Shown: positions 1 through 60,728 of the stretch, in pieces | Position numbering within the stretch: the first letter of the stretch is position 1 | How the letters are laid out: each line of letters opens with the position of its first letter | Assembly (NCBI RefSeq): GCF_015207035.1 | Contig: NZ_JADEXQ010000025.1 | Location: 1-60,728 of the forward strand | Reading direction: 5' to 3' | From: Romeriopsis navalis LEGE 11480 | GTDB lineage: Bacteria; Cyanobacteriota; Cyanobacteriia; Leptolyngbyales; Leptolyngbyaceae | Length of the DNA: 60,728 nucleotides | Notes under the pieces: generated by a model | What the model saw: only the letters and a program-made list of their open reading frames with translations | Told to the model about the DNA's origin: nothing | The model's database searches: none | Translations under genes and position numbers: made by a program

Positions 1-1956
1 GTTCCACCACCAACCCCACCGGTTCCGCCACCCACGCCACCGGTGCCACCGCCCACGCCGCCAGTTCCACCACCCACGCCACCGGTTCCACCACCAACGC
101 CACCCACGACGCCCCCGGCAGTTGGCGCACCGCCGATCGCGGGGACCGATGGTGATGTCGACGTATTCTGGCGCAACGGTCGTACCGGCGAAAATGCGAT
201 TTGGCGCACCGATCGGACTCCGTCGTTTAATCAGATTGATCTGCCTCAAGCTGGTGTCAATGCATGGCAACTGGCTGCGACGGCTGACTTTGATAACGAT
301 GGGGACAGCGATTTACTCTGGAACAACCGGGTCAATGGTGATGTCGTCATCTGGGTGATGAACGGTGAGCAAGTCGAACGCACGAGCAGTCTCGGCGGGA
401 TTCCGACGCCCTGGGAAGTCCAGGAAGTTGCGGATCTGACTGGTGATGGGTTCAAAGACATCATCTGGCGTAACCGCATCAATGGCGGTAATGCTGTGTG
501 GCAGCTCTCTGGCACTAACTTTGCTGGCTTGATTTCGCTACCGCAAGTCGCTGATCTGGATTGGCAACTGCAGGGCACGGGCGACTTTAATCAGGATGAC
601 CAGATCGATTTGGTCTGGCGGAACCAGGCAACGGGTGAAAATGGCATCTGGTTAATGAACGGCACCCAGCTCGCGCAAATCGTCTTCCTGCCAGAAATTG
701 ATGATCTGAATTGGACGATCGCCGATGTGGCGGACTTCGATCGAGATAATAATCTGGATCTGCTGTGGCACGACACTCAGACGGGCGAAGCCGCGATTTG
801 GCGACTCAACCAAACGAGCGTGATTGACACCAAAATTATTGGCAAAGTACCGGATGTCAACTGGACGATCGTTGGGGCTCGTGATTTCAACCGCGACAAT
901 AACATTGATGTGATTTGGCGTAATCAGGAATCCGGTGAAAATGCCGTTTGGTATATGCAGGGCACCAACTTTGGCATCGGGGTATTCCTGCCTACGGTCA
1001 ATGCGAGCTTTGAACTGGGGGGCTTTGGGGACTTCAACCGTGATGGTGGACTTGACTTTGCTTGGAATAACCAACGCAGCGGCGAGACGTTCCTCTGGCG
1101 CGGTCAGAATGGCAGTAACTTTGCCAGCAGTCAGTTAATCACGGCTCAGCCGGATACCAATTGGCATGTGGAAGCCACGGGTGATTTCAATGGCGATGGT
1201 ACGAGTGATCTGTTCTGGTTAAATCAAAGCAGTCGCCAAACGGCGATTTGGCTCTTGCAGAAGGGGCAACCGGTGGCCTTTATTGATGGTCCCCAAATTG
1301 CGGATTCGGGCTGGAATGTTGGCGGTGCCGGCGACTTCGATCGCGATGGTGATGCCGATGTGTTCTGGTATAACCTGCGTACCGGTGACACGGGACTCTG
1401 GGAAATTGAGGGAGGTCAATATATCCGCGCCATTACGACCCCACCGAATGTGAATGATGGTGGCTGGAATGTCGTTGGGGTGGCGGACTTCACGCGCGAC
1501 GGGACACCAGATATTCTCTGGCGCAATACGCGCACTGGTGCGAATGGGATCTGGCAGATGAATGGTTTGGCCTTTGAGCGTGTGTTCGATTTGCCGAACG
1601 TGGATCTGAAGTGGGAACTGCTGGGCGTCGGTGACTTCTCCGGTGATGGTTCGCCTGATTTGCTCTGGCGCAATTTGACTAACCAAGAAATTGCGACTTG
1701 GAAGCTCGATGGTGTGGTTTTTCGGCCCGAGAACATCACGCAGTTGCCTTCTTTCCTCAACGGTGAGTGGGTTGTACGCGGTACCAGCGACTTTAACGGC
1801 GATGGGTTTGAAGATATCCTTTGGTACAACGAATCAACTGGCGCACAGCGTTTGTGGTATATGAACAACGCCCAGTTTGGCGCATCGGTGCCGTTCTTTA
1901 CGCTCGATGACCTTGATTGGGAAATCGAAGGCGTAGATGATTTTGGGACGGTTTAG
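1..1956 (+). CDS. VCBS/FG-GAP repeat protein, C-terminal part (5' end outside window)
   Basis: The frame is open from base 1, so the gene begins upstream; 651 residues are visible. The first 40 or so residues are a proline-rich linker of repeated VPPPTPP units. The rest is about twelve repeats of roughly 48 residues. Each carries a calcium-loop motif of the type DFNGDGTSDLFW followed by an aromatic segment such as RTGENGIW. This pattern is that of FG-GAP/VCBS beta-propeller blades, which bind calcium and occur in secreted or surface adhesins. A signal peptide or N-terminal domain would lie outside the window. The protein ends shortly after the last blade with no sorting signal. The function is therefore only a general one (extracellular, possibly adhesion). 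The family assignment is firm and the precise role is unknown. Confidence 0.9.
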   Translation, partial: VPPPTPPVPPPTPPVPPPTPPVPPPTPPVPPPTPPTTPPAVGAPPIAGTDGDVDVFWRNGRTGENAIWRTDRTPSFNQIDLPQAGVNAWQLAATADFDNDGDSDLLWNNRVNGDVVIWVMNGEQVERTSSLGGIPTPWEVQEVADLTGDGFKDIIWRNRINGGNAVWQLSGTNFAGLISLPQVADLDWQLQGTGDFNQDDQIDLVWRNQATGENGIWLMNGTQLAQIVFLPEIDDLNWTIADVADFDRDNNLDLLWHDTQTGEAAIWRLNQTSVIDTKIIGKVPDVNWTIVGARDFNRDNNIDVIWRNQESGENAVWYMQGTNFGIGVFLPTVNASFELGGFGDFNRDGGLDFAWNNQRSGETFLWRGQNGSNFASSQLITAQPDTNWHVEATGDFNGDGTSDLFWLNQSSRQTAIWLLQKGQPVAFIDGPQIADSGWNVGGAGDFDRDGDADVFWYNLRTGDTGLWEIEGGQYIRAITTPPNVNDGGWNVVGVADFTRDGTPDILWRNTRTGANGIWQMNGLAFERVFDLPNVDLKWELLGVGDFSGDGSPDLLWRNLTNQEIATWKLDGVVFRPENITQLPSFLNGEWVVRGTSDFNGDGFEDILWYNESTGAQRLWYMNNAQFGASVPFFTLDDLDWEIEGVDDFGTV

Positions 1957-1989
1957 GAATATCGGTCAAATCTAAATTAACCAGCATAG

Positions 1990-2024
1990 TTGTTTTCCAT
2001 CGGCTGATTTCTGATGGAAAACAA
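1990..2024 (+). terminator. Intrinsic terminator after the VCBS gene
   Basis: A perfect 12-bp stem (TTGTTTTCCATC at 1990-2001 with its complement at 2013-2024) encloses an 11-base loop. A T-rich stretch (TTGATTTTTGG) follows on the + strand. It sits 33 bases after the stop codon of the VCBS gene. Confidence 0.65.
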
Positions 2025-2092
2025 TTGATTTTTGGTGTAATTTGGGGCTCAAGGCGATTTACTTTATATCGATATATTTGCTTAGCGTAGAT

Positions 2093-3139
2093 ATGATCAA
2101 TACATCAACAGATAACGTAGGGCTTACAACTCTAGGGCGACTAGAAAAAATTGATGTCCGTGAATATTGGAAAAGAGAAGATAGTGATTTCACCCCGTGG
2201 CTAGCTGAAACGTCGAACATCCAGCTTTTAAGCGAAGCGATCGGGATTGAACTAGAAGTTGAAGCCCAGGAAAAGCAAGTTGGGCCGTTTCGGGCTGATA
2301 TTTTGTGTAAAGATACGGCGAATGATCATTGGGTACTGATCGAAAACCAACTTGAGCGAACCGATCATATTCACTTGGGGCAGCTTTTAACCTATGCAGC
2401 CGGTCTTAATGCCGTGACAATCGTCTGGATTGCCGCTCGCTTTACTGAAGAGCATCGTGCGGCCCTTGACTGGCTCAACGAAATCAGCAACGAAGACTTT
2501 AATTTCTTCGGTTTGGAAATTGAACTTTGGAAAATTGGGAAGTCAGCAGTCGCCCCAAAATTTAATATCATTAGCAAACCCAATGATTGGAGCAAAAGCA
2601 TTACTGGGGCTGCTAAAAGCATTCAGTCCGACTCGCTAACAGATGCAAAAAAGCTGCAACATGATTATTGGAGTGCTTTTCGGCAATATGCCTTTGAGCA
2701 TGGCCAACGGATTCAACCCACGAAGGCACTCTATCAAAATTGGATGAATATTGCGATCGGGCGCAGTGGATTCATTCTCAATGCCATTGCTTCAACCTGG
2801 AACTCACAGCTGCAGAGTTATGCCAGTCATGAAATTCGTGCGATGTTGAAGATTGATCATAATCAAGCACAGTTGTGTTTTGATTTTTTCCATAAACAGC
2901 AAAAACAATTGGAAGCAGAATTCGGAGAAGCATTGATTTGGGACAGCTTACCTGACCGAAAATCTTGTCTCATTTATGTCCGTAAGTCGGTTGATCTTAA
3001 TAACCGTGATGACTGGGATACACAGCATGCATGGCTAACCCAGAAATTAGAAAAATTGCACATGATCTTTTCTGGCCGGATTAAGAAACTCGACATTGAT
3101 AGTTTGGATTCTGAAAGCCTCACGGGGGAAGAGGTATAA
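2093..3139 (+). CDS. DUF4268 / PD-(D/E)XK nuclease-like protein
   Basis: A 348-residue protein if the ATG at 2093 is used; an upstream TTG at 2042 would add 17 hydrophobic residues and is less likely. The N-terminal half has the pattern of a restriction-endonuclease-like fold: an acidic residue in FRADILC (residues 83-89 or so), then WVLIENQLERTDHIHLGQ, in which E-x-Q takes the place of the usual E-x-K. The C-terminal half (from about residue 200) matches the DUF4268 domain, including the HDYWSAFRQYA segment. Proteins of this kind occur singly in many bacteria and are of unproven function; nuclease activity is inferred from fold only. The gene stands alone between two terminator-like hairpins and faces the symporter gene. 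Family assignment is fairly sure. Confidence 0.8.
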   Translation: MINTSTDNVGLTTLGRLEKIDVREYWKREDSDFTPWLAETSNIQLLSEAIGIELEVEAQEKQVGPFRADILCKDTANDHWVLIENQLERTDHIHLGQLLTYAAGLNAVTIVWIAARFTEEHRAALDWLNEISNEDFNFFGLEIELWKIGKSAVAPKFNIISKPNDWSKSITGAAKSIQSDSLTDAKKLQHDYWSAFRQYAFEHGQRIQPTKALYQNWMNIAIGRSGFILNAIASTWNSQLQSYASHEIRAMLKIDHNQAQLCFDFFHKQQKQLEAEFGEALIWDSLPDRKSCLIYVRKSVDLNNRDDWDTQHAWLTQKLEKLHMIFSGRIKKLDIDSLDSESLTGEEV

Positions 3140-3140
3140 G

Positions 3141-3191
3141 CCTTGAAGGTTTATCTTCACTTTATAAAGTAGTCAAGATAAACCTTCAAGG
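3141..3191. terminator. Bidirectional terminator hairpin between convergent genes
   Basis: A perfect 17-bp inverted repeat (arms 3141-3157 and 3175-3191) starts two bases after the stop of the DUF4268 gene and ends 11 bases before the 3' end of the convergent symporter gene. The 17-base loop itself contains a 12-base palindrome (ACTTTATAAAGT). There is no long T tract, so termination is inferred from the position and stem strength. Confidence 0.55.
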
Positions 3192-3201
3192 TTGCTAAGC
3201 A

Positions 3202-4632
3202 CTACCGACGACGGCGAATCTGCTTGAAGTTATAGAACCCAAACACAAGCCAAAATACTAATAAACCACCGGTCAAACCCAGCGTCGCGATCGGCCCAAA
3301 CTTGTGAATCAAAATCGGTGCGATCGCCGTAAACAATCCCCCACCGACGATCGGCTCAAACAGCAACTGCTTGTAGGCAAAACTCTCCAACGCCGCCGAC
3401 TGATTCCCTGGGTCAACCATCCGCAGCAGCAATAGCCCCGTCGAAGTTACCCCCATCGATTGCCCCACATCCCCAATGCCGCGCTCAAACCAGAAGTTAG
3501 GAATAATCCGGGGAGCCAGCACCAAGAAGGCAAACAAGTTCCAGGTAATGCCGATCAGCGACAAGCCGATAAATGCTGGGAGATTCGCGCCGATCGCCGA
3601 CAGCGAAATCGTCGCTAACGCTGTCACCACCGTCACATCCAGTGCTACACCACCGATGCGTTTGACGAGTGGACGGCTAATTAAATAACTGCGATTTGTC
3701 CGCAGCAACCAAACCTGCACAATAATTCCACCAATCACCGTCATGGGAAACAACGGAATATGACTTAATAAACCACCCTTATCACCAACACTAAAGGCAA
3801 TTCGTTCAAACCAGACCAAACCCTGCTGAATCAACCAGCCAATCACCACTGCCAAACCGACCAAACCAAAGTTTAGCGATAGCGGGTCGATCAGCATTTC
3901 CCGCATCATCTTGGCCCGCGTCAGCCGAATCTCCGGCGCTTCTTCCAGGTCTAAATCCAGCTCTTTCTCCAGCTCCTCCGGGGTGACAACGATCGCATCC
4001 GCATCGCCCACTTTTACCCGCCCGGTAAACTTGCCCCAGCTAATCAGAAATGTGCCGATGACAATCCCGGAGACAATCCCCACCGTGGCCATGGCGAGGG
4101 CCAAGTCACCACCGCTCTCAAATCCAATATCCTGGAACGTCGTCTGCATCGCCGCCGCCGTCCCGTGGCCCCCTTCAAAGGCCACTTCGATCAATGCCCC
4201 CGCACTAGGATGTACGTTAAACAACGGCGTCAGGATCAGCAATGTGAGCAAAATCCCCACCACATACTGTCCCCAAGCCAGAATTTGACCAAAGGCCACC
4301 TGGGGCGAAGCCTGCCGCCAAATATCCTTTGGACTGGGGATCTGATCGCCCAGAAACAGCGTCGCAAACACAATGTTAATAAATACGCTCGGCGACTGTT
4401 TCCACACCTGCTGCACCGCTTCTGGGAAGATCCCCGCCGCAAACGGTGACCCGTCACCGGCGATCGCGCCCACAACGCCCGGCCCCAGCAGCAGCGCCAA
4501 ACCGCCCGCAACGATCGAATCTGGCAGATACAGCGCTCTAAAAAATCCGACGCGTTTACGAATCGATCGGCCAGCCAACACCAGCACCCCGACGAGAATA
4601 AATGCCACAAAGACATCGATCAGCTTAAACAC
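3202..4632 (-). CDS. Sodium:glutamate symporter family protein (GltS-like)
   Basis: A 476-residue inner-membrane protein with about a dozen hydrophobic segments arranged as two similar halves, typical of the GltS (glutamate:Na+ symporter) family. The conserved segment EGGHGTAAAM in the first half is characteristic of the family. Between the halves lies a charged cytoplasmic loop of about 40 residues rich in Glu and Asp (near residues 215-255), which makes the protein longer than the roughly 400-residue enterobacterial GltS. The start is a GTG at 4632. The family says Na+-coupled uptake of an acidic amino acid; the actual substrate here is not shown. It is divergent from the peptidase gene at 4983. 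Confidence 0.85.
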   Translation of the reverse strand: MFKLIDVFVAFILVGVLVLAGRSIRKRVGFFRALYLPDSIVAGGLALLLGPGVVGAIAGDGSPFAAGIFPEAVQQVWKQSPSVFINIVFATLFLGDQIPSPKDIWRQASPQVAFGQILAWGQYVVGILLTLLILTPLFNVHPSAGALIEVAFEGGHGTAAAMQTTFQDIGFESGGDLALAMATVGIVSGIVIGTFLISWGKFTGRVKVGDADAIVVTPEELEKELDLDLEEAPEIRLTRAKMMREMLIDPLSLNFGLVGLAVVIGWLIQQGLVWFERIAFSVGDKGGLLSHIPLFPMTVIGGIIVQVWLLRTNRSYLISRPLVKRIGGVALDVTVVTALATISLSAIGANLPAFIGLSLIGITWNLFAFLVLAPRIIPNFWFERGIGDVGQSMGVTSTGLLLLRMVDPGNQSAALESFAYKQLLFEPIVGGGLFTAIAPILIHKFGPIATLGLTGGLLVFWLVFGFYNFKQIRRRR

Positions 4633-4982
4633 ATTACTTACCTAACTTTCACCATGAGACTAATTAGCCTTCACTTTAGGCTATCAGTCGGTCCTAGGCA
4701 CATTTTCGTTAGTTTATGCAACGCTTCATCACCGCATGGTGCGATCTTCTACGATTTTTCGACCTAGTTTCCGCGCAGCAAGCCGTAGTCCTAGGCGCCA
4801 TTGCCATCGATTTATTGTGATGCCAGGATGATTTTACCCATGCTTGCCTCTGCCTCAATCTGTGACTTTTAGCCTAGCGCCATAGGTCGTTGGTCCGCTC
4901 CGACGATCGTGACCTTTGCTTCTGGCGAACTAGAGGGTGACTTTTCTACATTGCGTTCATCCACTCTTCGGAACGATGAACC
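4633..4982. other. Divergent intergenic region (350 bp)
   Basis: It separates the start of the symporter gene (minus) from that of the peptidase gene (plus), so it must hold both promoters. I see no convincing paired -35/-10 boxes. The octamer TCCTAGGC occurs twice (about 4693 and 4789), which could be a regulator half-site or chance. No open frame of note. Confidence 0.4.
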
Positions 4983-6974
4983 ATGATCAATCGCCTCTTC
5001 TTGTTTCAGGCAACGGGTTTGGTCAGCCTGTTATTGCTCAGTGCATTGGCCCAAAGCTGGATTGCCCGCGCCACCCTGCCGCCCGCTCCCCAAACACCAC
5101 CCCAAAAACTCGCTTCGCTGATTTCCCGTGACATTTTCTTTGGCAACCCGCCTCAATCCCAACCGAAAATTTCCCCCGATGGTCGCTATCTCGCCTACAT
5201 TGCACCGGATCAAACTAGCGTGCTGCAAATTTGGCTGAAGACCTTGGGTAAAAATGACGATCGTCCCCTGACCCAAGCCAAACAAGCCGGTATCCGCAAC
5301 TATGAATGGGCCTACAACGGCACGCATATCCTGTTTCCCCAAGATGACAACGGCAATGAGGAATATCAGCTTCAACGGCTGAATATTCGAACTCAAGCCA
5401 TTCAAGCCTTGACCCCCAAGTCTGGGGTGCGCGCCGAACTCATTGGACTCAATCCGCAGTTCCCCAACGAGGCGTTAGTCGCGATGAACCAACGTAGTCC
5501 TTTGCAATTTGATGTCTATCGGATCAATATCAAAACCGGCAAAACTACCCTTGATACAACCAATCCTGGCAATGGCATTGATGTCACAGCGGATAAGCAG
5601 TTTCAAGTGCGGGCTGCCCACACAGTCCGACCCGATGGTGGCAAGAACCTAGCCCTGCGTGATGCTCCCAATCAACCCTGGCGGATTATCCGCCAATGGG
5701 AACCAAACAGCGAAGGCCGCAGCTTGAGTTTCTCGAACGATGGCAAGCAATTATATTTACTCGATAATCAAACCAGCGATACGTTGCAACTCAAAGCGCT
5801 GAATCTCGCCAGTAGCAAGGCTAAAACCCTCGCGAGTGATGCCCACAACGACATCACTGACGTAATGCTTCATCCCCAAACCCGACAGCCGATCGCCGTT
5901 GGGATATACCGCGATCGCTTGCACTGGCAAGTCCTCGATCCCGCCTATAAAGCCGATTTTGCCGCCATTGCTAAAGTCCAACCGGGTGATGTCCGCTGGC
6001 AAAACTGTGACCGGCGCTTCACCCGCTGCATCATCTTCTACACCAGCGATCGCCAACCCACGACCTATTATTTATACGATCGGCGCACCCGCAAAAGTGC
6101 CAAACTCTTTAGTCGCCAACCGCCGCTCGCGCAGCACCAACTCGCTCCGATGCAACCCATTACTTACCAAGCCCGAGATGGGTTGACGATTCATGGCTAT
6201 TTGACGGCGCCAGTGGGTGTACCCGCGAAAAATCTGCCGACGGTTCTCTGGGTGCACGGTGGCCCCTGGGCGCGGGATAAATGGGGCTATAACGCCGTGG
6301 TGCAATGGCTCGCGAACCGGGGTTATGCCGTCCTCCAAGTTAACTTTCGCGGTTCCACCGGCTACGGGAAAAAGTTTCTCAATGCAGGAAATCGTGAATG
6401 GGCCGGGAAAATGCACCTCGATTTACTCGATGGGGTTGAGTGGCTGAAACGCCAAGGTATTGCGCACCCCAAGAAAATTGCCATTGCTGGTGGCTCCTAC
6501 GGCGGTTATGCCAGCTTAGTCGGCATGACCTATACGCCGGATGTGTTTGCCGCTGGGGTCGATATTGTGGGGCCGAGTAATTTGATCACATTGTTGAATA
6601 GTCTTCCACCCTATTGGTTTTCGGAGAAACCAATCTTTGAATATCGCCTAGGTAATCCGCTTAAGGATCAGGTTTTTTTGAAACAACGATCGCCGGTGTT
6701 CTTTGCCCACCAGATTAAAAATCCGCTGCTGATTGCCCACGGTGCGAATGATCCACGGGTCAAACAGTCTGAAAGCGATCAAATTGTGCAAACCATGCGG
6801 CAGCAAGGAAAAGGGGTGGAATATTGGGTTTATTCGGATGAGGGACACGGTTTTGCTAAACCGGCAAATCGGCGGCATTTCTTTGCTCAGATGGAACGGT
6901 TGCTGGCAGAGCATTTAGGCGGACGTTATGAATTGGAGCGCCAGATCTCAGGCCATTCGGGGCAGTCACGCTAA
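4983..6974 (+). CDS. S9 family prolyl oligopeptidase-like peptidase, secreted
   Basis: A 663-residue serine hydrolase. The N-terminus has a hydrophobic segment (about residues 5-25) that looks like a signal peptide or signal anchor, so the enzyme probably acts outside the cytoplasm. Residues 60-390 show repeated WD40-like strands of the S9 beta-propeller (for example SPDGRYLAYIAPD). The C-terminal alpha/beta-hydrolase domain has the full triad: Ser505 in GGSYGGYA, Asp590 in GANDPRV and His622 in DEGHGF. This order and spacing match the acylaminoacyl-peptidase/dipeptidyl-peptidase branch of family S9, which cleaves short peptides. The exact substrate is unknown. It is a single gene with no operon partner. 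Confidence 0.9.
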   Translation: MINRLFLFQATGLVSLLLLSALAQSWIARATLPPAPQTPPQKLASLISRDIFFGNPPQSQPKISPDGRYLAYIAPDQTSVLQIWLKTLGKNDDRPLTQAKQAGIRNYEWAYNGTHILFPQDDNGNEEYQLQRLNIRTQAIQALTPKSGVRAELIGLNPQFPNEALVAMNQRSPLQFDVYRINIKTGKTTLDTTNPGNGIDVTADKQFQVRAAHTVRPDGGKNLALRDAPNQPWRIIRQWEPNSEGRSLSFSNDGKQLYLLDNQTSDTLQLKALNLASSKAKTLASDAHNDITDVMLHPQTRQPIAVGIYRDRLHWQVLDPAYKADFAAIAKVQPGDVRWQNCDRRFTRCIIFYTSDRQPTTYYLYDRRTRKSAKLFSRQPPLAQHQLAPMQPITYQARDGLTIHGYLTAPVGVPAKNLPTVLWVHGGPWARDKWGYNAVVQWLANRGYAVLQVNFRGSTGYGKKFLNAGNREWAGKMHLDLLDGVEWLKRQGIAHPKKIAIAGGSYGGYASLVGMTYTPDVFAAGVDIVGPSNLITLLNSLPPYWFSEKPIFEYRLGNPLKDQVFLKQRSPVFFAHQIKNPLLIAHGANDPRVKQSESDQIVQTMRQQGKGVEYWVYSDEGHGFAKPANRRHFFAQMERLLAEHLGGRYELERQISGHSGQSR

Positions 6975-7189
6975 CGGTTCACGGGCGAGGAATTGCGTCG
7001 GCACCGGATGTCTCTCAGGTCTGTCTGTCGGGGTATGAATACCGCGCCCCGTTAATAAACCTTTGCTCTAAATAGTTGGTCTACGGCGTCGGTTTTGGCT
7101 GGATGCCTTCCAGGTTATTGATTATCCTGCTGCGGATAATTCACGGTTGCAATGTATTTCTCTTTCAAACTACTGAGGCAAATTGATGT

Positions 7190-7843
7190 TCAAGCATCGC
7201 GGCGATGTTTCTGGACATATAGCGCGGCCTGAGTCCGATCGCGCAGCCCTAACCGACTCAGAATATTTGTCACATGGTTCTTGACCGTACGATCGGAGAT
7301 ATACAATGCGGCGGCGATTTCGCGGTTGTTGGCTCCTGTGCCGATCAGTTGCAGGATCTCGCGTTCGCGGGGGGTAAGTTCGGGGAATTGATGCGTGGGA
7401 ATCTGAGAAGACGGCTGGCCGAGGGCTTTTTCGATTAACCCCGGTCCCAGATAGGTATAGCCTTGATGAATCGATCGAATTGCATTCGCTAAATCCTCTG
7501 ACGGTGTGTCCTTTAGCAAATATCCCTGGGCCCCGGCCCGCATCGCTTGGGACACATCTTGATCGTCGTCAAACGTCGTCAGAATCAATACGCTGACATC
7601 GGGGAAGCGCGATCGGATTTCCCGGGTTGTCGCAATGCCATCCATCACAGGCATCCGAATATCCAGTAACAATACCGCTGGCAATGCCTCGACTGACATC
7701 TCCGCCAACTTGGTAATTGTTTCGGCCCCATTGGTCGCATCGCCGACGACCTCGATATCCGGCTGGGCCAAGAGCAAACTACGCAGCCCATCGCGAATCA
7801 ACGCTTGATCATCAACTATAAAGACGCGGATGAAGTCAGCCAT
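7190..7843 (-). CDS. NarL/LuxR-type response regulator
   Basis: A 217-residue two-domain response regulator. The receiver domain (residues 1-125) has the acidic pair D11/D12, the phospho-acceptor D61 in LLLDIRMP and the conserved lysine in GYLLKDT. The C-terminal half (residues 150-212) is a LuxR-type helix-turn-helix, LTPREREILQLIGTGANN onward, ending in the recognition helix around DRTVKNHV. It overlaps the upstream sensor kinase gene by 28 bp, so the two are co-transcribed and form a cognate pair. It should act as a DNA-binding transcription regulator; its targets are unknown. Confidence 0.92.
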   Translation of the reverse strand: MADFIRVFIVDDQALIRDGLRSLLLAQPDIEVVGDATNGAETITKLAEMSVEALPAVLLLDIRMPVMDGIATTREIRSRFPDVSVLILTTFDDDQDVSQAMRAGAQGYLLKDTPSEDLANAIRSIHQGYTYLGPGLIEKALGQPSSQIPTHQFPELTPREREILQLIGTGANNREIAAALYISDRTVKNHVTNILSRLGLRDRTQAALYVQKHRRDA

Positions 7844-9312
7844 GAATTTACCAATACTTCTACTTGTACAATACAGCCTTGGCCCGGCGTACTATTGACT
7901 GTGAGGGTGCCGTCAATTGATTCGGCGCGCTCGCGCATGCCTTGTAAACCAAACCCGCTGCTTGTTTGCTGAATCTGAAATCCCCGGCCATTATCGGTAA
8001 TTTTGAGGCAGATTCGTTGTGCCTCGGCGGCGGTAATTTCTGTTGTAATCGCGAGGGCCACTTGATCGGCCCCGCTGTGGCGCGTGATATTCGTCAGGGC
8101 TTCTTGGATGATGCGGTAGAAAGCCGTTTGGACTTCGAGCGGCATCTGCTTTATAGGGCTTTGGTAGTCGAGTTCGCAGGGCGTTACGGCGCGAAATTCA
8201 TGGAGTAGATCCGATACTGCTTGATCAAAGGATTTACCCGCTAGGAAATTATTGCGTAGTTGGGAGACCGATCGGCGCACTTCTGCGAGGGCTGTTTGCG
8301 AGAGGGCTTTGGCTTGGGTGATAAATTGATGGGCGCGATCGGCGTTCGGTGGAAAATAAACCAACGCATTTTCTAGCTGAATGCTTTGGGCTGTGAGGGT
8401 GTGTCCTAGAGCATCATGAATTTCACGGGCAATCCGATTCCGCTCCTCCAGCATGGTCTGATTTTCGATCCGCTGGGCGTACTGCCGCAGTTGATGATGA
8501 GCTTGGGTGAGTTGATCACGGCTACGACGCTCGGATACTAGCGTATTCACTAAAACAATTAATAAAGCAGTCGTGACCGTAAACATCACTGTTACGTTAA
8601 AGATAAACACATTCAGAATCTGCTGAATGTCTTGAGGATTCAATGTTACGGGTTGATCAATCAAGCCCATTAGCTGCGACCAGACCATGCCAATGACAAC
8701 TGAAACCATGTGATAGGAGCTAAACAGCAGCATGACAGCGAGCCACCGCTGTTTTCCGGAAAACATCAAGCAGGCCCGAATCAGTGCCACAACGTGCAGC
8801 AGTAACAGACTTTCCAGATTCAGCGAATCGTGGGCACTCACCCCCGTGAGGTAGATTGCCCAAATTAGCAGAAATTCCGTTGCCGTATACAGCCATTGAT
8901 TGATGCGCGATCGCTGCTGGGAAATCTGTGTCCCCATCCAGATAAATAATCCACCGGAAGTCAACAAAACCAGCCATTCATAGATGATTGTTGCCCAACT
9001 TGGCAGAAGGAATCCTGGCGTTAAGAGCAGCGGCCATAGCAAAATAATGGCGATGAATCCTTTGCGGCTCTGTGGCTGTCGCCAACTCCAACCGCAGCCC
9101 CCGAGCCAACTGCCTAGGACCAGGAAAAATAATGGCGTCGTTGCGCTGATGCCCACGGCGATCGAATTATTCACACCGTCTCGCTCGAAAATAATGCTGA
9201 GTGCATCATCGGGAGCCAGCCCCATATACAGCAGCACAATCAGCAGCAGCAACCATTCAATATAGAGCAATGGTTTGAGCGGATGGGTAATCGATCGCCT
9301 TGCGAACATCAT
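7816..9312 (-). CDS. NarL-type sensor histidine kinase (HisKA_3)
   Basis: A 498-residue kinase when started at the ATG at 9312; a TTG at 9375 would add 21 residues. About seven hydrophobic segments fill the first 260 residues, so sensing is likely intramembrane. A short coiled coil leads into the HisKA_3 dimerisation domain, with the phospho-accepting histidine at residue 299 in RIAREIHDALGH. The ATPase domain follows, with the N box (IIQEALTNITRHS) and the G box near the end (GFGLQGMRERA). It partners the overlapping response regulator. The signal is unknown. Confidence 0.9.
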   Translation of the reverse strand: MMFARRSITHPLKPLLYIEWLLLLIVLLYMGLAPDDALSIIFERDGVNNSIAVGISATTPLFFLVLGSWLGGCGWSWRQPQSRKGFIAIILLWPLLLTPGFLLPSWATIIYEWLVLLTSGGLFIWMGTQISQQRSRINQWLYTATEFLLIWAIYLTGVSAHDSLNLESLLLLHVVALIRACLMFSGKQRWLAVMLLFSSYHMVSVVIGMVWSQLMGLIDQPVTLNPQDIQQILNVFIFNVTVMFTVTTALLIVLVNTLVSERRSRDQLTQAHHQLRQYAQRIENQTMLEERNRIAREIHDALGHTLTAQSIQLENALVYFPPNADRAHQFITQAKALSQTALAEVRRSVSQLRNNFLAGKSFDQAVSDLLHEFRAVTPCELDYQSPIKQMPLEVQTAFYRIIQEALTNITRHSGADQVALAITTEITAAEAQRICLKITDNGRGFQIQQTSSGFGLQGMRERAESIDGTLTVNSTPGQGCIVQVEVLVNSWLTSSASL

Positions 9313-9565
9313 GAAAACAATCCAGCGAGAGCAAGTCAGCAACAGTTCTCTCACTATAGGCTGACTTATCTTCAAGCAGTAGAGTCTTTGGGGCTGTTCT
9401 CCCTAGTACCAAAGTCACAATCTGATTGCTGGTGCTGCGCCACCGCGCAGTCACCGCTGCCACGCATAGCAAAGCAATCAGTCTGCAATATGGGTCTTTG
9501 TTAATGTTCAAGCGCGGCTGTTGCTTCCGTCAAACAGCATGTTTCGTCAAATACCATTCACATTA

Positions 9566-10405
9566 CTAATAGCGATGCCAACGGCGACGTTCATAGCGCC
9601 GGCGTCGCCGTTCATAGCGTCGACCGCGGCGATCGTATCGCCGATCATCACGGTCATATCTGTGGGGGCAAGGGATATGGATTACTTCACGAGGGCGAAC
9701 GATGGTGCGGGTGACTTGACGATTTTGGATATCAATGACGATCGGAAATTCGCCTGATTCGATAACCTGACGACCCCGTTTAATCTGATAGGTCAGCAAA
9801 TTCTTGCCCGGACGCACTGCCAGATACTTACTCTGATGCTTGTGCTCTGGCGACACGAAAAACTTCTCGGATCGCCGTCCTGCCTCATATTCGCGGTCGG
9901 TATAAGGTATCGTGCCACCCCCGATCGTCGGGTTTTGAATCACCACACGTAACCCCGGTGCTGGGGGTGTGGTACTGGATGAGAAGAAAGCCTTGATACG
10001 GGGCTTGCCACGCCGATAAGGCGTCACGTCATGTGCTGAGACTAAAACCGTTGAGCCATAAATTGAACGCGGTGTGTGATAGCTATATTTTGGACGATGG
10101 CGACATCTGGATCGTCGGTAAGTCACGCCCGTTTGCTGATAAATCTTTTCGTAATTCACCCACTTTTGTACCAGGCTTGTTTGATTCAACGTTGGGGAGG
10201 AATCAAATTCAATTCCGGCGGTGGCCGATGTCGTGTTGCCAGACGGCATATTTGCCGGGTTAAAGGCCAATGCTGGGCGGGCCAATGCTGATTGGTGCCA
10301 GCTCAATGCCAACGGTAAGAGCAATGCCGTGGTGACGATCATGCCCGGCGTCTGAGCCGATCGAGGATTGGGCTGGACCCGCAGTCGCGGTTTAAAAATT
10401 GGCAT
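9566..10405 (-). CDS. Secreted protein with Arg/Tyr-rich tail, unknown function
   Basis: A 279-residue protein that I do not recognise. Residues 22-43 form a hydrophobic signal-like segment ending in an ALA site, so translation may start at the internal Met22 (10342) rather than Met1. The middle has conserved-looking short motifs (for example YTDREYEAGRRSEKFFVSPEH), which suggests an extracytoplasmic beta-rich domain. The last 35 or so residues are an extremely basic and tyrosine-rich tail with repeated RYDRR/RYERR units. Such a tail could bind polyanions such as nucleic acid, lipopolysaccharide or sulphated polysaccharide; that is inference. It stands alone, downstream of a small inverted repeat. 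Confidence 0.7.
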   Translation of the reverse strand: MPIFKPRLRVQPNPRSAQTPGMIVTTALLLPLALSWHQSALARPALAFNPANMPSGNTTSATAGIEFDSSPTLNQTSLVQKWVNYEKIYQQTGVTYRRSRCRHRPKYSYHTPRSIYGSTVLVSAHDVTPYRRGKPRIKAFFSSSTTPPAPGLRVVIQNPTIGGGTIPYTDREYEAGRRSEKFFVSPEHKHQSKYLAVRPGKNLLTYQIKRGRQVIESGEFPIVIDIQNRQVTRTIVRPREVIHIPCPHRYDRDDRRYDRRGRRYERRRRRYERRRWHRY

Positions 10406-10428
10406 GGCAACACATCAGGAATCTTACT

Positions 10429-10461
10429 TAAGCTTGATTATTTCGGGATAAACCAAGCTTA
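10429..10461. promoter_or_regulatory. Inverted repeat upstream of the Arg/Tyr-rich protein gene
   Basis: TAAGCTTG at 10429-10436 and CAAGCTTA at 10454-10461 are perfect complements 17 bases apart, about 25-55 bases upstream of the start at 10405. It could be an operator or a leader hairpin; nothing else supports a specific role. Confidence 0.3.
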
Positions 10462-10588
10462 TGCAAGTGTCTGAAGTCGGATTTTTCTCGGCCCAAAGTA
10501 ACAAATTCGTCGTTTTGTGATGATCTGACGTTCAAGGCCTGCCGTTGCCCGCAACCGAATTCCCAGTTACGCTTCCGTCTTTAATTGA

Positions 10589-11209
10589 TTAATCGCTGCA
10601 CAACCCTAAATGCTTTGCCTGCACCATATAGCGGAAAATATATTCCGCTAGCTCAATCTTATTCCGGGCATCCTCTGGGGACTTCCCCCACACTGTTACC
10701 CCATGATTGCGAATCAAGAGCGCGGGAATTGGGGGTAATTCCTGCGTGAATCGATCGCGAATGGCTTGCCCGATCATCGGGACATCCAAATGATTGGCAA
10801 ACAGCGGCATTCCCACCTTTGGATTGGCCTCCCAGATCCCAAATCCTTTGATCATTTCCAGTGGTGGCAACGGCAGGATTGCGGCATGCGTAAAATTGGA
10901 AACTAAATTTGCTTCGATCGAATGCACATGATAACAAGCGCGTGCTTCTGGGAAGATCGCGTATACGGCTTCATGAATCGAGGTTTCTGCGGATGGCTTC
11001 AGATCCGGTCGTGGTTTTTCGAACGTTCCATTGGGGAGTTGGTGAATAAAGTCGTTTTCTGTCAGCTCACCTTTGGATTTACCACTGGCGGTAATCCAGA
11101 AGCTACCGTCTTCGAGGCGGGCGGAGAGATTGCCAGCGGTGCCGAGCATCCAGCCCCGTTGGTGAAAATATTTGGCAGCGTTGACTAAATCGGTACGGGG
11201 ATCGGTCAT
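10589..11209 (-). CDS. mtnB: Methylthioribulose-1-phosphate dehydratase MtnB
   Basis: A 206-residue class II aldolase-family enzyme of the methionine salvage pathway. It dehydrates 5-methylthioribulose 1-phosphate to 2,3-diketo-5-methylthiopentyl 1-phosphate in the cytoplasm. The family hallmarks are visible: GTAGNLSARL near the N-terminus, ITASGKSKGEL, the metal-binding CYHVHS motif and the later IRNHGVTVWG with its histidine ligand. The ATG at 11209 (start MTDPRTDLVN) fits the family better than the ATG-like start at 11281, which would overlap the upstream phosphatase gene. It is the last gene of an mtnW-mtnX-mtnB operon. Confidence 0.93.
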   Translation of the reverse strand: MTDPRTDLVNAAKYFHQRGWMLGTAGNLSARLEDGSFWITASGKSKGELTENDFIHQLPNGTFEKPRPDLKPSAETSIHEAVYAIFPEARACYHVHSIEANLVSNFTHAAILPLPPLEMIKGFGIWEANPKVGMPLFANHLDVPMIGQAIRDRFTQELPPIPALLIRNHGVTVWGKSPEDARNKIELAEYIFRYMVQAKHLGLCSD

Positions 11210-11262
11210 TGGCGAGTTGTCGTGGGGATGTGGTTTTGGTCGTGGGTGCGCAATGCAAACCC

Positions 11263-11904
11263 CTATGGTTGTACGCCCCATTGCTGGGCTAATGATTTTC
11301 GCACATCATGAAAATCTTCCCAGGCAAAATACGGTGTCTCGGATTCTTGCAGGTAAATCGCTAATCGATCGCGGGCAAATACGACCGGCACGTTCAATGC
11401 CATATTCAAATCGGTGATCGAATCGCCGATGGCGATCGCTTCATCACAGTCATATTCCGCGATGATTTTCACTTTAGAAACTAATTCCGTTCCGTCCTCA
11501 AATGGGGAAACCGCTTTGAGTCGTTCACCGCTGGTCTCTAGCTGTACGGCATGGACCCCGGCCATGCGCTTGACTAGATCGCCCAGAATTGTCTCGACCA
11601 TCACCTGCACCCCGCCCGAAATCACCACAAATGGCACGGATTGACGATCGAGAAAATCGAGCAATTCCGGTAATCCTGGTCGCATTACGGCTTTCGCCTT
11701 GGAAAACGCAATTAATTCGGGATACTGCGTTGATGGAATCGATTCGAGTAACTGCCGCACGCCCTCCCGGAGAGTCAACCGTCGTGCATACATCTCCGGC
11801 ATTAATTGCTCGGCCAATGACGGCGTAAATTTGCGTAGTAGCGCCACAAAGGTTTCTTCGGCGCTAATTGTGCCATCAAAGTCGCAGAAGACAATGCGTT
11901 TCAT
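11263..11904 (-). CDS. mtnX: MtnX-type HAD phosphatase (hydroxyketomethylthiopentenyl-1-P phosphatase)
   Basis: A 213-residue HAD-superfamily phosphatase. It has motif I FCDFDGTIS at residues 6-14, motif II in VISGG, and motif IV around IGDSITDLNMA. In organisms with an MtnW enolase, MtnX removes the phosphate from 2-hydroxy-3-keto-5-methylthiopentenyl 1-phosphate, and the position here directly between the MtnW and MtnB genes supports that role. The gap to mtnB is about 50 bases. The family assignment rests on both motifs and context. Confidence 0.9.
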   Translation of the reverse strand: MKRIVFCDFDGTISAEETFVALLRKFTPSLAEQLMPEMYARRLTLREGVRQLLESIPSTQYPELIAFSKAKAVMRPGLPELLDFLDRQSVPFVVISGGVQVMVETILGDLVKRMAGVHAVQLETSGERLKAVSPFEDGTELVSKVKIIAEYDCDEAIAIGDSITDLNMALNVPVVFARDRLAIYLQESETPYFAWEDFHDVRKSLAQQWGVQP

Positions 11905-11992
11905 GAAAGAAGATGGGAAGAGTTGAATGGTGATCGATTGTTGATTATGGCAGATCGTGGATCATCCATGCTGTCTGCTGGCATGCCGGCTG

Positions 11993-13162
11993 CTACTCAC
12001 CCACACCCCATTTCTCTAAGGCGCTGCGGAGTGGGCCATCGCCAATGTTCTCCAGCACAAACTTTTGTCCGGGCTGGGCTTGCGCTAAAGCGGCAAAGAA
12101 TGCCTGCACACCGGCCCCGGCTCCCTGGGGGTGATCCATAATCCCGGTCCCCGCATTCAAAATCACATCCTGGCCGTAGTCCCGTAGTGCCATCGGCACA
12201 ATCCCCGGATGAATCCCCGCCGATGGGACCGGGAAAACATTGCGATCGCGCAAGGCATCCCGAATGGCAAACTCCGCTGCTGGCTCAAAGGGTAAACTGC
12301 CATAGTGAGCCGGATACAGCACTGCATCGGCGCCCGCATGGGCCATCAACGTCCCCAAGACCACGCGATAGCTCAAACCATGATTCGGCGCGCCGCACAT
12401 CGCCCCGGCCAACGCTGGATGGGCAAAGATTGGCACATTGATTTCCGGGTCACGGGCCAAGGCTTCGAGCACCGAAAAGCCATAGGTCAGCACATTTAGC
12501 AGTAGGGCATTTGCTCCCTGTGCGACTAATTTTCGGGCTTTGGTGATTAATTCATCGGCCCGACCGGTGACATTGACCGCATAGAGCAAGGGTTTTCCGG
12601 TTTGATCCTGGGTGCGATCGATCACCTCACGACAGGCTTTGAGCCGTTCCATTGTTGGCGCACTGTCGAGGTTGGCCATAATTTCATCGTCTTTGATGAT
12701 GTCTAACCCTTGGGGTGCGACCGCGGCCATGATCTTGGCGTGGTCAGCGGCAGACAGTCCTAAAGCCGGTTTGAAAATTGCCATGACTAAGGGCCGATCG
12801 TCCAGCCCCAGCATTGACCGTATCCCCGAAATCCCGAACTTTGGCTGCGTCCCATAGTCCAGCGGCAACCGCACTGCTATGACCTTGCCCACACCGGCCA
12901 TCGAGAACTTGCCAAAAATCATCGTCAGTAAACTGGCAATATCCCCCTCCACATTCGCCTCAGGAAAGGCGATCGTCGCGACATTGCGGCCATCATCCTG
13001 GGTCTGAATCGCGGTGACTTGACCCAGGCGCTCGCGGAAACTTGCCTCCCGCTCGGCCCAGCGCTCATCCCATGAACCCACCGTCTGACCTACGGCAATT
13101 ACCTTCGCCAGCTTCTCCGCATGCGCACCTGCCGGAAAACGATAATCCACTTCGATCGACAT
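11993..13162 (-). CDS. mtnW: RuBisCO-like protein, diketomethylthiopentyl-1-P enolase MtnW
   Basis: A 389-residue type IV RuBisCO-like protein. The carbamylation and metal site is kept: K157, D159 and E160 in GLDIIKDDE align with K201, D203 and E204 of true RuBisCO. The loop around residue 250 (HPALAGAMCGAPNHG) replaces catalytic residues needed for carboxylation, as expected of an enolase. The protein is shorter than the roughly 470 residues of a carboxylating large subunit. It should enolise 2,3-diketo-5-methylthiopentyl 1-phosphate in methionine salvage. It is the first gene of the operon mtnW-mtnX-mtnB, the same order as the W-X-B block known from Bacillus. It must not be annotated as rbcL. 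Confidence 0.93.
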   Translation of the reverse strand: MSIEVDYRFPAGAHAEKLAKVIAVGQTVGSWDERWAEREASFRERLGQVTAIQTQDDGRNVATIAFPEANVEGDIASLLTMIFGKFSMAGVGKVIAVRLPLDYGTQPKFGISGIRSMLGLDDRPLVMAIFKPALGLSAADHAKIMAAVAPQGLDIIKDDEIMANLDSAPTMERLKACREVIDRTQDQTGKPLLYAVNVTGRADELITKARKLVAQGANALLLNVLTYGFSVLEALARDPEINVPIFAHPALAGAMCGAPNHGLSYRVVLGTLMAHAGADAVLYPAHYGSLPFEPAAEFAIRDALRDRNVFPVPSAGIHPGIVPMALRDYGQDVILNAGTGIMDHPQGAGAGVQAFFAALAQAQPGQKFVLENIGDGPLRSALEKWGVGE

Positions 13163-13351
13163 AGGACTGCTCTCAGAAAAAACCTCGACTTTTTATGCTG
13201 GCATAGTAACTGTGGCTCAGGCAAGCGGCATAACTTGGGCATCCTAAGATGTAGGAAACGGGGGATCGACCGCAAGTGACGGATGATCGTACGGATTACC
13301 GCCGCGCGATCGCGAATAAGTAATTGATCGGGATTGGGGGAAATTTAAGCA

Positions 13352-16300
13352 ATGGCACAGCTGCAGCGGGTACTGTCGATCGCCCTTGGTATTGGGATCA
13401 TCACTAGCTCCCTAGCGCCAATGGCCACCCCATGGGTCGTGGCCCAAACCACATCGGACAGGATTCAAGGATTGCTCGATCGTGGGGCTGAGTTGGCATC
13501 GCAAAAGCAATATGAAAGGGCCCTCCAGCAATACCAGCAAGCGCTCAAGCAGTTTTCCCAGAATCAACCCGCCAAACTCAAAGGCCAAATCCTCTCCCGC
13601 ATTGGCAATATCTATCGCGACCGGCGGCAGTATGACCAAGCGATTCCCTATTTCAAACAAGCCCGCGTGATTTACCAAGCCGGTCAACATCATCTGCTGG
13701 AAGGCATCACCCTGAGGGCGATCGGGCTAAGCTATCGCAATTTGCGTCAGTACGATCAGGCGTTGGCCTCATTGCAAGCGGCCAAACCCGTTTTGTTCAA
13801 GCAGCCCGATCGCTATTGGCAAATGCTGATTTGGTACGATCTTGGGAATCTCTATGCTCGCCGGCGCGACTATCCCAAGGCGATTCAGGCTTTCCAAACG
13901 GCGCTGCCGCTCGCCCGGGCCCTTAAACGCGGGAGTTCCACAGGGCAAACGCTCTACAAACTGGCCCAGGCCCAACATCAACTCAAACAATTTACCGCCG
14001 CTGAAACAAATTACAAGGCCAGTTTGCCGCTGTTGCGTGCCGCGAACTATCGCCGCAGTGAAGCCAACGTTCAGTTGCAATTAGGTCGCCTCGCTAACGA
14101 TCAGCGTCAACCTCGCCGTGCGATTCCGTATTTTCAAACCGTACTTCGCTTCGCCCGCAAAATTCCCACCACCGATCTCGAATACGCCGCGCGACTCAAT
14201 CTGGGGCGCAGCGAACAACAGCTTGGTAACTTGCGTCAAGCAACGACACATCTCACCACAGCCTTAAAATTGGCCCAGCAGGGCGATCACCAAAGCCAAA
14301 TCTGGATTGTATTAGAAGCTCTGGGGAATGTGGCACTTCAGCGCGGTGACTATGCCAGGGCAATTACCCAGTTAAGCCAAGCCCGCAAAATCGCGATCGC
14401 CATCCAAAATCCCCAGGGGGAACATTCCACAACGTTGAATCTGGGGAACGCTTACTATGCCGTCGGCGACTATAATCGTGCGGGCAAAACCTATCAGCAG
14501 GCCCTGACTTTCGCGCAGCAACGTAAAGACTTGGCCGCGGTGGGGCAAATTGTTGGTAGTTTAGGCATTCTGTATCGTCAGACGCGGGACTATCCGCAAG
14601 CCCTGGAATTTACTCAACTCAGCCTCGAAATTGCCGAGAAACTGAATGATGTGGCGGAAAAACAAGTCAGCTTGATGGATCTGGGCTTACTCTACAGCGC
14701 TACGCAAAAACCGAAGTTGGCCCTCAACGCCTATCAAAAAGCCTTAGCGCTGGCCAAACGCACCGATAATCCCCGCGCGATCGGTAAAATCTACGGGAAT
14801 ATTGGGGCGCTCTATACGCAGCAACAAGACTATACCCAAGGAGCAAAGTTCATGCGTTTGAGTGTGGCCCTAGCGCAGCAGTCGCAGGACTTGCGGGAAC
14901 AAGGTGTTGGGCTGTCTAATCTGGGGGCAATTCTGAATCAGTTAGGCCAATATGCCGAAGCGGAAACCCACCTGCGCCAAAGCATTGCAATTTGGGACAA
15001 ACAACGCCAAGGCTTGAATCGTAATCTGGAATATAAGACTGCCGATCGGCAAAAAATCGCCTTGTTTGAACGCCAAACTTACACCTATAGTCATCTACAA
15101 CGTTCACTTGTGGCCCAAGCGAAAGCGGAAGCCGCGTTGGAAATTTCGGAGCAATCGCGGACCCGTGCCCTCGTCGAATTGATGGCGCGCAAACGCCAGG
15201 GGCAAACCGTCCGCCTCAAGGAACAACTCGATATCAATATCGATCGCCTGAAGCAAATTGCCCAAGCCCAAAAGGCGACGATCGTGGAATATGCCTTACT
15301 CCGCGATAACGTTAAACCGGAGCAACGGGCTCAGTCCAAGTATGGCCAAGCGGATCTGCTGATCTGGGTGATTCAACCCAGTGGTCAAGTCACCCTCCGC
15401 CAAGTTGATTTACGGCCCCTGGTTAAGGCCCAAAACATCGAACTCGATAACCTCATTCGGATGAGCCGGAATACGATTGGTGTGCGTAGCCGGGGGATTA
15501 CGATCGCTGCCGCCCAACCCAGCACCGATGCGCTACCGACGATCGACCAACCATTACGCCAATTGCATCAATTTTTGATTGAACCGATCCAAGACCTATT
15601 ACCGTCAGATCCGACCCAGCATGTTGTCTTTATTCCCCAGAAGCAGCTATTTACGGTGCCCTTCTACGCGCTCCAAGATGCGCAGGGGCGCTATCTGCTG
15701 GAACAGCATACAATCCGGACGGCCCCATCGATTCAAGCCCTCGGTCAAACTCAACCCCCGCTGACCAATCCGTCGCCCCAGCGCCATCAAGCCCTGTTCC
15801 AAAATGCCTTGATTGTCGGCAATCCGACGATGCCGTCGATTACCCTGCGGAATGGCGCGGCCAGTGAGCAATTATTGCCCCTGCCCAATGCCACCACTGA
15901 GGCCCAAGCCATTGCTCGAATTGCTCAGACCAAGGCGCTGATTGGCCCCCAAGCCACAAAATCCTTGGTGTTAGAGCGGATGCAACAGGCCAAGCTGGTC
16001 CACCTCGCGACCCACGGTTTGTTAGACGACTTTCAGGATTTGGGCATTCCGGGGGCGATCGCCCTAGCCCCCGATGGCACGGGGCAACCGAATGACGGCA
16101 TTCTCACCACCGATGAATTAACTGACCCCCAACGGCAACTGCCCGCAGAATTAGTGGTACTTAGTGCTTGTAATACGGGTCGCGGGACGATTACCGGCGA
16201 TGGTGTGATTGGTCTATCACGGGCCTTCCTTGGGGCTGGGGTGCCGAGTGTTGTGGTTTCGCTCTGGGCCGTTGACGATCGATCAACGTCAGTGCTGATG

Positions 16301-16432
16301 ACGGAGTTTTATCGCAATCTCAAAACCAATCCGGATCGGGCGGCGGCGCTGCGCCAAGCGATGCTTAAAACTCGTCAGCAGTATCCTGACCCATTTCACT
16401 GGGCGGCGTTCACCTTAGTCGGACAGAAATAA
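13352..16432 (+). CDS. Secreted TPR-CHAT protein, copy 1
   Basis: A 1026-residue protein with an N-terminal signal peptide (about residues 1-31, ending VVAQ). Residues 35-580 hold roughly a dozen tetratricopeptide repeats of the Kinesin-light-chain/TPR_12 type. The C-terminal 350 residues form a CHAT domain, a caspase-clan fold. The predicted catalytic pair is present: His888 in HLATHGLLDD and Cys940 in LSACNTG, so the domain may be an active cysteine peptidase. It is the first of three tandem paralogues, all starting MA and preceded by about 190 or 90 bp gaps. Cyanobacterial CHAT-TPR proteins are abundant but mostly uncharacterised. The role is therefore open. Confidence 0.9.
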   Translation: MAQLQRVLSIALGIGIITSSLAPMATPWVVAQTTSDRIQGLLDRGAELASQKQYERALQQYQQALKQFSQNQPAKLKGQILSRIGNIYRDRRQYDQAIPYFKQARVIYQAGQHHLLEGITLRAIGLSYRNLRQYDQALASLQAAKPVLFKQPDRYWQMLIWYDLGNLYARRRDYPKAIQAFQTALPLARALKRGSSTGQTLYKLAQAQHQLKQFTAAETNYKASLPLLRAANYRRSEANVQLQLGRLANDQRQPRRAIPYFQTVLRFARKIPTTDLEYAARLNLGRSEQQLGNLRQATTHLTTALKLAQQGDHQSQIWIVLEALGNVALQRGDYARAITQLSQARKIAIAIQNPQGEHSTTLNLGNAYYAVGDYNRAGKTYQQALTFAQQRKDLAAVGQIVGSLGILYRQTRDYPQALEFTQLSLEIAEKLNDVAEKQVSLMDLGLLYSATQKPKLALNAYQKALALAKRTDNPRAIGKIYGNIGALYTQQQDYTQGAKFMRLSVALAQQSQDLREQGVGLSNLGAILNQLGQYAEAETHLRQSIAIWDKQRQGLNRNLEYKTADRQKIALFERQTYTYSHLQRSLVAQAKAEAALEISEQSRTRALVELMARKRQGQTVRLKEQLDINIDRLKQIAQAQKATIVEYALLRDNVKPEQRAQSKYGQADLLIWVIQPSGQVTLRQVDLRPLVKAQNIELDNLIRMSRNTIGVRSRGITIAAAQPSTDALPTIDQPLRQLHQFLIEPIQDLLPSDPTQHVVFIPQKQLFTVPFYALQDAQGRYLLEQHTIRTAPSIQALGQTQPPLTNPSPQRHQALFQNALIVGNPTMPSITLRNGAASEQLLPLPNATTEAQAIARIAQTKALIGPQATKSLVLERMQQAKLVHLATHGLLDDFQDLGIPGAIALAPDGTGQPNDGILTTDELTDPQRQLPAELVVLSACNTGRGTITGDGVIGLSRAFLGAGVPSVVVSLWAVDDRSTSVLMTEFYRNLKTNPDRAAALRQAMLKTRQQYPDPFHWAAFTLVGQK

Positions 16433-16626
16433 AAGGCGGACAGAAATCAAAGTTGTCCCGCTATCGTCAAATTGGGCTGGCATCCAGCGGCGTGGCAGCG
16501 ACGGTCAACTGCATCAGTCGGGCATCCTTAGAGAATAGGAACTGCCGATGATCAATTGCCCGATCAGGCGGATTTGTCGCCAGCGATCGTGAATAGAGCT
16601 AAATCGGCATTCAGGGAGATTGAGTT

Positions 16627-19600
16627 ATGGCAAAGTGGCCGCAGGCATGCACAATCATTTTGGGCTTCGGTCTGATGGGTAGTCCCCTCCTGCCCAGCCA
16701 AACCTCGATCGTCCAGGCTCAAACCGCGACCCAATCGAGTACAGCCCTGATCGATGCCGCCAGTCGTTTAGTTGATCAGAAACAATATAAGCGCGCGATC
16801 ACGCTTTATCAGCAAGCGCTGACCCAGCTGAAATCTAGTCAAGATGTGGCGGTCAAGCGCCGGGCTTTATATCTCCTTGGCACGACCTATCGCTATGACC
16901 AACAGCATCAACTGGCCCATGCCTATCTCAAGCAAGCCTTAACGCTGGATCAACAGCAGAAAAAGCCACTGCTTGAAGGGATTACTCTCCGGGCGATCGG
17001 CCTGAACTATCGCGACCAGAAACAATACGATCCCGCCTTAGACTACCTGAAACAAGCCCAAGTTGTCTTGAGTCAACAGCCGCAGCGCTATTGGCAAATG
17101 AATAGCTGGTACGACTTGGGTAACCTATACCAGCGACGGAAGGAATATCAACAAGCGATCACCGCTTATACCACCGGACTGTCGATCGCCCAGGCGCTTC
17201 AGCGCATCAACAGTATCGGGATGCTCCACTATCGTCTGGCTCAATCCCATAACATGCTGAAGGCCAATCAAGTGGCGGCTAAGCACTATAAAGCCAGTAT
17301 TCCGCTGCTGCGCCAAACGAAATATGATGTTGCGCTGATCAATGCCCATATTCAATTAGGCAAAGTCTCCCGGCGACTCGGCCAACCCAAGGCGGCGATT
17401 GCCCATGTCACGACGGGCCTTGAACTGGCCAAAAAACATAAGCGCCAGAGTCAAGTACTCCAGGCGCTCTATAATCTGGGCTGGCTCTACAACGGCATGG
17501 GGCTACCGACTCAATCTCAGCCCTATTTAGAGCAAGCGTTGGCCTTAGCGCGGGAGTATCAAGATGAATACTATGAACAAATCACGCTGGGTGAATTAGG
17601 TCTGATGGCGTTGGCCCGTGGGCGTTATGCCACGGCGATCGATTTTTTGGAGCAATCGCTCAAACTGGCCCGCCGGATGAAAAATTGGCATGGTGTCCAA
17701 TCGAATATCTCGAATCTCGGGATTGCCTATTATTCGCTCGGTGACTATAACCAGGCGGCGGGCTATTACTTTCAAGCCTTGAAATATGCCAAAGCCACCC
17801 GCAACCGCTCCCTTGAAGGCAAAGTCAACGGTAGTCTCGGCATTCTCTATCGCGTTGTCAAACGTTATCAAGCAGCCGAAACCTATAGCAAAACTAGTCT
17901 TGCCATTGCCCAAGCGCTCGGTGATCTGCGGGAACAGAAAACGACTTACCTTGATCTGGGCCTGCTGTATAGCCAACAGGAAAAAATTGATGCGGCGATC
18001 GACGCCTATCTCAAGGCCCTGGACTTAGCCAAGCGCACTGATGATGCGGTTGTGGAAGGCAAACTTTATGGAAATCTTGGTCTGATCTACGAACGTCAAG
18101 GCGAATATCAGCAGGCGGCGGAATATATGCGTGCCAGCGTGGCCATTGCTGCGACGCGGGGCGATCTGCGGGAACGGGGCGTCGGTTTATCCAACCTCGG
18201 CACAATCTTGATTGGGCTGAAGCAATACGATGAGGCGGCCAAACATCTCCGGGCCAGTATTGCGATTTGGGATCATCAGCGGGCCGAACTCAACCGCAAT
18301 CGCCAATACAATAAGGCCGATCGGCAGAAAATCAATTTGTTTGAACGGCAAGCAATTAGCTATCGTCATTTGCAGCGGGCGCTGGTGGCCCAATCGGCCG
18401 TTGAACCGGCCCTCGAAATTGCGGAACAAGCGCGGACCCGTGCCTTAGTCGAATTGATGGCCCGCAAGCAAGATGGCTCAACGGTGAATCTTGGTGAACA
18501 GAACAACATTAATATCACCGAACTGAAACGGATTGCCCGCGAGCAAAATGCGACGATCGTTGAATATTCCCTGCTCTCGGGGTGGGTATCGCCGCCCGCC
18601 GGGCAAGGGACACAACGCCGCTTGCGTGATACAACGCTCTTGACTTGGGTGATTCAACCCAGTGGCAAAGTCGATCTGCGTCAGGTCGATTTGCGGTCGA
18701 TCGCGGCCAAGTATCAAACGCCTTTAGCCAGCTTGATTCGCCAAAGCCGTCAAGCGATCGGCGTCCGCAGTCGGGGTCAACGCAAGGCCGATAAGCGCGA
18801 CCAATTACCACAACCCACCAGTGATCGTCCTCGGGCCCTTGATATCAACCTCGTCAATGGCAGTCCACTGTCCTTGGACAAGGCCCCGAATCGTTCTGCC
18901 CAGGCACTCTATCAAGTTTTAATTGCGCCGATTCAAGATTTGCTGCCTCAGGATCAATCACAGCATGTGGTGTTTATTCCTCAGGACTTTCTCTTTAGCG
19001 TTCCGTTTTATGCGTTGCAAGATGCTCAAGGCCGTTACTTAATCGATCAATATACGATTCGGAGTGCACCCTCGATTCAAGTTTTAGGTTTAACGAAGGC
19101 CGATCGTCTCCCCGTCGCTGATCGCAATCAAGCCCTATTCGAATCGGCCTTAATCGTTGGCAATCCCACCATGCCAACGATTACCAGCGGTACGGTGACT
19201 GAACAGCTACTGCCTTTGCCGGCTACCGAAATCGAAGCAAAACAAGTCGCCCAGTTGACCAATAGCACTGCCCTGATTGGGGCGGCGGCGAAGAAATCGA
19301 CGGTGCTCGCCCGCATGCCTCAGGCAAAGTTAATCCACCTGGCGACCCATGGTCTTCTGGATGATTTTCAGAATTTGGGGATTCCGGGGGCGATCGCCCT
19401 AGCCCCCGATGGCACGGGTCAGCCGAATGATGGCATTCTCACCACCGACGAACTCACCAGCGAAACATTCAAACTCCAAGCTGATCTGGTCGTCTTAAGT
19501 GCCTGCGATACCGGTAGGGGACAGATTAAAGGCGATGGCGTGATTGGGCTATCGCGCTCATTTCTGGCCGCCGGAGTACCGAGTTTAGTGGTCTCCCTGT

Positions 19601-19767
19601 GGGCCGTTGATGATGCCTCTACAGCCGTTCTGATGACGGAGTTCTATCGTCAGTTAAAAATGAATCCCGATCGGGCGGTAGCGCTCCGCCAAGCCATGCT
19701 CAAAACCCGTGAAAAATATCCCGATCCCTATTACTGGGCGGCTTTCTCCCTGGTGGGACAACGATAA
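16627..19767 (+). CDS. Secreted TPR-CHAT protein, copy 2
   Basis: A 1046-residue paralogue of the gene before it, with the same plan: signal peptide (about residues 1-32, ending VQAQ), TPR array to about residue 590, linker, then CHAT domain. The catalytic pair is His908 in HLATHGLLDD and Cys960 in LSACDTG. The segment GIPGAIALAPDGTGQPNDGI is identical to copy 1, and the DNA there is nearly identical too, including an embedded GCGATCGC site. The linker between TPR and CHAT (around residues 700-750) is longer than in copy 1 and is the most divergent part. Confidence 0.9.
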   Translation: MAKWPQACTIILGFGLMGSPLLPSQTSIVQAQTATQSSTALIDAASRLVDQKQYKRAITLYQQALTQLKSSQDVAVKRRALYLLGTTYRYDQQHQLAHAYLKQALTLDQQQKKPLLEGITLRAIGLNYRDQKQYDPALDYLKQAQVVLSQQPQRYWQMNSWYDLGNLYQRRKEYQQAITAYTTGLSIAQALQRINSIGMLHYRLAQSHNMLKANQVAAKHYKASIPLLRQTKYDVALINAHIQLGKVSRRLGQPKAAIAHVTTGLELAKKHKRQSQVLQALYNLGWLYNGMGLPTQSQPYLEQALALAREYQDEYYEQITLGELGLMALARGRYATAIDFLEQSLKLARRMKNWHGVQSNISNLGIAYYSLGDYNQAAGYYFQALKYAKATRNRSLEGKVNGSLGILYRVVKRYQAAETYSKTSLAIAQALGDLREQKTTYLDLGLLYSQQEKIDAAIDAYLKALDLAKRTDDAVVEGKLYGNLGLIYERQGEYQQAAEYMRASVAIAATRGDLRERGVGLSNLGTILIGLKQYDEAAKHLRASIAIWDHQRAELNRNRQYNKADRQKINLFERQAISYRHLQRALVAQSAVEPALEIAEQARTRALVELMARKQDGSTVNLGEQNNINITELKRIAREQNATIVEYSLLSGWVSPPAGQGTQRRLRDTTLLTWVIQPSGKVDLRQVDLRSIAAKYQTPLASLIRQSRQAIGVRSRGQRKADKRDQLPQPTSDRPRALDINLVNGSPLSLDKAPNRSAQALYQVLIAPIQDLLPQDQSQHVVFIPQDFLFSVPFYALQDAQGRYLIDQYTIRSAPSIQVLGLTKADRLPVADRNQALFESALIVGNPTMPTITSGTVTEQLLPLPATEIEAKQVAQLTNSTALIGAAAKKSTVLARMPQAKLIHLATHGLLDDFQNLGIPGAIALAPDGTGQPNDGILTTDELTSETFKLQADLVVLSACDTGRGQIKGDGVIGLSRSFLAAGVPSLVVSLWAVDDASTAVLMTEFYRQLKMNPDRAVALRQAMLKTREKYPDPYYWAAFSLVGQR

Positions 19768-19860
19768 ATGAAATGATTATTTCATCTGCTGGAGCAACGA
19801 TAGTGAAAACGTTAATCAGTTTATAAAATAGTGCTAGACGGCTTCTGGAGGGGATTAGGG

Positions 19861-22800
19861 ATGGCAACAATGCAGCGATTAATCGGTTTGACGATCGGGC
19901 TTAGCCTCATCACTGCTGCGATGCCGATCGCCCCAATTCCTGCTGTTGTCGCCGCGACTCCGGCCCCCAGCATGCGGCTCAAATCACTCCTCGATCAAGC
20001 CGAGCGTTATCGCCAGCGGCAACAATTCAAACGAGCGATCACGATTTATCGCCAAGGACTACCATTACTGCCAAAAGCCTCGAACTGGAAGCTGAAAAGT
20101 CGCTTGCTATTTCGCCTTGGTAATAGTTATCGCCGTGACCAGCAGTATGGTCAAGCCATTCCCTATCTGAAGCAAGCACTGGACATTTATCAGGCAAATA
20201 ACCATCTTTTCTCAGAAGCCTATACCTTGCGATCGATCGGCCTGAGCTATCGCAGTGAAGGCAATTATGATGCCGCATTGAAATATCTGAAGCAAGCTCA
20301 GACTGCATTTTTTAAGCAAACCGATCGCTTTTGGCAACTCAATAGTCTTTACGATTTAGGGAATATCTACGCCCAACGTCAGGAGCACCATCTGACTGTC
20401 AGCACCTTTCAGCAGGCCCTTGCGATCAATCGCAGCGTCAAGCAGGTCAACTACCAGGGCGAACTCCTATACAAAATTGCCATTGCCCAACATCGTCTCA
20501 AACAATTTGATGCGGCCATTGCGAACTACAAAGCCAGTATTCCTATTACCCAATTCGATCGCTATAAAATCGGCGCACACTTTTACCTTGGCAAAATCTA
20601 CTACGATCGGGCGGAGTATCAGACGACGATTCGCTATTTAAACGAAGGACTTAAACTTGCGCGTCGGACCAAACATCAAGACAAACAGCTACAACTGCTC
20701 TACGACTTGGGCACCACCTACAATCGTCTCGGTAATCCCCAAAAAGCGGCCCCACTGCTCAGGAAATCACTCCAACTGGCCCAAACGCTCCAAGCTAAAG
20801 GCTATGAGCAAAGTAGTCTGCAAGCCTTAGGCAACATGCTCCGCCAGCGTGGACAATACGCCGAGTCGATCGCCTATACGACGCAATCCCTCCAACTCGC
20901 CCAGCAACTCCAACGTCCCAACGGTATCCAGGGCAGTCGCATCAGTCTTGGTTTGGCACATTATTATTTGGGCGACTATAAACAAGCTGAAAGGTACTAC
21001 CTCCAGGTGCTCCACGATGCTAAGGCGCAACAAAATCTGGCGATGGAAGGTCGGGTTCACGGCAATTTAGGATTGCTCTATCGCCAAACCAATAACCGCT
21101 CCAAAGCGCTCCAACATAGTCAACAGAGTCTCCGTATTGCGCGGCAGTTAAATGATTCTACGGAAGTGGCATCCACCTTACTTGATCTGGGCTTGCTCTA
21201 TGATCAGTTTGGTCAGATTGACCAAGCGATTACGCATTATTTAACGGCACTCGATATCGCCCAGACGATCGAACATAAGGTGCTCTCAGGACGGCTGTAC
21301 GGCAACTTAGGCATGATATATCGTCGTCAAGGGGATTTGGGCAAGGCGCAGCAATTTATGCGATCGAGTATCGCCATTGCACAGCAAACGGGTGATCGCC
21401 GCGAGCAGGGTGTGGGCCTCAGTAATTTAGGCTTAATCCTGCTGGATGCCAAGCAATATGCGGCGGCGGAACAGTCTCTGCGATCAAGCATTAGGCTTTG
21501 GGAACAACAGCGGGCTGAACTTAATCGCCATGATCAGTACAACACTGTTGATCGTCAAAAAATCACACTGTTTGAACGACAAGCCCATAGCTATCGCCAT
21601 CTCCAAATGGCTTTAGTGAAGCAGCATAAAGCGACTGCGGCGTTGGCCGTGGCGGAACAGGCGCGGACCCATGCGTTAGTTGATCTGATGGCGCGTAAGC
21701 AGTCCGGCTCTGCCGTGGCGCTCGGTGAACAACCCGACATTAATATCCAGCAACTCAAACAAATTGCCCGCGATCAACAAGCGACGATCGTCGAATATTC
21801 TCTGATCAGTCAAACGAATTTGCTTATCTGGGTGATTCAGCCGAATGGCCAAGTCAATCTGCGCCAAGTTAATCCCACCATCGCTGACCAAGGGGATTTA
21901 AAAACGATTACCCGTAATACGCGCAATGCAATCGGCGTCCGCAGTCGTCGCCAGCCGCGTCAGCCCAATCGTGGGAGCACATCAATTGCGTCCCCAACGC
22001 AATCACTCCACTCAATTTTGATTCAACCGATCGCGGATTTGTTGCCCCGCGATCCAGCGCAGCACGTCGTTTTTATTCCCCACCAGTCCCTGTTCACGGT
22101 TTCCTTCGCCGCGCTCAAAGATGCCCAAGGCAAATATCTCATCGATCAACATACAATTCGGACAGCGCCTTCAATTCAAGTTTTAGGACTGACACAAAGG
22201 TCGGCCAATCAAGGCTCATCATCCAGTGCGACTCGCAATCAGTCGCTATTTGAGCAAGCCCTGATCGTTGGTAATCCGCAGATGCCAACGATCGTCACCC
22301 GGAATAACCAAGGCGAATATCGTGAAACATTACAAAGTCTGCCCTACGCCGAAACTGAGGCAAAACAAATTGCCAAACTGATTAACAGTCAGCCCCTGAT
22401 CGGCGATCAAGCCACGAAAGACGTGGTGGTTCAGCGGATGCGCCAAGCCAAACTAATTCATCTTGCCACCCACGGGTTATTGGATGATTTTCAAGATCTG
22501 GGGATTCCGGGGGCAATCGCCCTGGCCCCGAATGGCACGGGCCAACCCAATGATGGCATCCTCACGACCGATGAACTGACTAATACGCAATTCCCCTTGC
22601 AGGCGGAGTTAGTCGTCCTTAGTGCTTGCGATACTGGTCAGGGGAATATTACAGGCGATGGGGTGATTGGCTTGTCACGATCGTTTCTCGCGGCGGGTGT
22701 CCCCAGTTTAGTTGTCTCACTGTGGGCCGTTGACGATCAATCTACTACGGTATTAATGACCGAGTTTTATCGTCAGTTGAAGACGACCCCGGATCGGGCG

Positions 22801-22890
22801 GCTGCCCTGCGCCAAGCTATGCTTAAAACCCGAGAAAAGTATCCTAATCCCTATGATTGGGCGGCTTTTAGCTTAGTGGGGCAGCCATAG
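19861..22890 (+). CDS. Secreted TPR-CHAT protein, copy 3
   Basis: A 1009-residue paralogue. The ATG at 19861 is chosen because it follows a GGAGG-like ribosome site and gives the same MA start and signal peptide (ending VVAA) as copies 1 and 2; an in-frame GTG at 19831 lies upstream of it. TPR repeats run to about residue 560 and the CHAT domain follows. The catalytic pair is His871 in HLATHGLLDD and Cys923 in LSACDTG. Spacing to copy 2 is about 90 bases, so the three may be co-transcribed. It is the last of the array and faces the convergent prfB gene. Confidence 0.9.
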   Translation: MATMQRLIGLTIGLSLITAAMPIAPIPAVVAATPAPSMRLKSLLDQAERYRQRQQFKRAITIYRQGLPLLPKASNWKLKSRLLFRLGNSYRRDQQYGQAIPYLKQALDIYQANNHLFSEAYTLRSIGLSYRSEGNYDAALKYLKQAQTAFFKQTDRFWQLNSLYDLGNIYAQRQEHHLTVSTFQQALAINRSVKQVNYQGELLYKIAIAQHRLKQFDAAIANYKASIPITQFDRYKIGAHFYLGKIYYDRAEYQTTIRYLNEGLKLARRTKHQDKQLQLLYDLGTTYNRLGNPQKAAPLLRKSLQLAQTLQAKGYEQSSLQALGNMLRQRGQYAESIAYTTQSLQLAQQLQRPNGIQGSRISLGLAHYYLGDYKQAERYYLQVLHDAKAQQNLAMEGRVHGNLGLLYRQTNNRSKALQHSQQSLRIARQLNDSTEVASTLLDLGLLYDQFGQIDQAITHYLTALDIAQTIEHKVLSGRLYGNLGMIYRRQGDLGKAQQFMRSSIAIAQQTGDRREQGVGLSNLGLILLDAKQYAAAEQSLRSSIRLWEQQRAELNRHDQYNTVDRQKITLFERQAHSYRHLQMALVKQHKATAALAVAEQARTHALVDLMARKQSGSAVALGEQPDINIQQLKQIARDQQATIVEYSLISQTNLLIWVIQPNGQVNLRQVNPTIADQGDLKTITRNTRNAIGVRSRRQPRQPNRGSTSIASPTQSLHSILIQPIADLLPRDPAQHVVFIPHQSLFTVSFAALKDAQGKYLIDQHTIRTAPSIQVLGLTQRSANQGSSSSATRNQSLFEQALIVGNPQMPTIVTRNNQGEYRETLQSLPYAETEAKQIAKLINSQPLIGDQATKDVVVQRMRQAKLIHLATHGLLDDFQDLGIPGAIALAPNGTGQPNDGILTTDELTNTQFPLQAELVVLSACDTGQGNITGDGVIGLSRSFLAAGVPSLVVSLWAVDDQSTTVLMTEFYRQLKTTPDRAAALRQAMLKTREKYPNPYDWAAFSLVGQP

Positions 22891-22932
22891 TCTGGTGCGT
22901 CAGTCACCGCTTAGCGAGGTTGCTAGCAGCGA

Positions 22933-24049
22933 CTATGATGCCTCGATCGCTTGATTTTCGTGACGCAGACAGGCTTCGATAAAGTCATTTAAGTCACCAT
23001 CCATGACGTCTTGGATGGCGGTGGTTTCGTGATTGCTGCGTAGATCTTTCACCATTTGATAGGGGTGAAAAACATAGTTGCGGATTTGTTTACCCCAGGC
23101 GGCCTCCACCATATCCCCGCGGATTTGGGCCACCTCTTGTAACTTTTGCTCTTGGGCAATCACCAGCAGTTTGGCTTTGAGCGTCGCGAGGCTTTTTTCG
23201 CGGTTTTGCTGTTGGCTGCGTTCTTCGGTACAGCGCACAGCAATGCCGGTTGGCAGATGGGTGACGCGCACGCCAGTTTCCACTTTGTTAACGTTTTGGC
23301 CGCCTTTGCCGCCCGATCGAAAAGTGTCGAAGCGCAGTTCCTTATCGGGAATTTCCAGCTGGACTTCGGTGTCGATAATTGGCATTACCTCTACCCCCGC
23401 AAAGCTGGTTTGACGCTTGTCGTTGGCGTTGAAGGGTGAGAGCCGGACGAGTCGGTGGGTGCCTTTTTCGACTTTGAGATAGCCGTAAGCGTAGCGACCT
23501 TCGATCTCCAAGGTGGCAGATTTGATGCCTGCTTCTTCACCCATTGAGATTTCGGCCATGCTGACTTTGAAACCTTGTTTTTCGGCCCAGCGTGTATACA
23601 TGCGCAGAATCATTTCGGCCCAGTCTTGCGCATCAGTACCACCGGCCCCAGCATTGATCGCCAAGCGTGCACCTTTGGTATCGTAGGGGCCGGAAAGTAA
23701 TTGTTGCAGTTCAAACTGATCAAGTTGTTTGGCCAGTTGGCTGGTCTTGTCTGTCGCTTCACTGAAGAAGGCTTCGTCGGGTTCCAGTTCTAGCAGCTCT
23801 AGCGCGGCTTTGGCATCGGATAGGAGTGTCTGCCAGCGATCGAGATTTTCGATGTGGGCTTTGTATTCGTTTAGTTCTTGCAGCGTGGCTTGGGCGCTGT
23901 CTTGGTTATCCCAGAAGTCGGGTTGGGAGGCAATTTGCTCAAGGTCGTCGATTTTGGCGTTGATGGCAGGTAGGTCAAAGATACTCCTGAGTTTTACCCA
24001 GGCGATCGGTGAGCTGTTCGGTGGCGCGTTTGAGGTCGGTTGTGTCCAT
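22933..24049 (-). CDS. prfB: Peptide chain release factor 2, with programmed +1 frameshift
   Basis: Release factor RF2, which terminates translation at UGA and UAA. It carries the stop-codon reading motif SPF (RLVRLSPFNAND) and the peptidyl-hydrolysis motif GGQ (SGGKGGQNVNK). The true gene starts at the ATG at 24049: 24 codons (MDTTDLKRATEQ...QEYL) run into an in-frame TGA at 23977-23975. A +1 slip at CTT-TGA-C continues the protein from 23976 to 22933 for a total of about 371 residues, the usual RF2 length. The long zero-shift frame reaching back to 24147 is an artefact: its first residues do not resemble RF2. It is downstream of asnS on the same strand. Confidence 0.95.
23974..23989 (-). 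promoter_or_regulatory. prfB programmed +1 frameshift site
   Basis: On the minus strand the sequence is CAGGAGTATCTTTGAC: an internal Shine-Dalgarno-like AGGAG, three bases, then the slippery CTT followed by TGA C. This is the classical autoregulatory RF2 element. When RF2 is scarce the ribosome pauses at UGA and shifts by +1. Confidence 0.93.
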
Positions 24050-24161
24050 AGATTAGGGGGCGCGGGATGCGCGTCCGTACGAGGGGGAAGAGGAGGTTTG
24101 CATCCCGCGCCCATAAGCGGGATGCAGGATGCGCTGAATTGCGGCATCTATTCTAGCGTGA

Positions 24162-25544
24162 TTAGAATTCGACGTTGAGTGGGGTGCGAGGGAAGGGAAT
24201 TACGTCACGGATATTAGTCATCCCGGTCATAAACTGGACGAGGCGCTCAAAGCCGAGGCCAAAGCCTGCGTGAGGGACGGTGCCATAACGCCGCAAGTCG
24301 AGGTACCACCAATAGGCTGCCGGGTCGAGGTGCGCCTCTTTTAATCGCCGTTCCAATACGTCAAGCCGCTCTTCCCGCTGAGAACCCCCAATAATTTCAC
24401 CGATTTTTGGAGCCAGCACATCCATTGCCGAGACGGTTTTTTCCCCGTCATCCAGGCGCATGTAGAAGGCTTTGATTTCCGTGGGGTAGTTGGTGACGAT
24501 CGTTGGTTTCTTGAACAGTTCTTCCGCTAAGTAGCGCTCATGCTCGGACTGCATATCCAAGCCCCATTCCACGGGGTATTCAAACTTTTTGTTGGACTTG
24601 ATCAGCAGGTCGATCGCTTCGGTGTAAGTCACCCGCGCAAATTCATTGTTGATGATATTTTCAGCGGTGTCTAAAACCGAATCATCAATCCGCTTGTTAA
24701 AAAATTCCATGTCATCCGGACATTTCTCCATCACGTACTTGAACACGTATTTGAGAAACGACTCGGCCAGATCCATATCCCCTTTGAGATCACAGAATGC
24801 CATCTCTGGCTCCACCATCCAAAACTCGGCAAGGTGACGGGAAGTATTGGAATTCTCGGCCCGGAAGGTTGGCCCAAAGGTATAGACATCACTAAAGGCC
24901 ATCGACATAATTTCGGCTTCCAGTTGCCCACTCACGGTCAGGTAAGTCGGCTTACCAAAGAAGTCCTGGGTGTAATCAACCTTGCCAGTTTGTTGGGGCA
25001 AGTTATCCAGGTCGAAACGGGTGACGGTAAACATCTCCCCGGCCCCTTCACAATCGCTGGCAGTGAGAATTGGGGTATGTACCCAAAGGAAGCCCCGCTC
25101 TTGGAAAAAGTCGTGAATGGCGGCAGAACAAGCATTACGCACTCGAAAGACGGCACTGAGGGTATTGGTGCGCGATCGCAAGTGACTGATGTCGCGCAGA
25201 AACTCGAAGGAGTGGCGTTTCTTTTGTAGCGGGTAGGTTTCCGGGTCGGATTCGCCATAAACCGTAAACGATTCTGCCTGCATTTCGATGCGTTGGCCTT
25301 TGCCGGGGGACGGCACCAGCTTGCCTGTCACTTCCAGCGAAGCCCCGGTACTGAGACGCTTGATTTCTGTTTCATAGTTCGCCAAATCGGCATTAATTAC
25401 GGCCTGTAAACCGTTCATCGACGAACCATCGGTGACTTCAACAAAGGTAAAGCTCTTTTGTTCGCGTTTCGTGCGCACCCAACCTTTGATAGTGACGATC
25501 GTGTCAGGTTGGCCGTTGCGGAGAATTTCGGCGATACGGGTCAT
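24162..25544 (-). CDS. asnS: Asparaginyl-tRNA synthetase
   Basis: A 460-residue class IIb aminoacyl-tRNA synthetase. The N-terminal OB-fold anticodon-binding domain (residues 15-110) includes [20 protein letters not shown]. The catalytic domain follows, with motif 2 around [20 protein letters not shown] and motif 3 near the C-terminus in [14 protein letters not shown]. The combination with NTSRHL and the ending RTP is typical of AsnRS rather than AspRS or LysRS. It charges tRNA-Asn in the cytoplasm. It begins with ATG at 25544 and is followed by prfB 113 bases downstream. Confidence 0.95.
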
Positions 25545-25605
25545 GAGAATCGGGGGCTGCTTAAGGTTTAGTGGCGTGTCGACGCTTAAGCAATTCTAAG
25601 AGAAT

Positions 25606-26007
25606 TTAACGCAGCTGACCGGGTTGATTTGGCTCGATTGCATTCGGCGTGGGTTTGTTCGCGACATAAAACGCCATGCCCCAGCCGATCGCCACGCCTA
25701 GACCGACAAACCGCACTGTCTGCCAAAAATACTGCTTCCAGCTATCCCAGGAAAATAGCTGACTTTCTAGACGCACTTCTAATTCATTGAGTTCGGTTTC
25801 AATTTTTTCGAGTTCGACCTTGAGTTCGGGGTTCGTGGCGATTTCCGCCTGCCGGTTTTGTAACTCCGTCTGCCGGGCTTGATCGCTCTGCACCTGGGCA
25901 TAGCGCTCCTTCAGTTTGACCACGTTCTGATCCAGATTTTGCAGCATCTGGTCGAAGCTGAGTTCTTCCGCAGACTCAGAATTCACATTGGCATCAGTGG
26001 CAGACAT
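25606..26007 (-). CDS. Small coiled-coil membrane protein, unknown function
   Basis: A 133-residue protein that I recognise only as a type common in cyanobacteria. Residues 1-18 are acidic and disordered. Residues 20-83 are predicted coiled coil, rich in Gln, Glu and Leu. A single membrane segment spans about residues 98-116 (FVGLGVAIGWGMAFYVA), followed by a short polar tail. The likely topology is a cytoplasmic coiled coil anchored to a membrane by its C-terminus. It lies upstream of asnS on the same strand with a 61-base gap and is divergent from the next small gene. Confidence 0.7.
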   Translation of the reverse strand: MSATDANVNSESAEELSFDQMLQNLDQNVVKLKERYAQVQSDQARQTELQNRQAEIATNPELKVELEKIETELNELEVRLESQLFSWDSWKQYFWQTVRFVGLGVAIGWGMAFYVANKPTPNAIEPNQPGQLR

Positions 26008-26156
26008 CGCTTAACTCCTGGAATTGCAGTCGCTCCCACCGGAAATTTGGGGCGGAGCACCGAAGTCCGTAGAAACGGACTAGGATGGTTAAAATCGCTC
26101 AAAACCATCAACGGTATTGTATTCGAGTATTCCCCATCCGCCGCAGGTATCCGCCA

Positions 26157-26438
26157 ATGTCTGACCACACTGTAACTGCCAAAAAACTGACCGATTATGA
26201 CGCCTTGGAATTGGCCCAAGCCCTGGCGGAAAAATCCCGCATCACGGAGAAAGACTGGCATCGGCTGATGGCTAACCGCCCCGCCCGGGCCCAGGAGCAG
26301 ATTGCCACTGCGTTAGTTTACTTGCTCAAAGACAATTCGGAAGAAGCGCGGTTGCGCTTGGAGCAGGCCGTTGGCTGGCTCAATCGCTCAGTATCGGCGG
26401 CCCCCTGCCCTACCCACGGTGAGAAGAAAAAAGCTTAG
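26157..26438 (+). CDS. Small conserved cyanobacterial protein, unknown function
   Basis: A 93-residue soluble protein starting at the ATG at 26157, which has an AGG ribosome site about ten bases upstream; an upstream in-frame start at 26085 would add an unlikely basic leader. The body is helical and charged (TDYDALELAQALAEKSRITEKDW ... ALVYLLKDNSEEARLRLEQAVGWL). It resembles a small family conserved in cyanobacteria, but I cannot give it a function. It is divergent from the coiled-coil membrane protein gene. Confidence 0.65.
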   Translation: MSDHTVTAKKLTDYDALELAQALAEKSRITEKDWHRLMANRPARAQEQIATALVYLLKDNSEEARLRLEQAVGWLNRSVSAAPCPTHGEKKKA

Positions 26439-26447
26439 TCTAGCCAT

Positions 26448-26621
26448 TTAGCGCAGGGTGAGGGCCGTGGCGATCGGTTGACTCAATAATGTCAGCAAGC
26501 AAGCCGAACCCGCTAGGAGTGCTAGATCCAATGATCGGTGTGACAGCCAAACCTGGCGCCGTGGCAGGGTGGCCACCTGGAGCAGCGATCGGGTAGGACG
26601 GCGGAGACGGTAGGGGATCAT
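26448..26621 (-). CDS. Possible small membrane protein (weak)
   Basis: A 57-residue frame from an ATG at 26621 (MIPYRLRRPTRS...) ending in a hydrophobic segment with the sequence LALLAGSACLLTLL. It can be extended to 80 residues upstream. The arrangement (basic N-terminus, terminal membrane helix) is protein-like, but there is no clear ribosome-binding site and no recognisable family. It may be spurious. Confidence 0.25.
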   Translation of the reverse strand: MIPYRLRRPTRSLLQVATLPRRQVWLSHRSLDLALLAGSACLLTLLSQPIATALTLR

Positions 26622-26878
26622 GCTAAAAAAACTCGCAAAATAAGCGGGGCAACTTGCCAATGCGCGAAATCGCCTTAGCCAAGGTAACAAAAATCAGGGT
26701 ACTTGGCACAGGATTTCGGCATTCAATCAGTTCTAACGATTGACCCAACCGAAATATGCAGTTGGGTCATTTTGAGTTTTCCCAAATCTGGTGCGAATCT
26801 GGCAGCGATGACGGCCCGTCCGCCGCGCGGCAGCGGGTTCGGTAATCCCGCCGCCCTCCAGCGATTCAAGCACCCGCC
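26622..26878. other. Intergenic region with a hairpin
   Basis: This stretch lies downstream of the ABC exporter gene. It holds a 9-bp hairpin (TGACCCAAC at 26741-26749 with GTTGGGTCA at 26761-26769) followed on the + strand by TTTTGAGTTTT, which looks like a weak terminator for + strand transcription. Nothing else is recognisable. Confidence 0.35.
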
Positions 26879-28657
26879 TTATGCCCCAACCACCTCACCG
26901 GACTGCACCCGCCATAACCCGGCATACACCCCATCACGCTGAATTAATTGTGCATGGGTCCCCGACTCGGCAATCTGACCCTGCTCAATCACATAAATGC
27001 AATGGGCATGGCGAATTGTGGAGAGGCGATGGGCGATCGCAATGGTGGTCCGATCCTGGGTGATTTGCCGTAGTGACGCCTGAATTGCCGCTTCTGTTTC
27101 GTTGTCCACCGCCGAAGTGGCTTCATCCAGAATCAACACAGCGGGGTCTTTCAAGACGGCCCGGGCGATCGCTAAGCGCTGCCGTTGACCCCCGGAAAGC
27201 TGCTGTCCACGCTCACCGACCAAGGTGTCATAGCCATAGGGTAGCGCCATGATAAATTCGTGGGCTTCCGCTGACTTGGCGGCTTGCACAATCTCCGCGC
27301 GGCCTGCCCCAAAGGTGCCATAGGTAATGTTATCGGCCACGGTTCCATGGAATAGGAAGACATCCTGACTGACCCAACCGATACACCGCCGCAAATCCCG
27401 CAGATCACAATCGCTAATATCGATGCCATCGAGCCGAATCTGACCCTGTTGCAGCTCATAAAACCGCAGCAGTAGCTTTACCAACGTGCTTTTTCCTGAC
27501 CCGGTGGTGCCGACAATCCCGATCGTCTTGCCCGCAGGCACTTGCAACGACAAATTATTCAGCGCCGTCGCCCGCCCGGCATAGGCAAATGTGACTTGAT
27601 CAAAGATCAATTCACCCCGCACCGAATGCTCGGGCAACAAACGCGTGCCCGATCGAATCGCAATCGGTGTATCTAATAAATTCAACACCCGGTTAATCGA
27701 AGCCATGGCCCGTTGATACATATCCATGGTCTGCCCGAGCCGGGTGAAGGGCCAGAGCAGACGTTGGATAATGAACACCATAAATCCGTAGGTTCCAACG
27801 GAAAGTGCCCCATTCGCAGCGGCCATCCCGCCTAAAAATAGCGTTGCGGTAAACCCGATTAAAATCACAAACCGAATTAACGGCACAAACGCAGCACTGA
27901 GCTGAATCGCCCGCCGATTACTTTGTTGGTAGGCATCGCTATCGTAGGCGACACGATCGCGCTCAAATCCTTCGGCGGTGAAGCTCTTAATCGTCGCAAT
28001 GCCCGATAGATTGTTGGCTAACCGCGCGTTTACCAAACTGGCTTTTTCACGCACATCGGCATAGCGGGGCGCGAGCCACCGCTGAAACACGATTGAGCCC
28101 CACAAAATAAAGGGAATTGGCAACATGGCCAACCAGGAAACCCCGGGCGCTAAGGCAATAAATGTCCCACCGACGAATAACACGGTTGTCGCAAACTGCA
28201 GCAGCTCATTTGCACCAGTATCGAGAAAGCGTTCTGATTGGTTAATGTCGTCATTCAGAATGGAGAGCAGTTGTCCTGTACTACGGGACTCGAAAAAGCC
28301 CAATTCTAATTCTTGTAAATGGCCATAGGCATCAATCCGCAGGTCATGTTGCATCGTCTGCGCCAGTTCGCGCCACAGCCGTCCATAGGCATATTCAAAC
28401 AGCGACTCCATGCCCCAAATCACCAAGGTCAGCAGCGATAAAATCACTAATTGTGCGGTGACATCGGGAAAGCCCCAGGCTGCGATCACCGAATTTTCCC
28501 GGGCCACCACTGTATCTACTGCCATTCCAATCAGGTAAGGCGGTGCCAGGTCGAAAATTTTATTCAACACTGAGCAAGCGGTTGCGGCCCAAAACCGTGT
28601 TCGATACACCCGCCCATAGCGCAACAACCGTTTGAGCGGATGAATCGACTTATCCAT
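26879..28657 (-). CDS. ABC exporter, fused permease and ATPase
   Basis: A 592-residue half-transporter of the MsbA/multidrug type. Six membrane helices occupy about residues 15-320 (type 1 exporter fold). The nucleotide-binding domain follows with Walker [10 protein letters not shown], the Q loop, the signature [14 protein letters not shown], Walker [13 protein letters not shown] and the H loop in AIAHRLST. It would work as a homodimer in the inner or plasma membrane and export lipids, drugs or peptides. The substrate cannot be told from sequence. It is monocistronic or followed by little else. Confidence 0.92.
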
Positions 28658-28753
28658 AGCAGCACACCTAAAGTAAATACCCTTTCCAACCCGTGCCTTT
28701 CACCCTATAGGAATGTTGGGTGAAAGGCAGAAGCGACCATCTCCCCGCCGTGT

Positions 28754-29977
28754 TTAGGCCTCGTCCGGCATCGCCCCTGACGCCGCGGGTTCCGCGGATT
28801 GCGTATCCTCGGGATCTCCACCGGGGATAAAATCATCGACCGTATCGACAATTGCATCCACCCCATCGGCGAGCGACTCAAATGCTGGCATGAGCGGGGA
28901 CATAATGGGTGAACCCTTGGGCGATCGCAAAATCACCAGAGCACTCTTGAGCACCACCGCCGTCGGCACCGCCACAATCACGCCCAACAAGCCGCCAATT
29001 CTCGCCCCCGTCAGAATCGAAACAAAGACCCAGACTGGACTCAACCCCGTCACACTGCCTAAAACGCGGGGGGCGACTAAATTTTCAATTACCTGCTGCA
29101 CCAGCACCGACAAGGCCAAAACTTTCGCCCCCAGCCAAAAGTCGCGTAAAGCGACTAGCAGGGTGACTAAAACAATCCCAGTCACACCCCCAAAGGGCAC
29201 CAAGGCCATGGTGCCAACCGTTAAGCCAAATAACAATCCAAAGGGTACGCGCAGAATTACAAATAGCACCGTTAGGGCTGTCCCAATGCAGGTCGCTAGA
29301 ATTAACTGCCCCAGGAAGAAATTTTGAAAACTCAGGCGTAATGTCTGAGAAAATGGCTGCCGTAGTTTCTCGGGCAACCAGCCCGTGACACTTCCCCAGA
29401 CCTCATCGCCATGCTGCAACAGATAAAACGTCAGCACCAAGGTGATCAAAAAGTCCACCAAACTACTCACAGTCAGCAAGGCTAAATCAAAGACGCCCTG
29501 GGTAATCCCCTGGATTTGATTGCGTAGGCGATCGTTGACCTGCTCGGACAGCACATCGAGGTTAATGTCAAACCCCATGATGTCAAGCTGGTCATTCAGC
29601 GTCAGAATCTGCTTTTGCCCCGAGTCAATCCACTTTGGCAAACTGACAACGAGCTGCTGTGCCTGACTCAACGCCAACGGCACCAAGGTTAAGCCCAAGG
29701 CCAAAATCACCGACAATGCGAGCAAAAATACCACTAGAGAGGCTTGATTTCTGCCGGTTGGAGTGGCGCGATCGAGCACACTCACCGGATAGTTCAGCAG
29801 AAATGCCAGTAACGAGGCAGCAATTAAGACCACCAAGAGCGAGTGAAAATAATCAAAAATAACGGCCAATGCCCAAGCATTGATCACGATTAAGGGAAAC
29901 GCTAAACCGATGATCACGGTCCGCCCCATGGGGGAAACAGTGCCCCACCAGACCAGTAGTCGATTCGGATGCTGCAT
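28754..29977 (-). CDS. AI-2E family transporter (PerM-like)
   Basis: A 407-residue polytopic membrane protein from the ATG at 29977; a TTG seven codons upstream is an alternative. It has about eight hydrophobic segments and the family pattern of two N-terminal helices, a periplasmic or cytoplasmic amphipathic region, and a C-terminal block with PFGGVTGIVLVTLLVAL and the QQVIENLVAPRVLG motif. The AI-2E/PerM family includes a proposed AI-2 exporter and Na+/H+ antiporters, so the substrate is uncertain. The last 40 residues are an acidic disordered tail. Confidence 0.88.
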   Translation of the reverse strand: MQHPNRLLVWWGTVSPMGRTVIIGLAFPLIVINAWALAVIFDYFHSLLVVLIAASLLAFLLNYPVSVLDRATPTGRNQASLVVFLLALSVILALGLTLVPLALSQAQQLVVSLPKWIDSGQKQILTLNDQLDIMGFDINLDVLSEQVNDRLRNQIQGITQGVFDLALLTVSSLVDFLITLVLTFYLLQHGDEVWGSVTGWLPEKLRQPFSQTLRLSFQNFFLGQLILATCIGTALTVLFVILRVPFGLLFGLTVGTMALVPFGGVTGIVLVTLLVALRDFWLGAKVLALSVLVQQVIENLVAPRVLGSVTGLSPVWVFVSILTGARIGGLLGVIVAVPTAVVLKSALVILRSPKGSPIMSPLMPAFESLADGVDAIVDTVDDFIPGGDPEDTQSAEPAASGAMPDEA

Positions 29978-30222
29978 CGCGCTATGTGTGATGTCCAAAC
30001 AACGATTCTATTGAGTATACAAGACATCAACGTGCGCCGTCTGGATGGATTCTTTACAGGATTCTTACATCCGTGTTCCTGCTAGTGGCAATCACGCGGC
30101 GTATAGGTTAGATAAGAGTGGCTAAGCCGAGGGCAAAATTGACTTTTGTTCTGACGTTTGAGCCATCAGGGAAACGCAAACTACCGCGTTGTTTTACATC
30201 TACAGTTTAAGTGTTTAAAAAT

Positions 30223-31128
30223 ATGTCTGCTTTACCCAGCCATTCGCCGGTGCGATCGACGGGGCGACTCACTGTTGCGCAGTCAACCGCCCAGAAGACA
30301 TCCAAACCTACGGTTGCACAAACAACTAATCAAGCCCCTTCCCCTGCCGCCACCCAGTCAGCGACCGCCCCTTCATCCCGCTCAACTGCAGTTGTGGCCG
30401 TGGCAACGCCGCCGGCTTCCCAATCACCGAACTGGTGGATGTATTCCACTTTTGGTCTCAGCGGTATCCTCATTGTGCTTGGGATTACGTCCTATCTCCA
30501 GAGCCGCCAGCTTGAACGGTTGCTCCAGAAAGAGAAGCAACGGGCTCAACAGCTGAAGTACCACGTCAAGAAGCGGGGTGAGAAAATTATCAAGATGGAG
30601 AAAAATCCGGACTTGATTAATTCCCGCGATTTCAACCTGGACTACCTGCGCATGCGGATGGCCGAAGAGGTTTTCCACTTCGAAATTGTCAATCAAATCA
30701 AAAGTAAGATTCGGGAGAATATCACGATCGCGCTGCGGCCCAAGCAGGTTGAACAAGGTGCCCTTGGTATCGCCAGTAAATCGGGGCGGCAAATTAGCGA
30801 AATTTTTGATGTTGCCTACAAAACCGAGGAGCATGGGGCAACTCGCGTGTTGTTCCGAGTGGGGGTTCGGATGGTGAAACTCCCAACGCAGCCCACCTCC
30901 GTGACGATTAATCAGCTGCTCGACTGCATCGAAACGTTTCTGAGTCCGAGTCAAGAGCATGACACTTGGCAACCGACGATTCAGGGCCGTCTCGCCTACG
31001 TTCGGTGGGACCAGAAGGCTAAACCTACGCCCCTACTGATTATCGAGCAGACCCAAGAAGGTACAAATGTGACATTCCGGACGCAGCGAGCAATGTCACC
31101 CCCGCTGAGTGGTGCAAGCCGCAAGTGA
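30223..31128 (+). CDS. Membrane-anchored protein, unknown function
   Basis: A 301-residue protein from the ATG at 30223; a GTG at 30211 is four codons upstream. The first 75 residues are a low-complexity Ser/Thr/Ala/Pro/Gln region. A single membrane segment follows (about residues 80-98, STFGLSGILIVLGITSYL), then a basic coiled coil (LQSRQLERLLQKEKQRAQQL). A folded C-terminal domain of about 170 residues begins near MRMAEEVFHFEIVNQIKSK. I do not recognise the C-terminal domain. Proteins of this layout occur in cyanobacteria. A good intrinsic terminator follows it. Confidence 0.7.
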   Translation: MSALPSHSPVRSTGRLTVAQSTAQKTSKPTVAQTTNQAPSPAATQSATAPSSRSTAVVAVATPPASQSPNWWMYSTFGLSGILIVLGITSYLQSRQLERLLQKEKQRAQQLKYHVKKRGEKIIKMEKNPDLINSRDFNLDYLRMRMAEEVFHFEIVNQIKSKIRENITIALRPKQVEQGALGIASKSGRQISEIFDVAYKTEEHGATRVLFRVGVRMVKLPTQPTSVTINQLLDCIETFLSPSQEHDTWQPTIQGRLAYVRWDQKAKPTPLLIIEQTQEGTNVTFRTQRAMSPPLSGASRK

Positions 31129-31155
31129 ATTCACCCTAAAGCAAATGCGACGCCT

Positions 31156-31181
31156 CGGCTCAACCTTAGTTGAGCCGTTTT
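31156..31181 (+). terminator. Intrinsic terminator
   Basis: A perfect 9-bp stem (CGGCTCAAC at 31156-31164, GTTGAGCCG at 31169-31177) with a CTTA loop is followed by TTTTGC. It lies 27 bases after the stop at 31128. Confidence 0.75.
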
Positions 31182-31291
31182 GCGATCACTGCATTCCGGT
31201 AGAGCAACGCCAGTTATTCAACTGGCACAAGGCCTTGAGGAATTCCGGTTGTTGAACTTGTGGTCATCCCTCGCCAGCCCAAAATTTTCAA

Positions 31292-31328
31292 TAAAAAGCC
31301 TCCGATTCACTAGGCATGAATCAGAGGC
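31292..31328 (-). terminator. Intrinsic terminator on the minus strand
   Basis: Read on the minus strand, GCCTCTGATTCA (31328-31317) pairs with TGAATCGGAGGC (31309-31298) over a 7-base loop with one mismatch, and a TTTTTATT tract follows directly. There is no minus-strand gene to its right before the CHAT gene at 31754, so it should terminate an unannotated transcript. Confidence 0.6.
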
Positions 31329-31500
31329 GGAAATCAGGGTGCATCTACCATCTCTCTATACGTAATCCCCCTTGTGATCTCAGGCCAGTCGGCATAAAGA
31401 TCAGGCAAAGAGTCCTTAAAGTTCTAGTAAGGGATAAACCCTCTGATGCCGGGAAAAGTTAAGCGTGACATGATGAAAAATGACCTGTGACGTTTAGTCA
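31298..31500 (-). ncRNA. Candidate small RNA ending at the minus-strand terminator
   Basis: The strand to the right of the minus-strand terminator has no credible protein. It does have local structure: CGGCAT (about 31453-31448) pairs with ATGCCG (31396-31391), and an inner AGGG/CCCT hairpin lies between them. The 5' end and promoter are not identified; the right boundary given here is a guess. It could also be a leader of something else. I see no match to the RNAs I know by sequence (tmRNA, RNase P RNA, SRP RNA). Confidence 0.3.
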
Positions 31501-31753
31501 CCGGATCGCTGGCAAGATCATTGGCATGCCCCACATCCTTCCTGATTTCGTTACGGCCACTTGAAACTTTTTTGAAATTTGTCACTCTCTAGATAGATGA
31601 CAGTTCAAAAAAACTGATAGGTAATCTTGTCAAATTCCCCTGCCTTGCCCGTAAAATGACCGGATGCAAGCGCAGCGCCTGTGGGTATAGACAACAGGGC
31701 GACCAAAACTACCACTCAAATTTCGCAGACGGTCTTCTGGGAGAAGAATTATT
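31501..31753. other. Intergenic region upstream of the CHAT-TPR gene
   Basis: An AT-rich stretch (about 31560-31640) with several poly-A and poly-T runs precedes the + strand gene at 31754. A TTGTCA box (31627) with TAAAAT about 19 bases downstream is a possible but imperfect promoter. A GGGAGAAG ribosome site lies just before the GTG start. Confidence 0.35.
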
Positions 31754-34300
31754 GTGACCCAGGAATTTTACATTTCCGTAACGCCAGTCAGGGACGGCGA
31801 ATACTTGGTCAGAACAGAGCGCGTCGCAATGGGCGTGCCGCTGGCTGAAGAACTCGTGCATTGGGATGTTGATCACTGGCTGAGCCAGGCCGTGCAAGTC
31901 ATGCATGATCCATTGGTCGGTTTGCTGCGCGGCAAACGTAGTGGTTCGACTAGTACGGCCCCAGAAGCGGAACGCTATGACCTCGTCTCCCTCGGTCAAG
32001 CGCTATATGATGCGATTTTTCAAGGCACAATCCGGGATAGCTGGATGATTGCCCAAGGTGTGGCCCAAAATCAGAAGGAAATTCTGCGGCTGCGCTTGGG
32101 GTTGAAGGATGAGCGTTTACCGCTATTGCCCTGGGAAGTGCTGCACGATGGGGCCCGCCCGATCGCCACAAATACGGATGTAGTGTTTTCCCGCTACCGA
32201 TCGACGACGAACCGCACGGCTAATGCCGCTGAGTGGCGATGTGAGCCAAATAATGAACAGCCTCTGCGCATTTTAATGGTCTTGGCCGCGCCGACGGATC
32301 AGGAAGTCCTGCAGCTGCAACAAGAAGCCGAACAGCTGCAGCAAGAACTCCAGCGTGAGACGCCGAGCAGCAAGCAGCCAAACCTTGAACTTGCCATCCT
32401 GAATCAGCCGGGCCGTGAGCAGCTGACCCAGGCCCTAGAGCATGAGCATTATGACATCCTGCATTATGCTGGCCATAGCGATCTCAGTGCCTCCGGTGGA
32501 GACTTGTATCTGGTTAGCGAAAAAACTGGCCTGACGGAAGTTTTGAGTGGTGACGATCTCGCGGGGTTATTGGTCAATAATGGCGTGCGGATGGTGGTGT
32601 TCAATTCCTGTCAGGGGGTCTACAGTGCGAGCGCCAGCGAGAATGGCTCAAGCTCGGGCAGCCTCGCCGATGCCTTGCTGAAACGCAATGTTCCAGCGGT
32701 CTTGGCCATGGCGGAGCAGATTCCGGATGATGTTGCACTGAATCTGAGTCGTCTGTTCTATCGCAATTTGAAGCAGCGGAGTGCGATCGATCTGAGTATT
32801 GCCCGTGCGCGCCAGGGATTGCTGTCTTCCTATGGCTCGGATCAGCTCTATTGGGCGTTGCCAATTTTGTATATGCATGCGGAATTCGACGGCTATCTCC
32901 AAGCCCATCCGCAGCCGCTCCAACTCGCCAGTGAAGACTGGGAAAAAGACCTAGGGCCAGGGGATTGGATCCCCGAAGACTTACCTGATGCCAATTGGCC
33001 GGGGCAGGCAGAGCAAGACCAAGCCACGATCGATGGATTGCTCAAGGAATTAGCTGATAATGCGACTACGACTACGCCTCCTAAACCCCAGTTAATGGAT
33101 GCCAGCGATTTCCACCGACTGGGTCAGAAGTTAGCTGCTGAGAGTGATACGGCTGGTGCCTTAGAAGCGTTCGGCAATGCCATCAATCTCAACCCCGAAT
33201 TTGCAGCCGCCTACAATGACCTCGGTCAAGTGTTTGAACAGGATGGCAGTCTTTCTGAAGCAATGACTTCCTATAAGATGGCATTACGCTATCAGCCGGA
33301 GTTCTCTGAGGCCGAGAATAATCTGAGGAACCTGACCGAAAAAATTCTTGACCTGCCGCGAGAAGAGAAAGATGCCGATCGCCCCAGCGCCGATGCCGAT
33401 AAACCATCTGAATCGCTGATTGATCAGGTCAAACCCAAACAAAATCAGTCCTCATCGCATCCGTCCCAACCAACCCCAACACCGCCCAAAGATCGGATCT
33501 TTGCCCCCACAACAACTCAGAAACCCAAGCCTAATGCCCTAACGAATGGCAAAACTTTGGCGATGGCCGCTGCGAGTGTGGTGGTTTTGGGGAGTGTTTG
33601 GTTCTTAGCGAGCCGTCCCCCAAGCCAGAGTCCTGACCAACCCTTATCCCAAGCTGAGATTACGGCCCAAACGAACAATAAGGAACTCACGGCAATTTCT
33701 GCTCAGAGTTTTGCGCAGAAAGACCTGAAAAAAGGGAGTGAAGCCGTGGCTCAGCTATTGGAGCAAGGTGCCCTGATCGAAGCTCAAACCGCCCTAGCGG
33801 CAGTCGCACCCAGAGATCTACAAACTCCAATTATTAGCTATCTGCGCGGGCGTTTAGCTTGGGAAACCCTGAAGCAGGGTCGCAAAACCACTTATGAGTA
33901 TGGTGATGCGCGGCGTTACTGGAACACCGCGGTCAAAGAACAGCCGAATAACCATAACTATCGCACCACCCTCGGATTTGGGTTTTATGCCGAGCGCAAT
34001 TGGAAAGCGGCGGAGCAAACCTGGAAAGAGGCGATCAAGCGCTTAGACAATAGCAAGGCGAGTAGCACTGACCCCGATCGGCTCACGGCCTATGCCGGTC
34101 GTGCTCTTGCCCTGGCGAAACAAGCGAGAGAAGCTGGGAAAAATGATCAAAAGCAAATGGCGGAAGCGTTGAAGATTCGTGATCAAGTCGTGCGCTTGAA
34201 TACTGGTGAATTTCTCCCAGAGAATCTGGCAACCAATGACTGGCGTTGGACGGCACAGATGCTTGCGGATTGGGGCAATCTGTTAAGTGAAAAATCTTAG
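31754..34300 (+). CDS. CHAT-TPR membrane protein with N-terminal CHAT domain
   Basis: An 848-residue protein starting at GTG 31754 after a GGGAGAAG ribosome site. Unlike the three tandem copies, the CHAT domain is N-terminal (about residues 60-385), with the predicted catalytic His241 in HYAGHSD and Cys286 in FNSCQG. Two TPR repeats follow (about residues 450-530), then an acidic, Pro-rich linker. One membrane helix spans about residues 600-618 (LAMAAASVVVLGSVWFLA), and a second, probably periplasmic, helical-repeat domain ends the protein. There is no signal peptide, so the CHAT domain should be cytoplasmic. A good terminator follows. The function is unknown; it could be a signal-activated peptidase. 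Confidence 0.88.
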   Translation: MTQEFYISVTPVRDGEYLVRTERVAMGVPLAEELVHWDVDHWLSQAVQVMHDPLVGLLRGKRSGSTSTAPEAERYDLVSLGQALYDAIFQGTIRDSWMIAQGVAQNQKEILRLRLGLKDERLPLLPWEVLHDGARPIATNTDVVFSRYRSTTNRTANAAEWRCEPNNEQPLRILMVLAAPTDQEVLQLQQEAEQLQQELQRETPSSKQPNLELAILNQPGREQLTQALEHEHYDILHYAGHSDLSASGGDLYLVSEKTGLTEVLSGDDLAGLLVNNGVRMVVFNSCQGVYSASASENGSSSGSLADALLKRNVPAVLAMAEQIPDDVALNLSRLFYRNLKQRSAIDLSIARARQGLLSSYGSDQLYWALPILYMHAEFDGYLQAHPQPLQLASEDWEKDLGPGDWIPEDLPDANWPGQAEQDQATIDGLLKELADNATTTTPPKPQLMDASDFHRLGQKLAAESDTAGALEAFGNAINLNPEFAAAYNDLGQVFEQDGSLSEAMTSYKMALRYQPEFSEAENNLRNLTEKILDLPREEKDADRPSADADKPSESLIDQVKPKQNQSSSHPSQPTPTPPKDRIFAPTTTQKPKPNALTNGKTLAMAAASVVVLGSVWFLASRPPSQSPDQPLSQAEITAQTNNKELTAISAQSFAQKDLKKGSEAVAQLLEQGALIEAQTALAAVAPRDLQTPIISYLRGRLAWETLKQGRKTTYEYGDARRYWNTAVKEQPNNHNYRTTLGFGFYAERNWKAAEQTWKEAIKRLDNSKASSTDPDRLTAYAGRALALAKQAREAGKNDQKQMAEALKIRDQVVRLNTGEFLPENLATNDWRWTAQMLADWGNLLSEKS

Positions 34301-34344
34301 TTTGAGCCTGGATTTATCCGGCATCATGAGCCGTTTTACCCGTC

Positions 34345-34389
34345 AGCCCTAGTGATGTAGAGAATTCTTTGCATCGCTAGGGCTATTTT
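34345..34389. terminator. Terminator hairpin between convergent genes
   Basis: AGCCCTAGTGATG (34345-34357) pairs with CATCGCTAGGGCT (34372-34384), a 13-bp stem with one G-U wobble in RNA, followed by ATTTTC on the + strand. It lies between the CHAT-TPR gene and a minus-strand small gene and may serve both. Confidence 0.65.
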
Positions 34390-34415
34390 CTGCGACGCGA
34401 ATTTAACCCAGTCAA

Positions 34416-34745
34416 TTAGCGACGATCGATCTTCTGTGCGAGTAGTAGCGATAACACTGCACAACCACCGGCGATCGCGCCTAGTACGCCCAGGGATGAA
34501 CTTTGGTCTTTTTCAACTTGGGCGATCGTTGTTTTGGGCAAGGGCACATCCGCCCCCGGACTAATAATTTCTGACATGGATAGCCAACCCAACACCAAAA
34601 GCACGAGCCAAATGCCAGTGAGGATAATCATGGGATGCTTGCGCACGCCACCTTCTTGGGCATAACGGGTAGGGGAAGTCGGCCCGATCGATCGGGGTGT
34701 CCGGGTTACTGGTGGCAAATATGGACGATTATGGGGCGTTTCCAT
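34416..34745 (-). CDS. Small two-helix membrane protein, unknown function
   Basis: A 109-residue protein. The first 35 residues are Pro/Thr/Arg-rich and polar. Two hydrophobic helices follow (about residues 39-57, MIILTGIWLVLLVLGWL, and 85-103, LGVLGAIAGGCAVLSLLLA) separated by a polar loop. It ends in a basic KIDRR. No family recognised. It is transcribed alone, convergent with the CHAT-TPR gene. Confidence 0.65.
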   Translation of the reverse strand: METPHNRPYLPPVTRTPRSIGPTSPTRYAQEGGVRKHPMIILTGIWLVLLVLGWLSMSEIISPGADVPLPKTTIAQVEKDQSSSLGVLGAIAGGCAVLSLLLAQKIDRR

Positions 34746-34908
34746 GGTGATATTCCCCGAAAAAGTGAATGTTATGCCTCCATACTACTGAGAATTCTCA
34801 GGATGGAAAATCTCTCCGGCGAGGGTTCACAAAATTTGTTTTTAGGCAGCACGACATTTCAGTAGAAAATCTTGGGATTTTCGTGCTGATTGCTACAGAA
34901 ATATCGTA

Positions 34909-34940
34909 AATCAAGGTTGCTAAACGGCTGGACCTTGATT
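34909..34940 (-). terminator. Weak hairpin downstream of ddl
   Basis: AATCAAGGT (34909-34917) and ACCTTGATT (34932-34940) are perfect complements around a 14-base loop, just past the ddl stop codon on the minus strand. Only TTACGATATTT follows, so it is a modest terminator candidate. Confidence 0.4.
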
Positions 34941-34955
34941 GGGCCTCATGTGAGA

Positions 34956-36014
34956 TTAATTGGCTGGGGCGGTATGACGCTCGAGGGCAAATTGGACGAG
35001 TTGATCAACTAAGTCCTTGAATTCAATCCCGGCTTCCCGCCACAGCTGCGGATACATACTGGTTGAAGTAAATCCTGGCAGCGTGTTGATTTCGTTAATC
35101 AAGACTTCGCCGGTTGACTCAACATAGAAAAAGTCGACGCGGGCGAGGCCGGAACAATCGATTGCTTGAAATGCTTGCACCGCCAGCTCGCGAATCCGTT
35201 GCGCCACTGCATCGGGTAAGTTCGCGGGCAACGTTAAATCGGCTCGACCCGCCGTGTACTTGGTTTCATAGTCATAAAAATCACTATCAAAGGTAATTTC
35301 GCCAATTACGGAGGCCTTGGGATAGTCATTCCCGAGCACGGCACATTCCACTTCCCGGGCCGTGACGCCGGCCTCAACAATGATGCGGCGATCGTAACTC
35401 GCGGCGCTATCCAAGGCCGCTTCCAGTTCGGCATGGGTTCGACATTTTGAAATTCCGACGGACGAACCTAAATTCGCTGGTTTCACAAAACAGGGATAAC
35501 CCAATTCCGCAGCAATCTGATCACACAGCTTCGGAAATACACAGGGGTCAGAGTAAATTTGTGCGCGCGTCACGGCCATGTACTTCACCTGGGGAATCCC
35601 GGCTTGGGCAAATGCCATCTTCATGCCGATCTTGTCCATGCCCACGGATGAACCCATGACCCCTGAGCCAATGTAGGGTTTTTGCATCAGTTGCAGTAGA
35701 CCTTGAACGGTGCCATCTTCACCATTCGGGCCATGTAGAATCGGAAACCAGACATCCACACTCGCCGCGGCACTCGGAAATTGCCACAGATTCGGATTGG
35801 GCTCATTCGCTTCGAGGGGCTTGCCGGATTCGATTACCTGTTGGGCAATGTCGCTGGCCATCCACTGGCCATTTTTTTGAATATAGAAAGGTAAAACTTC
35901 GTACTTCTCGGCATTCGCATTTAATCCCTGAGAAATTGCGCCAGCGGAGATGATGGAGACTTCATGCTCTCCCGATCGTCCACCAAATAAAAGTCCGACC
36001 TTCAATTTGCTCAT
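34956..36014 (-). CDS. ddl: D-alanine--D-alanine ligase
   Basis: A 352-residue ATP-grasp enzyme that joins two D-alanines for peptidoglycan synthesis in the cytoplasm. The N-terminal motif is [31 protein letters not shown] holds the substrate-binding region; GSSVGISK is the ATP-grasp loop; and the C-terminus has the metal-binding [18 protein letters not shown]. The length and all motifs are normal for the family. The ATG at 36014 is clear. It is divergent from a HAD phosphatase gene 76 bases away. Confidence 0.96.
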
Positions 36015-36090
36015 TACTCAATTGTCCTACTGAAATTATCTTCAAAGGGCACGCGAAGCCTTTAAGTTTAAGAGTGTATAACAACTCCGG

Positions 36091-36891
36091 ATGATTTCGC
36101 TGACCATCATGCCCTTGATCCCACCGACTGCTTTACGTCCGCTGGCTGAGTCTGATCAGGCCCTCAGTCAAATCCAACTCATTGCGACGGATATGGATGG
36201 GACGCTAACGATCGATGAAAAGTTCACGCCCCAGCTATTTCAAGCCTTGCAAAAGCTGCAACAGGCCCAAATCGCTGTGATTGTCATTACCGGACGATCG
36301 GCGGGGTGGGTGAATGCGGTCAATCATTATTTCCCGGTTGCGGGCGCCATCTGTGAAAACGGGGGGCTGTTTTATCAGGGCGACACCACCGAATTTTTGG
36401 TCGATATCCCAGACATTACGCAACATCGACAAAACTTGGCAGCGATGTTTCAGCAACTGCAGCAACGATTTCCGCAAATTCAAGAGGCCAGTGACAATCG
36501 GTTTCGGCTGACTGATTGGACATTTGATGTCGCGGGTCTCAGTCAAGCGGATTTAGCCGTTATGGATCAGCAATGTGCTGCGGCCGGATGGGGCTTTACC
36601 TACAGCACGGTGCAATGCCATATCAAACCACACGAACAGTCAAAAGCGAACGGGTTGCAGTATGTCCTGCAGCAGCATTTCTCCGCGATTTCCCTGGCGC
36701 AAGTTATGACGATCGGCGATAGTCCGAATGATGTCAGCTTGTTTAACCCGGTGATTTTCCCAAATTCTACGGGCGTACAAAATGTATCTCGCTATACCGA
36801 TCAGTTAGCGCACTTGCCGCGATTTATTACACCATCCCCAGAAGGTAAAGGGTTTTGTGAACTGGTTGATCGACTAATTTGTAGCAAATAA
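36091..36891 (+). CDS. HAD-superfamily hydrolase, Cof/SPP-like
   Basis: A 266-residue phosphatase of the HAD superfamily with a C2-type cap. Motif I is ATDMDGTLT with the nucleophile Asp34 and general acid Asp36. Motif II is VITGR. A cap segment holds ENGGLFY. Motif IV is IGDSPNDVSLF. This set is typical of the Cof/sucrose-phosphatase-like sugar-phosphate phosphatases; the substrate is not evident. Translation may start at 36091 or at the second Met at 36109. Confidence 0.85.
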   Translation: MISLTIMPLIPPTALRPLAESDQALSQIQLIATDMDGTLTIDEKFTPQLFQALQKLQQAQIAVIVITGRSAGWVNAVNHYFPVAGAICENGGLFYQGDTTEFLVDIPDITQHRQNLAAMFQQLQQRFPQIQEASDNRFRLTDWTFDVAGLSQADLAVMDQQCAAAGWGFTYSTVQCHIKPHEQSKANGLQYVLQQHFSAISLAQVMTIGDSPNDVSLFNPVIFPNSTGVQNVSRYTDQLAHLPRFITPSPEGKGFCELVDRLICSK

Positions 36892-36985
36892 CACCATTTA
36901 AGCTGAAATTGGTTGTGTTGAAATGGGCGGTGGCAAGGTATCTTGGATTACACCCCTTGCTTGTTGTTATCCCCTCAATGCCGTT

Positions 36986-37378
36986 ATGCAGCAACGTCGC
37001 TTTGATGCCCCGATCATTGTCTTAGTGAGTGCGCTACTCGCTTCTCGTCTCAGTCCGCTTTTGCCACGCAGTATTGTGCCTTGGCTTGGCTTGGGGACGA
37101 ATCTGCTCTTTGTTGTTGGGCTTGTGTGGCTAAGTGTGCGGCTATTGGACTGGTGGGGTGAAGAAGCCCCCGTCTTCCATCCCCGCAAAGCGGGTAAATT
37201 AGTCCGACTGAATTACCGTGAGGCCCAAGCGAGGCTACGCTTGATTGAATTATTTGCTGGTGATGCTCGGATGGCCCGGCGGCAAATTCGGATTCTGAAG
37301 GAACGCTATCCGCAGCGATCGGAGCAGTGGTATTGGGAGCGTGCGATTGTCGACTTAGAGGCGGATTTATCAGCGTAG
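36986..37378 (+). CDS. Small membrane protein with cytoplasmic tail, unknown function
   Basis: A 130-residue protein from the ATG at 36986; an upstream ATG at 36923 would add 21 residues. Two hydrophobic segments lie near the N-terminus (PIIVLVSALLASRL and LGTNLLFVVGLVWLSVRLL), followed by a charged helical C-terminal domain of about 75 residues with tryptophans near the end (SEQWYWERAIVDLEADL). I recognise no family. It follows the HAD gene by about 95 bases on the same strand and may be co-transcribed. Confidence 0.6.
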   Translation: MQQRRFDAPIIVLVSALLASRLSPLLPRSIVPWLGLGTNLLFVVGLVWLSVRLLDWWGEEAPVFHPRKAGKLVRLNYREAQARLRLIELFAGDARMARRQIRILKERYPQRSEQWYWERAIVDLEADLSA

Positions 37379-37720
37379 GATTAGCATCGGTTTGTGTCGC
37401 AATCCTGACGCGGTTGATATCTAGCGTTGGGATTGCCTGGATGATGTTGCGTGGATTGCGATCGACCAGAAACCTATCGTCACTTTGGTAATGGTGCGTC
37501 TAACGGCAATAGTTTGGCAATCCGCGCCAAGTGAAATTTTCCCGATGGTGAAGACCCTTGAATAAATCGTGATTGCCAGGGCATCCTCGAATATATAGCT
37601 TGGCAAAGGGTCCCCTTGGGCGATATTCACCGTGCTTGAATTGCTTTGCCTGATCGTTCTGAATTACCCCCATCCTGATTAGCTGGGATGATCGTGACCC
37701 AATTGGCCAGATAAATTGTC

Positions 37721-37850
37721 GTTGTAACTGCACTTTGCTGCCACCCCATTACCCCATTGCTAAATCAATTCAGCCGTTGTAATTGCACTTTGCTGCCACC
37801 CCATTACCCCACTGCCAAATCGATCAAGCCATTGCCTAATCAATTCAGCC
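37721..37850. repeat. 55-bp tandem direct repeat, 2.4 copies
   Basis: Copy 1 is 37721-37775 and copy 2 is 37776-37830, joined head to tail with few differences. A partial third copy of 20 bases (ending AATTCAGCC) runs to 37850. The unit contains GCTGCCACCCCATTACCCC. No spacer separates the units, so this is a minisatellite-like repeat, not a CRISPR. Confidence 0.85.
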
Positions 37851-37864
37851 GATGACTATGACTA

Positions 37865-37897
37865 ATGTGGGTGCAATCGCCTCGATTGCACCCACAT
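37865..37897. other. 15-bp perfect hairpin
   Basis: ATGTGGGTGCAATCG (37865-37879) and its exact complement (37883-37897) enclose only CCT. There is no T tract on either side, so it is not an obvious terminator. It sits just 3' of the tandem repeat and 120 bases upstream of the kinase gene. Confidence 0.6.
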
Positions 37898-38018
37898 AAC
37901 GCTGCCTCATAACCCGTCTCAATTAATAACTTAAAAAAATATTGCACTGTGATGCTGGATCACGCAGTGATTCCTGCGTTTCGATCGCATCGATCGCCAA
38001 TATCATCTCGCTTTTTAT

Positions 38019-40331
38019 ATGTCTATTCGCAAGAAAATTATCTACGGCTACGCCGTTGCTGTGAGCATCGCGGTGCTCGGCACGGCATTCGGATTGATCA
38101 CAGGTAACCACTACCAACGTAAGGCTTTAGCTTCGCGCCAATTAGCCTCCCAGGAAAGTCAGCTTTTAAGTCGTCTGCAATTAGATGTCCTCTACAATCG
38201 ACCCGCTAAGCAGCTCGCGCCCCATGTCCAAAATCCCACCCAATTTCGCCAAGAGAGTCAGGCGCTGATCACTCGACTCCAGCGGATTGAACGCTTGTTG
38301 ACTGACCATAATAATGCGGGTAAACCAGCGACTCTCGAAGGGCTACAGACATTTTTAGAGACCTATGAAATTGAGGTCAAAGCCTTTCATCAAAGCACGA
38401 TTGCCTTTGTTGCCAATACACAACCCCTGACGGCCCAGCCAACGGGCAAAGCGGCGGCCCAACAACGGATCGTGGACTTAGTTAAAAGTCCCGAATTTGT
38501 GGCATTTATCGAAGCGCCCGATCGGATGGCCCAGCTATATGCATTAGCGACTCAACGGGAAGCTACCGCCGAGCAGTCGTTAACTGAGGCGGAAGTTCTG
38601 CGCACACAAATTATTATTGGCAGTTTGAGCCTTTCTGTCGCAATCGCCATTATCCTTGCCCTCAGAATTAGTCGGATGATTGCAGAACCGCTACAAGTGG
38701 TCACCGAGATGGCCGAAATTGTCACGCGAGACTCCAACTTCAAGCTCCAAGCCCCCGTCCATAACCAAGATGAGACCGGCCATTTAGCCAACTCGTTGAA
38801 CCAACTGATTCGCCGGGTGCAACAACTCATGGAGGAGCAACATACCTATACCCTTGAGTTGGAGCAGGCGAAAGAAGCCGCAAACTTGGCTAGCCAAGCG
38901 AAGAGTGAATTTCTCGCCAATATGAGCCATGAACTGCGGACACCGCTAAATGGCATTCTGGGTTATGCGCAAATTCTCGATCGCTCACCCAACATCCACC
39001 GCAATGATCAACGTGGCATCGATATTATTCATCAGTGCGGCACCCATCTTCTGACTTTGATTAATGACGTGCTTGATCTGGCCAAAATCGAGGCACGGCG
39101 GCTCGAACTAACCCCCAGTGCCTTAAACTTCCCCGCCTTTTTGCAAAGCGTCGTAGAGATTTGTCAGATTCAGGCGGCTCAAAAAGCGATTCAGTTTCAC
39201 TATCACCCAACATCACAACTCCCCGAGGGGGTGGTGGTGGATGCGCAACGTTTACGACAAGTCCTGATTAATCTGTTGAGCAATGCCATCAAATTTACCG
39301 ATCGCGGCTCTGTGTCTCTCCGAGTCGAGTTAGGATTGCCCGGTGCTGATGCGGCTCAATGCCCGATTCAGTTTCATGTGGAGGATACGGGGGTGGGTAT
39401 TGATCCGGCACATCGGCGCAAAATCTTTCAGGCTTTTGAACAAGTTGGCGATCGCCAACGTCAAGCCGTTGGCACGGGTTTAGGTCTTGCCATCAGTCAG
39501 CAGATTGTCGAACTGATGGGGGGGCAAATTCAGGTCACGAGTCAACCAGGGGTGGGGAGTCATTTTTTCTTTGAAGTTACTTTACCAATTGCCCATGATT
39601 GGGCAAGCCAGAAACTCAACCAGGATTGCCGCCGTGTGGTTGGTTATGTCGGTGACCAACAGCGGATTTTGGTGATCGACGATCGCTGGGAAAATCGCTC
39701 TGTGCTGCGGAACCTGCTCGAACCGATCGGCTTTCAGATTGACGAAGCAGCAGATGGTCAATCCGGATTGGATCAGATTATTGCCTTGCCGCCGGATTTG
39801 GTGATTACCGATTTATTTATGCCGGGAATGGATGGCTTTGCCCTCATCCAGCAATTGCGTCAGTCGAACGCAACTCAGCACCAAAAAGTGATTGTTTCCT
39901 CCGCATCGGTGTCCCAACGGGATCACAAAATGGCGATTGACGCTGGGGCTCAAGACTTCCTGGCGAAACCCATTGACGTGAATCAGTTGCTACAACAAGT
40001 TGCCCAGCAATTAACTTTAGAATGGCGCTACGAATCGACCGACGCAACTGACGCAACATTAGCAATGGACCAATCAACCGCCGCCGCCGCTAGCCCGGAA
40101 CTGATTCTGCCCTCAGCCGATGTCTTGCAAGTGCTACTCGGATTTGCGGCCCAAGGTAAACGCCGTAAACTGCTGGAACAATTAGACCGACTCACCCAGC
40201 GGGAGCAAAAATACTGGCCGTTTCTCGAGCCAATTACCGAATTAGCCAATAACTTTGATCTCGAAGCGATCGAGACCCAATTAGAAACCTATCTCGCGAC
40301 GACATCCAACGAGCAAACGCCAGTGGTTTAA
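38019..40331 (+). CDS. Hybrid sensor histidine kinase/response regulator, HAMP type
   Basis: A 770-residue hybrid kinase. A membrane helix near residues 8-28 and another at about 193-214 flank a helical extracytoplasmic sensor. A HAMP domain and a coiled coil follow. The HisKA domain holds His304 in [12 protein letters not shown], and the ATPase domain has [10 protein letters not shown] and GTGLGLAIS. The receiver domain has the acceptor Asp598 in [12 protein letters not shown]. The last 100 residues are a helical extension that is also present in the next kinase, possibly an HPt-like remnant without its histidine. The first of three adjacent kinases; the signal is unknown. Confidence 0.92.
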
Positions 40332-40368
40332 AGCCTTGAGAAATGCCGCCAGATGCAATGTTAGCGGT

Positions 40369-40390
40369 GGTCTTCACCATGGTGAAGACC
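40369..40390. promoter_or_regulatory. 22-base perfect palindrome between two kinase genes
   Basis: GGTCTTCACCA followed directly by TGGTGAAGACC forms a perfect palindrome with no loop, 38 bases after the first kinase stop and 86 bases before the next start. A palindrome with no spacer and no T tract looks more like a dimeric regulator site than a terminator. Confidence 0.4.
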
Positions 40391-40475
40391 TGCATCAACC
40401 CGACTGGATTGCGGGAAATATAGGTTGTCAGCGACGATCGGCGATGAGTCGTTCTTGAGCGCATAAGTTGTTGAG

Positions 40476-43250
40476 ATGCCAATGCCTGTTGTTCCGCCAC
40501 CGCTACCCCAACGCCGATTCCGCTGCTCGCTCCAAGCTATCTTGATTGTGCCGTTTGTGTTGCAGATTTTTGGGGCCGTGGGCCTGATTAGTTATTTCTC
40601 GTTTCGTAACGGACAGCAGGCGATCGCGGATTTGGCGGGTCAACTGTTGGGGGAAATCAATTCCCGGATTAAACAAGATCTGCGCGACTATATGCCTGTC
40701 CCACATAAAGTGAATCAACTGAATGCCGCGGCCCTCGAACTGGGAGAAATTAAACTCAACGACATTGCGGGCTTAGAGCGGCATTTTCTGCGCAAAATTC
40801 AAATTTTTGAGACGCTGACCTTCACCGGTTTAGGGCTGGAAAATCAAGATAATCTCGGGGCGGAGCGATTTGATGATGGCACCCTCACGCTCCGTGTTTC
40901 GACCGCGGCATCGAAACATATTTTTTCCACCTACCGGACGAATAACCAAGCCCAGAAACTCGAGAAACTCCGCAGTATTCCCTTTGACCCACGAGGTCGT
41001 CCCTGGTATACGGCACCCGTCAGGGCAAAAAAGCCAGTCTGGAGCGAGATTTATCCAAATACCGCCGGTATTACGGCCTATCTGGGGGCGTCCAGGCCAC
41101 TCTATGATCAAGCGGGAAAATTGCAGGGCGTCTTACTGACAAATTTCAGTTTGGCGCAAATTGGCGATTTTTTGGCGCAGCTCAAAATTGGGAAAACGGG
41201 TCAGGCCTTTATTATCGAACGATCAGGCATGCTGGTCGCAACGTCAACGGGCGAAACCCCGTTTAAACGCATCCCGGGGCAAGACTATGGGACGGTGCGG
41301 GTTTCCAGTCTCGCCAGTCAAAACGATACGACTCAAGCCGCGGTCAAATACCTCCAAGCGAACTTCACGCTCAAGACAATTCAATCCACAGAAACCCTCA
41401 AGTTTCGGCTCAACCAACAATTACACTTTTTGCAAGTTGCTCCCTTTCGTGACGCCTATGGTCTCGATTGGTTGATTGTGACAACCATCCCTGAGTCTGA
41501 CTTTATGACTCAGATCCAGGCCAATAATCGTCTGACATTCTTACTTTGTCTCGGGGCCTTAAGCCTCGCAATTTTGCTAGGGATGATCACGGCGCGATAC
41601 ATCACCCAGCCGATTACTAAACTGCGTCAGGCCAGTGAGCAAATTGCCAACGGACAATTGACCGAACGCGTGATGGTGCAGGGGATTGATGAGTTCGAGA
41701 GTCTCGGGCATAGTTTTAATCAAATGGCCCAACAATTACGTGAATCATTTGCTGCGTTAGCCCACGTGAATGAAGACCTTGAACAGCGGGTCAACCACCG
41801 CACCGCCGAGCTGATTGAAGCACGGGAAATCGCGGATCAAGCGAATCAAGCCAAAAGTGAGTTTCTGGCCAATATGAGCCATGAATTGCGGACACCGCTG
41901 AATGGGATTCTGGGCTATGCGCAGATTTTGAATCGGACGAAACCGTTACCGGCGACGGTGCGTGATGGGGTGAAAATCATTGACCAGTGCGGTAATCATC
42001 TGCTCGGTTTGATTAATGATGTGCTGGATTTTGCCAAAATTGAAGCCCGTAAACTTGAACTTGTGCCCCAGGCTGTACATTTACCATCGTTGTTGCAAGG
42101 CATCGTGGAAATCGCTCAGATTCGGGCTGAACAAAAAAATCTAATCTTTATTTATCAGCCTAGTCCCCAGTTGCCCGAAGGCATTTATGCCGATGAGCAA
42201 CGCCTGCGCCAAGTGTTATTTAATCTGTTGAGCAACGCGATTAAGTTTACCGATCAAGGACATGTGAGCTTGAAAGTTGCCCTTGTGCCATCACAACCCA
42301 ATCCCATGCACCGTACCATGCGCTTTCAAGTGGAAGATACGGGCGTCGGGATTCAGCCCGAATATTATCGCACCTTATTTCACCCCTTTGAACAGGTCGG
42401 TGAGCGGCACCGTCAAACGTCCGGTACTGGCTTGGGGCTTGCCATCAGTCAACAAATTATGCAATTGATGGGCAGCGAAATTCAGGTTAAGAGTCAACTA
42501 GGCCACGGTAGTCAGTTTGCCTTTGAAGTCGCGCTACCGATCGTCGATGATTGGGCGACACAATGTCGTCACGATGATGGCCGTCATATTAGCCGCTATG
42601 TTGGTCCGCCACGCCAGTTGTTGATCATTGACGATCAGTGGGAAAATCGGGCCGTTCTCACGCATTTGCTGGAACCTCTCGGGTTCGCGATCAAAACCGC
42701 TGAAAATGGCCACCAAGGCTTGGCCCAAATTATGGCGCGCCCACCGGATCTCGTCATTACAGATCTGGCAATGCCAGAGATGGATGGCTTTGAAATGCTG
42801 CGAAAACTCCGTCAATTAAACTCAGTTAATCAACCCAAAGTCATTGTGTCATCCGCTTCTGTCTCACAACTTACCCAGCAAATGGCGCTTGATGCTGGCG
42901 GTAATGATTTCTTGCCGAAGCCTATTGCAGCCCAGCAGTTATTTCAGATGATTGCTCAACAGCTCGACTTAACCTGGATCTATACTGAGTCAAATCCCCC
43001 GCCAGCGGTGGCGCCACCGGCCGGTGCAACTTGTGTCTTACCGTCGATCGAAGTGCTCCAATCGCTCCGCGCACTTGCCCAGCAGGGCAAGGTTCGCAAA
43101 CTGCGCCAACAACTAGAAATTTTGCAGCGAAACGACAGCCGCTATCAAGCCTTTGTCACGCCGATCGTGGCATTAGCGAGGGAGTTTAAGGATGGTGAAA
43201 TTGAAGCATGCCTCGATCAATATCTGACGGAGGGGTGTATTCATGAGTAA
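40476..43250 (+). CDS. Hybrid sensor histidine kinase/response regulator, Cache type
   Basis: A 924-residue paralogue of the kinase before it in its cytoplasmic half. A membrane helix at about residues 22-44 and a second at about 352-374 flank a roughly 300-residue extracytoplasmic region with Cache-domain features ([20 protein letters not shown] and the later [19 protein letters not shown]). HAMP, coiled coil, HisKA with His469 in [12 protein letters not shown], ATPase domain and a receiver with Asp763 in [12 protein letters not shown] follow. A Cache domain suggests a small-molecule ligand. Its stop codon overlaps the start of the next kinase gene by 8 bases, so the two are coupled. Confidence 0.92.
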
Positions 43251-44526
43251 TGCCACTGTGCTCGTAGTTGATGATATTGCGGCGAATCTGGAAGTGGTTA
43301 GCCAAGTTCTAGAAGATGCGGGATATGAGGTGGCCACGGCAATCGATGGTGAACGAGCGCTCAAGTTAGTCAACATTCATCCCCCGGATCTAATCTTGCT
43401 CGATATTCAGATGCCAGGCATTGATGGGTTTGAAACTTGTCGTCGGCTGAAGGCCTCACCGACAACGGCGGCGATTCCGATCATTTTCATTACGGCCCTG
43501 ACGGATGTGGATAGCACCATCAAGGGCTTTGATTACGGTGCAGTTGATTATATTACCAAGCCATTTCAAGCGTCGGAAATGCTCGCCCGGGTTAAAACGC
43601 ATCTCCAGCTGCATCACTTGACCCGCACTTTAGAAACGCGGGTGGCCGAGCGGACGCAGGATTTACAGGTCACGCTCGATCAGCTTCATCAGTCACAGTT
43701 GCAATTGGTTCAGAGTGAAAAAATGTCCGCCCTGGGCAACCTGGTCGCCGGTGTCGCCCATGAAGTGAATAATCCGATTAGCTTTCTGAATGGCAGCATT
43801 AAAAATGCGCAAGACTATGCCAATGACTTGCTCCAACATCTCATTCTGTATCAAGAACAATATCCGGATGCGCCTGAGATTATTCAACAGAATGCCCAAG
43901 ATATTGAACTTGAGTTTCTCCAGGCAGACTTTCTCAAAATGCTGCAATCAATGCGTGGGGCGACCGATCGAATTAAGTCGCTCAGTGCTGGCCTGCGGAA
44001 TTTCTCACGGGCTGATAAAGCCGAGAAAGTGTTCGCTAGCTTGCATGAGGCCCTAGACAGCACCCTCATGATTTTAAAATATCGGCTGAATGCGAATAAG
44101 CATCGCCCCGCGATTACGGTGGTTAAAAACTACGGCAACTTAGATCCTGTGGAATGTTTTCCGAATCAGATTAATCAGGTGTTGATGAATATTTTGGCGA
44201 ATGCGATCGACGCTTTTGACGAAGTGGCGGAGCAAGCGCTATCCGTTCCCTTTCCGGCGGCCTCCCAGCAAATTACGATTACGACTACCGTCCTGACGGA
44301 GGAGAATCTGGTTGAAATTCGGCTGCGCGATAACGGCAATGGGATGGAACCAGTGGTGCAGGCGAAGATTTTTGATTACTTATTCACCACCAAAGCAATT
44401 GGCAAGGGTACCGGTTTAGGGTTAACCATTGCATATCGGATTGTCACGGAAGCCCACGGTGGCAGTTTGACGGTTGAATCGGCAATTGGTGAGGGGACAG
44501 AATTTTGTATTCGTCTGCCGATGTAG
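43243..44526 (+). CDS. Response regulator-histidine kinase (REC-HisKA-HATPase)
   Basis: A 427-residue cytoplasmic protein. An N-terminal receiver (residues 1-125) has Asp54 in [14 protein letters not shown] coiled coil leads to a kinase core with His173 in [16 protein letters not shown] and an ATPase domain ending [15 protein letters not shown]. There is no membrane segment, so it probably takes phosphate or a signal from the upstream hybrid kinase, whose gene it overlaps by 8 bases. Its kinase core is strikingly like that of the membrane kinase at 52298 on the far side of the retron cassette. Confidence 0.92.
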
Positions 44527-44708
44527 CGAAATATCATTGGGTTCATTATGTCCAGTCACACCCTACACCCAAGCGAGCGGCTAACCGTGAGAGGCCAGAC
44601 TTTTCTCGGCCCTTGAACTCCCTGCAAAGCGGCGATACCAAGTGCCCTGGTTCTATCGATAATTGCTCGGAAACAGCATAATCAATCCCACCAATCAATG
44701 GACAGGTA

Positions 44709-46136
44709 TTAGGATTTGCGGGGTTGGTGGCGTTTGGGTCGATGTTTTTGTTTAATGCGCTTGATCTGAGCCAAGAAGTGGCTGCCTTTATCGGGATTGA
44801 CCATGTAGACATAATTTGCAAATCCTTCGATCGCGCCCATCAAATCAGCACTATGTCCCCAAACTTTACCCGCTAAACCATCCTGCTCGATTTGGTACAG
44901 TGTCGCCCGGAATCGCTTCAACGTTTTGCGATCGACATTCAGTTTGTCATTTACCACAATTCCCGTCACTTCTTGCTGACGTGATTTGCGCAATACCCGC
45001 GTCTTCTGGGGATGGACTTGAAACCCTTCATGGCTGACAATCTGCGTCACTTGGCGCAGGAGCCGCCCAACTTGTTCCGTGGCTGCCCCAGATGCCGAGA
45101 AGGTGAGGTCATCGGCATAACGGGTGTAAGCGTAGTCAAATTCCTGGGCCAATCCGGTTAAGCGCCGATCGAGGCGATGGCAGAGAATATTTGTGATGCT
45201 AGGACTGGTGGGAGCACCCTGGGGTAAGCGGCGATCGGACTGTGCCACATAGTAAGTCCGACCATCCAGTTCGACCATTTCAACTTCTGGCTCGGTACAA
45301 ATTAAAGCAAAAATCGTTGCGGCGGCTTCCGAGTAACCCAAGGCGCGGAACATGCCCTTCACCCGGCGATAGGACACAGAGGGAAAGAAATCCTGTAGAT
45401 CGAGATTCGTAACAATATCGGCGCCGACATGGGGCTGGGCATTGGTGACAATCGATCGCTGACGGCAAAATCCATGGGCGGCATCATGAATCTCAATCAA
45501 TTGCAGGATATTTGCTTCAATCCAATACTGTGCCTTTTTCAGGCGGGGCGCCGGTGCCGAAATCAACCGTTCACCCCCGGTTTTTTTCGGAATCCGAAAG
45601 CGGATATAGTGAGAAACTTGACTTGTGCGACGGGAGAATGCCAACCAGCGCAGTTCTCCCACCGAAATTCCCATGGCGGCGGCGATCGCGGCGGCGGTCC
45701 CCAGTTCGGGTAAATTGTGGCGTTGCAGCCGCTCGACATCACACTCAACGTGGTTTAGCCCACTGGAAACGCCCTCGCCCAAATAAGTAATGTCCTGCGC
45801 TTGACGGGCCTTCCAGGCCGCGGCGCGTTCCTGCCGCTCCTGCTCGCGGCGGGCTTTGGTTTCCTGGCGTTTCTGGAGCGATGCCACCAGTCGTTCTTTT
45901 AAGAGCCGTTTTTTCAGCGCTTTCTCATCATTGAGTTTGCGATTCTCAGCCCGTAGTTCGGATAATTCGCGTTGAATTTCCCCCTGACGCTGGATCTCTT
46001 CGGCGGGGTCATTGGGGAGCTCCCCTGAACTTGGCCAAAAGCCCAGCCGGATCATTTCCGTTAGGATCACTTCGTCTTTTGAGCTTTGACGAATCCGATC
46101 GTATAGGGCTTGACGCGTCTGCGGCTGTTGATTCAT
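44709..46136 (-). CDS. Retron reverse transcriptase with long N-terminal coiled-coil extension
   Basis: A 475-residue reverse transcriptase. The first 165 residues are an extension: an acidic helical start, a strongly basic coiled coil (about 45-112) and a short helical domain. The polymerase core has the first catalytic Asp246 in NLDLQDFFPSV, QGAPTSP (306-312) and the YADD box (340-343). Two features mark retron enzymes: NAQPH at 232-236 between motifs 2 and 3 (the NAxxH motif) and VTG at 390-392 in the thumb. There is no maturase or endonuclease domain, so it is not a group II intron protein. It should copy part of an adjacent structured RNA into multicopy single-stranded DNA. It is the last gene of the minus-strand retron cassette. 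Confidence 0.93.
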   Translation of the reverse strand: MNQQPQTRQALYDRIRQSSKDEVILTEMIRLGFWPSSGELPNDPAEEIQRQGEIQRELSELRAENRKLNDEKALKKRLLKERLVASLQKRQETKARREQERQERAAAWKARQAQDITYLGEGVSSGLNHVECDVERLQRHNLPELGTAAAIAAAMGISVGELRWLAFSRRTSQVSHYIRFRIPKKTGGERLISAPAPRLKKAQYWIEANILQLIEIHDAAHGFCRQRSIVTNAQPHVGADIVTNLDLQDFFPSVSYRRVKGMFRALGYSEAAATIFALICTEPEVEMVELDGRTYYVAQSDRRLPQGAPTSPSITNILCHRLDRRLTGLAQEFDYAYTRYADDLTFSASGAATEQVGRLLRQVTQIVSHEGFQVHPQKTRVLRKSRQQEVTGIVVNDKLNVDRKTLKRFRATLYQIEQDGLAGKVWGHSADLMGAIEGFANYVYMVNPDKGSHFLAQIKRIKQKHRPKRHQPRKS

Positions 46137-46158
46137 GGGGAAGAACCTTAAAAACTTA

Positions 46159-46231
46159 AAAATGCAGAGTTGAATGGGCCGAACAACGCTTTGAATCTGC
46201 GATCAACGCCCAACCCTCAACTCTGCATTTT
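46159..46231 (-). other. 15-bp hairpin just upstream of the reverse transcriptase gene
   Basis: AAAATGCAGAGTTGA (46159-46173 on +) is the exact complement of 46217-46231, with an inner TGGGC/GCCCA pairing (46175-46179 with 46208-46212). On the minus strand the hairpin is followed by TTTTTAAGTTTTTAAGG and, 23 bases later, the ATG. It could be the end of the retron RNA, an attenuator, or a terminator that limits reverse transcriptase expression. Confidence 0.5.
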
Positions 46232-46313
46232 GTGATTGCTAGATCATGACTGGCCTAGCGATTTTTCCATCCGCCTCTTCGGGAACCTCTCAGGACTGGA
46301 TTGCTCAACTCGA

Positions 46314-46388
46314 GCGGGTCCGCCCTACTGTCGCTCATTCGATTCACGGAATCTGCACCGGAATAGCGACAGTAGGGCGAAGACCCGC
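46314..46388 (-). other. Compound hairpin, candidate msd stem of the retron
   Basis: On the minus strand a 7-bp outer stem (GCGGGTC with GACCCGC) and a 15-bp inner stem (CGCCCTACTGTCGCT with AGCGACAGTAGGGCG) are separated by a two-base bulge on one side. The loop of 29 bases contains a further small GATTC/GAATC stem. It is the strongest fold in the gap. A long near-perfect stem of this kind is typical of the reverse-transcribed part of retron RNA. Confidence 0.6.
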
Positions 46389-46623
46389 ATAGTTAAGAGC
46401 AAGCCAGTGGTGCGCGGCTAGACTAACTGCATGGATGGCGATCCACCACCCGGATTGCAAGGGGACTCATGGATGGAATAGTACTTGTGTACTCACAGGC
46501 TTAGTGTAGCCTGATATGTTTAATTTGCCCAGTGGTGGACTGAAAATAACAACGGATTTGGGATTGATTGATGATCCGTAAACGAAATTGAATTTGAGTC
46601 CATCAAAAATGCATAACTAATCG

Positions 46624-46644
46624 TTAGACACAAAAAATGTCTAA
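46624..46644 (-). other. Small hairpin after the SWIM gene
   Basis: TTAGACA (46624-46630) pairs with TGTCTAA (46638-46644). On the minus strand the loop is a T run rather than the tail, so it is a poor terminator. It marks the upstream edge of the retron RNA gap. Confidence 0.4.
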
Positions 46645-46671
46645 TCAGCTAGCAAGGTTTAAGTCAATCGA

Positions 46672-48309
46672 TTATTTGCGATTAGCTGCCATGCGCAAGG
46701 CTAAAATATGCTCGCAGGGGCCTTTGAATAATGTGTTGTGTTGATGCCAGTTACAGCTACACTCTGCTTTGACAATTCGTTCATCGCGATCGACTGCCAC
46801 CGTTGGGGCATAGGTCTGATTCTCATCGGTAATGCTGCCCTGTAATAAGCGCGTGCCATTTTGATCAACGGATGAGTTTTGGACGCGTAGTGTATTGTCA
46901 TCAAGAAACCGTCTTGCCTTCTGTTCTCGCTCATTGACAAAGCGCAGTTTTGACATTGGTAAGGGATCGCGGGACAGCTCGCGCAGGCGGTAAACCTGCT
47001 TGTTCAAGTCGAAAATAGCCCGGCCCGCTTGGGTGTAGGCGCCCAGTGCACCGAGGATTGTCGATCGATCGAGCTTGAGTTGCTTCGCCAATGTATCGGG
47101 GCTGGCAAACTTTGCGGCTTGCAATGCTCCAAAGACTTGTCGTTTGGTGAAGTCATCCACGTCCGCACGGGGTGCTAATAAGTCAAAGTTGCCAGCCGCA
47201 GCCCAATCATTCGCCGTCCAACCCGATAAACCTAACGTGAACGTCAAATCATTCAGATCAGCCAGATAGAATGACGGTAAACCGGTGCCTAAAAGATGCA
47301 CCGTAAATTTGCGCGCCATGGGAATCAATCGTTCCAAAATCAGTAAGCGACGTCGCCCCCAAACTCGAACCGTCTCCGGCTTTGGGCCTGTGTAGATGGA
47401 GCGATCACAGACAATTTCTTTATCCCATGGCTCCAGGATGGCCCGCACGGGTTCCCCTGGCGTCAGCTCATAGCGCAAGGCCCGTGGGCCTTTCTTCTCT
47501 TTGTGCCGCCGTAGGATAAAGCAAATATTGTAGATATCCATCGGGTGCAGATCAAATTGGATTGCCGGTAATGACATGGCCGAACTCACCTGCAAGAAAC
47601 CGCGGACCCAACTATCGGGGAGGTCAATTTTGACTTCTTTATAGGCGATATTGCCCGTGGTCTGGACTTCAAAGCCGGACGGATCAACTTCAAACTTTGT
47701 GGTTTTGTAGTCGCGGATTTTTTGAAATTCGTTATAGAGGGTGGCGGAATAGTCGATATTTGTGGTGCCACAGGCAAACTCATCGACTTGCTGAAATACT
47801 TCATAACTCGCACTCAGCTTGCCATAGCTGGATTCATCTTGACTGAAGCATTCAAAGAAAATCTCGTCGGGATGTACCGTAATCACTGGATCAAGCACAA
47901 ACCAGGCATCGTAGTCTTTCTGATAGAGGTAGTTAAAATAGCGCTGCTGTGCGGTATAGAAATCGCGCCAGCGGCTACTGCGGCTTTGCTGAATCACCGT
48001 TAGTTCATCCCGCAGGGCGTTGATCTTGTCACTAACAGCCTGCTTTTGGGTGGCGATCAGTTGCCAATCAATTTCCAATTGCTGCGCGGCCCAGGCTTTG
48101 TATTCTGTTTTATCCTGGGGCTTAAACCGTAAGTCGGAAACGACCACATGGTGTAATGCACTCATGGCTTCGCGAAAGGCCAAATGTTGCCGCAGCTCAC
48201 CGCGAAAGAACGTTGGCTGACGCGTCAAATCCGGGGCAAAGGACATCTGGGTTTGATTTCCCTGTCCGTGCACGGCACTGCTGGAACTGTAGCTGTAGTT
48301 GAATTGCAT
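46672..48309 (-). CDS. Retron accessory protein with winged helix and SWIM zinc finger (WHSWIM-like)
   Basis: A 545-residue protein. Most of the first 380 residues are of unrecognised fold. A winged-helix-like segment spans about 387-445 (FTKRQVFGALQAAKF ... LAKQLKLDRSTILGAL). A SWIM zinc finger closes the protein, with ligands C517, C519, C532 and H534 (CSC...CEH). SWIM fingers bind DNA or proteins. It lies 43 bases downstream of the WGR/HEAT gene and directly upstream of the retron RNA and reverse transcriptase, all on one strand. Such a pair with a retron reverse transcriptase matches, from memory, the type XIII retron class. It may be the toxic effector or part of it; this is inference. 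The start is ATG at 48309. Confidence 0.85.
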   Translation of the reverse strand: MQFNYSYSSSSAVHGQGNQTQMSFAPDLTRQPTFFRGELRQHLAFREAMSALHHVVVSDLRFKPQDKTEYKAWAAQQLEIDWQLIATQKQAVSDKINALRDELTVIQQSRSSRWRDFYTAQQRYFNYLYQKDYDAWFVLDPVITVHPDEIFFECFSQDESSYGKLSASYEVFQQVDEFACGTTNIDYSATLYNEFQKIRDYKTTKFEVDPSGFEVQTTGNIAYKEVKIDLPDSWVRGFLQVSSAMSLPAIQFDLHPMDIYNICFILRRHKEKKGPRALRYELTPGEPVRAILEPWDKEIVCDRSIYTGPKPETVRVWGRRRLLILERLIPMARKFTVHLLGTGLPSFYLADLNDLTFTLGLSGWTANDWAAAGNFDLLAPRADVDDFTKRQVFGALQAAKFASPDTLAKQLKLDRSTILGALGAYTQAGRAIFDLNKQVYRLRELSRDPLPMSKLRFVNEREQKARRFLDDNTLRVQNSSVDQNGTRLLQGSITDENQTYAPTVAVDRDERIVKAECSCNWHQHNTLFKGPCEHILALRMAANRK

Positions 48310-48352
48310 AGTAGGAGTTCAAGGGCTAACTGGCCGATCGGTCGAAGACTGT

Positions 48353-51300
48353 TTAACTGGCCCGTACGGCTACGGGTTGGACTTTCACCAATGTTTCGAT
48401 CGTGGGATAAGCCTGTTGGATTTGCAGCAGAATCTCGATCGCTTGGGATTTATCGCGAATGGTGATCGCGGCTGATTGCCGGGTGAGAATGGCGGCGACG
48501 ATGGCGGCGGCGGTTTCACTTTTGGTTGCTTCCGCTGCCAGAAACCGGAAGATGCGTTGTTTGGCCACCCGATTACGATTCACTTGGCCTAGCACGATTG
48601 TGAAATATGGCTGAAGTTCGCGCAGGCGATCGGGCGCATCGGCGGCATATCGCTCCAGGTAATTCGTGGCAAATAGCTGCATATCCGGCGCCGGATGTTG
48701 ACTGAACTTCAGGAGATAATCGGGGCCATCACTACTGTGGAAACAGCGGCTGAGCAGATCCCGACCGAGTTTGCGGATTTCGGGCAGATTGTTATCACAA
48801 ATGCTGACGATCAACGATGGCGTAAAGTCTTCTGGCTGGAGCTGCTCGGTAAAGAACTGGAACCCAAACTGCCGCACATCATCCCAGGGTGATTCTAATA
48901 CCATGACCGTTGTTAGCAGCTTTTCCGAATCCTGACGAATCTCACTCAATCCGGATTGAATCATCTGACAACCGGCCGATCGCACCGTTTGGATTTCGTG
49001 GTGGGTCAGTTCACCCATTTGGAATATTGTTAGTTGTTGTTGCCAGTCGGCGCGGCGCGATTGCAGCATATGGCCAGCTAATTCCTGGGCGGCAGTCGAT
49101 TCGCATTGCAATAACTGCCACGTTTGTTCTGATGTGGCTGCGGCCATCCAGCGCGTCACATCCTGACCAATTAGCTTAACCAAGAAGTCATGCACACCCG
49201 CATGGGGTTCTGGCTGCTGCAATACCGATTGGATGTGCGGGAGGAATTGATTGATAAAGTCGGACGATGTATTTAACAATCGCACTAGTGTTGGTTGAAT
49301 TGCGTCCCGCATTTCTGGCAATTCGTGGGTTGCCAAGGTCATCAGTTGTTGCGGCTGTTGTTCGAGGACTGTATCCGGTAATGTCCCAAATATCTCCACG
49401 CCCAGCACCCGCACGGCATCGGTGGGTGACTCGATTAAGGCATCCAGTAAGCCCGGCGGAAATTCTGCGGCAGGTGTGATGTGGTTGCGCAGAAGCGTCG
49501 CGCCAAAGACTTGTAGTACCTCAAGTGGCTGCCGCAGTAAATCCACAATAATATCAATACCCAGCGATCGCATCGGCGCCGCAAAATAATCCAGCAGACT
49601 GTCGATCGTGTTCTGCATGCGTTCGATTTCCGCTTCCTGCAGCACTAATAGAATCGCAATCACCTGCCCAACAATCACTTGCGACAAAGCCTCTGGTAAC
49701 GGTGTTGCCGTACTGAGTAACTGCCGCACAAAGGCGCGGGTTTCGGCTTCTGGGCTGACAATTAAAGCTGCAACCAAAGGGCCATCCGACAGGAAGCGAT
49801 CGCGTTGAGCAGTAATCCAGATATAGGCCTGCGATCGTGCGGGTGCATAGGCACAATTGGCCACCGCCAAGACCAAATCCAGATTCGGGTTCTGCGGGGC
49901 ATAGCGATCGTGGGCTAAGCCAAACGCAAACTCGGCGGTTTCGGCGTAGGGCTGACGGAGCAATTTCACTAAATCCGCCAGCTCGATTGTCGGGCAAAAT
50001 TCGGCGCAGGTTTTCAAGGCCCGCACTGCGAATTCATGGACGCTACCACACCGGCTTTCGAGGAGTAGGCGCAGCAAAGAATGGGGCTGCGCGGTCCATA
50101 GTTCTGGGAAGGCTTCTTCGCGGATCGTGGGGGCGGGGTCGCCCGGTTTATAGCCGTTTTGACAGCGCCAAGCGTTCTGCGGATGTTTGTAGGCGTAGCG
50201 AGGACTATGGGTGTAAAGGATATGGTTGAAGGCCCAGTACGCCGCATATTTATCCCAGGCCGCGCGTCCGGCTTCGACTTGCTGCCAGTTGTTATCCCAG
50301 CGATAGAGTATGCGGTTGCGTATGTCTTGGGCGTCTTGGTCGGCGTATTGCAGCAAGATTTCGGTGGCCAGGGAGACGTACGCCGTATCCGCTAATTCCC
50401 CCAAGCGCTTCAATGTTTTCCAAACTCGACGACGCAGATAGTTCTTGGTCTTTTCACCAAAGGCAATCTTGGCGTTCGGGCCAATGAAAGCGGCTTTGAA
50501 GTCGGGGTTTTCGTCGTGCTCCCAACGGCCGGTTTTGTAGTTGTATTCCTGGTTCGTATAGCGATGGATATACTCACCATTGGGCAAGGAAATATACCAA
50601 TCATTGCCGGTATAGCCCTTGTCTTCCTGTTCAAACCGATAGGCTAATCGACCAAACATCTCCGCATCTTGGCGATATTCCGCTAGCTTGAAGATGTGCC
50701 GGACCACCTGGAAATAGGGCGGTCGCAGGGGCACTGAGCCCAGTGTTTCAAACAACGCCGATCGCATGTGAGGAGAATTGATTTGATACAGCGTTGTGAG
50801 CACCTGAACCTGTTGCAGTGTGGGATTCTGCAACTCCGTCGCCAGAACGGCCGCAAATTCTTCCGCTGATGCCTCTGTGGCGACGGTTTGGAGTACCCCC
50901 GGTAACGTTTGGATCAAGCGTGCTTGCCAATCTGCGGCTTGTGCCGGTGAGACCAACTTCAACAGAGCCGCTAGGGCAATGCGCTTCACATGGGCATGGG
51001 CCGGGGACGTTGAGCGATCGTAGAGATCTTCAAGGGGATTGATCGCCGCTGCATCACCACAGTTACCCAAGGCCCAAGCCAAGCAATAGTTGCGCATGGG
51101 TGGATTTTGTAATGGATCAGGTCCGAGCAATTGGATCAGCAATGGTGCCGCCGCCGAAATCCGTAATTCACCCGATCGCCAGATGGCTCGACTGAGGGAC
51201 CAAGGCGGTTGATCTCCATTGGTGTCACCTTGTGCCAATCGGGCTAAAATTGCGGCCTCTCGCTGACTGGCAAGGGCTTGGGTAATGGCTGGATCGGCTG

Positions 51301-51604
51301 CCGTGTGAGCTGCGGGTGCGGGCTCAACCGCGGCTGCCGGATCGAGGCTGTCTAAGTCTTGACCCGTAACATCCTGGTAGCCTTTCTTCGTTTTTGCAGC
51401 AATGAGCTTATCAAATACCTTTTGGGCCTCGGCCCGTGGGACTGGCGCATCTGTTTGGCTGCCTTCGCGGAGCGCTTTACCCCGCCGGCCATAGCGGAAG
51501 TTAACGACGTAGCGATCGTCCTCCACTTGGCAAATATCAGCTTCATAAACCTTGTCAGACTTTCCCGATTGGTAGAGCAGCGTCGTGCGCTGAATAAGCT
51601 GCAT
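48353..51604 (-). CDS. Retron accessory protein with WGR domain and HEAT/ARM repeats
   Basis: A 1083-residue protein from the ATG at 51604, which has an AGGAG ribosome site; an in-frame start at 51661 is upstream and unlikely. Residues 1-82 are a WGR domain (KVYEADICQVEDDRYVVNF then RYGRRGKALREG), a nucleic-acid-binding fold known from PARP proteins and MolR/YehI. The rest is a long alpha-helical array with HEAT/ARM-like repeats, including several in the C-terminal half. The E. coli MolR (YehI) protein has the same WGR-plus-repeats plan and there, too, SWIM proteins are encoded nearby. It is the first gene of the retron cassette. A scaffold or sensor role is inferred, not shown. Confidence 0.85.
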   Translation of the reverse strand: MQLIQRTTLLYQSGKSDKVYEADICQVEDDRYVVNFRYGRRGKALREGSQTDAPVPRAEAQKVFDKLIAAKTKKGYQDVTGQDLDSLDPAAAVEPAPAAHTAADPAITQALASQREAAILARLAQGDTNGDQPPWSLSRAIWRSGELRISAAAPLLIQLLGPDPLQNPPMRNYCLAWALGNCGDAAAINPLEDLYDRSTSPAHAHVKRIALAALLKLVSPAQAADWQARLIQTLPGVLQTVATEASAEEFAAVLATELQNPTLQQVQVLTTLYQINSPHMRSALFETLGSVPLRPPYFQVVRHIFKLAEYRQDAEMFGRLAYRFEQEDKGYTGNDWYISLPNGEYIHRYTNQEYNYKTGRWEHDENPDFKAAFIGPNAKIAFGEKTKNYLRRRVWKTLKRLGELADTAYVSLATEILLQYADQDAQDIRNRILYRWDNNWQQVEAGRAAWDKYAAYWAFNHILYTHSPRYAYKHPQNAWRCQNGYKPGDPAPTIREEAFPELWTAQPHSLLRLLLESRCGSVHEFAVRALKTCAEFCPTIELADLVKLLRQPYAETAEFAFGLAHDRYAPQNPNLDLVLAVANCAYAPARSQAYIWITAQRDRFLSDGPLVAALIVSPEAETRAFVRQLLSTATPLPEALSQVIVGQVIAILLVLQEAEIERMQNTIDSLLDYFAAPMRSLGIDIIVDLLRQPLEVLQVFGATLLRNHITPAAEFPPGLLDALIESPTDAVRVLGVEIFGTLPDTVLEQQPQQLMTLATHELPEMRDAIQPTLVRLLNTSSDFINQFLPHIQSVLQQPEPHAGVHDFLVKLIGQDVTRWMAAATSEQTWQLLQCESTAAQELAGHMLQSRRADWQQQLTIFQMGELTHHEIQTVRSAGCQMIQSGLSEIRQDSEKLLTTVMVLESPWDDVRQFGFQFFTEQLQPEDFTPSLIVSICDNNLPEIRKLGRDLLSRCFHSSDGPDYLLKFSQHPAPDMQLFATNYLERYAADAPDRLRELQPYFTIVLGQVNRNRVAKQRIFRFLAAEATKSETAAAIVAAILTRQSAAITIRDKSQAIEILLQIQQAYPTIETLVKVQPVAVRAS

Positions 51605-52297
51605 CGGTATTCTCCTAGCGTGGGGCAAATGGATGGCAGGGCTAAGTTTAGAAATCCCCAAATTGCGCCTAGAGCAACGCGCTCCACACGAAATTTGCGT
51701 CGATTCCGTTCAAAAAATTAGACGAATGATGACTGGGCGCCGCCTCGCCGTGAGTGCGCGTCAGTTGTGCAATTATTGTCGTGTCGAGGTTCTCTTTAAG
51801 GGCTTGCAGCGATGCATATTGGGCAGAACATCAATCAGACAGAGCGGATGTTCACTGGATTGACAGAGACCCAAGGCAAAATCACCATGCAAGCAAATCT
51901 GATAGTTTATTTGTACTTGTCGAAATTGTAGCGAAGAATAATTATGAATGCAAGTAATCCAACATCGCGGACTGCTTCTAATCACCAATGAAATTTATGA
52001 GAGGCTGATTGTGAGAACTTGCCCGGCGGTGGACCTGCGAATTGGGGGTGATTGTCTGCTGGCTCCCCTTTTGTCGCAATACGCTGTCATCAAATTCCGG
52101 CGTCAATCAGTTGGAATTGAAATCAGATGCTGAGTTGGCTACAGCTTTTGTCTGTACCGATCTCGCTGGCCGGTATTATTCACATGGCACTTGAGTAATA
52201 CCGGCTTGCGAAAGACCTTCACGAAGGTGAAGGTCTTTCGCAAGCCGCTGCGGAAATGGGAATGCTTAGATGTGACTCCATTCATCTAGTCAGCGGA
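51605..52297. other. Divergent intergenic region with two overlapping hairpins
   Basis: It separates the retron cassette (minus) from a kinase gene (plus). Short frames inside it (51773-51988 minus, 51948-52133 plus) show no family features. No clear promoter is visible for the cassette; a minus-strand AT-rich stretch lies near 51700. Two hairpins near the kinase start are listed separately. Confidence 0.4.
52169..52247. promoter_or_regulatory. Two mutually exclusive hairpins upstream of a kinase gene
   Basis: Hairpin A pairs GCCGGTATTA (52169-52178) with TAATACCGGC (52196-52205). Hairpin B is a perfect 21-bp stem (52202-52222 with 52227-52247) around GAAG. They share bases 52202-52205, so they cannot both form in full. 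B has no T tract, which argues against a simple terminator. B ends 51 bases before the kinase ATG at 52298. Confidence 0.5.
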
Positions 52298-53776
52298 ATG
52301 CGCCATTTCTTTGCTACGGAAGCAGCATTTGATGTACTGCTGCGGCCCTATCGGGAACGGGCCGATCGAATCATGGTGTGGATGCAGGTATTTTTGTGTG
52401 TCGTTTGTTTCGCGATTGCGCCGATCCACAACACATTCAAGGCGGTTGGGGTGATTGCGCTGCCTACCCTCCTTATTGCCTACGGTTTGAGTCGTTGGAT
52501 GCCGGGTGCGCTCGCCACAAGGATCTATATGGGCTGTGGCTTTATGACCTACACCGGCCTGATTATTCACCAGAGTAATGGCCAAACAGAGGCGCATTTC
52601 TCGGCTTTTGGCTTAATCGGGATACTGTTGTATTACCGTGACTGGCGGACCATTATTGCCGCAACAGTATTCATTTATCTGCATCACCTGATTCTGGGCT
52701 ATCTACAGTCGATCGGCGGTCCAATCTATGTATTTGCCAGTTCCCATTTTTGGGCGATGTTTGGGATTCACGTCGCGTATTTTCTGCCATTTATTGGGAT
52801 GATGGCCTACCTATCGATTTGGCTACGACGTGAGGGGTATGAAAATCAACAGGATTTAGCGAATCTCAAACGTGCTGAAGCGGTGATGCTAGAGAAGTCT
52901 CAGGCCCTGGAAAATACGCTTAACAAGTTGGAGCAAACCCAAATCCAGGTGGTGCAGAGTGAAAAAATGGCCGTCCTCGGTAATATGGTCGCCGGTGTTG
53001 CCCATGAGATCAATAATCCGATCGGTTTCCTCAATGGCAGCATCAAAAATGCCGAAGATTATATTCAAGATTTGCTCGGACATATTGCGTTATACCAGGA
53101 ACATTACCCGGATGCAGTTGCCGCTGTGCAGGAAGATGCCGAAGCGATTGATCTGGAGTTTATCCAAGCGGATCTCCCGAAATTACTCACGACAATGCAG
53201 AGCGCGAATCAGCGGATTAAGTCCATGAGCACTAGCCTGCGGATATTTTCCCGTGCCGATAAGGAACATAAAATCCCTGCCAACTTGCATGATGGGATTG
53301 ATAGTACGATCCTGATTTTGAAATATCGACTTAAGGCGAGTCCGGCACGTCCTGCCATCCAGGTGGTTACAGAATATGGCCCGATCCCGGAAATTACCTG
53401 TTTCCCAGGACAACTGAATCAGGTGTTTATGAATATTCTGGCGAACGCGATCGATGTCTTTGATGAAGTCATTCCCACGGCTAGTTTTAATGAAATCAAG
53501 CAGCAGGGTCAGCAGATCACCATTAGTACCAGTGCGTTGCCCGAGCAAAATCTGGTCGAAATCTGCATCCGCGATAACGGTAAAGGCATGACGGCAGCGG
53601 TTAAGTCCCGCATTTTTGATCATCTTTTTACGACCAAAGCCGTTGGCAAAGGTACAGGACTGGGGATGGCGATCACGCACCAAATTGTGGTCGATACCCA
53701 TGGTGGGAGCATTGATGTCCAGTCGGAAGTTGGCCAGGGAACAGCGTTTGTAATTCGACTGCCAATCGCGAGCTAA
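52298..53776 (+). CDS. Membrane histidine kinase, no receiver domain
   Basis: A 492-residue kinase from the ATG at 52298; an ATG at 52256 would add 14 residues and overlap the hairpin region. About six membrane helices in the first 170 residues form a MASE-like sensor. A coiled coil leads to a kinase core with His236 in GVAHEINNPIGFLNGS and an ATPase domain ending GKGTGLGMAITHQIV. There is no receiver. The core closely resembles that of the kinase at 43243, whose gene ends just before the retron cassette. It is probably an unpaired kinase. Confidence 0.9.
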   Translation: MRHFFATEAAFDVLLRPYRERADRIMVWMQVFLCVVCFAIAPIHNTFKAVGVIALPTLLIAYGLSRWMPGALATRIYMGCGFMTYTGLIIHQSNGQTEAHFSAFGLIGILLYYRDWRTIIAATVFIYLHHLILGYLQSIGGPIYVFASSHFWAMFGIHVAYFLPFIGMMAYLSIWLRREGYENQQDLANLKRAEAVMLEKSQALENTLNKLEQTQIQVVQSEKMAVLGNMVAGVAHEINNPIGFLNGSIKNAEDYIQDLLGHIALYQEHYPDAVAAVQEDAEAIDLEFIQADLPKLLTTMQSANQRIKSMSTSLRIFSRADKEHKIPANLHDGIDSTILILKYRLKASPARPAIQVVTEYGPIPEITCFPGQLNQVFMNILANAIDVFDEVIPTASFNEIKQQGQQITISTSALPEQNLVEICIRDNGKGMTAAVKSRIFDHLFTTKAVGKGTGLGMAITHQIVVDTHGGSIDVQSEVGQGTAFVIRLPIAS

Positions 53777-53933
53777 GTCCGCGACGATGCCGATGGTCTT
53801 ACCCGGCGGCCTTGCGTCGGTCGCCGCATCTTGCGCGATTGCCCACGAAATTAGCCGATACAATGACTGGGTCAATGGCGATCGTAAGCAATTCAGCCGT
53901 CACAATCTTCAGGAATGCAAGGAAGTCATCATC

Positions 53934-54374
53934 GTGGAAAGCAAACCGGCGGCTTGGGACCTCGCAAAATTGGAGTACGAAACGGCATTAGAACAATATC
54001 GCCAGTTCACGTCTCTGCGGCGTCAGGATATGACTTTTGTTACGACAGTTCAGGCAGCAGTGCTGACGATTATTGGTAAGAATTTGCTGAAGTTGGATGG
54101 GGCACATTTTTTGCTGTCGCTGGTGGCGGTATTTGTGCTGTTTTTGGGCATCAACAGTGAGCGCCGGTTGGCGGGTTATATGACGGCCTACATGCGGCGG
54201 ACCAACGAGATTGAAGCCGAATATGGCATGAAGTTAACCTTGATGAGTGCCCAGGAAGTGAAAACAAAGCGTCTGTTAGTCTCAAACGCCATTATCTTTC
54301 CGCTCTACTATGCTGTTTTCCTAATCGCTTGGGGCGTCGTCTGGATTTTGAATCTGCTGAGTGGGGCAAAGTAG
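53934..54374 (+). CDS. Small membrane protein, unknown function
   Basis: A 146-residue protein if the GTG at 53934 is used; it follows a GGAAG ribosome site. The frame extends 49 codons upstream to an ATG at 53787, but that part is not protein-like. A charged helical start (WDLAKLEYETALEQYRQFT) leads to two central membrane helices (about residues 42-80) and one near the C-terminus (LYYAVFLIAWGVVWIL). No family recognised. It may be co-transcribed with the kinase gene before it. Confidence 0.6.
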   Translation: MESKPAAWDLAKLEYETALEQYRQFTSLRRQDMTFVTTVQAAVLTIIGKNLLKLDGAHFLLSLVAVFVLFLGINSERRLAGYMTAYMRRTNEIEAEYGMKLTLMSAQEVKTKRLLVSNAIIFPLYYAVFLIAWGVVWILNLLSGAK

Positions 54375-54805
54375 CGGGAGTCTTAGCTTGTCTGTGCTGG
54401 GGGGGGAAGCCGTTGTTCTAGTTGTCCCTGATCGACCATTTGGTAATGTGTACCATGCGACTGCCCATGGCCTGGGGCTCACCGCACTTTGCCAATGGCG
54501 ACGGTAATGGTACGGCGTTGTCTTGGCGCTGGGATTTAAGCCATGCGCTGCAGTGAGGTGCAGCGACTGCGAACAAACTTTTCCAATGCCTCAGGGCGAG
54601 CCTTTTAGCCGCAGGATCTTCTAGACCCTGCGGCTGACGATGGCGGGCGATTGCTAGCGATACAACTGGGATCCCCATTTAGCAACCCAAGGGAGGAATT
54701 TGCTCCGGCACAACATAAATCACCCGGAATTCTGCCGTGTGGTTAACTCATCCATTGCTACCCATTGATGCTAAAACGGGTACACCCAATTCATCCTGTC
54801 ACTCT
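54375..54805. other. Intergenic region with a hairpin
   Basis: It contains a 9-bp hairpin (AGCCGCAGG at 54607-54615 with CCTGCGGCT at 54627-54635). A minus-strand frame at 54418-54678 crosses this hairpin and has no protein-like pattern, so I do not call it a gene. No other structure seen. Confidence 0.4.
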
Positions 54806-55183
54806 ATGAATCGTCGATCGCCGCGTATCCTCAAAGCCATGGCCACTGGTGCATTTGCGACTCTAGTTGGCCTGATTAGCTTTACCCTGATTGGCTGTAT
54901 TGCTTGGCCAATCATTCGCGGGCCACGTGGTCTGCTCATCGCCCTGATTATCGGCGGATTGACCGCGCTCCTCATCCGTCGCCAGACGACATGGCCTGCC
55001 TCGATCTTCGCTGGCATGATCGGCTCATTCATGGCCAGCTATGCCACCCTATCTATGGGTGAGGTGCTCTCCCCGGGTAGCCTTACCTGGGCGATCCAAG
55101 GTGGTGCCTATGGTGCGGCGATCGGCACCCCGATCGGGAGCATTCTCGGTTTGATTGGACTGCTGCGCCCCGCCCAGAAATAG
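54806..55183 (+). CDS. Small multi-helix membrane protein, unknown function
   Basis: A 125-residue protein from the ATG at 54806; a GTG at 54737 lies in frame upstream. Four hydrophobic glycine-rich helices fill it: AFATLVGLISFTLIGCIAW, GLLIALIIGGLTALLI, ASIFAGMIGSFMASYATL, and a C-terminal GAAIGTPIGSILGLIGLL. The Gly/Ala content suggests tight helix packing. No recognised family and no neighbour that informs function. Confidence 0.65.
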   Translation: MNRRSPRILKAMATGAFATLVGLISFTLIGCIAWPIIRGPRGLLIALIIGGLTALLIRRQTTWPASIFAGMIGSFMASYATLSMGEVLSPGSLTWAIQGGAYGAAIGTPIGSILGLIGLLRPAQK

Positions 55184-55366
55184 CGATCGCCCACGCCATC
55201 GTCAAAAGTTTGCCACAATGCTTAAGTAACGCCACTGGCAGCTTGATGCCGCGGCTGCGGCTAAATGTATGAGCCAAATAGCACAAATGCATTAAGATAT
55301 GCCTAGCACCGCCTCATCGCCAATTGAGCAGTCGGGGGTTGCACAGCACCAAGCCAGGAAGAATTC

Positions 55367-55906
55367 ATGCCAAGTTATGTTGCGTTTCTACGGGCGGTTA
55401 ATGTCGGCGGGCGACAAGTCAAAATGGACAAACTCGCCGAGCATTTCAAAAGCCTTGGCCATGAAGACGCCCAGACGTTTCTCACGACGGGTAATGTAAT
55501 TTTTGAAGCCACCGATCAGACATCCATTGCCCTTGGAGAACAGATGGAGAGTCCGATCGAAGAATTACTCGGATTCCGCTCAGAAGTATTTGTGCGTAAT
55601 ACCAGTGAGCTACAAGCGATTCTCGCCACGGCCAAGACCCTGCTGCCAAACGTGCCGAACAATGGCGCACTGAATGTGGCGTTTCTGAAGGCCCCACTGA
55701 CGGAGGCCCAAGCCGAGATTCTCGATGGATTGAGTAGTCCGATCGACGAGTTTCTTGTCCAGGGCACGGAGCTTTATTGGACTTGTCGTGCCGCCCAAAA
55801 TTCGTCGAAATGCTCTAACGGTATCTTTGAAAGCAAACTCAAGCTGCGATCGACCCTCCGGCCAGTCGGAATGCTCACCGAACTGACCGAAAAATTCTTT
55901 GCCTAA
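55367..55906 (+). CDS. DUF1697 protein
   Basis: A 179-residue cytoplasmic protein with the DUF1697 start signature YVAFLRAVNVGGR and the later FLTTGNVIFEA segment. The family is widespread and has a ferredoxin-like alpha/beta fold of unknown function. The length and motifs are normal. It starts at ATG 55367. It stands alone on the + strand, convergent with a methyltransferase gene. Confidence 0.9.
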   Translation: MPSYVAFLRAVNVGGRQVKMDKLAEHFKSLGHEDAQTFLTTGNVIFEATDQTSIALGEQMESPIEELLGFRSEVFVRNTSELQAILATAKTLLPNVPNNGALNVAFLKAPLTEAQAEILDGLSSPIDEFLVQGTELYWTCRAAQNSSKCSNGIFESKLKLRSTLRPVGMLTELTEKFFA

Positions 55907-56028
55907 GGTCCCAGCCGCACCGTAATTGTCCTCGCCATCATGACGATGCGTCCGCTCATCCCTAACCTTCAGGCCAACCGGGTGGCGCCGCCATTACTCA
56001 GAGCTGTGGCAGCACCGGTGATTGTGCT

Positions 56029-56895
56029 TCACGCCGCTTGCTCAAACCCCATAATCACATAGCGTAGCAGTCCCAATTGGCTGAGCTTCTCCGCCGTCGT
56101 CGTATCATAGACCGCCTGAGGGAACTCCATCTGCTCAAACACCTGCCTTACCACCGGATACGTCGGTAACGTTTGCTTTGTAATATCCGCCTGCACCGTT
56201 ACCCGTAGCCCCGTGGCCGACGCCAACGTACGATAATCCTTCACGGTAAACTCGCTATCGACCCGACCATAGGTCCCAGATATTAGAGAATTACTTGAAC
56301 TTGGCAGAATCTTTTGCGCCAACTTAAACGCCGGCACCGAGACAAAATCCGACAGTGCTAAGCGCCCTCCCGGCTTCAGGACGCGCTGCACCTCGTGGAA
56401 AAACTGCTCCCGGCTCGGAAAATGAAAAATACATTCCACCGCCAGCACCACATCAAATGAGTCATCCTCAAACGGTAACTCACAGGCATTACCTTCTACA
56501 AAGTTAATCTGATTCGAGTTCAGCGGCGTCACTGCTCGCCGGGCGCGTTCCAACTGACGCGCATCAATATTTAGCCCCGTCATATCCAAATCCTGGAACC
56601 GCTCATTCAGGCTGGCGATCGTCCCGCCAAAGCCACAGCCCACATCGAGGAGGCGATCGCCCGCTTGCACTCCCGCCGACTGATAGACCAACTGACACAA
56701 CCGCTCCGCCGCCGCCGCAAAATCCGCCACCGAGCCATCTGCCGCCGTCCCCTTCGACCAATAACCCCAATGCACATGCCGCCCAAACGCCGCCTGCACA
56801 TCGTCATGACCACCCGCATTTAGCACTTCCAGCAGCGCATCAAAATAGGGCATCGCAATATCGGCTGGTCGCTGCGCTGCTGGTCGTTGCGCCAT
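56029..56895 (-). CDS. Class I SAM-dependent methyltransferase
   Basis: A 288-residue enzyme with a Rossmann-fold methyltransferase core. Motif I is LLDVGCGFGG (near residue 85), followed by LNIDARQLERA (motif II area) and the post-motif segment FDVVLAVECIFHFPSREQF, which is close to the pattern of UbiE and sterol/tocopherol-type methyltransferases. The length and the absence of a transit segment suggest a soluble enzyme. The methyl acceptor is not apparent. Confidence 0.85.
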   Translation of the reverse strand: MAQRPAAQRPADIAMPYFDALLEVLNAGGHDDVQAAFGRHVHWGYWSKGTAADGSVADFAAAAERLCQLVYQSAGVQAGDRLLDVGCGFGGTIASLNERFQDLDMTGLNIDARQLERARRAVTPLNSNQINFVEGNACELPFEDDSFDVVLAVECIFHFPSREQFFHEVQRVLKPGGRLALSDFVSVPAFKLAQKILPSSSNSLISGTYGRVDSEFTVKDYRTLASATGLRVTVQADITKQTLPTYPVVRQVFEQMEFPQAVYDTTTAEKLSQLGLLRYVIMGFEQAA

Positions 56896-57063
56896 GGTGC
56901 TGATTCCTCATGATTTAGTCTGCTCTAATCAATCATGACAGACACAGAACGCGCAACACCCAGCATCAGCAAGATTCGTAGCATGCACTTTTAGGGCATA
57001 TTAGCAGCAGCTACCGCTGGACATCTCTAGCCAGCTACCCCACTACTCAATCGGTCGTATTTG

Positions 57064-57501
57064 ATGTATCCATTTATTGCTTGCCTGAGCACCGGCATCA
57101 TCTGCGTCATCTTCGGGATGAAACATTGTGCCCAGGCGATCGCTTCCCGCAATTGGCCGCGCACGCTGGGCACCATCACCCGTTCCCATTTGGAAACCTT
57201 CCGATCAGGCCCCAACTTTCCTCGATATGCGCTGTATCTGCGATATACCTATTGTGTCAACGGTCGGGACTATATCGGCCACCGTGTCCGCTTTCGGCCT
57301 TTCTGGAACGTGCGCGATCGGCGATATATGGAAACCTTTACCCAACGCTATCCCAAAGGGTCGTCGGTCGAGATTTTCTACGCCCCCAGTCAGCCCAAAG
57401 TCGCGATTCTCGAACCCGGTTTTGACTGGTCAGTCACCTTATTATTTTTGATGGGCTTGGTTTTCCTGTGGGCGGCCTACATGCTCCACCTCCAGCGCTA
57501 G
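57064..57501 (+). CDS. DUF3592 membrane protein
   Basis: A 145-residue protein from the ATG at 57064; a TTG lies one codon upstream. A membrane helix at each end (residues 1-20 and about 122-141) encloses a domain of about 95 residues. Its pattern (NWPRTLGTITRS, YLRYTYCVNGRDYIGHRV, YPKGSSVEIFYAPSQP) is typical of DUF3592, a family of unknown function in which the domain is exposed to the periplasm. It lies next to a small membrane protein gene on the other strand. Confidence 0.85.
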   Translation: MYPFIACLSTGIICVIFGMKHCAQAIASRNWPRTLGTITRSHLETFRSGPNFPRYALYLRYTYCVNGRDYIGHRVRFRPFWNVRDRRYMETFTQRYPKGSSVEIFYAPSQPKVAILEPGFDWSVTLLFLMGLVFLWAAYMLHLQR

Positions 57502-57522
57502 TTTAAAGACTGATGTTGTCCA

Positions 57523-57672
57523 CTAGAACCAGCCGCTATTCAGCATCTCCAAAATTGGAGCGGGCACCATTTCCCGCGAATCTAAGATTTGTACCATTAC
57601 GAGGTACACCACACCCAACAGCAAAGAAATTGCGCCGGTAATCACTGCCACTGCCTTGGGTCTTTCCATCAT
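57523..57672 (-). CDS. Small 49-residue membrane protein
   Basis: Too short for usual gene calling but protein-like: MMERPKAVAV at the start, a membrane segment ITGAISLLLGVVYLVMV, then a polar tail ending in MLNSGWF. It starts at ATG 57672 (ATG ATG doublet), and its stop lies 22 bases beyond the 3' end of the convergent DUF3592 gene. The sequence resembles small one-helix proteins conserved in cyanobacteria. Function unknown. Confidence 0.6.
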   Translation of the reverse strand: MMERPKAVAVITGAISLLLGVVYLVMVQILDSREMVPAPILEMLNSGWF

Positions 57673-58119
57673 ATTCACTCATCCAAACGGGTTCGGTTTC
57701 TATTGTAGATGGTTGACGATCGGTCGAGTGGTTGGCGTGCCCAGAATGCCCCTAACCGCAGTGCCGACTCGCCTCAGCTGGCATTGACCGGAGTGATCGC
57801 ATTGAGCTAGGGACGACACCAATGTTTTGGGCCAGAATTCATGGATCGATTTAAGGCTTAACTCAAACCGGCCTCAAAATAGCGGCGGTCATCATGAGGC
57901 CCCATGGCCCAAATCCGAATTGCAAACTCCAAATTGTATCTAGCGGGTCGAACGGTGTGCGTTTACTACTTGACTCAAACGCTATATTAAGAGTGTAACG
58001 AACTGCTAAAACGCTGTATGTAGAGTCTTCCTGCTCAATCCGCCCGAAAAAACTGTGAACTGTCTTGGAACATCGTATAAACTGACTGGTGTTAATCCCT
58101 TGGCTAGACAGTAATCCCT
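57673..58119. other. Intergenic region upstream of the ABC ATPase
   Basis: It has no gene that I can support. A TATATT box at about 57983 could be a -10 element for the gene at 58120, but no spaced -35 box is seen. A 7-bp GGCCTCA/TGAGGCC inverted repeat (57870-57876 with 57895-57901) is also present. Confidence 0.35.
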
Positions 58120-59091
58120 ATGGAACCAGTCGTGGACGCTCCCGAGCAACCAATTCCGGACGAACGCCCGATCGCCCTCGAAACCTTTAACCTGTCAAAG
58201 CGCTATCGGACTGGCTTTTGGCTGACGAAGCGGGTTCTGTCTTTGCAGCAGATCAACCTCAAGATCAATGAAGGTGAAACCTTTGGCCTCTTGGGGCAAA
58301 ATGGCGCGGGTAAAACCACGTTCCTCAAGACGGTTCTCGGCATTGTCAAGCCGAGTAAGGGCAAAGCGGTGTTGTTGGGGAAAGCGATCGGCAACCGCAA
58401 AGTCAAGCAGCGAATTGGCTACCTGCCCGAAAATCCTTACTTCTATGACTATCTGACGGGGTATGAGATTTTAGAATTCAGCGCAGGGCTGTTTGGTATT
58501 CCGAAGCGGGTTTACAAAAATCGGATTAATGAACTGATTGACTTAGTCGGTCTGAGCCAGGGTGATGCGCGGAAAAAGCAACTGCGGCAATATTCCAAGG
58601 GGATGCTGCAACGCATTGGCATGGCCCAGGCTTTGATTAATGACCCAGATGTGGTGTTTCTGGATGAACCGATGTCGGGACTTGATCCCCTGGGTCGGTA
58701 TCAAATGCGGGAAATTATCCTCTCGCTGAAAGCGCAGGGCAAGACCATCTTCTTCAATAGCCATGTGCTATCGGATGTGGAGAAGATCTGCGATCGCATT
58801 GCCATCCTCGATAAGGGGGAGTTGATTTGCCAGGGCGCCATCCATGATTTGCTAGGTGAAGCTCAGGGCTATCGGGTGAAGATTCGCGGCGGTAATCCCG
58901 AAATGCTGAAGCAACGTGTGCGTAATCTAAAGATTCAAGATGGACTTTGGGTCGGCACGCTGAAGGGCGATGCCCAGGACTTTATTGCCAGTTTGCGGTT
59001 AATGCGTGCGCAGTTGGAATCGATCGAGCTGGCGAAGCCCAATTTGGAAGAGTTTTTTGTGCAGCAAATTCGCAATCGTGGTGTGGCCTAG
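58120..59091 (+). CDS. ABC transporter ATP-binding protein
   Basis: A 323-residue stand-alone ATPase subunit. Walker A is GQNGAGKTT (about residue 62), the signature is QYSKGMLQRIGMAQA, Walker B is VVFLDEPMSGLDP, and the H loop is FFNSHVLSDVEK. The C-terminal 80 residues after the ATPase core are typical of the drug/antibiotic-exporter (CcmA/DRA-like) branch. A membrane partner is not encoded next to it in this window: the following 680 bases hold no gene. Transport or regulation of an unknown substrate. Confidence 0.9.
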   Translation: MEPVVDAPEQPIPDERPIALETFNLSKRYRTGFWLTKRVLSLQQINLKINEGETFGLLGQNGAGKTTFLKTVLGIVKPSKGKAVLLGKAIGNRKVKQRIGYLPENPYFYDYLTGYEILEFSAGLFGIPKRVYKNRINELIDLVGLSQGDARKKQLRQYSKGMLQRIGMAQALINDPDVVFLDEPMSGLDPLGRYQMREIILSLKAQGKTIFFNSHVLSDVEKICDRIAILDKGELICQGAIHDLLGEAQGYRVKIRGGNPEMLKQRVRNLKIQDGLWVGTLKGDAQDFIASLRLMRAQLESIELAKPNLEEFFVQQIRNRGVA

Positions 59092-59777
59092 CATTTATGT
59101 GGGGTTGAGCATTCACTCGGCTCAATCCTGATCGCCAGATCGATTGATTGATCCAAACATTTGTTCGTCAGAGTAAAAAAGTGGGGTAACTAGAGATAGA
59201 TAAACCTAGTTACCCCCACCTCTTCAGTACGCTTCAATCATCGGACTATGTCTGATCGATGCCCACTGGAGGGGTGGCTTTATGTTTTATCACCATCCTT
59301 GAATTAGGCGATGGGGGCCGTGCTTGCCCCAAATGGAACTTTCCCCTGACAGGACCGATTATTGGGTCGATCGACGGTGACTTTGGGTACCCTGCATAAT
59401 TCTGGCAAAGTAAAACCGTGGAAACCAGGAACTTAGCTGAGAGAACTCGATCCGGAACAATTGAACAAATTGGTCAAATTAATTGTCGATTCAACCGGTC
59501 GTCGTTCCGTATCATTGCGTGATCGATACTGGAGGGCATAGCAAAATCATCGTCGATCGCCCAAGATTCCGTTTCCAATCCGACATTCCGGACGATTTAG
59601 ATAATTAGAAAGTGAAACTCACGTAAAAAATCAAAGCGTTGGTAATGTGAATTGAAATCCGTAGTCTCGCTCAAGAAGAAGCACTGCGGGGTCAAGCAGA
59701 CTGAGTGCATTCGACTTAACTTTTCCGTTAAGCAGTTACCAAAATAATTCACTTAGCTTTTAACCCAGTTGTTTCCC
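59092..59777. other. 686-bp non-coding region
   Basis: No open frame longer than about 60 codons is credible. It carries the minus-strand terminator described next, several GATCGA-rich segments and an AT-rich end before the PEP-CTERM gene. The + strand promoter of that gene should lie here (for instance near 59610-59760) but is not evident. Confidence 0.4.
59175..59219 (-). terminator. Intrinsic terminator on the minus strand
   Basis: GTGGGGTAACTAG (59181-59193) and CTAGTTACCCCCAC (59206-59219) form a 13-bp stem with one bulged base. On the minus strand TTTTTT follows directly. On the + strand only CTCTTCAG follows. No minus-strand gene lies to its right, so it may end an unannotated RNA; it could also back up the ABC gene. 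Confidence 0.5.
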
Positions 59778-60524
59778 ATGATGAAGTTCGTTTCTAAAGT
59801 TGTTTGTTCGCTGGTAATCGGTACTGTGGCTGTAGCTGCAACGGCTGGTTCGGCTGATGCCTTTTCCTTCAAAGTGACCAGCGGCATTGCGGATATCGAT
59901 GGTTCGACCGATCGGGGCGCGTTCTCCGACTTCCACGGCCAAGACGGTTTTTTCAATATTAATTTCGACGACGGGATTGCACCGACTAGCGGACCGGTCC
60001 AGTATTCGTTCCAAAACGGCAATACCAGCAGTGTCCGCAATAACGTCTGGGCACCGACTTCCTTGACTGGCGAGAGAAATAAAACGGACTACTTAGCCGT
60101 ATTCAATGGCGATTCGGTCAATATTGATCTAGACGAACAATTTAACTACTACGGGATTGCTTGGGGCGCGATTAGTGACAACAATACATTCTCGTTCTAC
60201 AACGGCAGCGAGTTGGTCAAGACCATCACAACCCAGGATATTGATCCAGTTGCGCCGGTGCGGGCGTCGCACCAAAACGGCGAAGGTAATGGTTACGTAC
60301 ACTTCTATGCGGATAATGCCAACGAAACCTTCAACCGGATTGTGATTAGCCAAATTAGCTCCGTGGGTGGTGGATTTGAAACCGATAACCACTCTTTCCG
60401 CCGGGGCAGCGGTGGGTTTGACTATGAGAACCCGACTAAGACTCCGGAGCCAGCGGCGATGTTGGGTCTAGCTGTTGCTGGTGGTGCGGCATGGCTCAAG
60501 CGCAAGCGTGCCGCTAAAGCGTAA
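59778..60524 (+). CDS. PEP-CTERM sorting domain protein
   Basis: A 248-residue exported protein starting at ATG 59778, with a TTG three codons upstream. The signal peptide is MMKFVSKVVCSLVIGTVAV and ends near SADA. A beta-rich middle (about residues 32-220) has no recognised family. The C-terminus has the PEP-CTERM tripartite signal: a PEP motif (KTPEPAAM), a hydrophobic helix (LGLAVAGGAAWL) and a basic end (KRKRAAK). This signal is processed by an exosortase/archaeosortase-type system and directs proteins to the extracellular matrix. The sortase gene is not in this window. Confidence 0.9.
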   Translation: MMKFVSKVVCSLVIGTVAVAATAGSADAFSFKVTSGIADIDGSTDRGAFSDFHGQDGFFNINFDDGIAPTSGPVQYSFQNGNTSSVRNNVWAPTSLTGERNKTDYLAVFNGDSVNIDLDEQFNYYGIAWGAISDNNTFSFYNGSELVKTITTQDIDPVAPVRASHQNGEGNGYVHFYADNANETFNRIVISQISSVGGGFETDNHSFRRGSGGFDYENPTKTPEPAAMLGLAVAGGAAWLKRKRAAKA

Positions 60525-60569
60525 ATTGCGATAGCACAAATTCGCTTTAACTAACCGCCTGACCGCACT

Positions 60570-60599
60570 ATCCCTGGGTGATAATTGTCGCCCAGGGAT
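60570..60599 (+). terminator. Terminator hairpin after the PEP-CTERM gene
   Basis: ATCCCTGGG (60570-60578) and CCCAGGGAT (60591-60599) form a 9-bp stem around a 12-base loop. TAATCGTTT follows, so the T tract is weak. Confidence 0.5.
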
Positions 60600-60728
60600 T
60601 AATCGTTTAACTGCTGCCACCCACCCGACCCGGCCATCAAACCCATCCCCGCCAAAAATAACCTAAGCCACCAACTCGCAAAGCAACACGTTATGCTGGA
60701 GAATCAAATGTAACGATTCCTTAACGAA

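Follow-up and report, generated by a model that had tools for sequence, protein, structure and literature searches.

A probable msr-msd RNA gene of a type XIII retron in Romeriopsis navalis, with relatives in which the RNA and the reverse transcriptase are apparently encoded apart

The 60,728-nucleotide stretch of DNA analysed here (the window; contig NZ_JADEXQ010000025.1 of Romeriopsis navalis LEGE 11480) carries on its minus strand, in this order, the genes of a WGR-HEAT protein and a SWIM protein, a 535-base gap (46137-46671), and the gene of a reverse transcriptase (RT). Does the gap encode the template RNA of a retron, and if so, where does that RNA begin and end? We conclude, with a probability of about 0.93, that positions 46265-46478 of the minus strand are the msr-msd ncRNA of a type XIII retron (Table 1). 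A preliminary description of this DNA had proposed a retron template RNA in the gap; the assignment to type XIII, a LexA-type box beside the RNA and a split arrangement in relatives are additions to it.

RT_XIII was the top PADLOC profile for the window's RT, the next profile lying 322 bits lower, and the protein contains the motifs YADD, NAQPH and VTG. We take NAxxH (here NAQPH) and VTG to be the hallmarks of retron RTs. The locus has what defines type XIII, a classification that reportedly comes from Mestre et al. 2020: an RT_XIII with YADD, SWIM and WGR/HEAT partner genes, and a conserved structured ncRNA. SWIM and WGR-HEAT proteins make an unusual partner pair, and we know of no account of how they act; an AlphaFold model of the SWIM protein (8 sequences) had a mean pLDDT of 45.6 and was not used. 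A literature search, in which papers were judged partly by their titles and the beginnings of their abstracts, found none on type XIII or on LexA control of a retron among those examined. It is extremely unlikely that the RNA is instead the template of another, DRT-like defence RT (for example, one for long repeat synthesis), since RT_XIII is the best profile by the above margin, both presumed hallmarks are present, and the RNA is flanked by a1/a2 repeats; a neighbouring RNA as such is also used by other defence RTs, according to the abstracts of PMC12039810 and PMC11100668. A plasmid search with the RT returned 12 records, one of which, on Methylobacterium bullatum, covered at least 80% of the RT, and a phage search returned 6 records with none covering 80%. 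ARAGORN found no tRNA or tmRNA within the window. Elsewhere in the window, NsiR1 (RF02399), nitrogen stress-induced RNA 1, lies at 31291-31350 (-); this match, like the nearest RT relative, points to a cyanobacterial source.

The gap had been described as full of nested hairpins, and its minus strand indeed folds at -195.9 kcal/mol, compared with -144.45 kcal/mol in 100 dinucleotide shuffles (z -8.48). Both inverted-repeat pairs that had been put forward as alternative closures of the RNA exist, 46265-46272 with 46471-46478 and 46224-46231 with 46606-46613, each complementary at 8 of 8 positions. Present as well is the compound hairpin at 46314-46388, with 26-nt arms (46321-46346/46354-46379, 81% complementary) and 7-nt arms (46314-46320/46382-46388); it corresponds to the upper msd. 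Downstream of a2, a perfect 15-bp inverted repeat (46159-46173/46217-46231 (-)) with a 43-nt loop is followed by T runs and looks like a terminator or a small repeat element. No Rfam family matched in the gap at its gathering score, and the 3 matches at E up to 10 were all far below the cut-offs; RF00170, which we take to be the Rfam msr family, gave no match in the gap at the gathering score or at E up to 10.

Retron RNA covariance models are used by the PADLOC web server to scan genomes, as stated in a part of PMC9252829. Our covariance model R2, from 14 relatives without the window and without L003 (the window's nearest RT relative, a named cyanobacterium), recovered 46277-46461 (-) at 184.6 bits and E 2.8e-55 as its only match in the window. 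Model R1, from 10 sequences including the window, gave 37 matches at E up to 1, 3 of them weak opposite-strand echoes, and these fell in 31 of the 47 sources; among the 16 unmatched sources are more distant RTs, and SWIM or RT stretches that have their RNA at another place. Across the R. navalis genome R1 found one locus, plus a weak other-strand echo of the same hairpin.

The RT relatives sampled comprised seven loci (a cyanobacterium, a Blastocatellia bacterium and five Chitinophaga), the Methylobacterium bullatum plasmid and further genomes. A common RNA plan, consisting of CTTGC, a stem-loop, a long interrupted hairpin and CGAAG between two arms, was found in 25 stretches, which come from 23 RT loci, L109 contributing two stretches, and from a single SWIM locus. 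Among the loci, L111 and L112 repeat L005 and L004. The arm sequences vary between species, yet in most cases the two arms of an RNA are able to pair. In the window and in relatives such as L003, L071 and L072, the RNA lies between the SWIM and RT genes on one strand.

The preliminary description had staked its candidate on covariation in homologous gaps; this was examined, and covariation was found. RNAalifold marked both-side changes in 31 of 57 pairs for 10 sequences, and in 35 of 67 pairs for 15 Chitinophagaceae sequences (alignment A2), which were handled apart because their msr differs; all 15 also open with CTTGC. For 23 RNAs including the window (alignment A5, made with MAFFT from sequence only), both-side changes occurred in 37 of 52 pairs. 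In A5, 90.0% of cells were paired, compared with 73.6% when shuffled and 30-44% when slid, the latter a partly circular control as the consensus structure was derived from A5 itself; the covariation score was 0.455, compared with a mean of 0.167 in shuffles that ignore relatedness, 0 of 500 being as high. The size of the gap between real and control covariation is not explained by circularity or relatedness. A5 takes in only the stronger of the two RNA copies of L060, the other scoring 86 bits, and the shortened RNAs of L164-L168 stand outside all the alignments.

Because the arms could not be aligned by MAFFT, the closing helix was assessed by the duplex energies of own and swapped arms. Over the 23 RNAs, own arms gave -25.3 kcal/mol and swapped arms -14.3 kcal/mol, with 0 of 20,000 permutations as good; the own a2 was the best partner in 14 RNAs and not the best in 9, ranking 13, 14 and 22 in L063, L108 and L107a. 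Ten of the 15 Chitinophagaceae RNAs (L006-L009 and L102 were left out as near copies) gave -31.5 for own and -18.4 for swapped arms, with the own partner best in 8 of 10. The window has the inverted repeats that close a retron RNA, and they are short and on the weak side: 8 bp, the own partner second best of 23, and 22 of 500 shuffles as good in a separate test. When the 40-nt neighbourhood of this pair was shuffled 300 times, its 8-base match was equalled 6 times and its duplex energy 19 times. At the same place L003 has an 11-base match (0/300 shuffles), while L072 has only a 6-base perfect match (34/300) but a duplex energy that was reached by 0 of 300.

Closure by 46602-46613 with 46224-46236 would instead give a larger RNA of about 390 nt. 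An 8-base perfect match does exist at that pair, but it was equalled in 54 of 300 shuffles, and its duplex energy in 69 of 300; the region shows no excess in relatives either, with 70 of 300 (L003) and 153 of 300 (L072) shuffles as good. Moreover, its 3' arm belongs to the 15-bp perfect hairpin mentioned above, which would compete, and the 10-sequence alignment marks no conserved column beyond CGAAG. The longer closing pair, being at chance level in the window, L003 and L072, was rejected as a boundary, and the larger RNA is very unlikely. Only the short pair has same-place counterparts in homologues. As judged from sequence comparison, a1/a2 covaries, and the relatives decide for the shorter of the two proposed RNAs, the 214-base RNA with its msd around 46314-46388 that had been preferred from the start and that the homologues show.

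Table 1. Features of the window and of related loci. Coordinates of the msr and msd helices in the window were worked out from alignment A5.
Feature	Position	Strand	Basis
RT, retron type XIII, 475 aa	44709-46136	-	PADLOC RT_XIII, E 5.7e-198; Pfam RVT_1
SWIM-type protein of type XIII retrons	46672-48309	-	PADLOC SWIM_XIII, E 4.5e-241; Pfam SWIM
WGR-HEAT protein of type XIII retrons	48353-51661	-	PADLOC WGR_XIII, E 0; Pfam WGR, HEAT_2
Probable retron ncRNA (msr-msd) with closing repeats, 214 nt	46265-46478	-	covariance model R2 match plus flanking a1/a2
a1 arm	46471-46478	-	8/8 complementary to 46265-46272; homologues carry arms of other sequence, likewise complementary, at a similar position
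a2 arm	46265-46272	-	as for a1
CUUGC, msr start	46457-46461	-	invariant in 23/23 rows of A5; its G is 46458
msr stem-loop, 46444-46451 paired with 46433-46440	46433-46451	-	helix 2; 99.5% of cells paired, both-side changes in 5/8 pairs
msd domain	46295-46408	-	helices 3-6; derived from A5
msd basal helix	46391-46408/46295-46310	-	both-side changes in 8/15 pairs
msd helix	46382-46387/46315-46320	-	both-side changes in 6/6 pairs
msd helix	46361-46374/46326-46340	-	both-side changes in 14/14 pairs
msd helix	46349-46353/46341-46345	-	both-side changes in 4/5 pairs
CGAAG adjoining a2	46277-46281	-	invariant in 23/23 rows of A5; template start (msDNA 5' end) predicted by analogy
LexA-type palindrome AGTACACAAGTACT abutting a1	46480-46493	-	fits RGTACNNNDGTWCB
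Possible promoter: TGGGCA (46526-46531), 17-bp spacer, TACACT (46503-46508)	46503-46531	-	8/12 consensus letters
Split loci (RNA and SWIM gene at one, RT at the other)	L154/L155 (G377), L156/L163 (G212), L158/L066 (G288), L062/L061 (G089), L159/L065 (G389), L157/L060 (G251), L160/L161 (G427)		
RNase III genes	L056:3456-4166, L058:1843-2613 (-), L062:5130-5810, L159:4010-4708, L158:7256-7996 (-)		Pfam
RNAs 3' of RT	L165:4339-4416, L166:2677-2779 (-), L167:2592-2688 (-), L168:2686-2789 (-)		matches from 1e-7 to a weak 0.011

Among 386 genomes of the phylum, SWIM_XIII was found at 1e-40 in 17 and below 1e-150 in 15, and RT_XIII at 1e-120 in 22, reaching the first 12 profile positions in 15. The 15 genomes with SWIM_XIII below 1e-150 are the same 15 that have the full-reach RT_XIII, both finer cut-offs having been picked after the tables were seen. 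In the remaining seven (1e-138 to 1e-163) the match begins at profile positions 66-106, and SWIM_XIII at 1e-40 is absent from their genomes; G272 holds a late-starting RT of this kind in addition to its full-reach one. The SWIM_XIII matches of G099 and G103 are weak (1.7e-55 and 2.0e-48), and neither genome has an RT_XIII at 1e-60. With stricter filters the RNA model matched in 15 of the 386 genomes, namely, strongly, 13 of the above 15 (all except G066 and G249) together with G131 and G278, which have a late-starting related RT and gave weak, shortened matches. No RNA model match was obtained in G066, G249 and G674, where both the RT and the SWIM gene are present. In the small-genome relatives L069 and L070 (G249 and G066), the SWIM and RT genes almost abut, and the RNA, if any, is different or elsewhere. 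Taken together, these comparisons demonstrated, at the level of sequence, an RNA with a1/a2 closure, an msr stem-loop and a long msd hairpin that is kept by covariation and found together with RT_XIII and SWIM_XIII genes. By analogy with known retrons, which are bacterial defences against phages, this RNA is very probably the template for the retron's small single-stranded DNA. With its boundaries, a covariance model and many homologues in hand, detection of the msDNA is reduced to one experiment.

The distance between the RNA and the RT gene varies widely among the 13 sampled genomes of the phylum that have the RNA, the RT and the SWIM gene. The two lie within 150 bases of each other in G000, G110 and G127 and are 1.8-2.5 kb apart in G128, G270 and G272, while in seven genomes they are separated by 28 kb or more or occupy different contigs: 28 kb with the RT on the other strand (G427), 639 kb on one contig (G377), or on separate contigs (G089, G212, G251, G288 and G389). 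The SWIM gene can also stand away from the RNA and RT, on another contig in G127 and about 4 kb away in G110 and G550, all three of which have the RNA beside the RT. In the seven separate RT stretches the RNA model, run with filters off, found nothing convincing (best 10.7 bits, E 0.27); the 5' side of the G251 RT is 267 bases from the contig end, so that another copy of the RNA may lie past that end, the 3' side of the G427 RT is at a contig end, and the other five split RTs are at least 11 kb from contig ends. YADD and NAxxH were found in 29 of 29 RTs including the seven split ones, and VTG in 28 (the L107 stretch ends before VTG). In a midpoint-rooted tree of these 29 RTs (leaving out L006-L009, L099, L101, L102, L104 and the divergent RTs of G066, G249 and G674), the seven split RTs and those of the three 2-kb genomes fall in a ten-member cyanobacterial group with a support of 92/92, which is under the tool's mark of 95.

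These distances bear on whether the RNA could be a structured 5' leader that regulates translation or transcription of the RT rather than a template. Its place directly upstream of the RT gene in the window would fit such a leader. On the other hand, the seven cyanobacterial genomes keep the RNA behind the SWIM gene with the RT far off, and the split RT stretches have no RNA of their own. A cis-acting leader was rejected because of this separation, and we regard it as highly improbable. That all the components are retained without linkage, by contrast, is a good argument for joint function and points to action in trans; seven genomes apparently carry split, trans-acting retrons. These genomes offer a natural test of a retron RT finding its template in trans. 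The usual retron is described in parts of PMC8867640 as a single msr-msd-RT transcript. There is an artificial precedent in Eco1, for which a section of PMC8989520 reports that DNA is still made with msr and msd on separate transcripts; in that case the RNA itself was split, whereas in the relatives here the RNA is split from the RT.

Several further arrangements were seen in the relatives. Five cyanobacteria have an RNase III gene (Pfam) adjacent to their type XIII RT or no more than about 1 kb from it, and the enzyme may process the RNA. In L056, a gene with an NYN domain lies between the RNA and the RT. Near the separate RT of G377 are genes of a VWA protein and a second WGR protein (L154:6409-8280 and 9013-10434 (-)). 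Two retron RNA copies follow one SWIM gene in L109 (2086-2272 and 2414-2599), L107 (2042-2227 and 2356-2541) and L060 (3607-3790 and 2281-2510 (-)). The RTs of L165-L168 are relatives of RT_XIII that carry long extensions at the N-terminus (a TPR match in L165, the one of the four scanned with Pfam); on their 3' side follows an RNA with the CTTGC stem-loop, long closing arms and a different middle. At L164:2759-2839, a shortened RNA without the msd hairpin lies next to an RT (2953-4260) that has an extra stretch in frame (by eye), and it looks like a decaying retron. The split relatives, the tandem RNAs and the LexA-type box are of more interest than the RNA itself.

The LexA-type box fits RGTACNNNDGTWCB, the cyanobacterial LexA consensus given in a section of PMC3091678. 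The pattern occurs at a single place in the window, where 0.19 matches are expected, and at 20 places in the 6.47-Mb genome, where it is not enriched (24 strand matches, compared with 71 for the reversed control pattern). Two of the 26 other RNA copies, those of L003 and L072, share the box, at offsets from the core of -32 (window), -32 (L003) and -39 (L072), and 24 of the 27 copies have no box within 260 bases upstream. L003 and L072 also have TGGGCA before the box and a TATAAT-like stretch; in L003 this reads TGGGCA-17-TATAAT at the place of the possible promoter of the window. The promoter call in the window is weak because its -10 element is TACACT, and a promoter scan of 46100-46720 listed no promoter and one terminator-like site on the other strand. 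Elsewhere in the R. navalis genome, an identical palindrome (L176:1501-1514) lies 115 bases before a gene for a B12-dependent ribonucleotide reductase, a plausible SOS target, and neither lexA nor recA was recognised after any of the 20 genome places. As a lead, the box suggests that the RNA may be SOS-induced in the window's lineage, and it provides a testable induction signal.

In known retrons, a guanosine beside a1/a2 provides the 2'-OH from which the RT starts to copy the msd (passages of PMC8989520), and the complex of RT, RNA and DNA restrains a toxic effector until a phage signal arrives (passages of PMC12548924). By analogy, the RT of the window would bind the RNA and start from such a guanosine, the candidate being the invariant G46458 in CUUGC, which sits inside a predicted 4-bp helix (helix 1). 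DNA synthesis would begin at about 46281, proceed along the msd hairpin and stop close to its base at about 46400, for a product of roughly 110-130 nt. Together with the RT, the RNA-DNA hybrid would keep the SWIM and WGR-HEAT proteins in check, and a signal from a phage or from DNA damage would release them. More weakly, we infer that LexA would repress the promoter of the RNA, with the template rising in the SOS response. We give an even chance to the joint proposal that type XIII retrons are modular and able to act in trans in one cyanobacterial clade, with the RNA beside the SWIM/WGR genes, the RT far away and some RTs beside an RNase III gene, and that the LexA-type box makes the template SOS-induced in the window's lineage, coupling DNA damage to defence.

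Compared with type XIII retrons, the window has all three protein families and an RNA between the SWIM and RT genes on one strand, and no feature among those tested excludes it from the type. What differs is its LexA-type box, and in its relatives the separation of RNA and RT; to our knowledge, neither a LexA-type box before the RNA nor RNA and RT encoded apart is a known feature of type XIII. With respect to Eco1-like retron RNAs, the RNA of the window differs in having no Rfam match and in its CUUGC and CGAAG, which are presumably unlike the Eco1 motifs. It shares with them the a1/a2 repeats, the msr, the msd hairpin and a conserved G beside a1/a2, as these RNAs are described in passages of PMC8989520.
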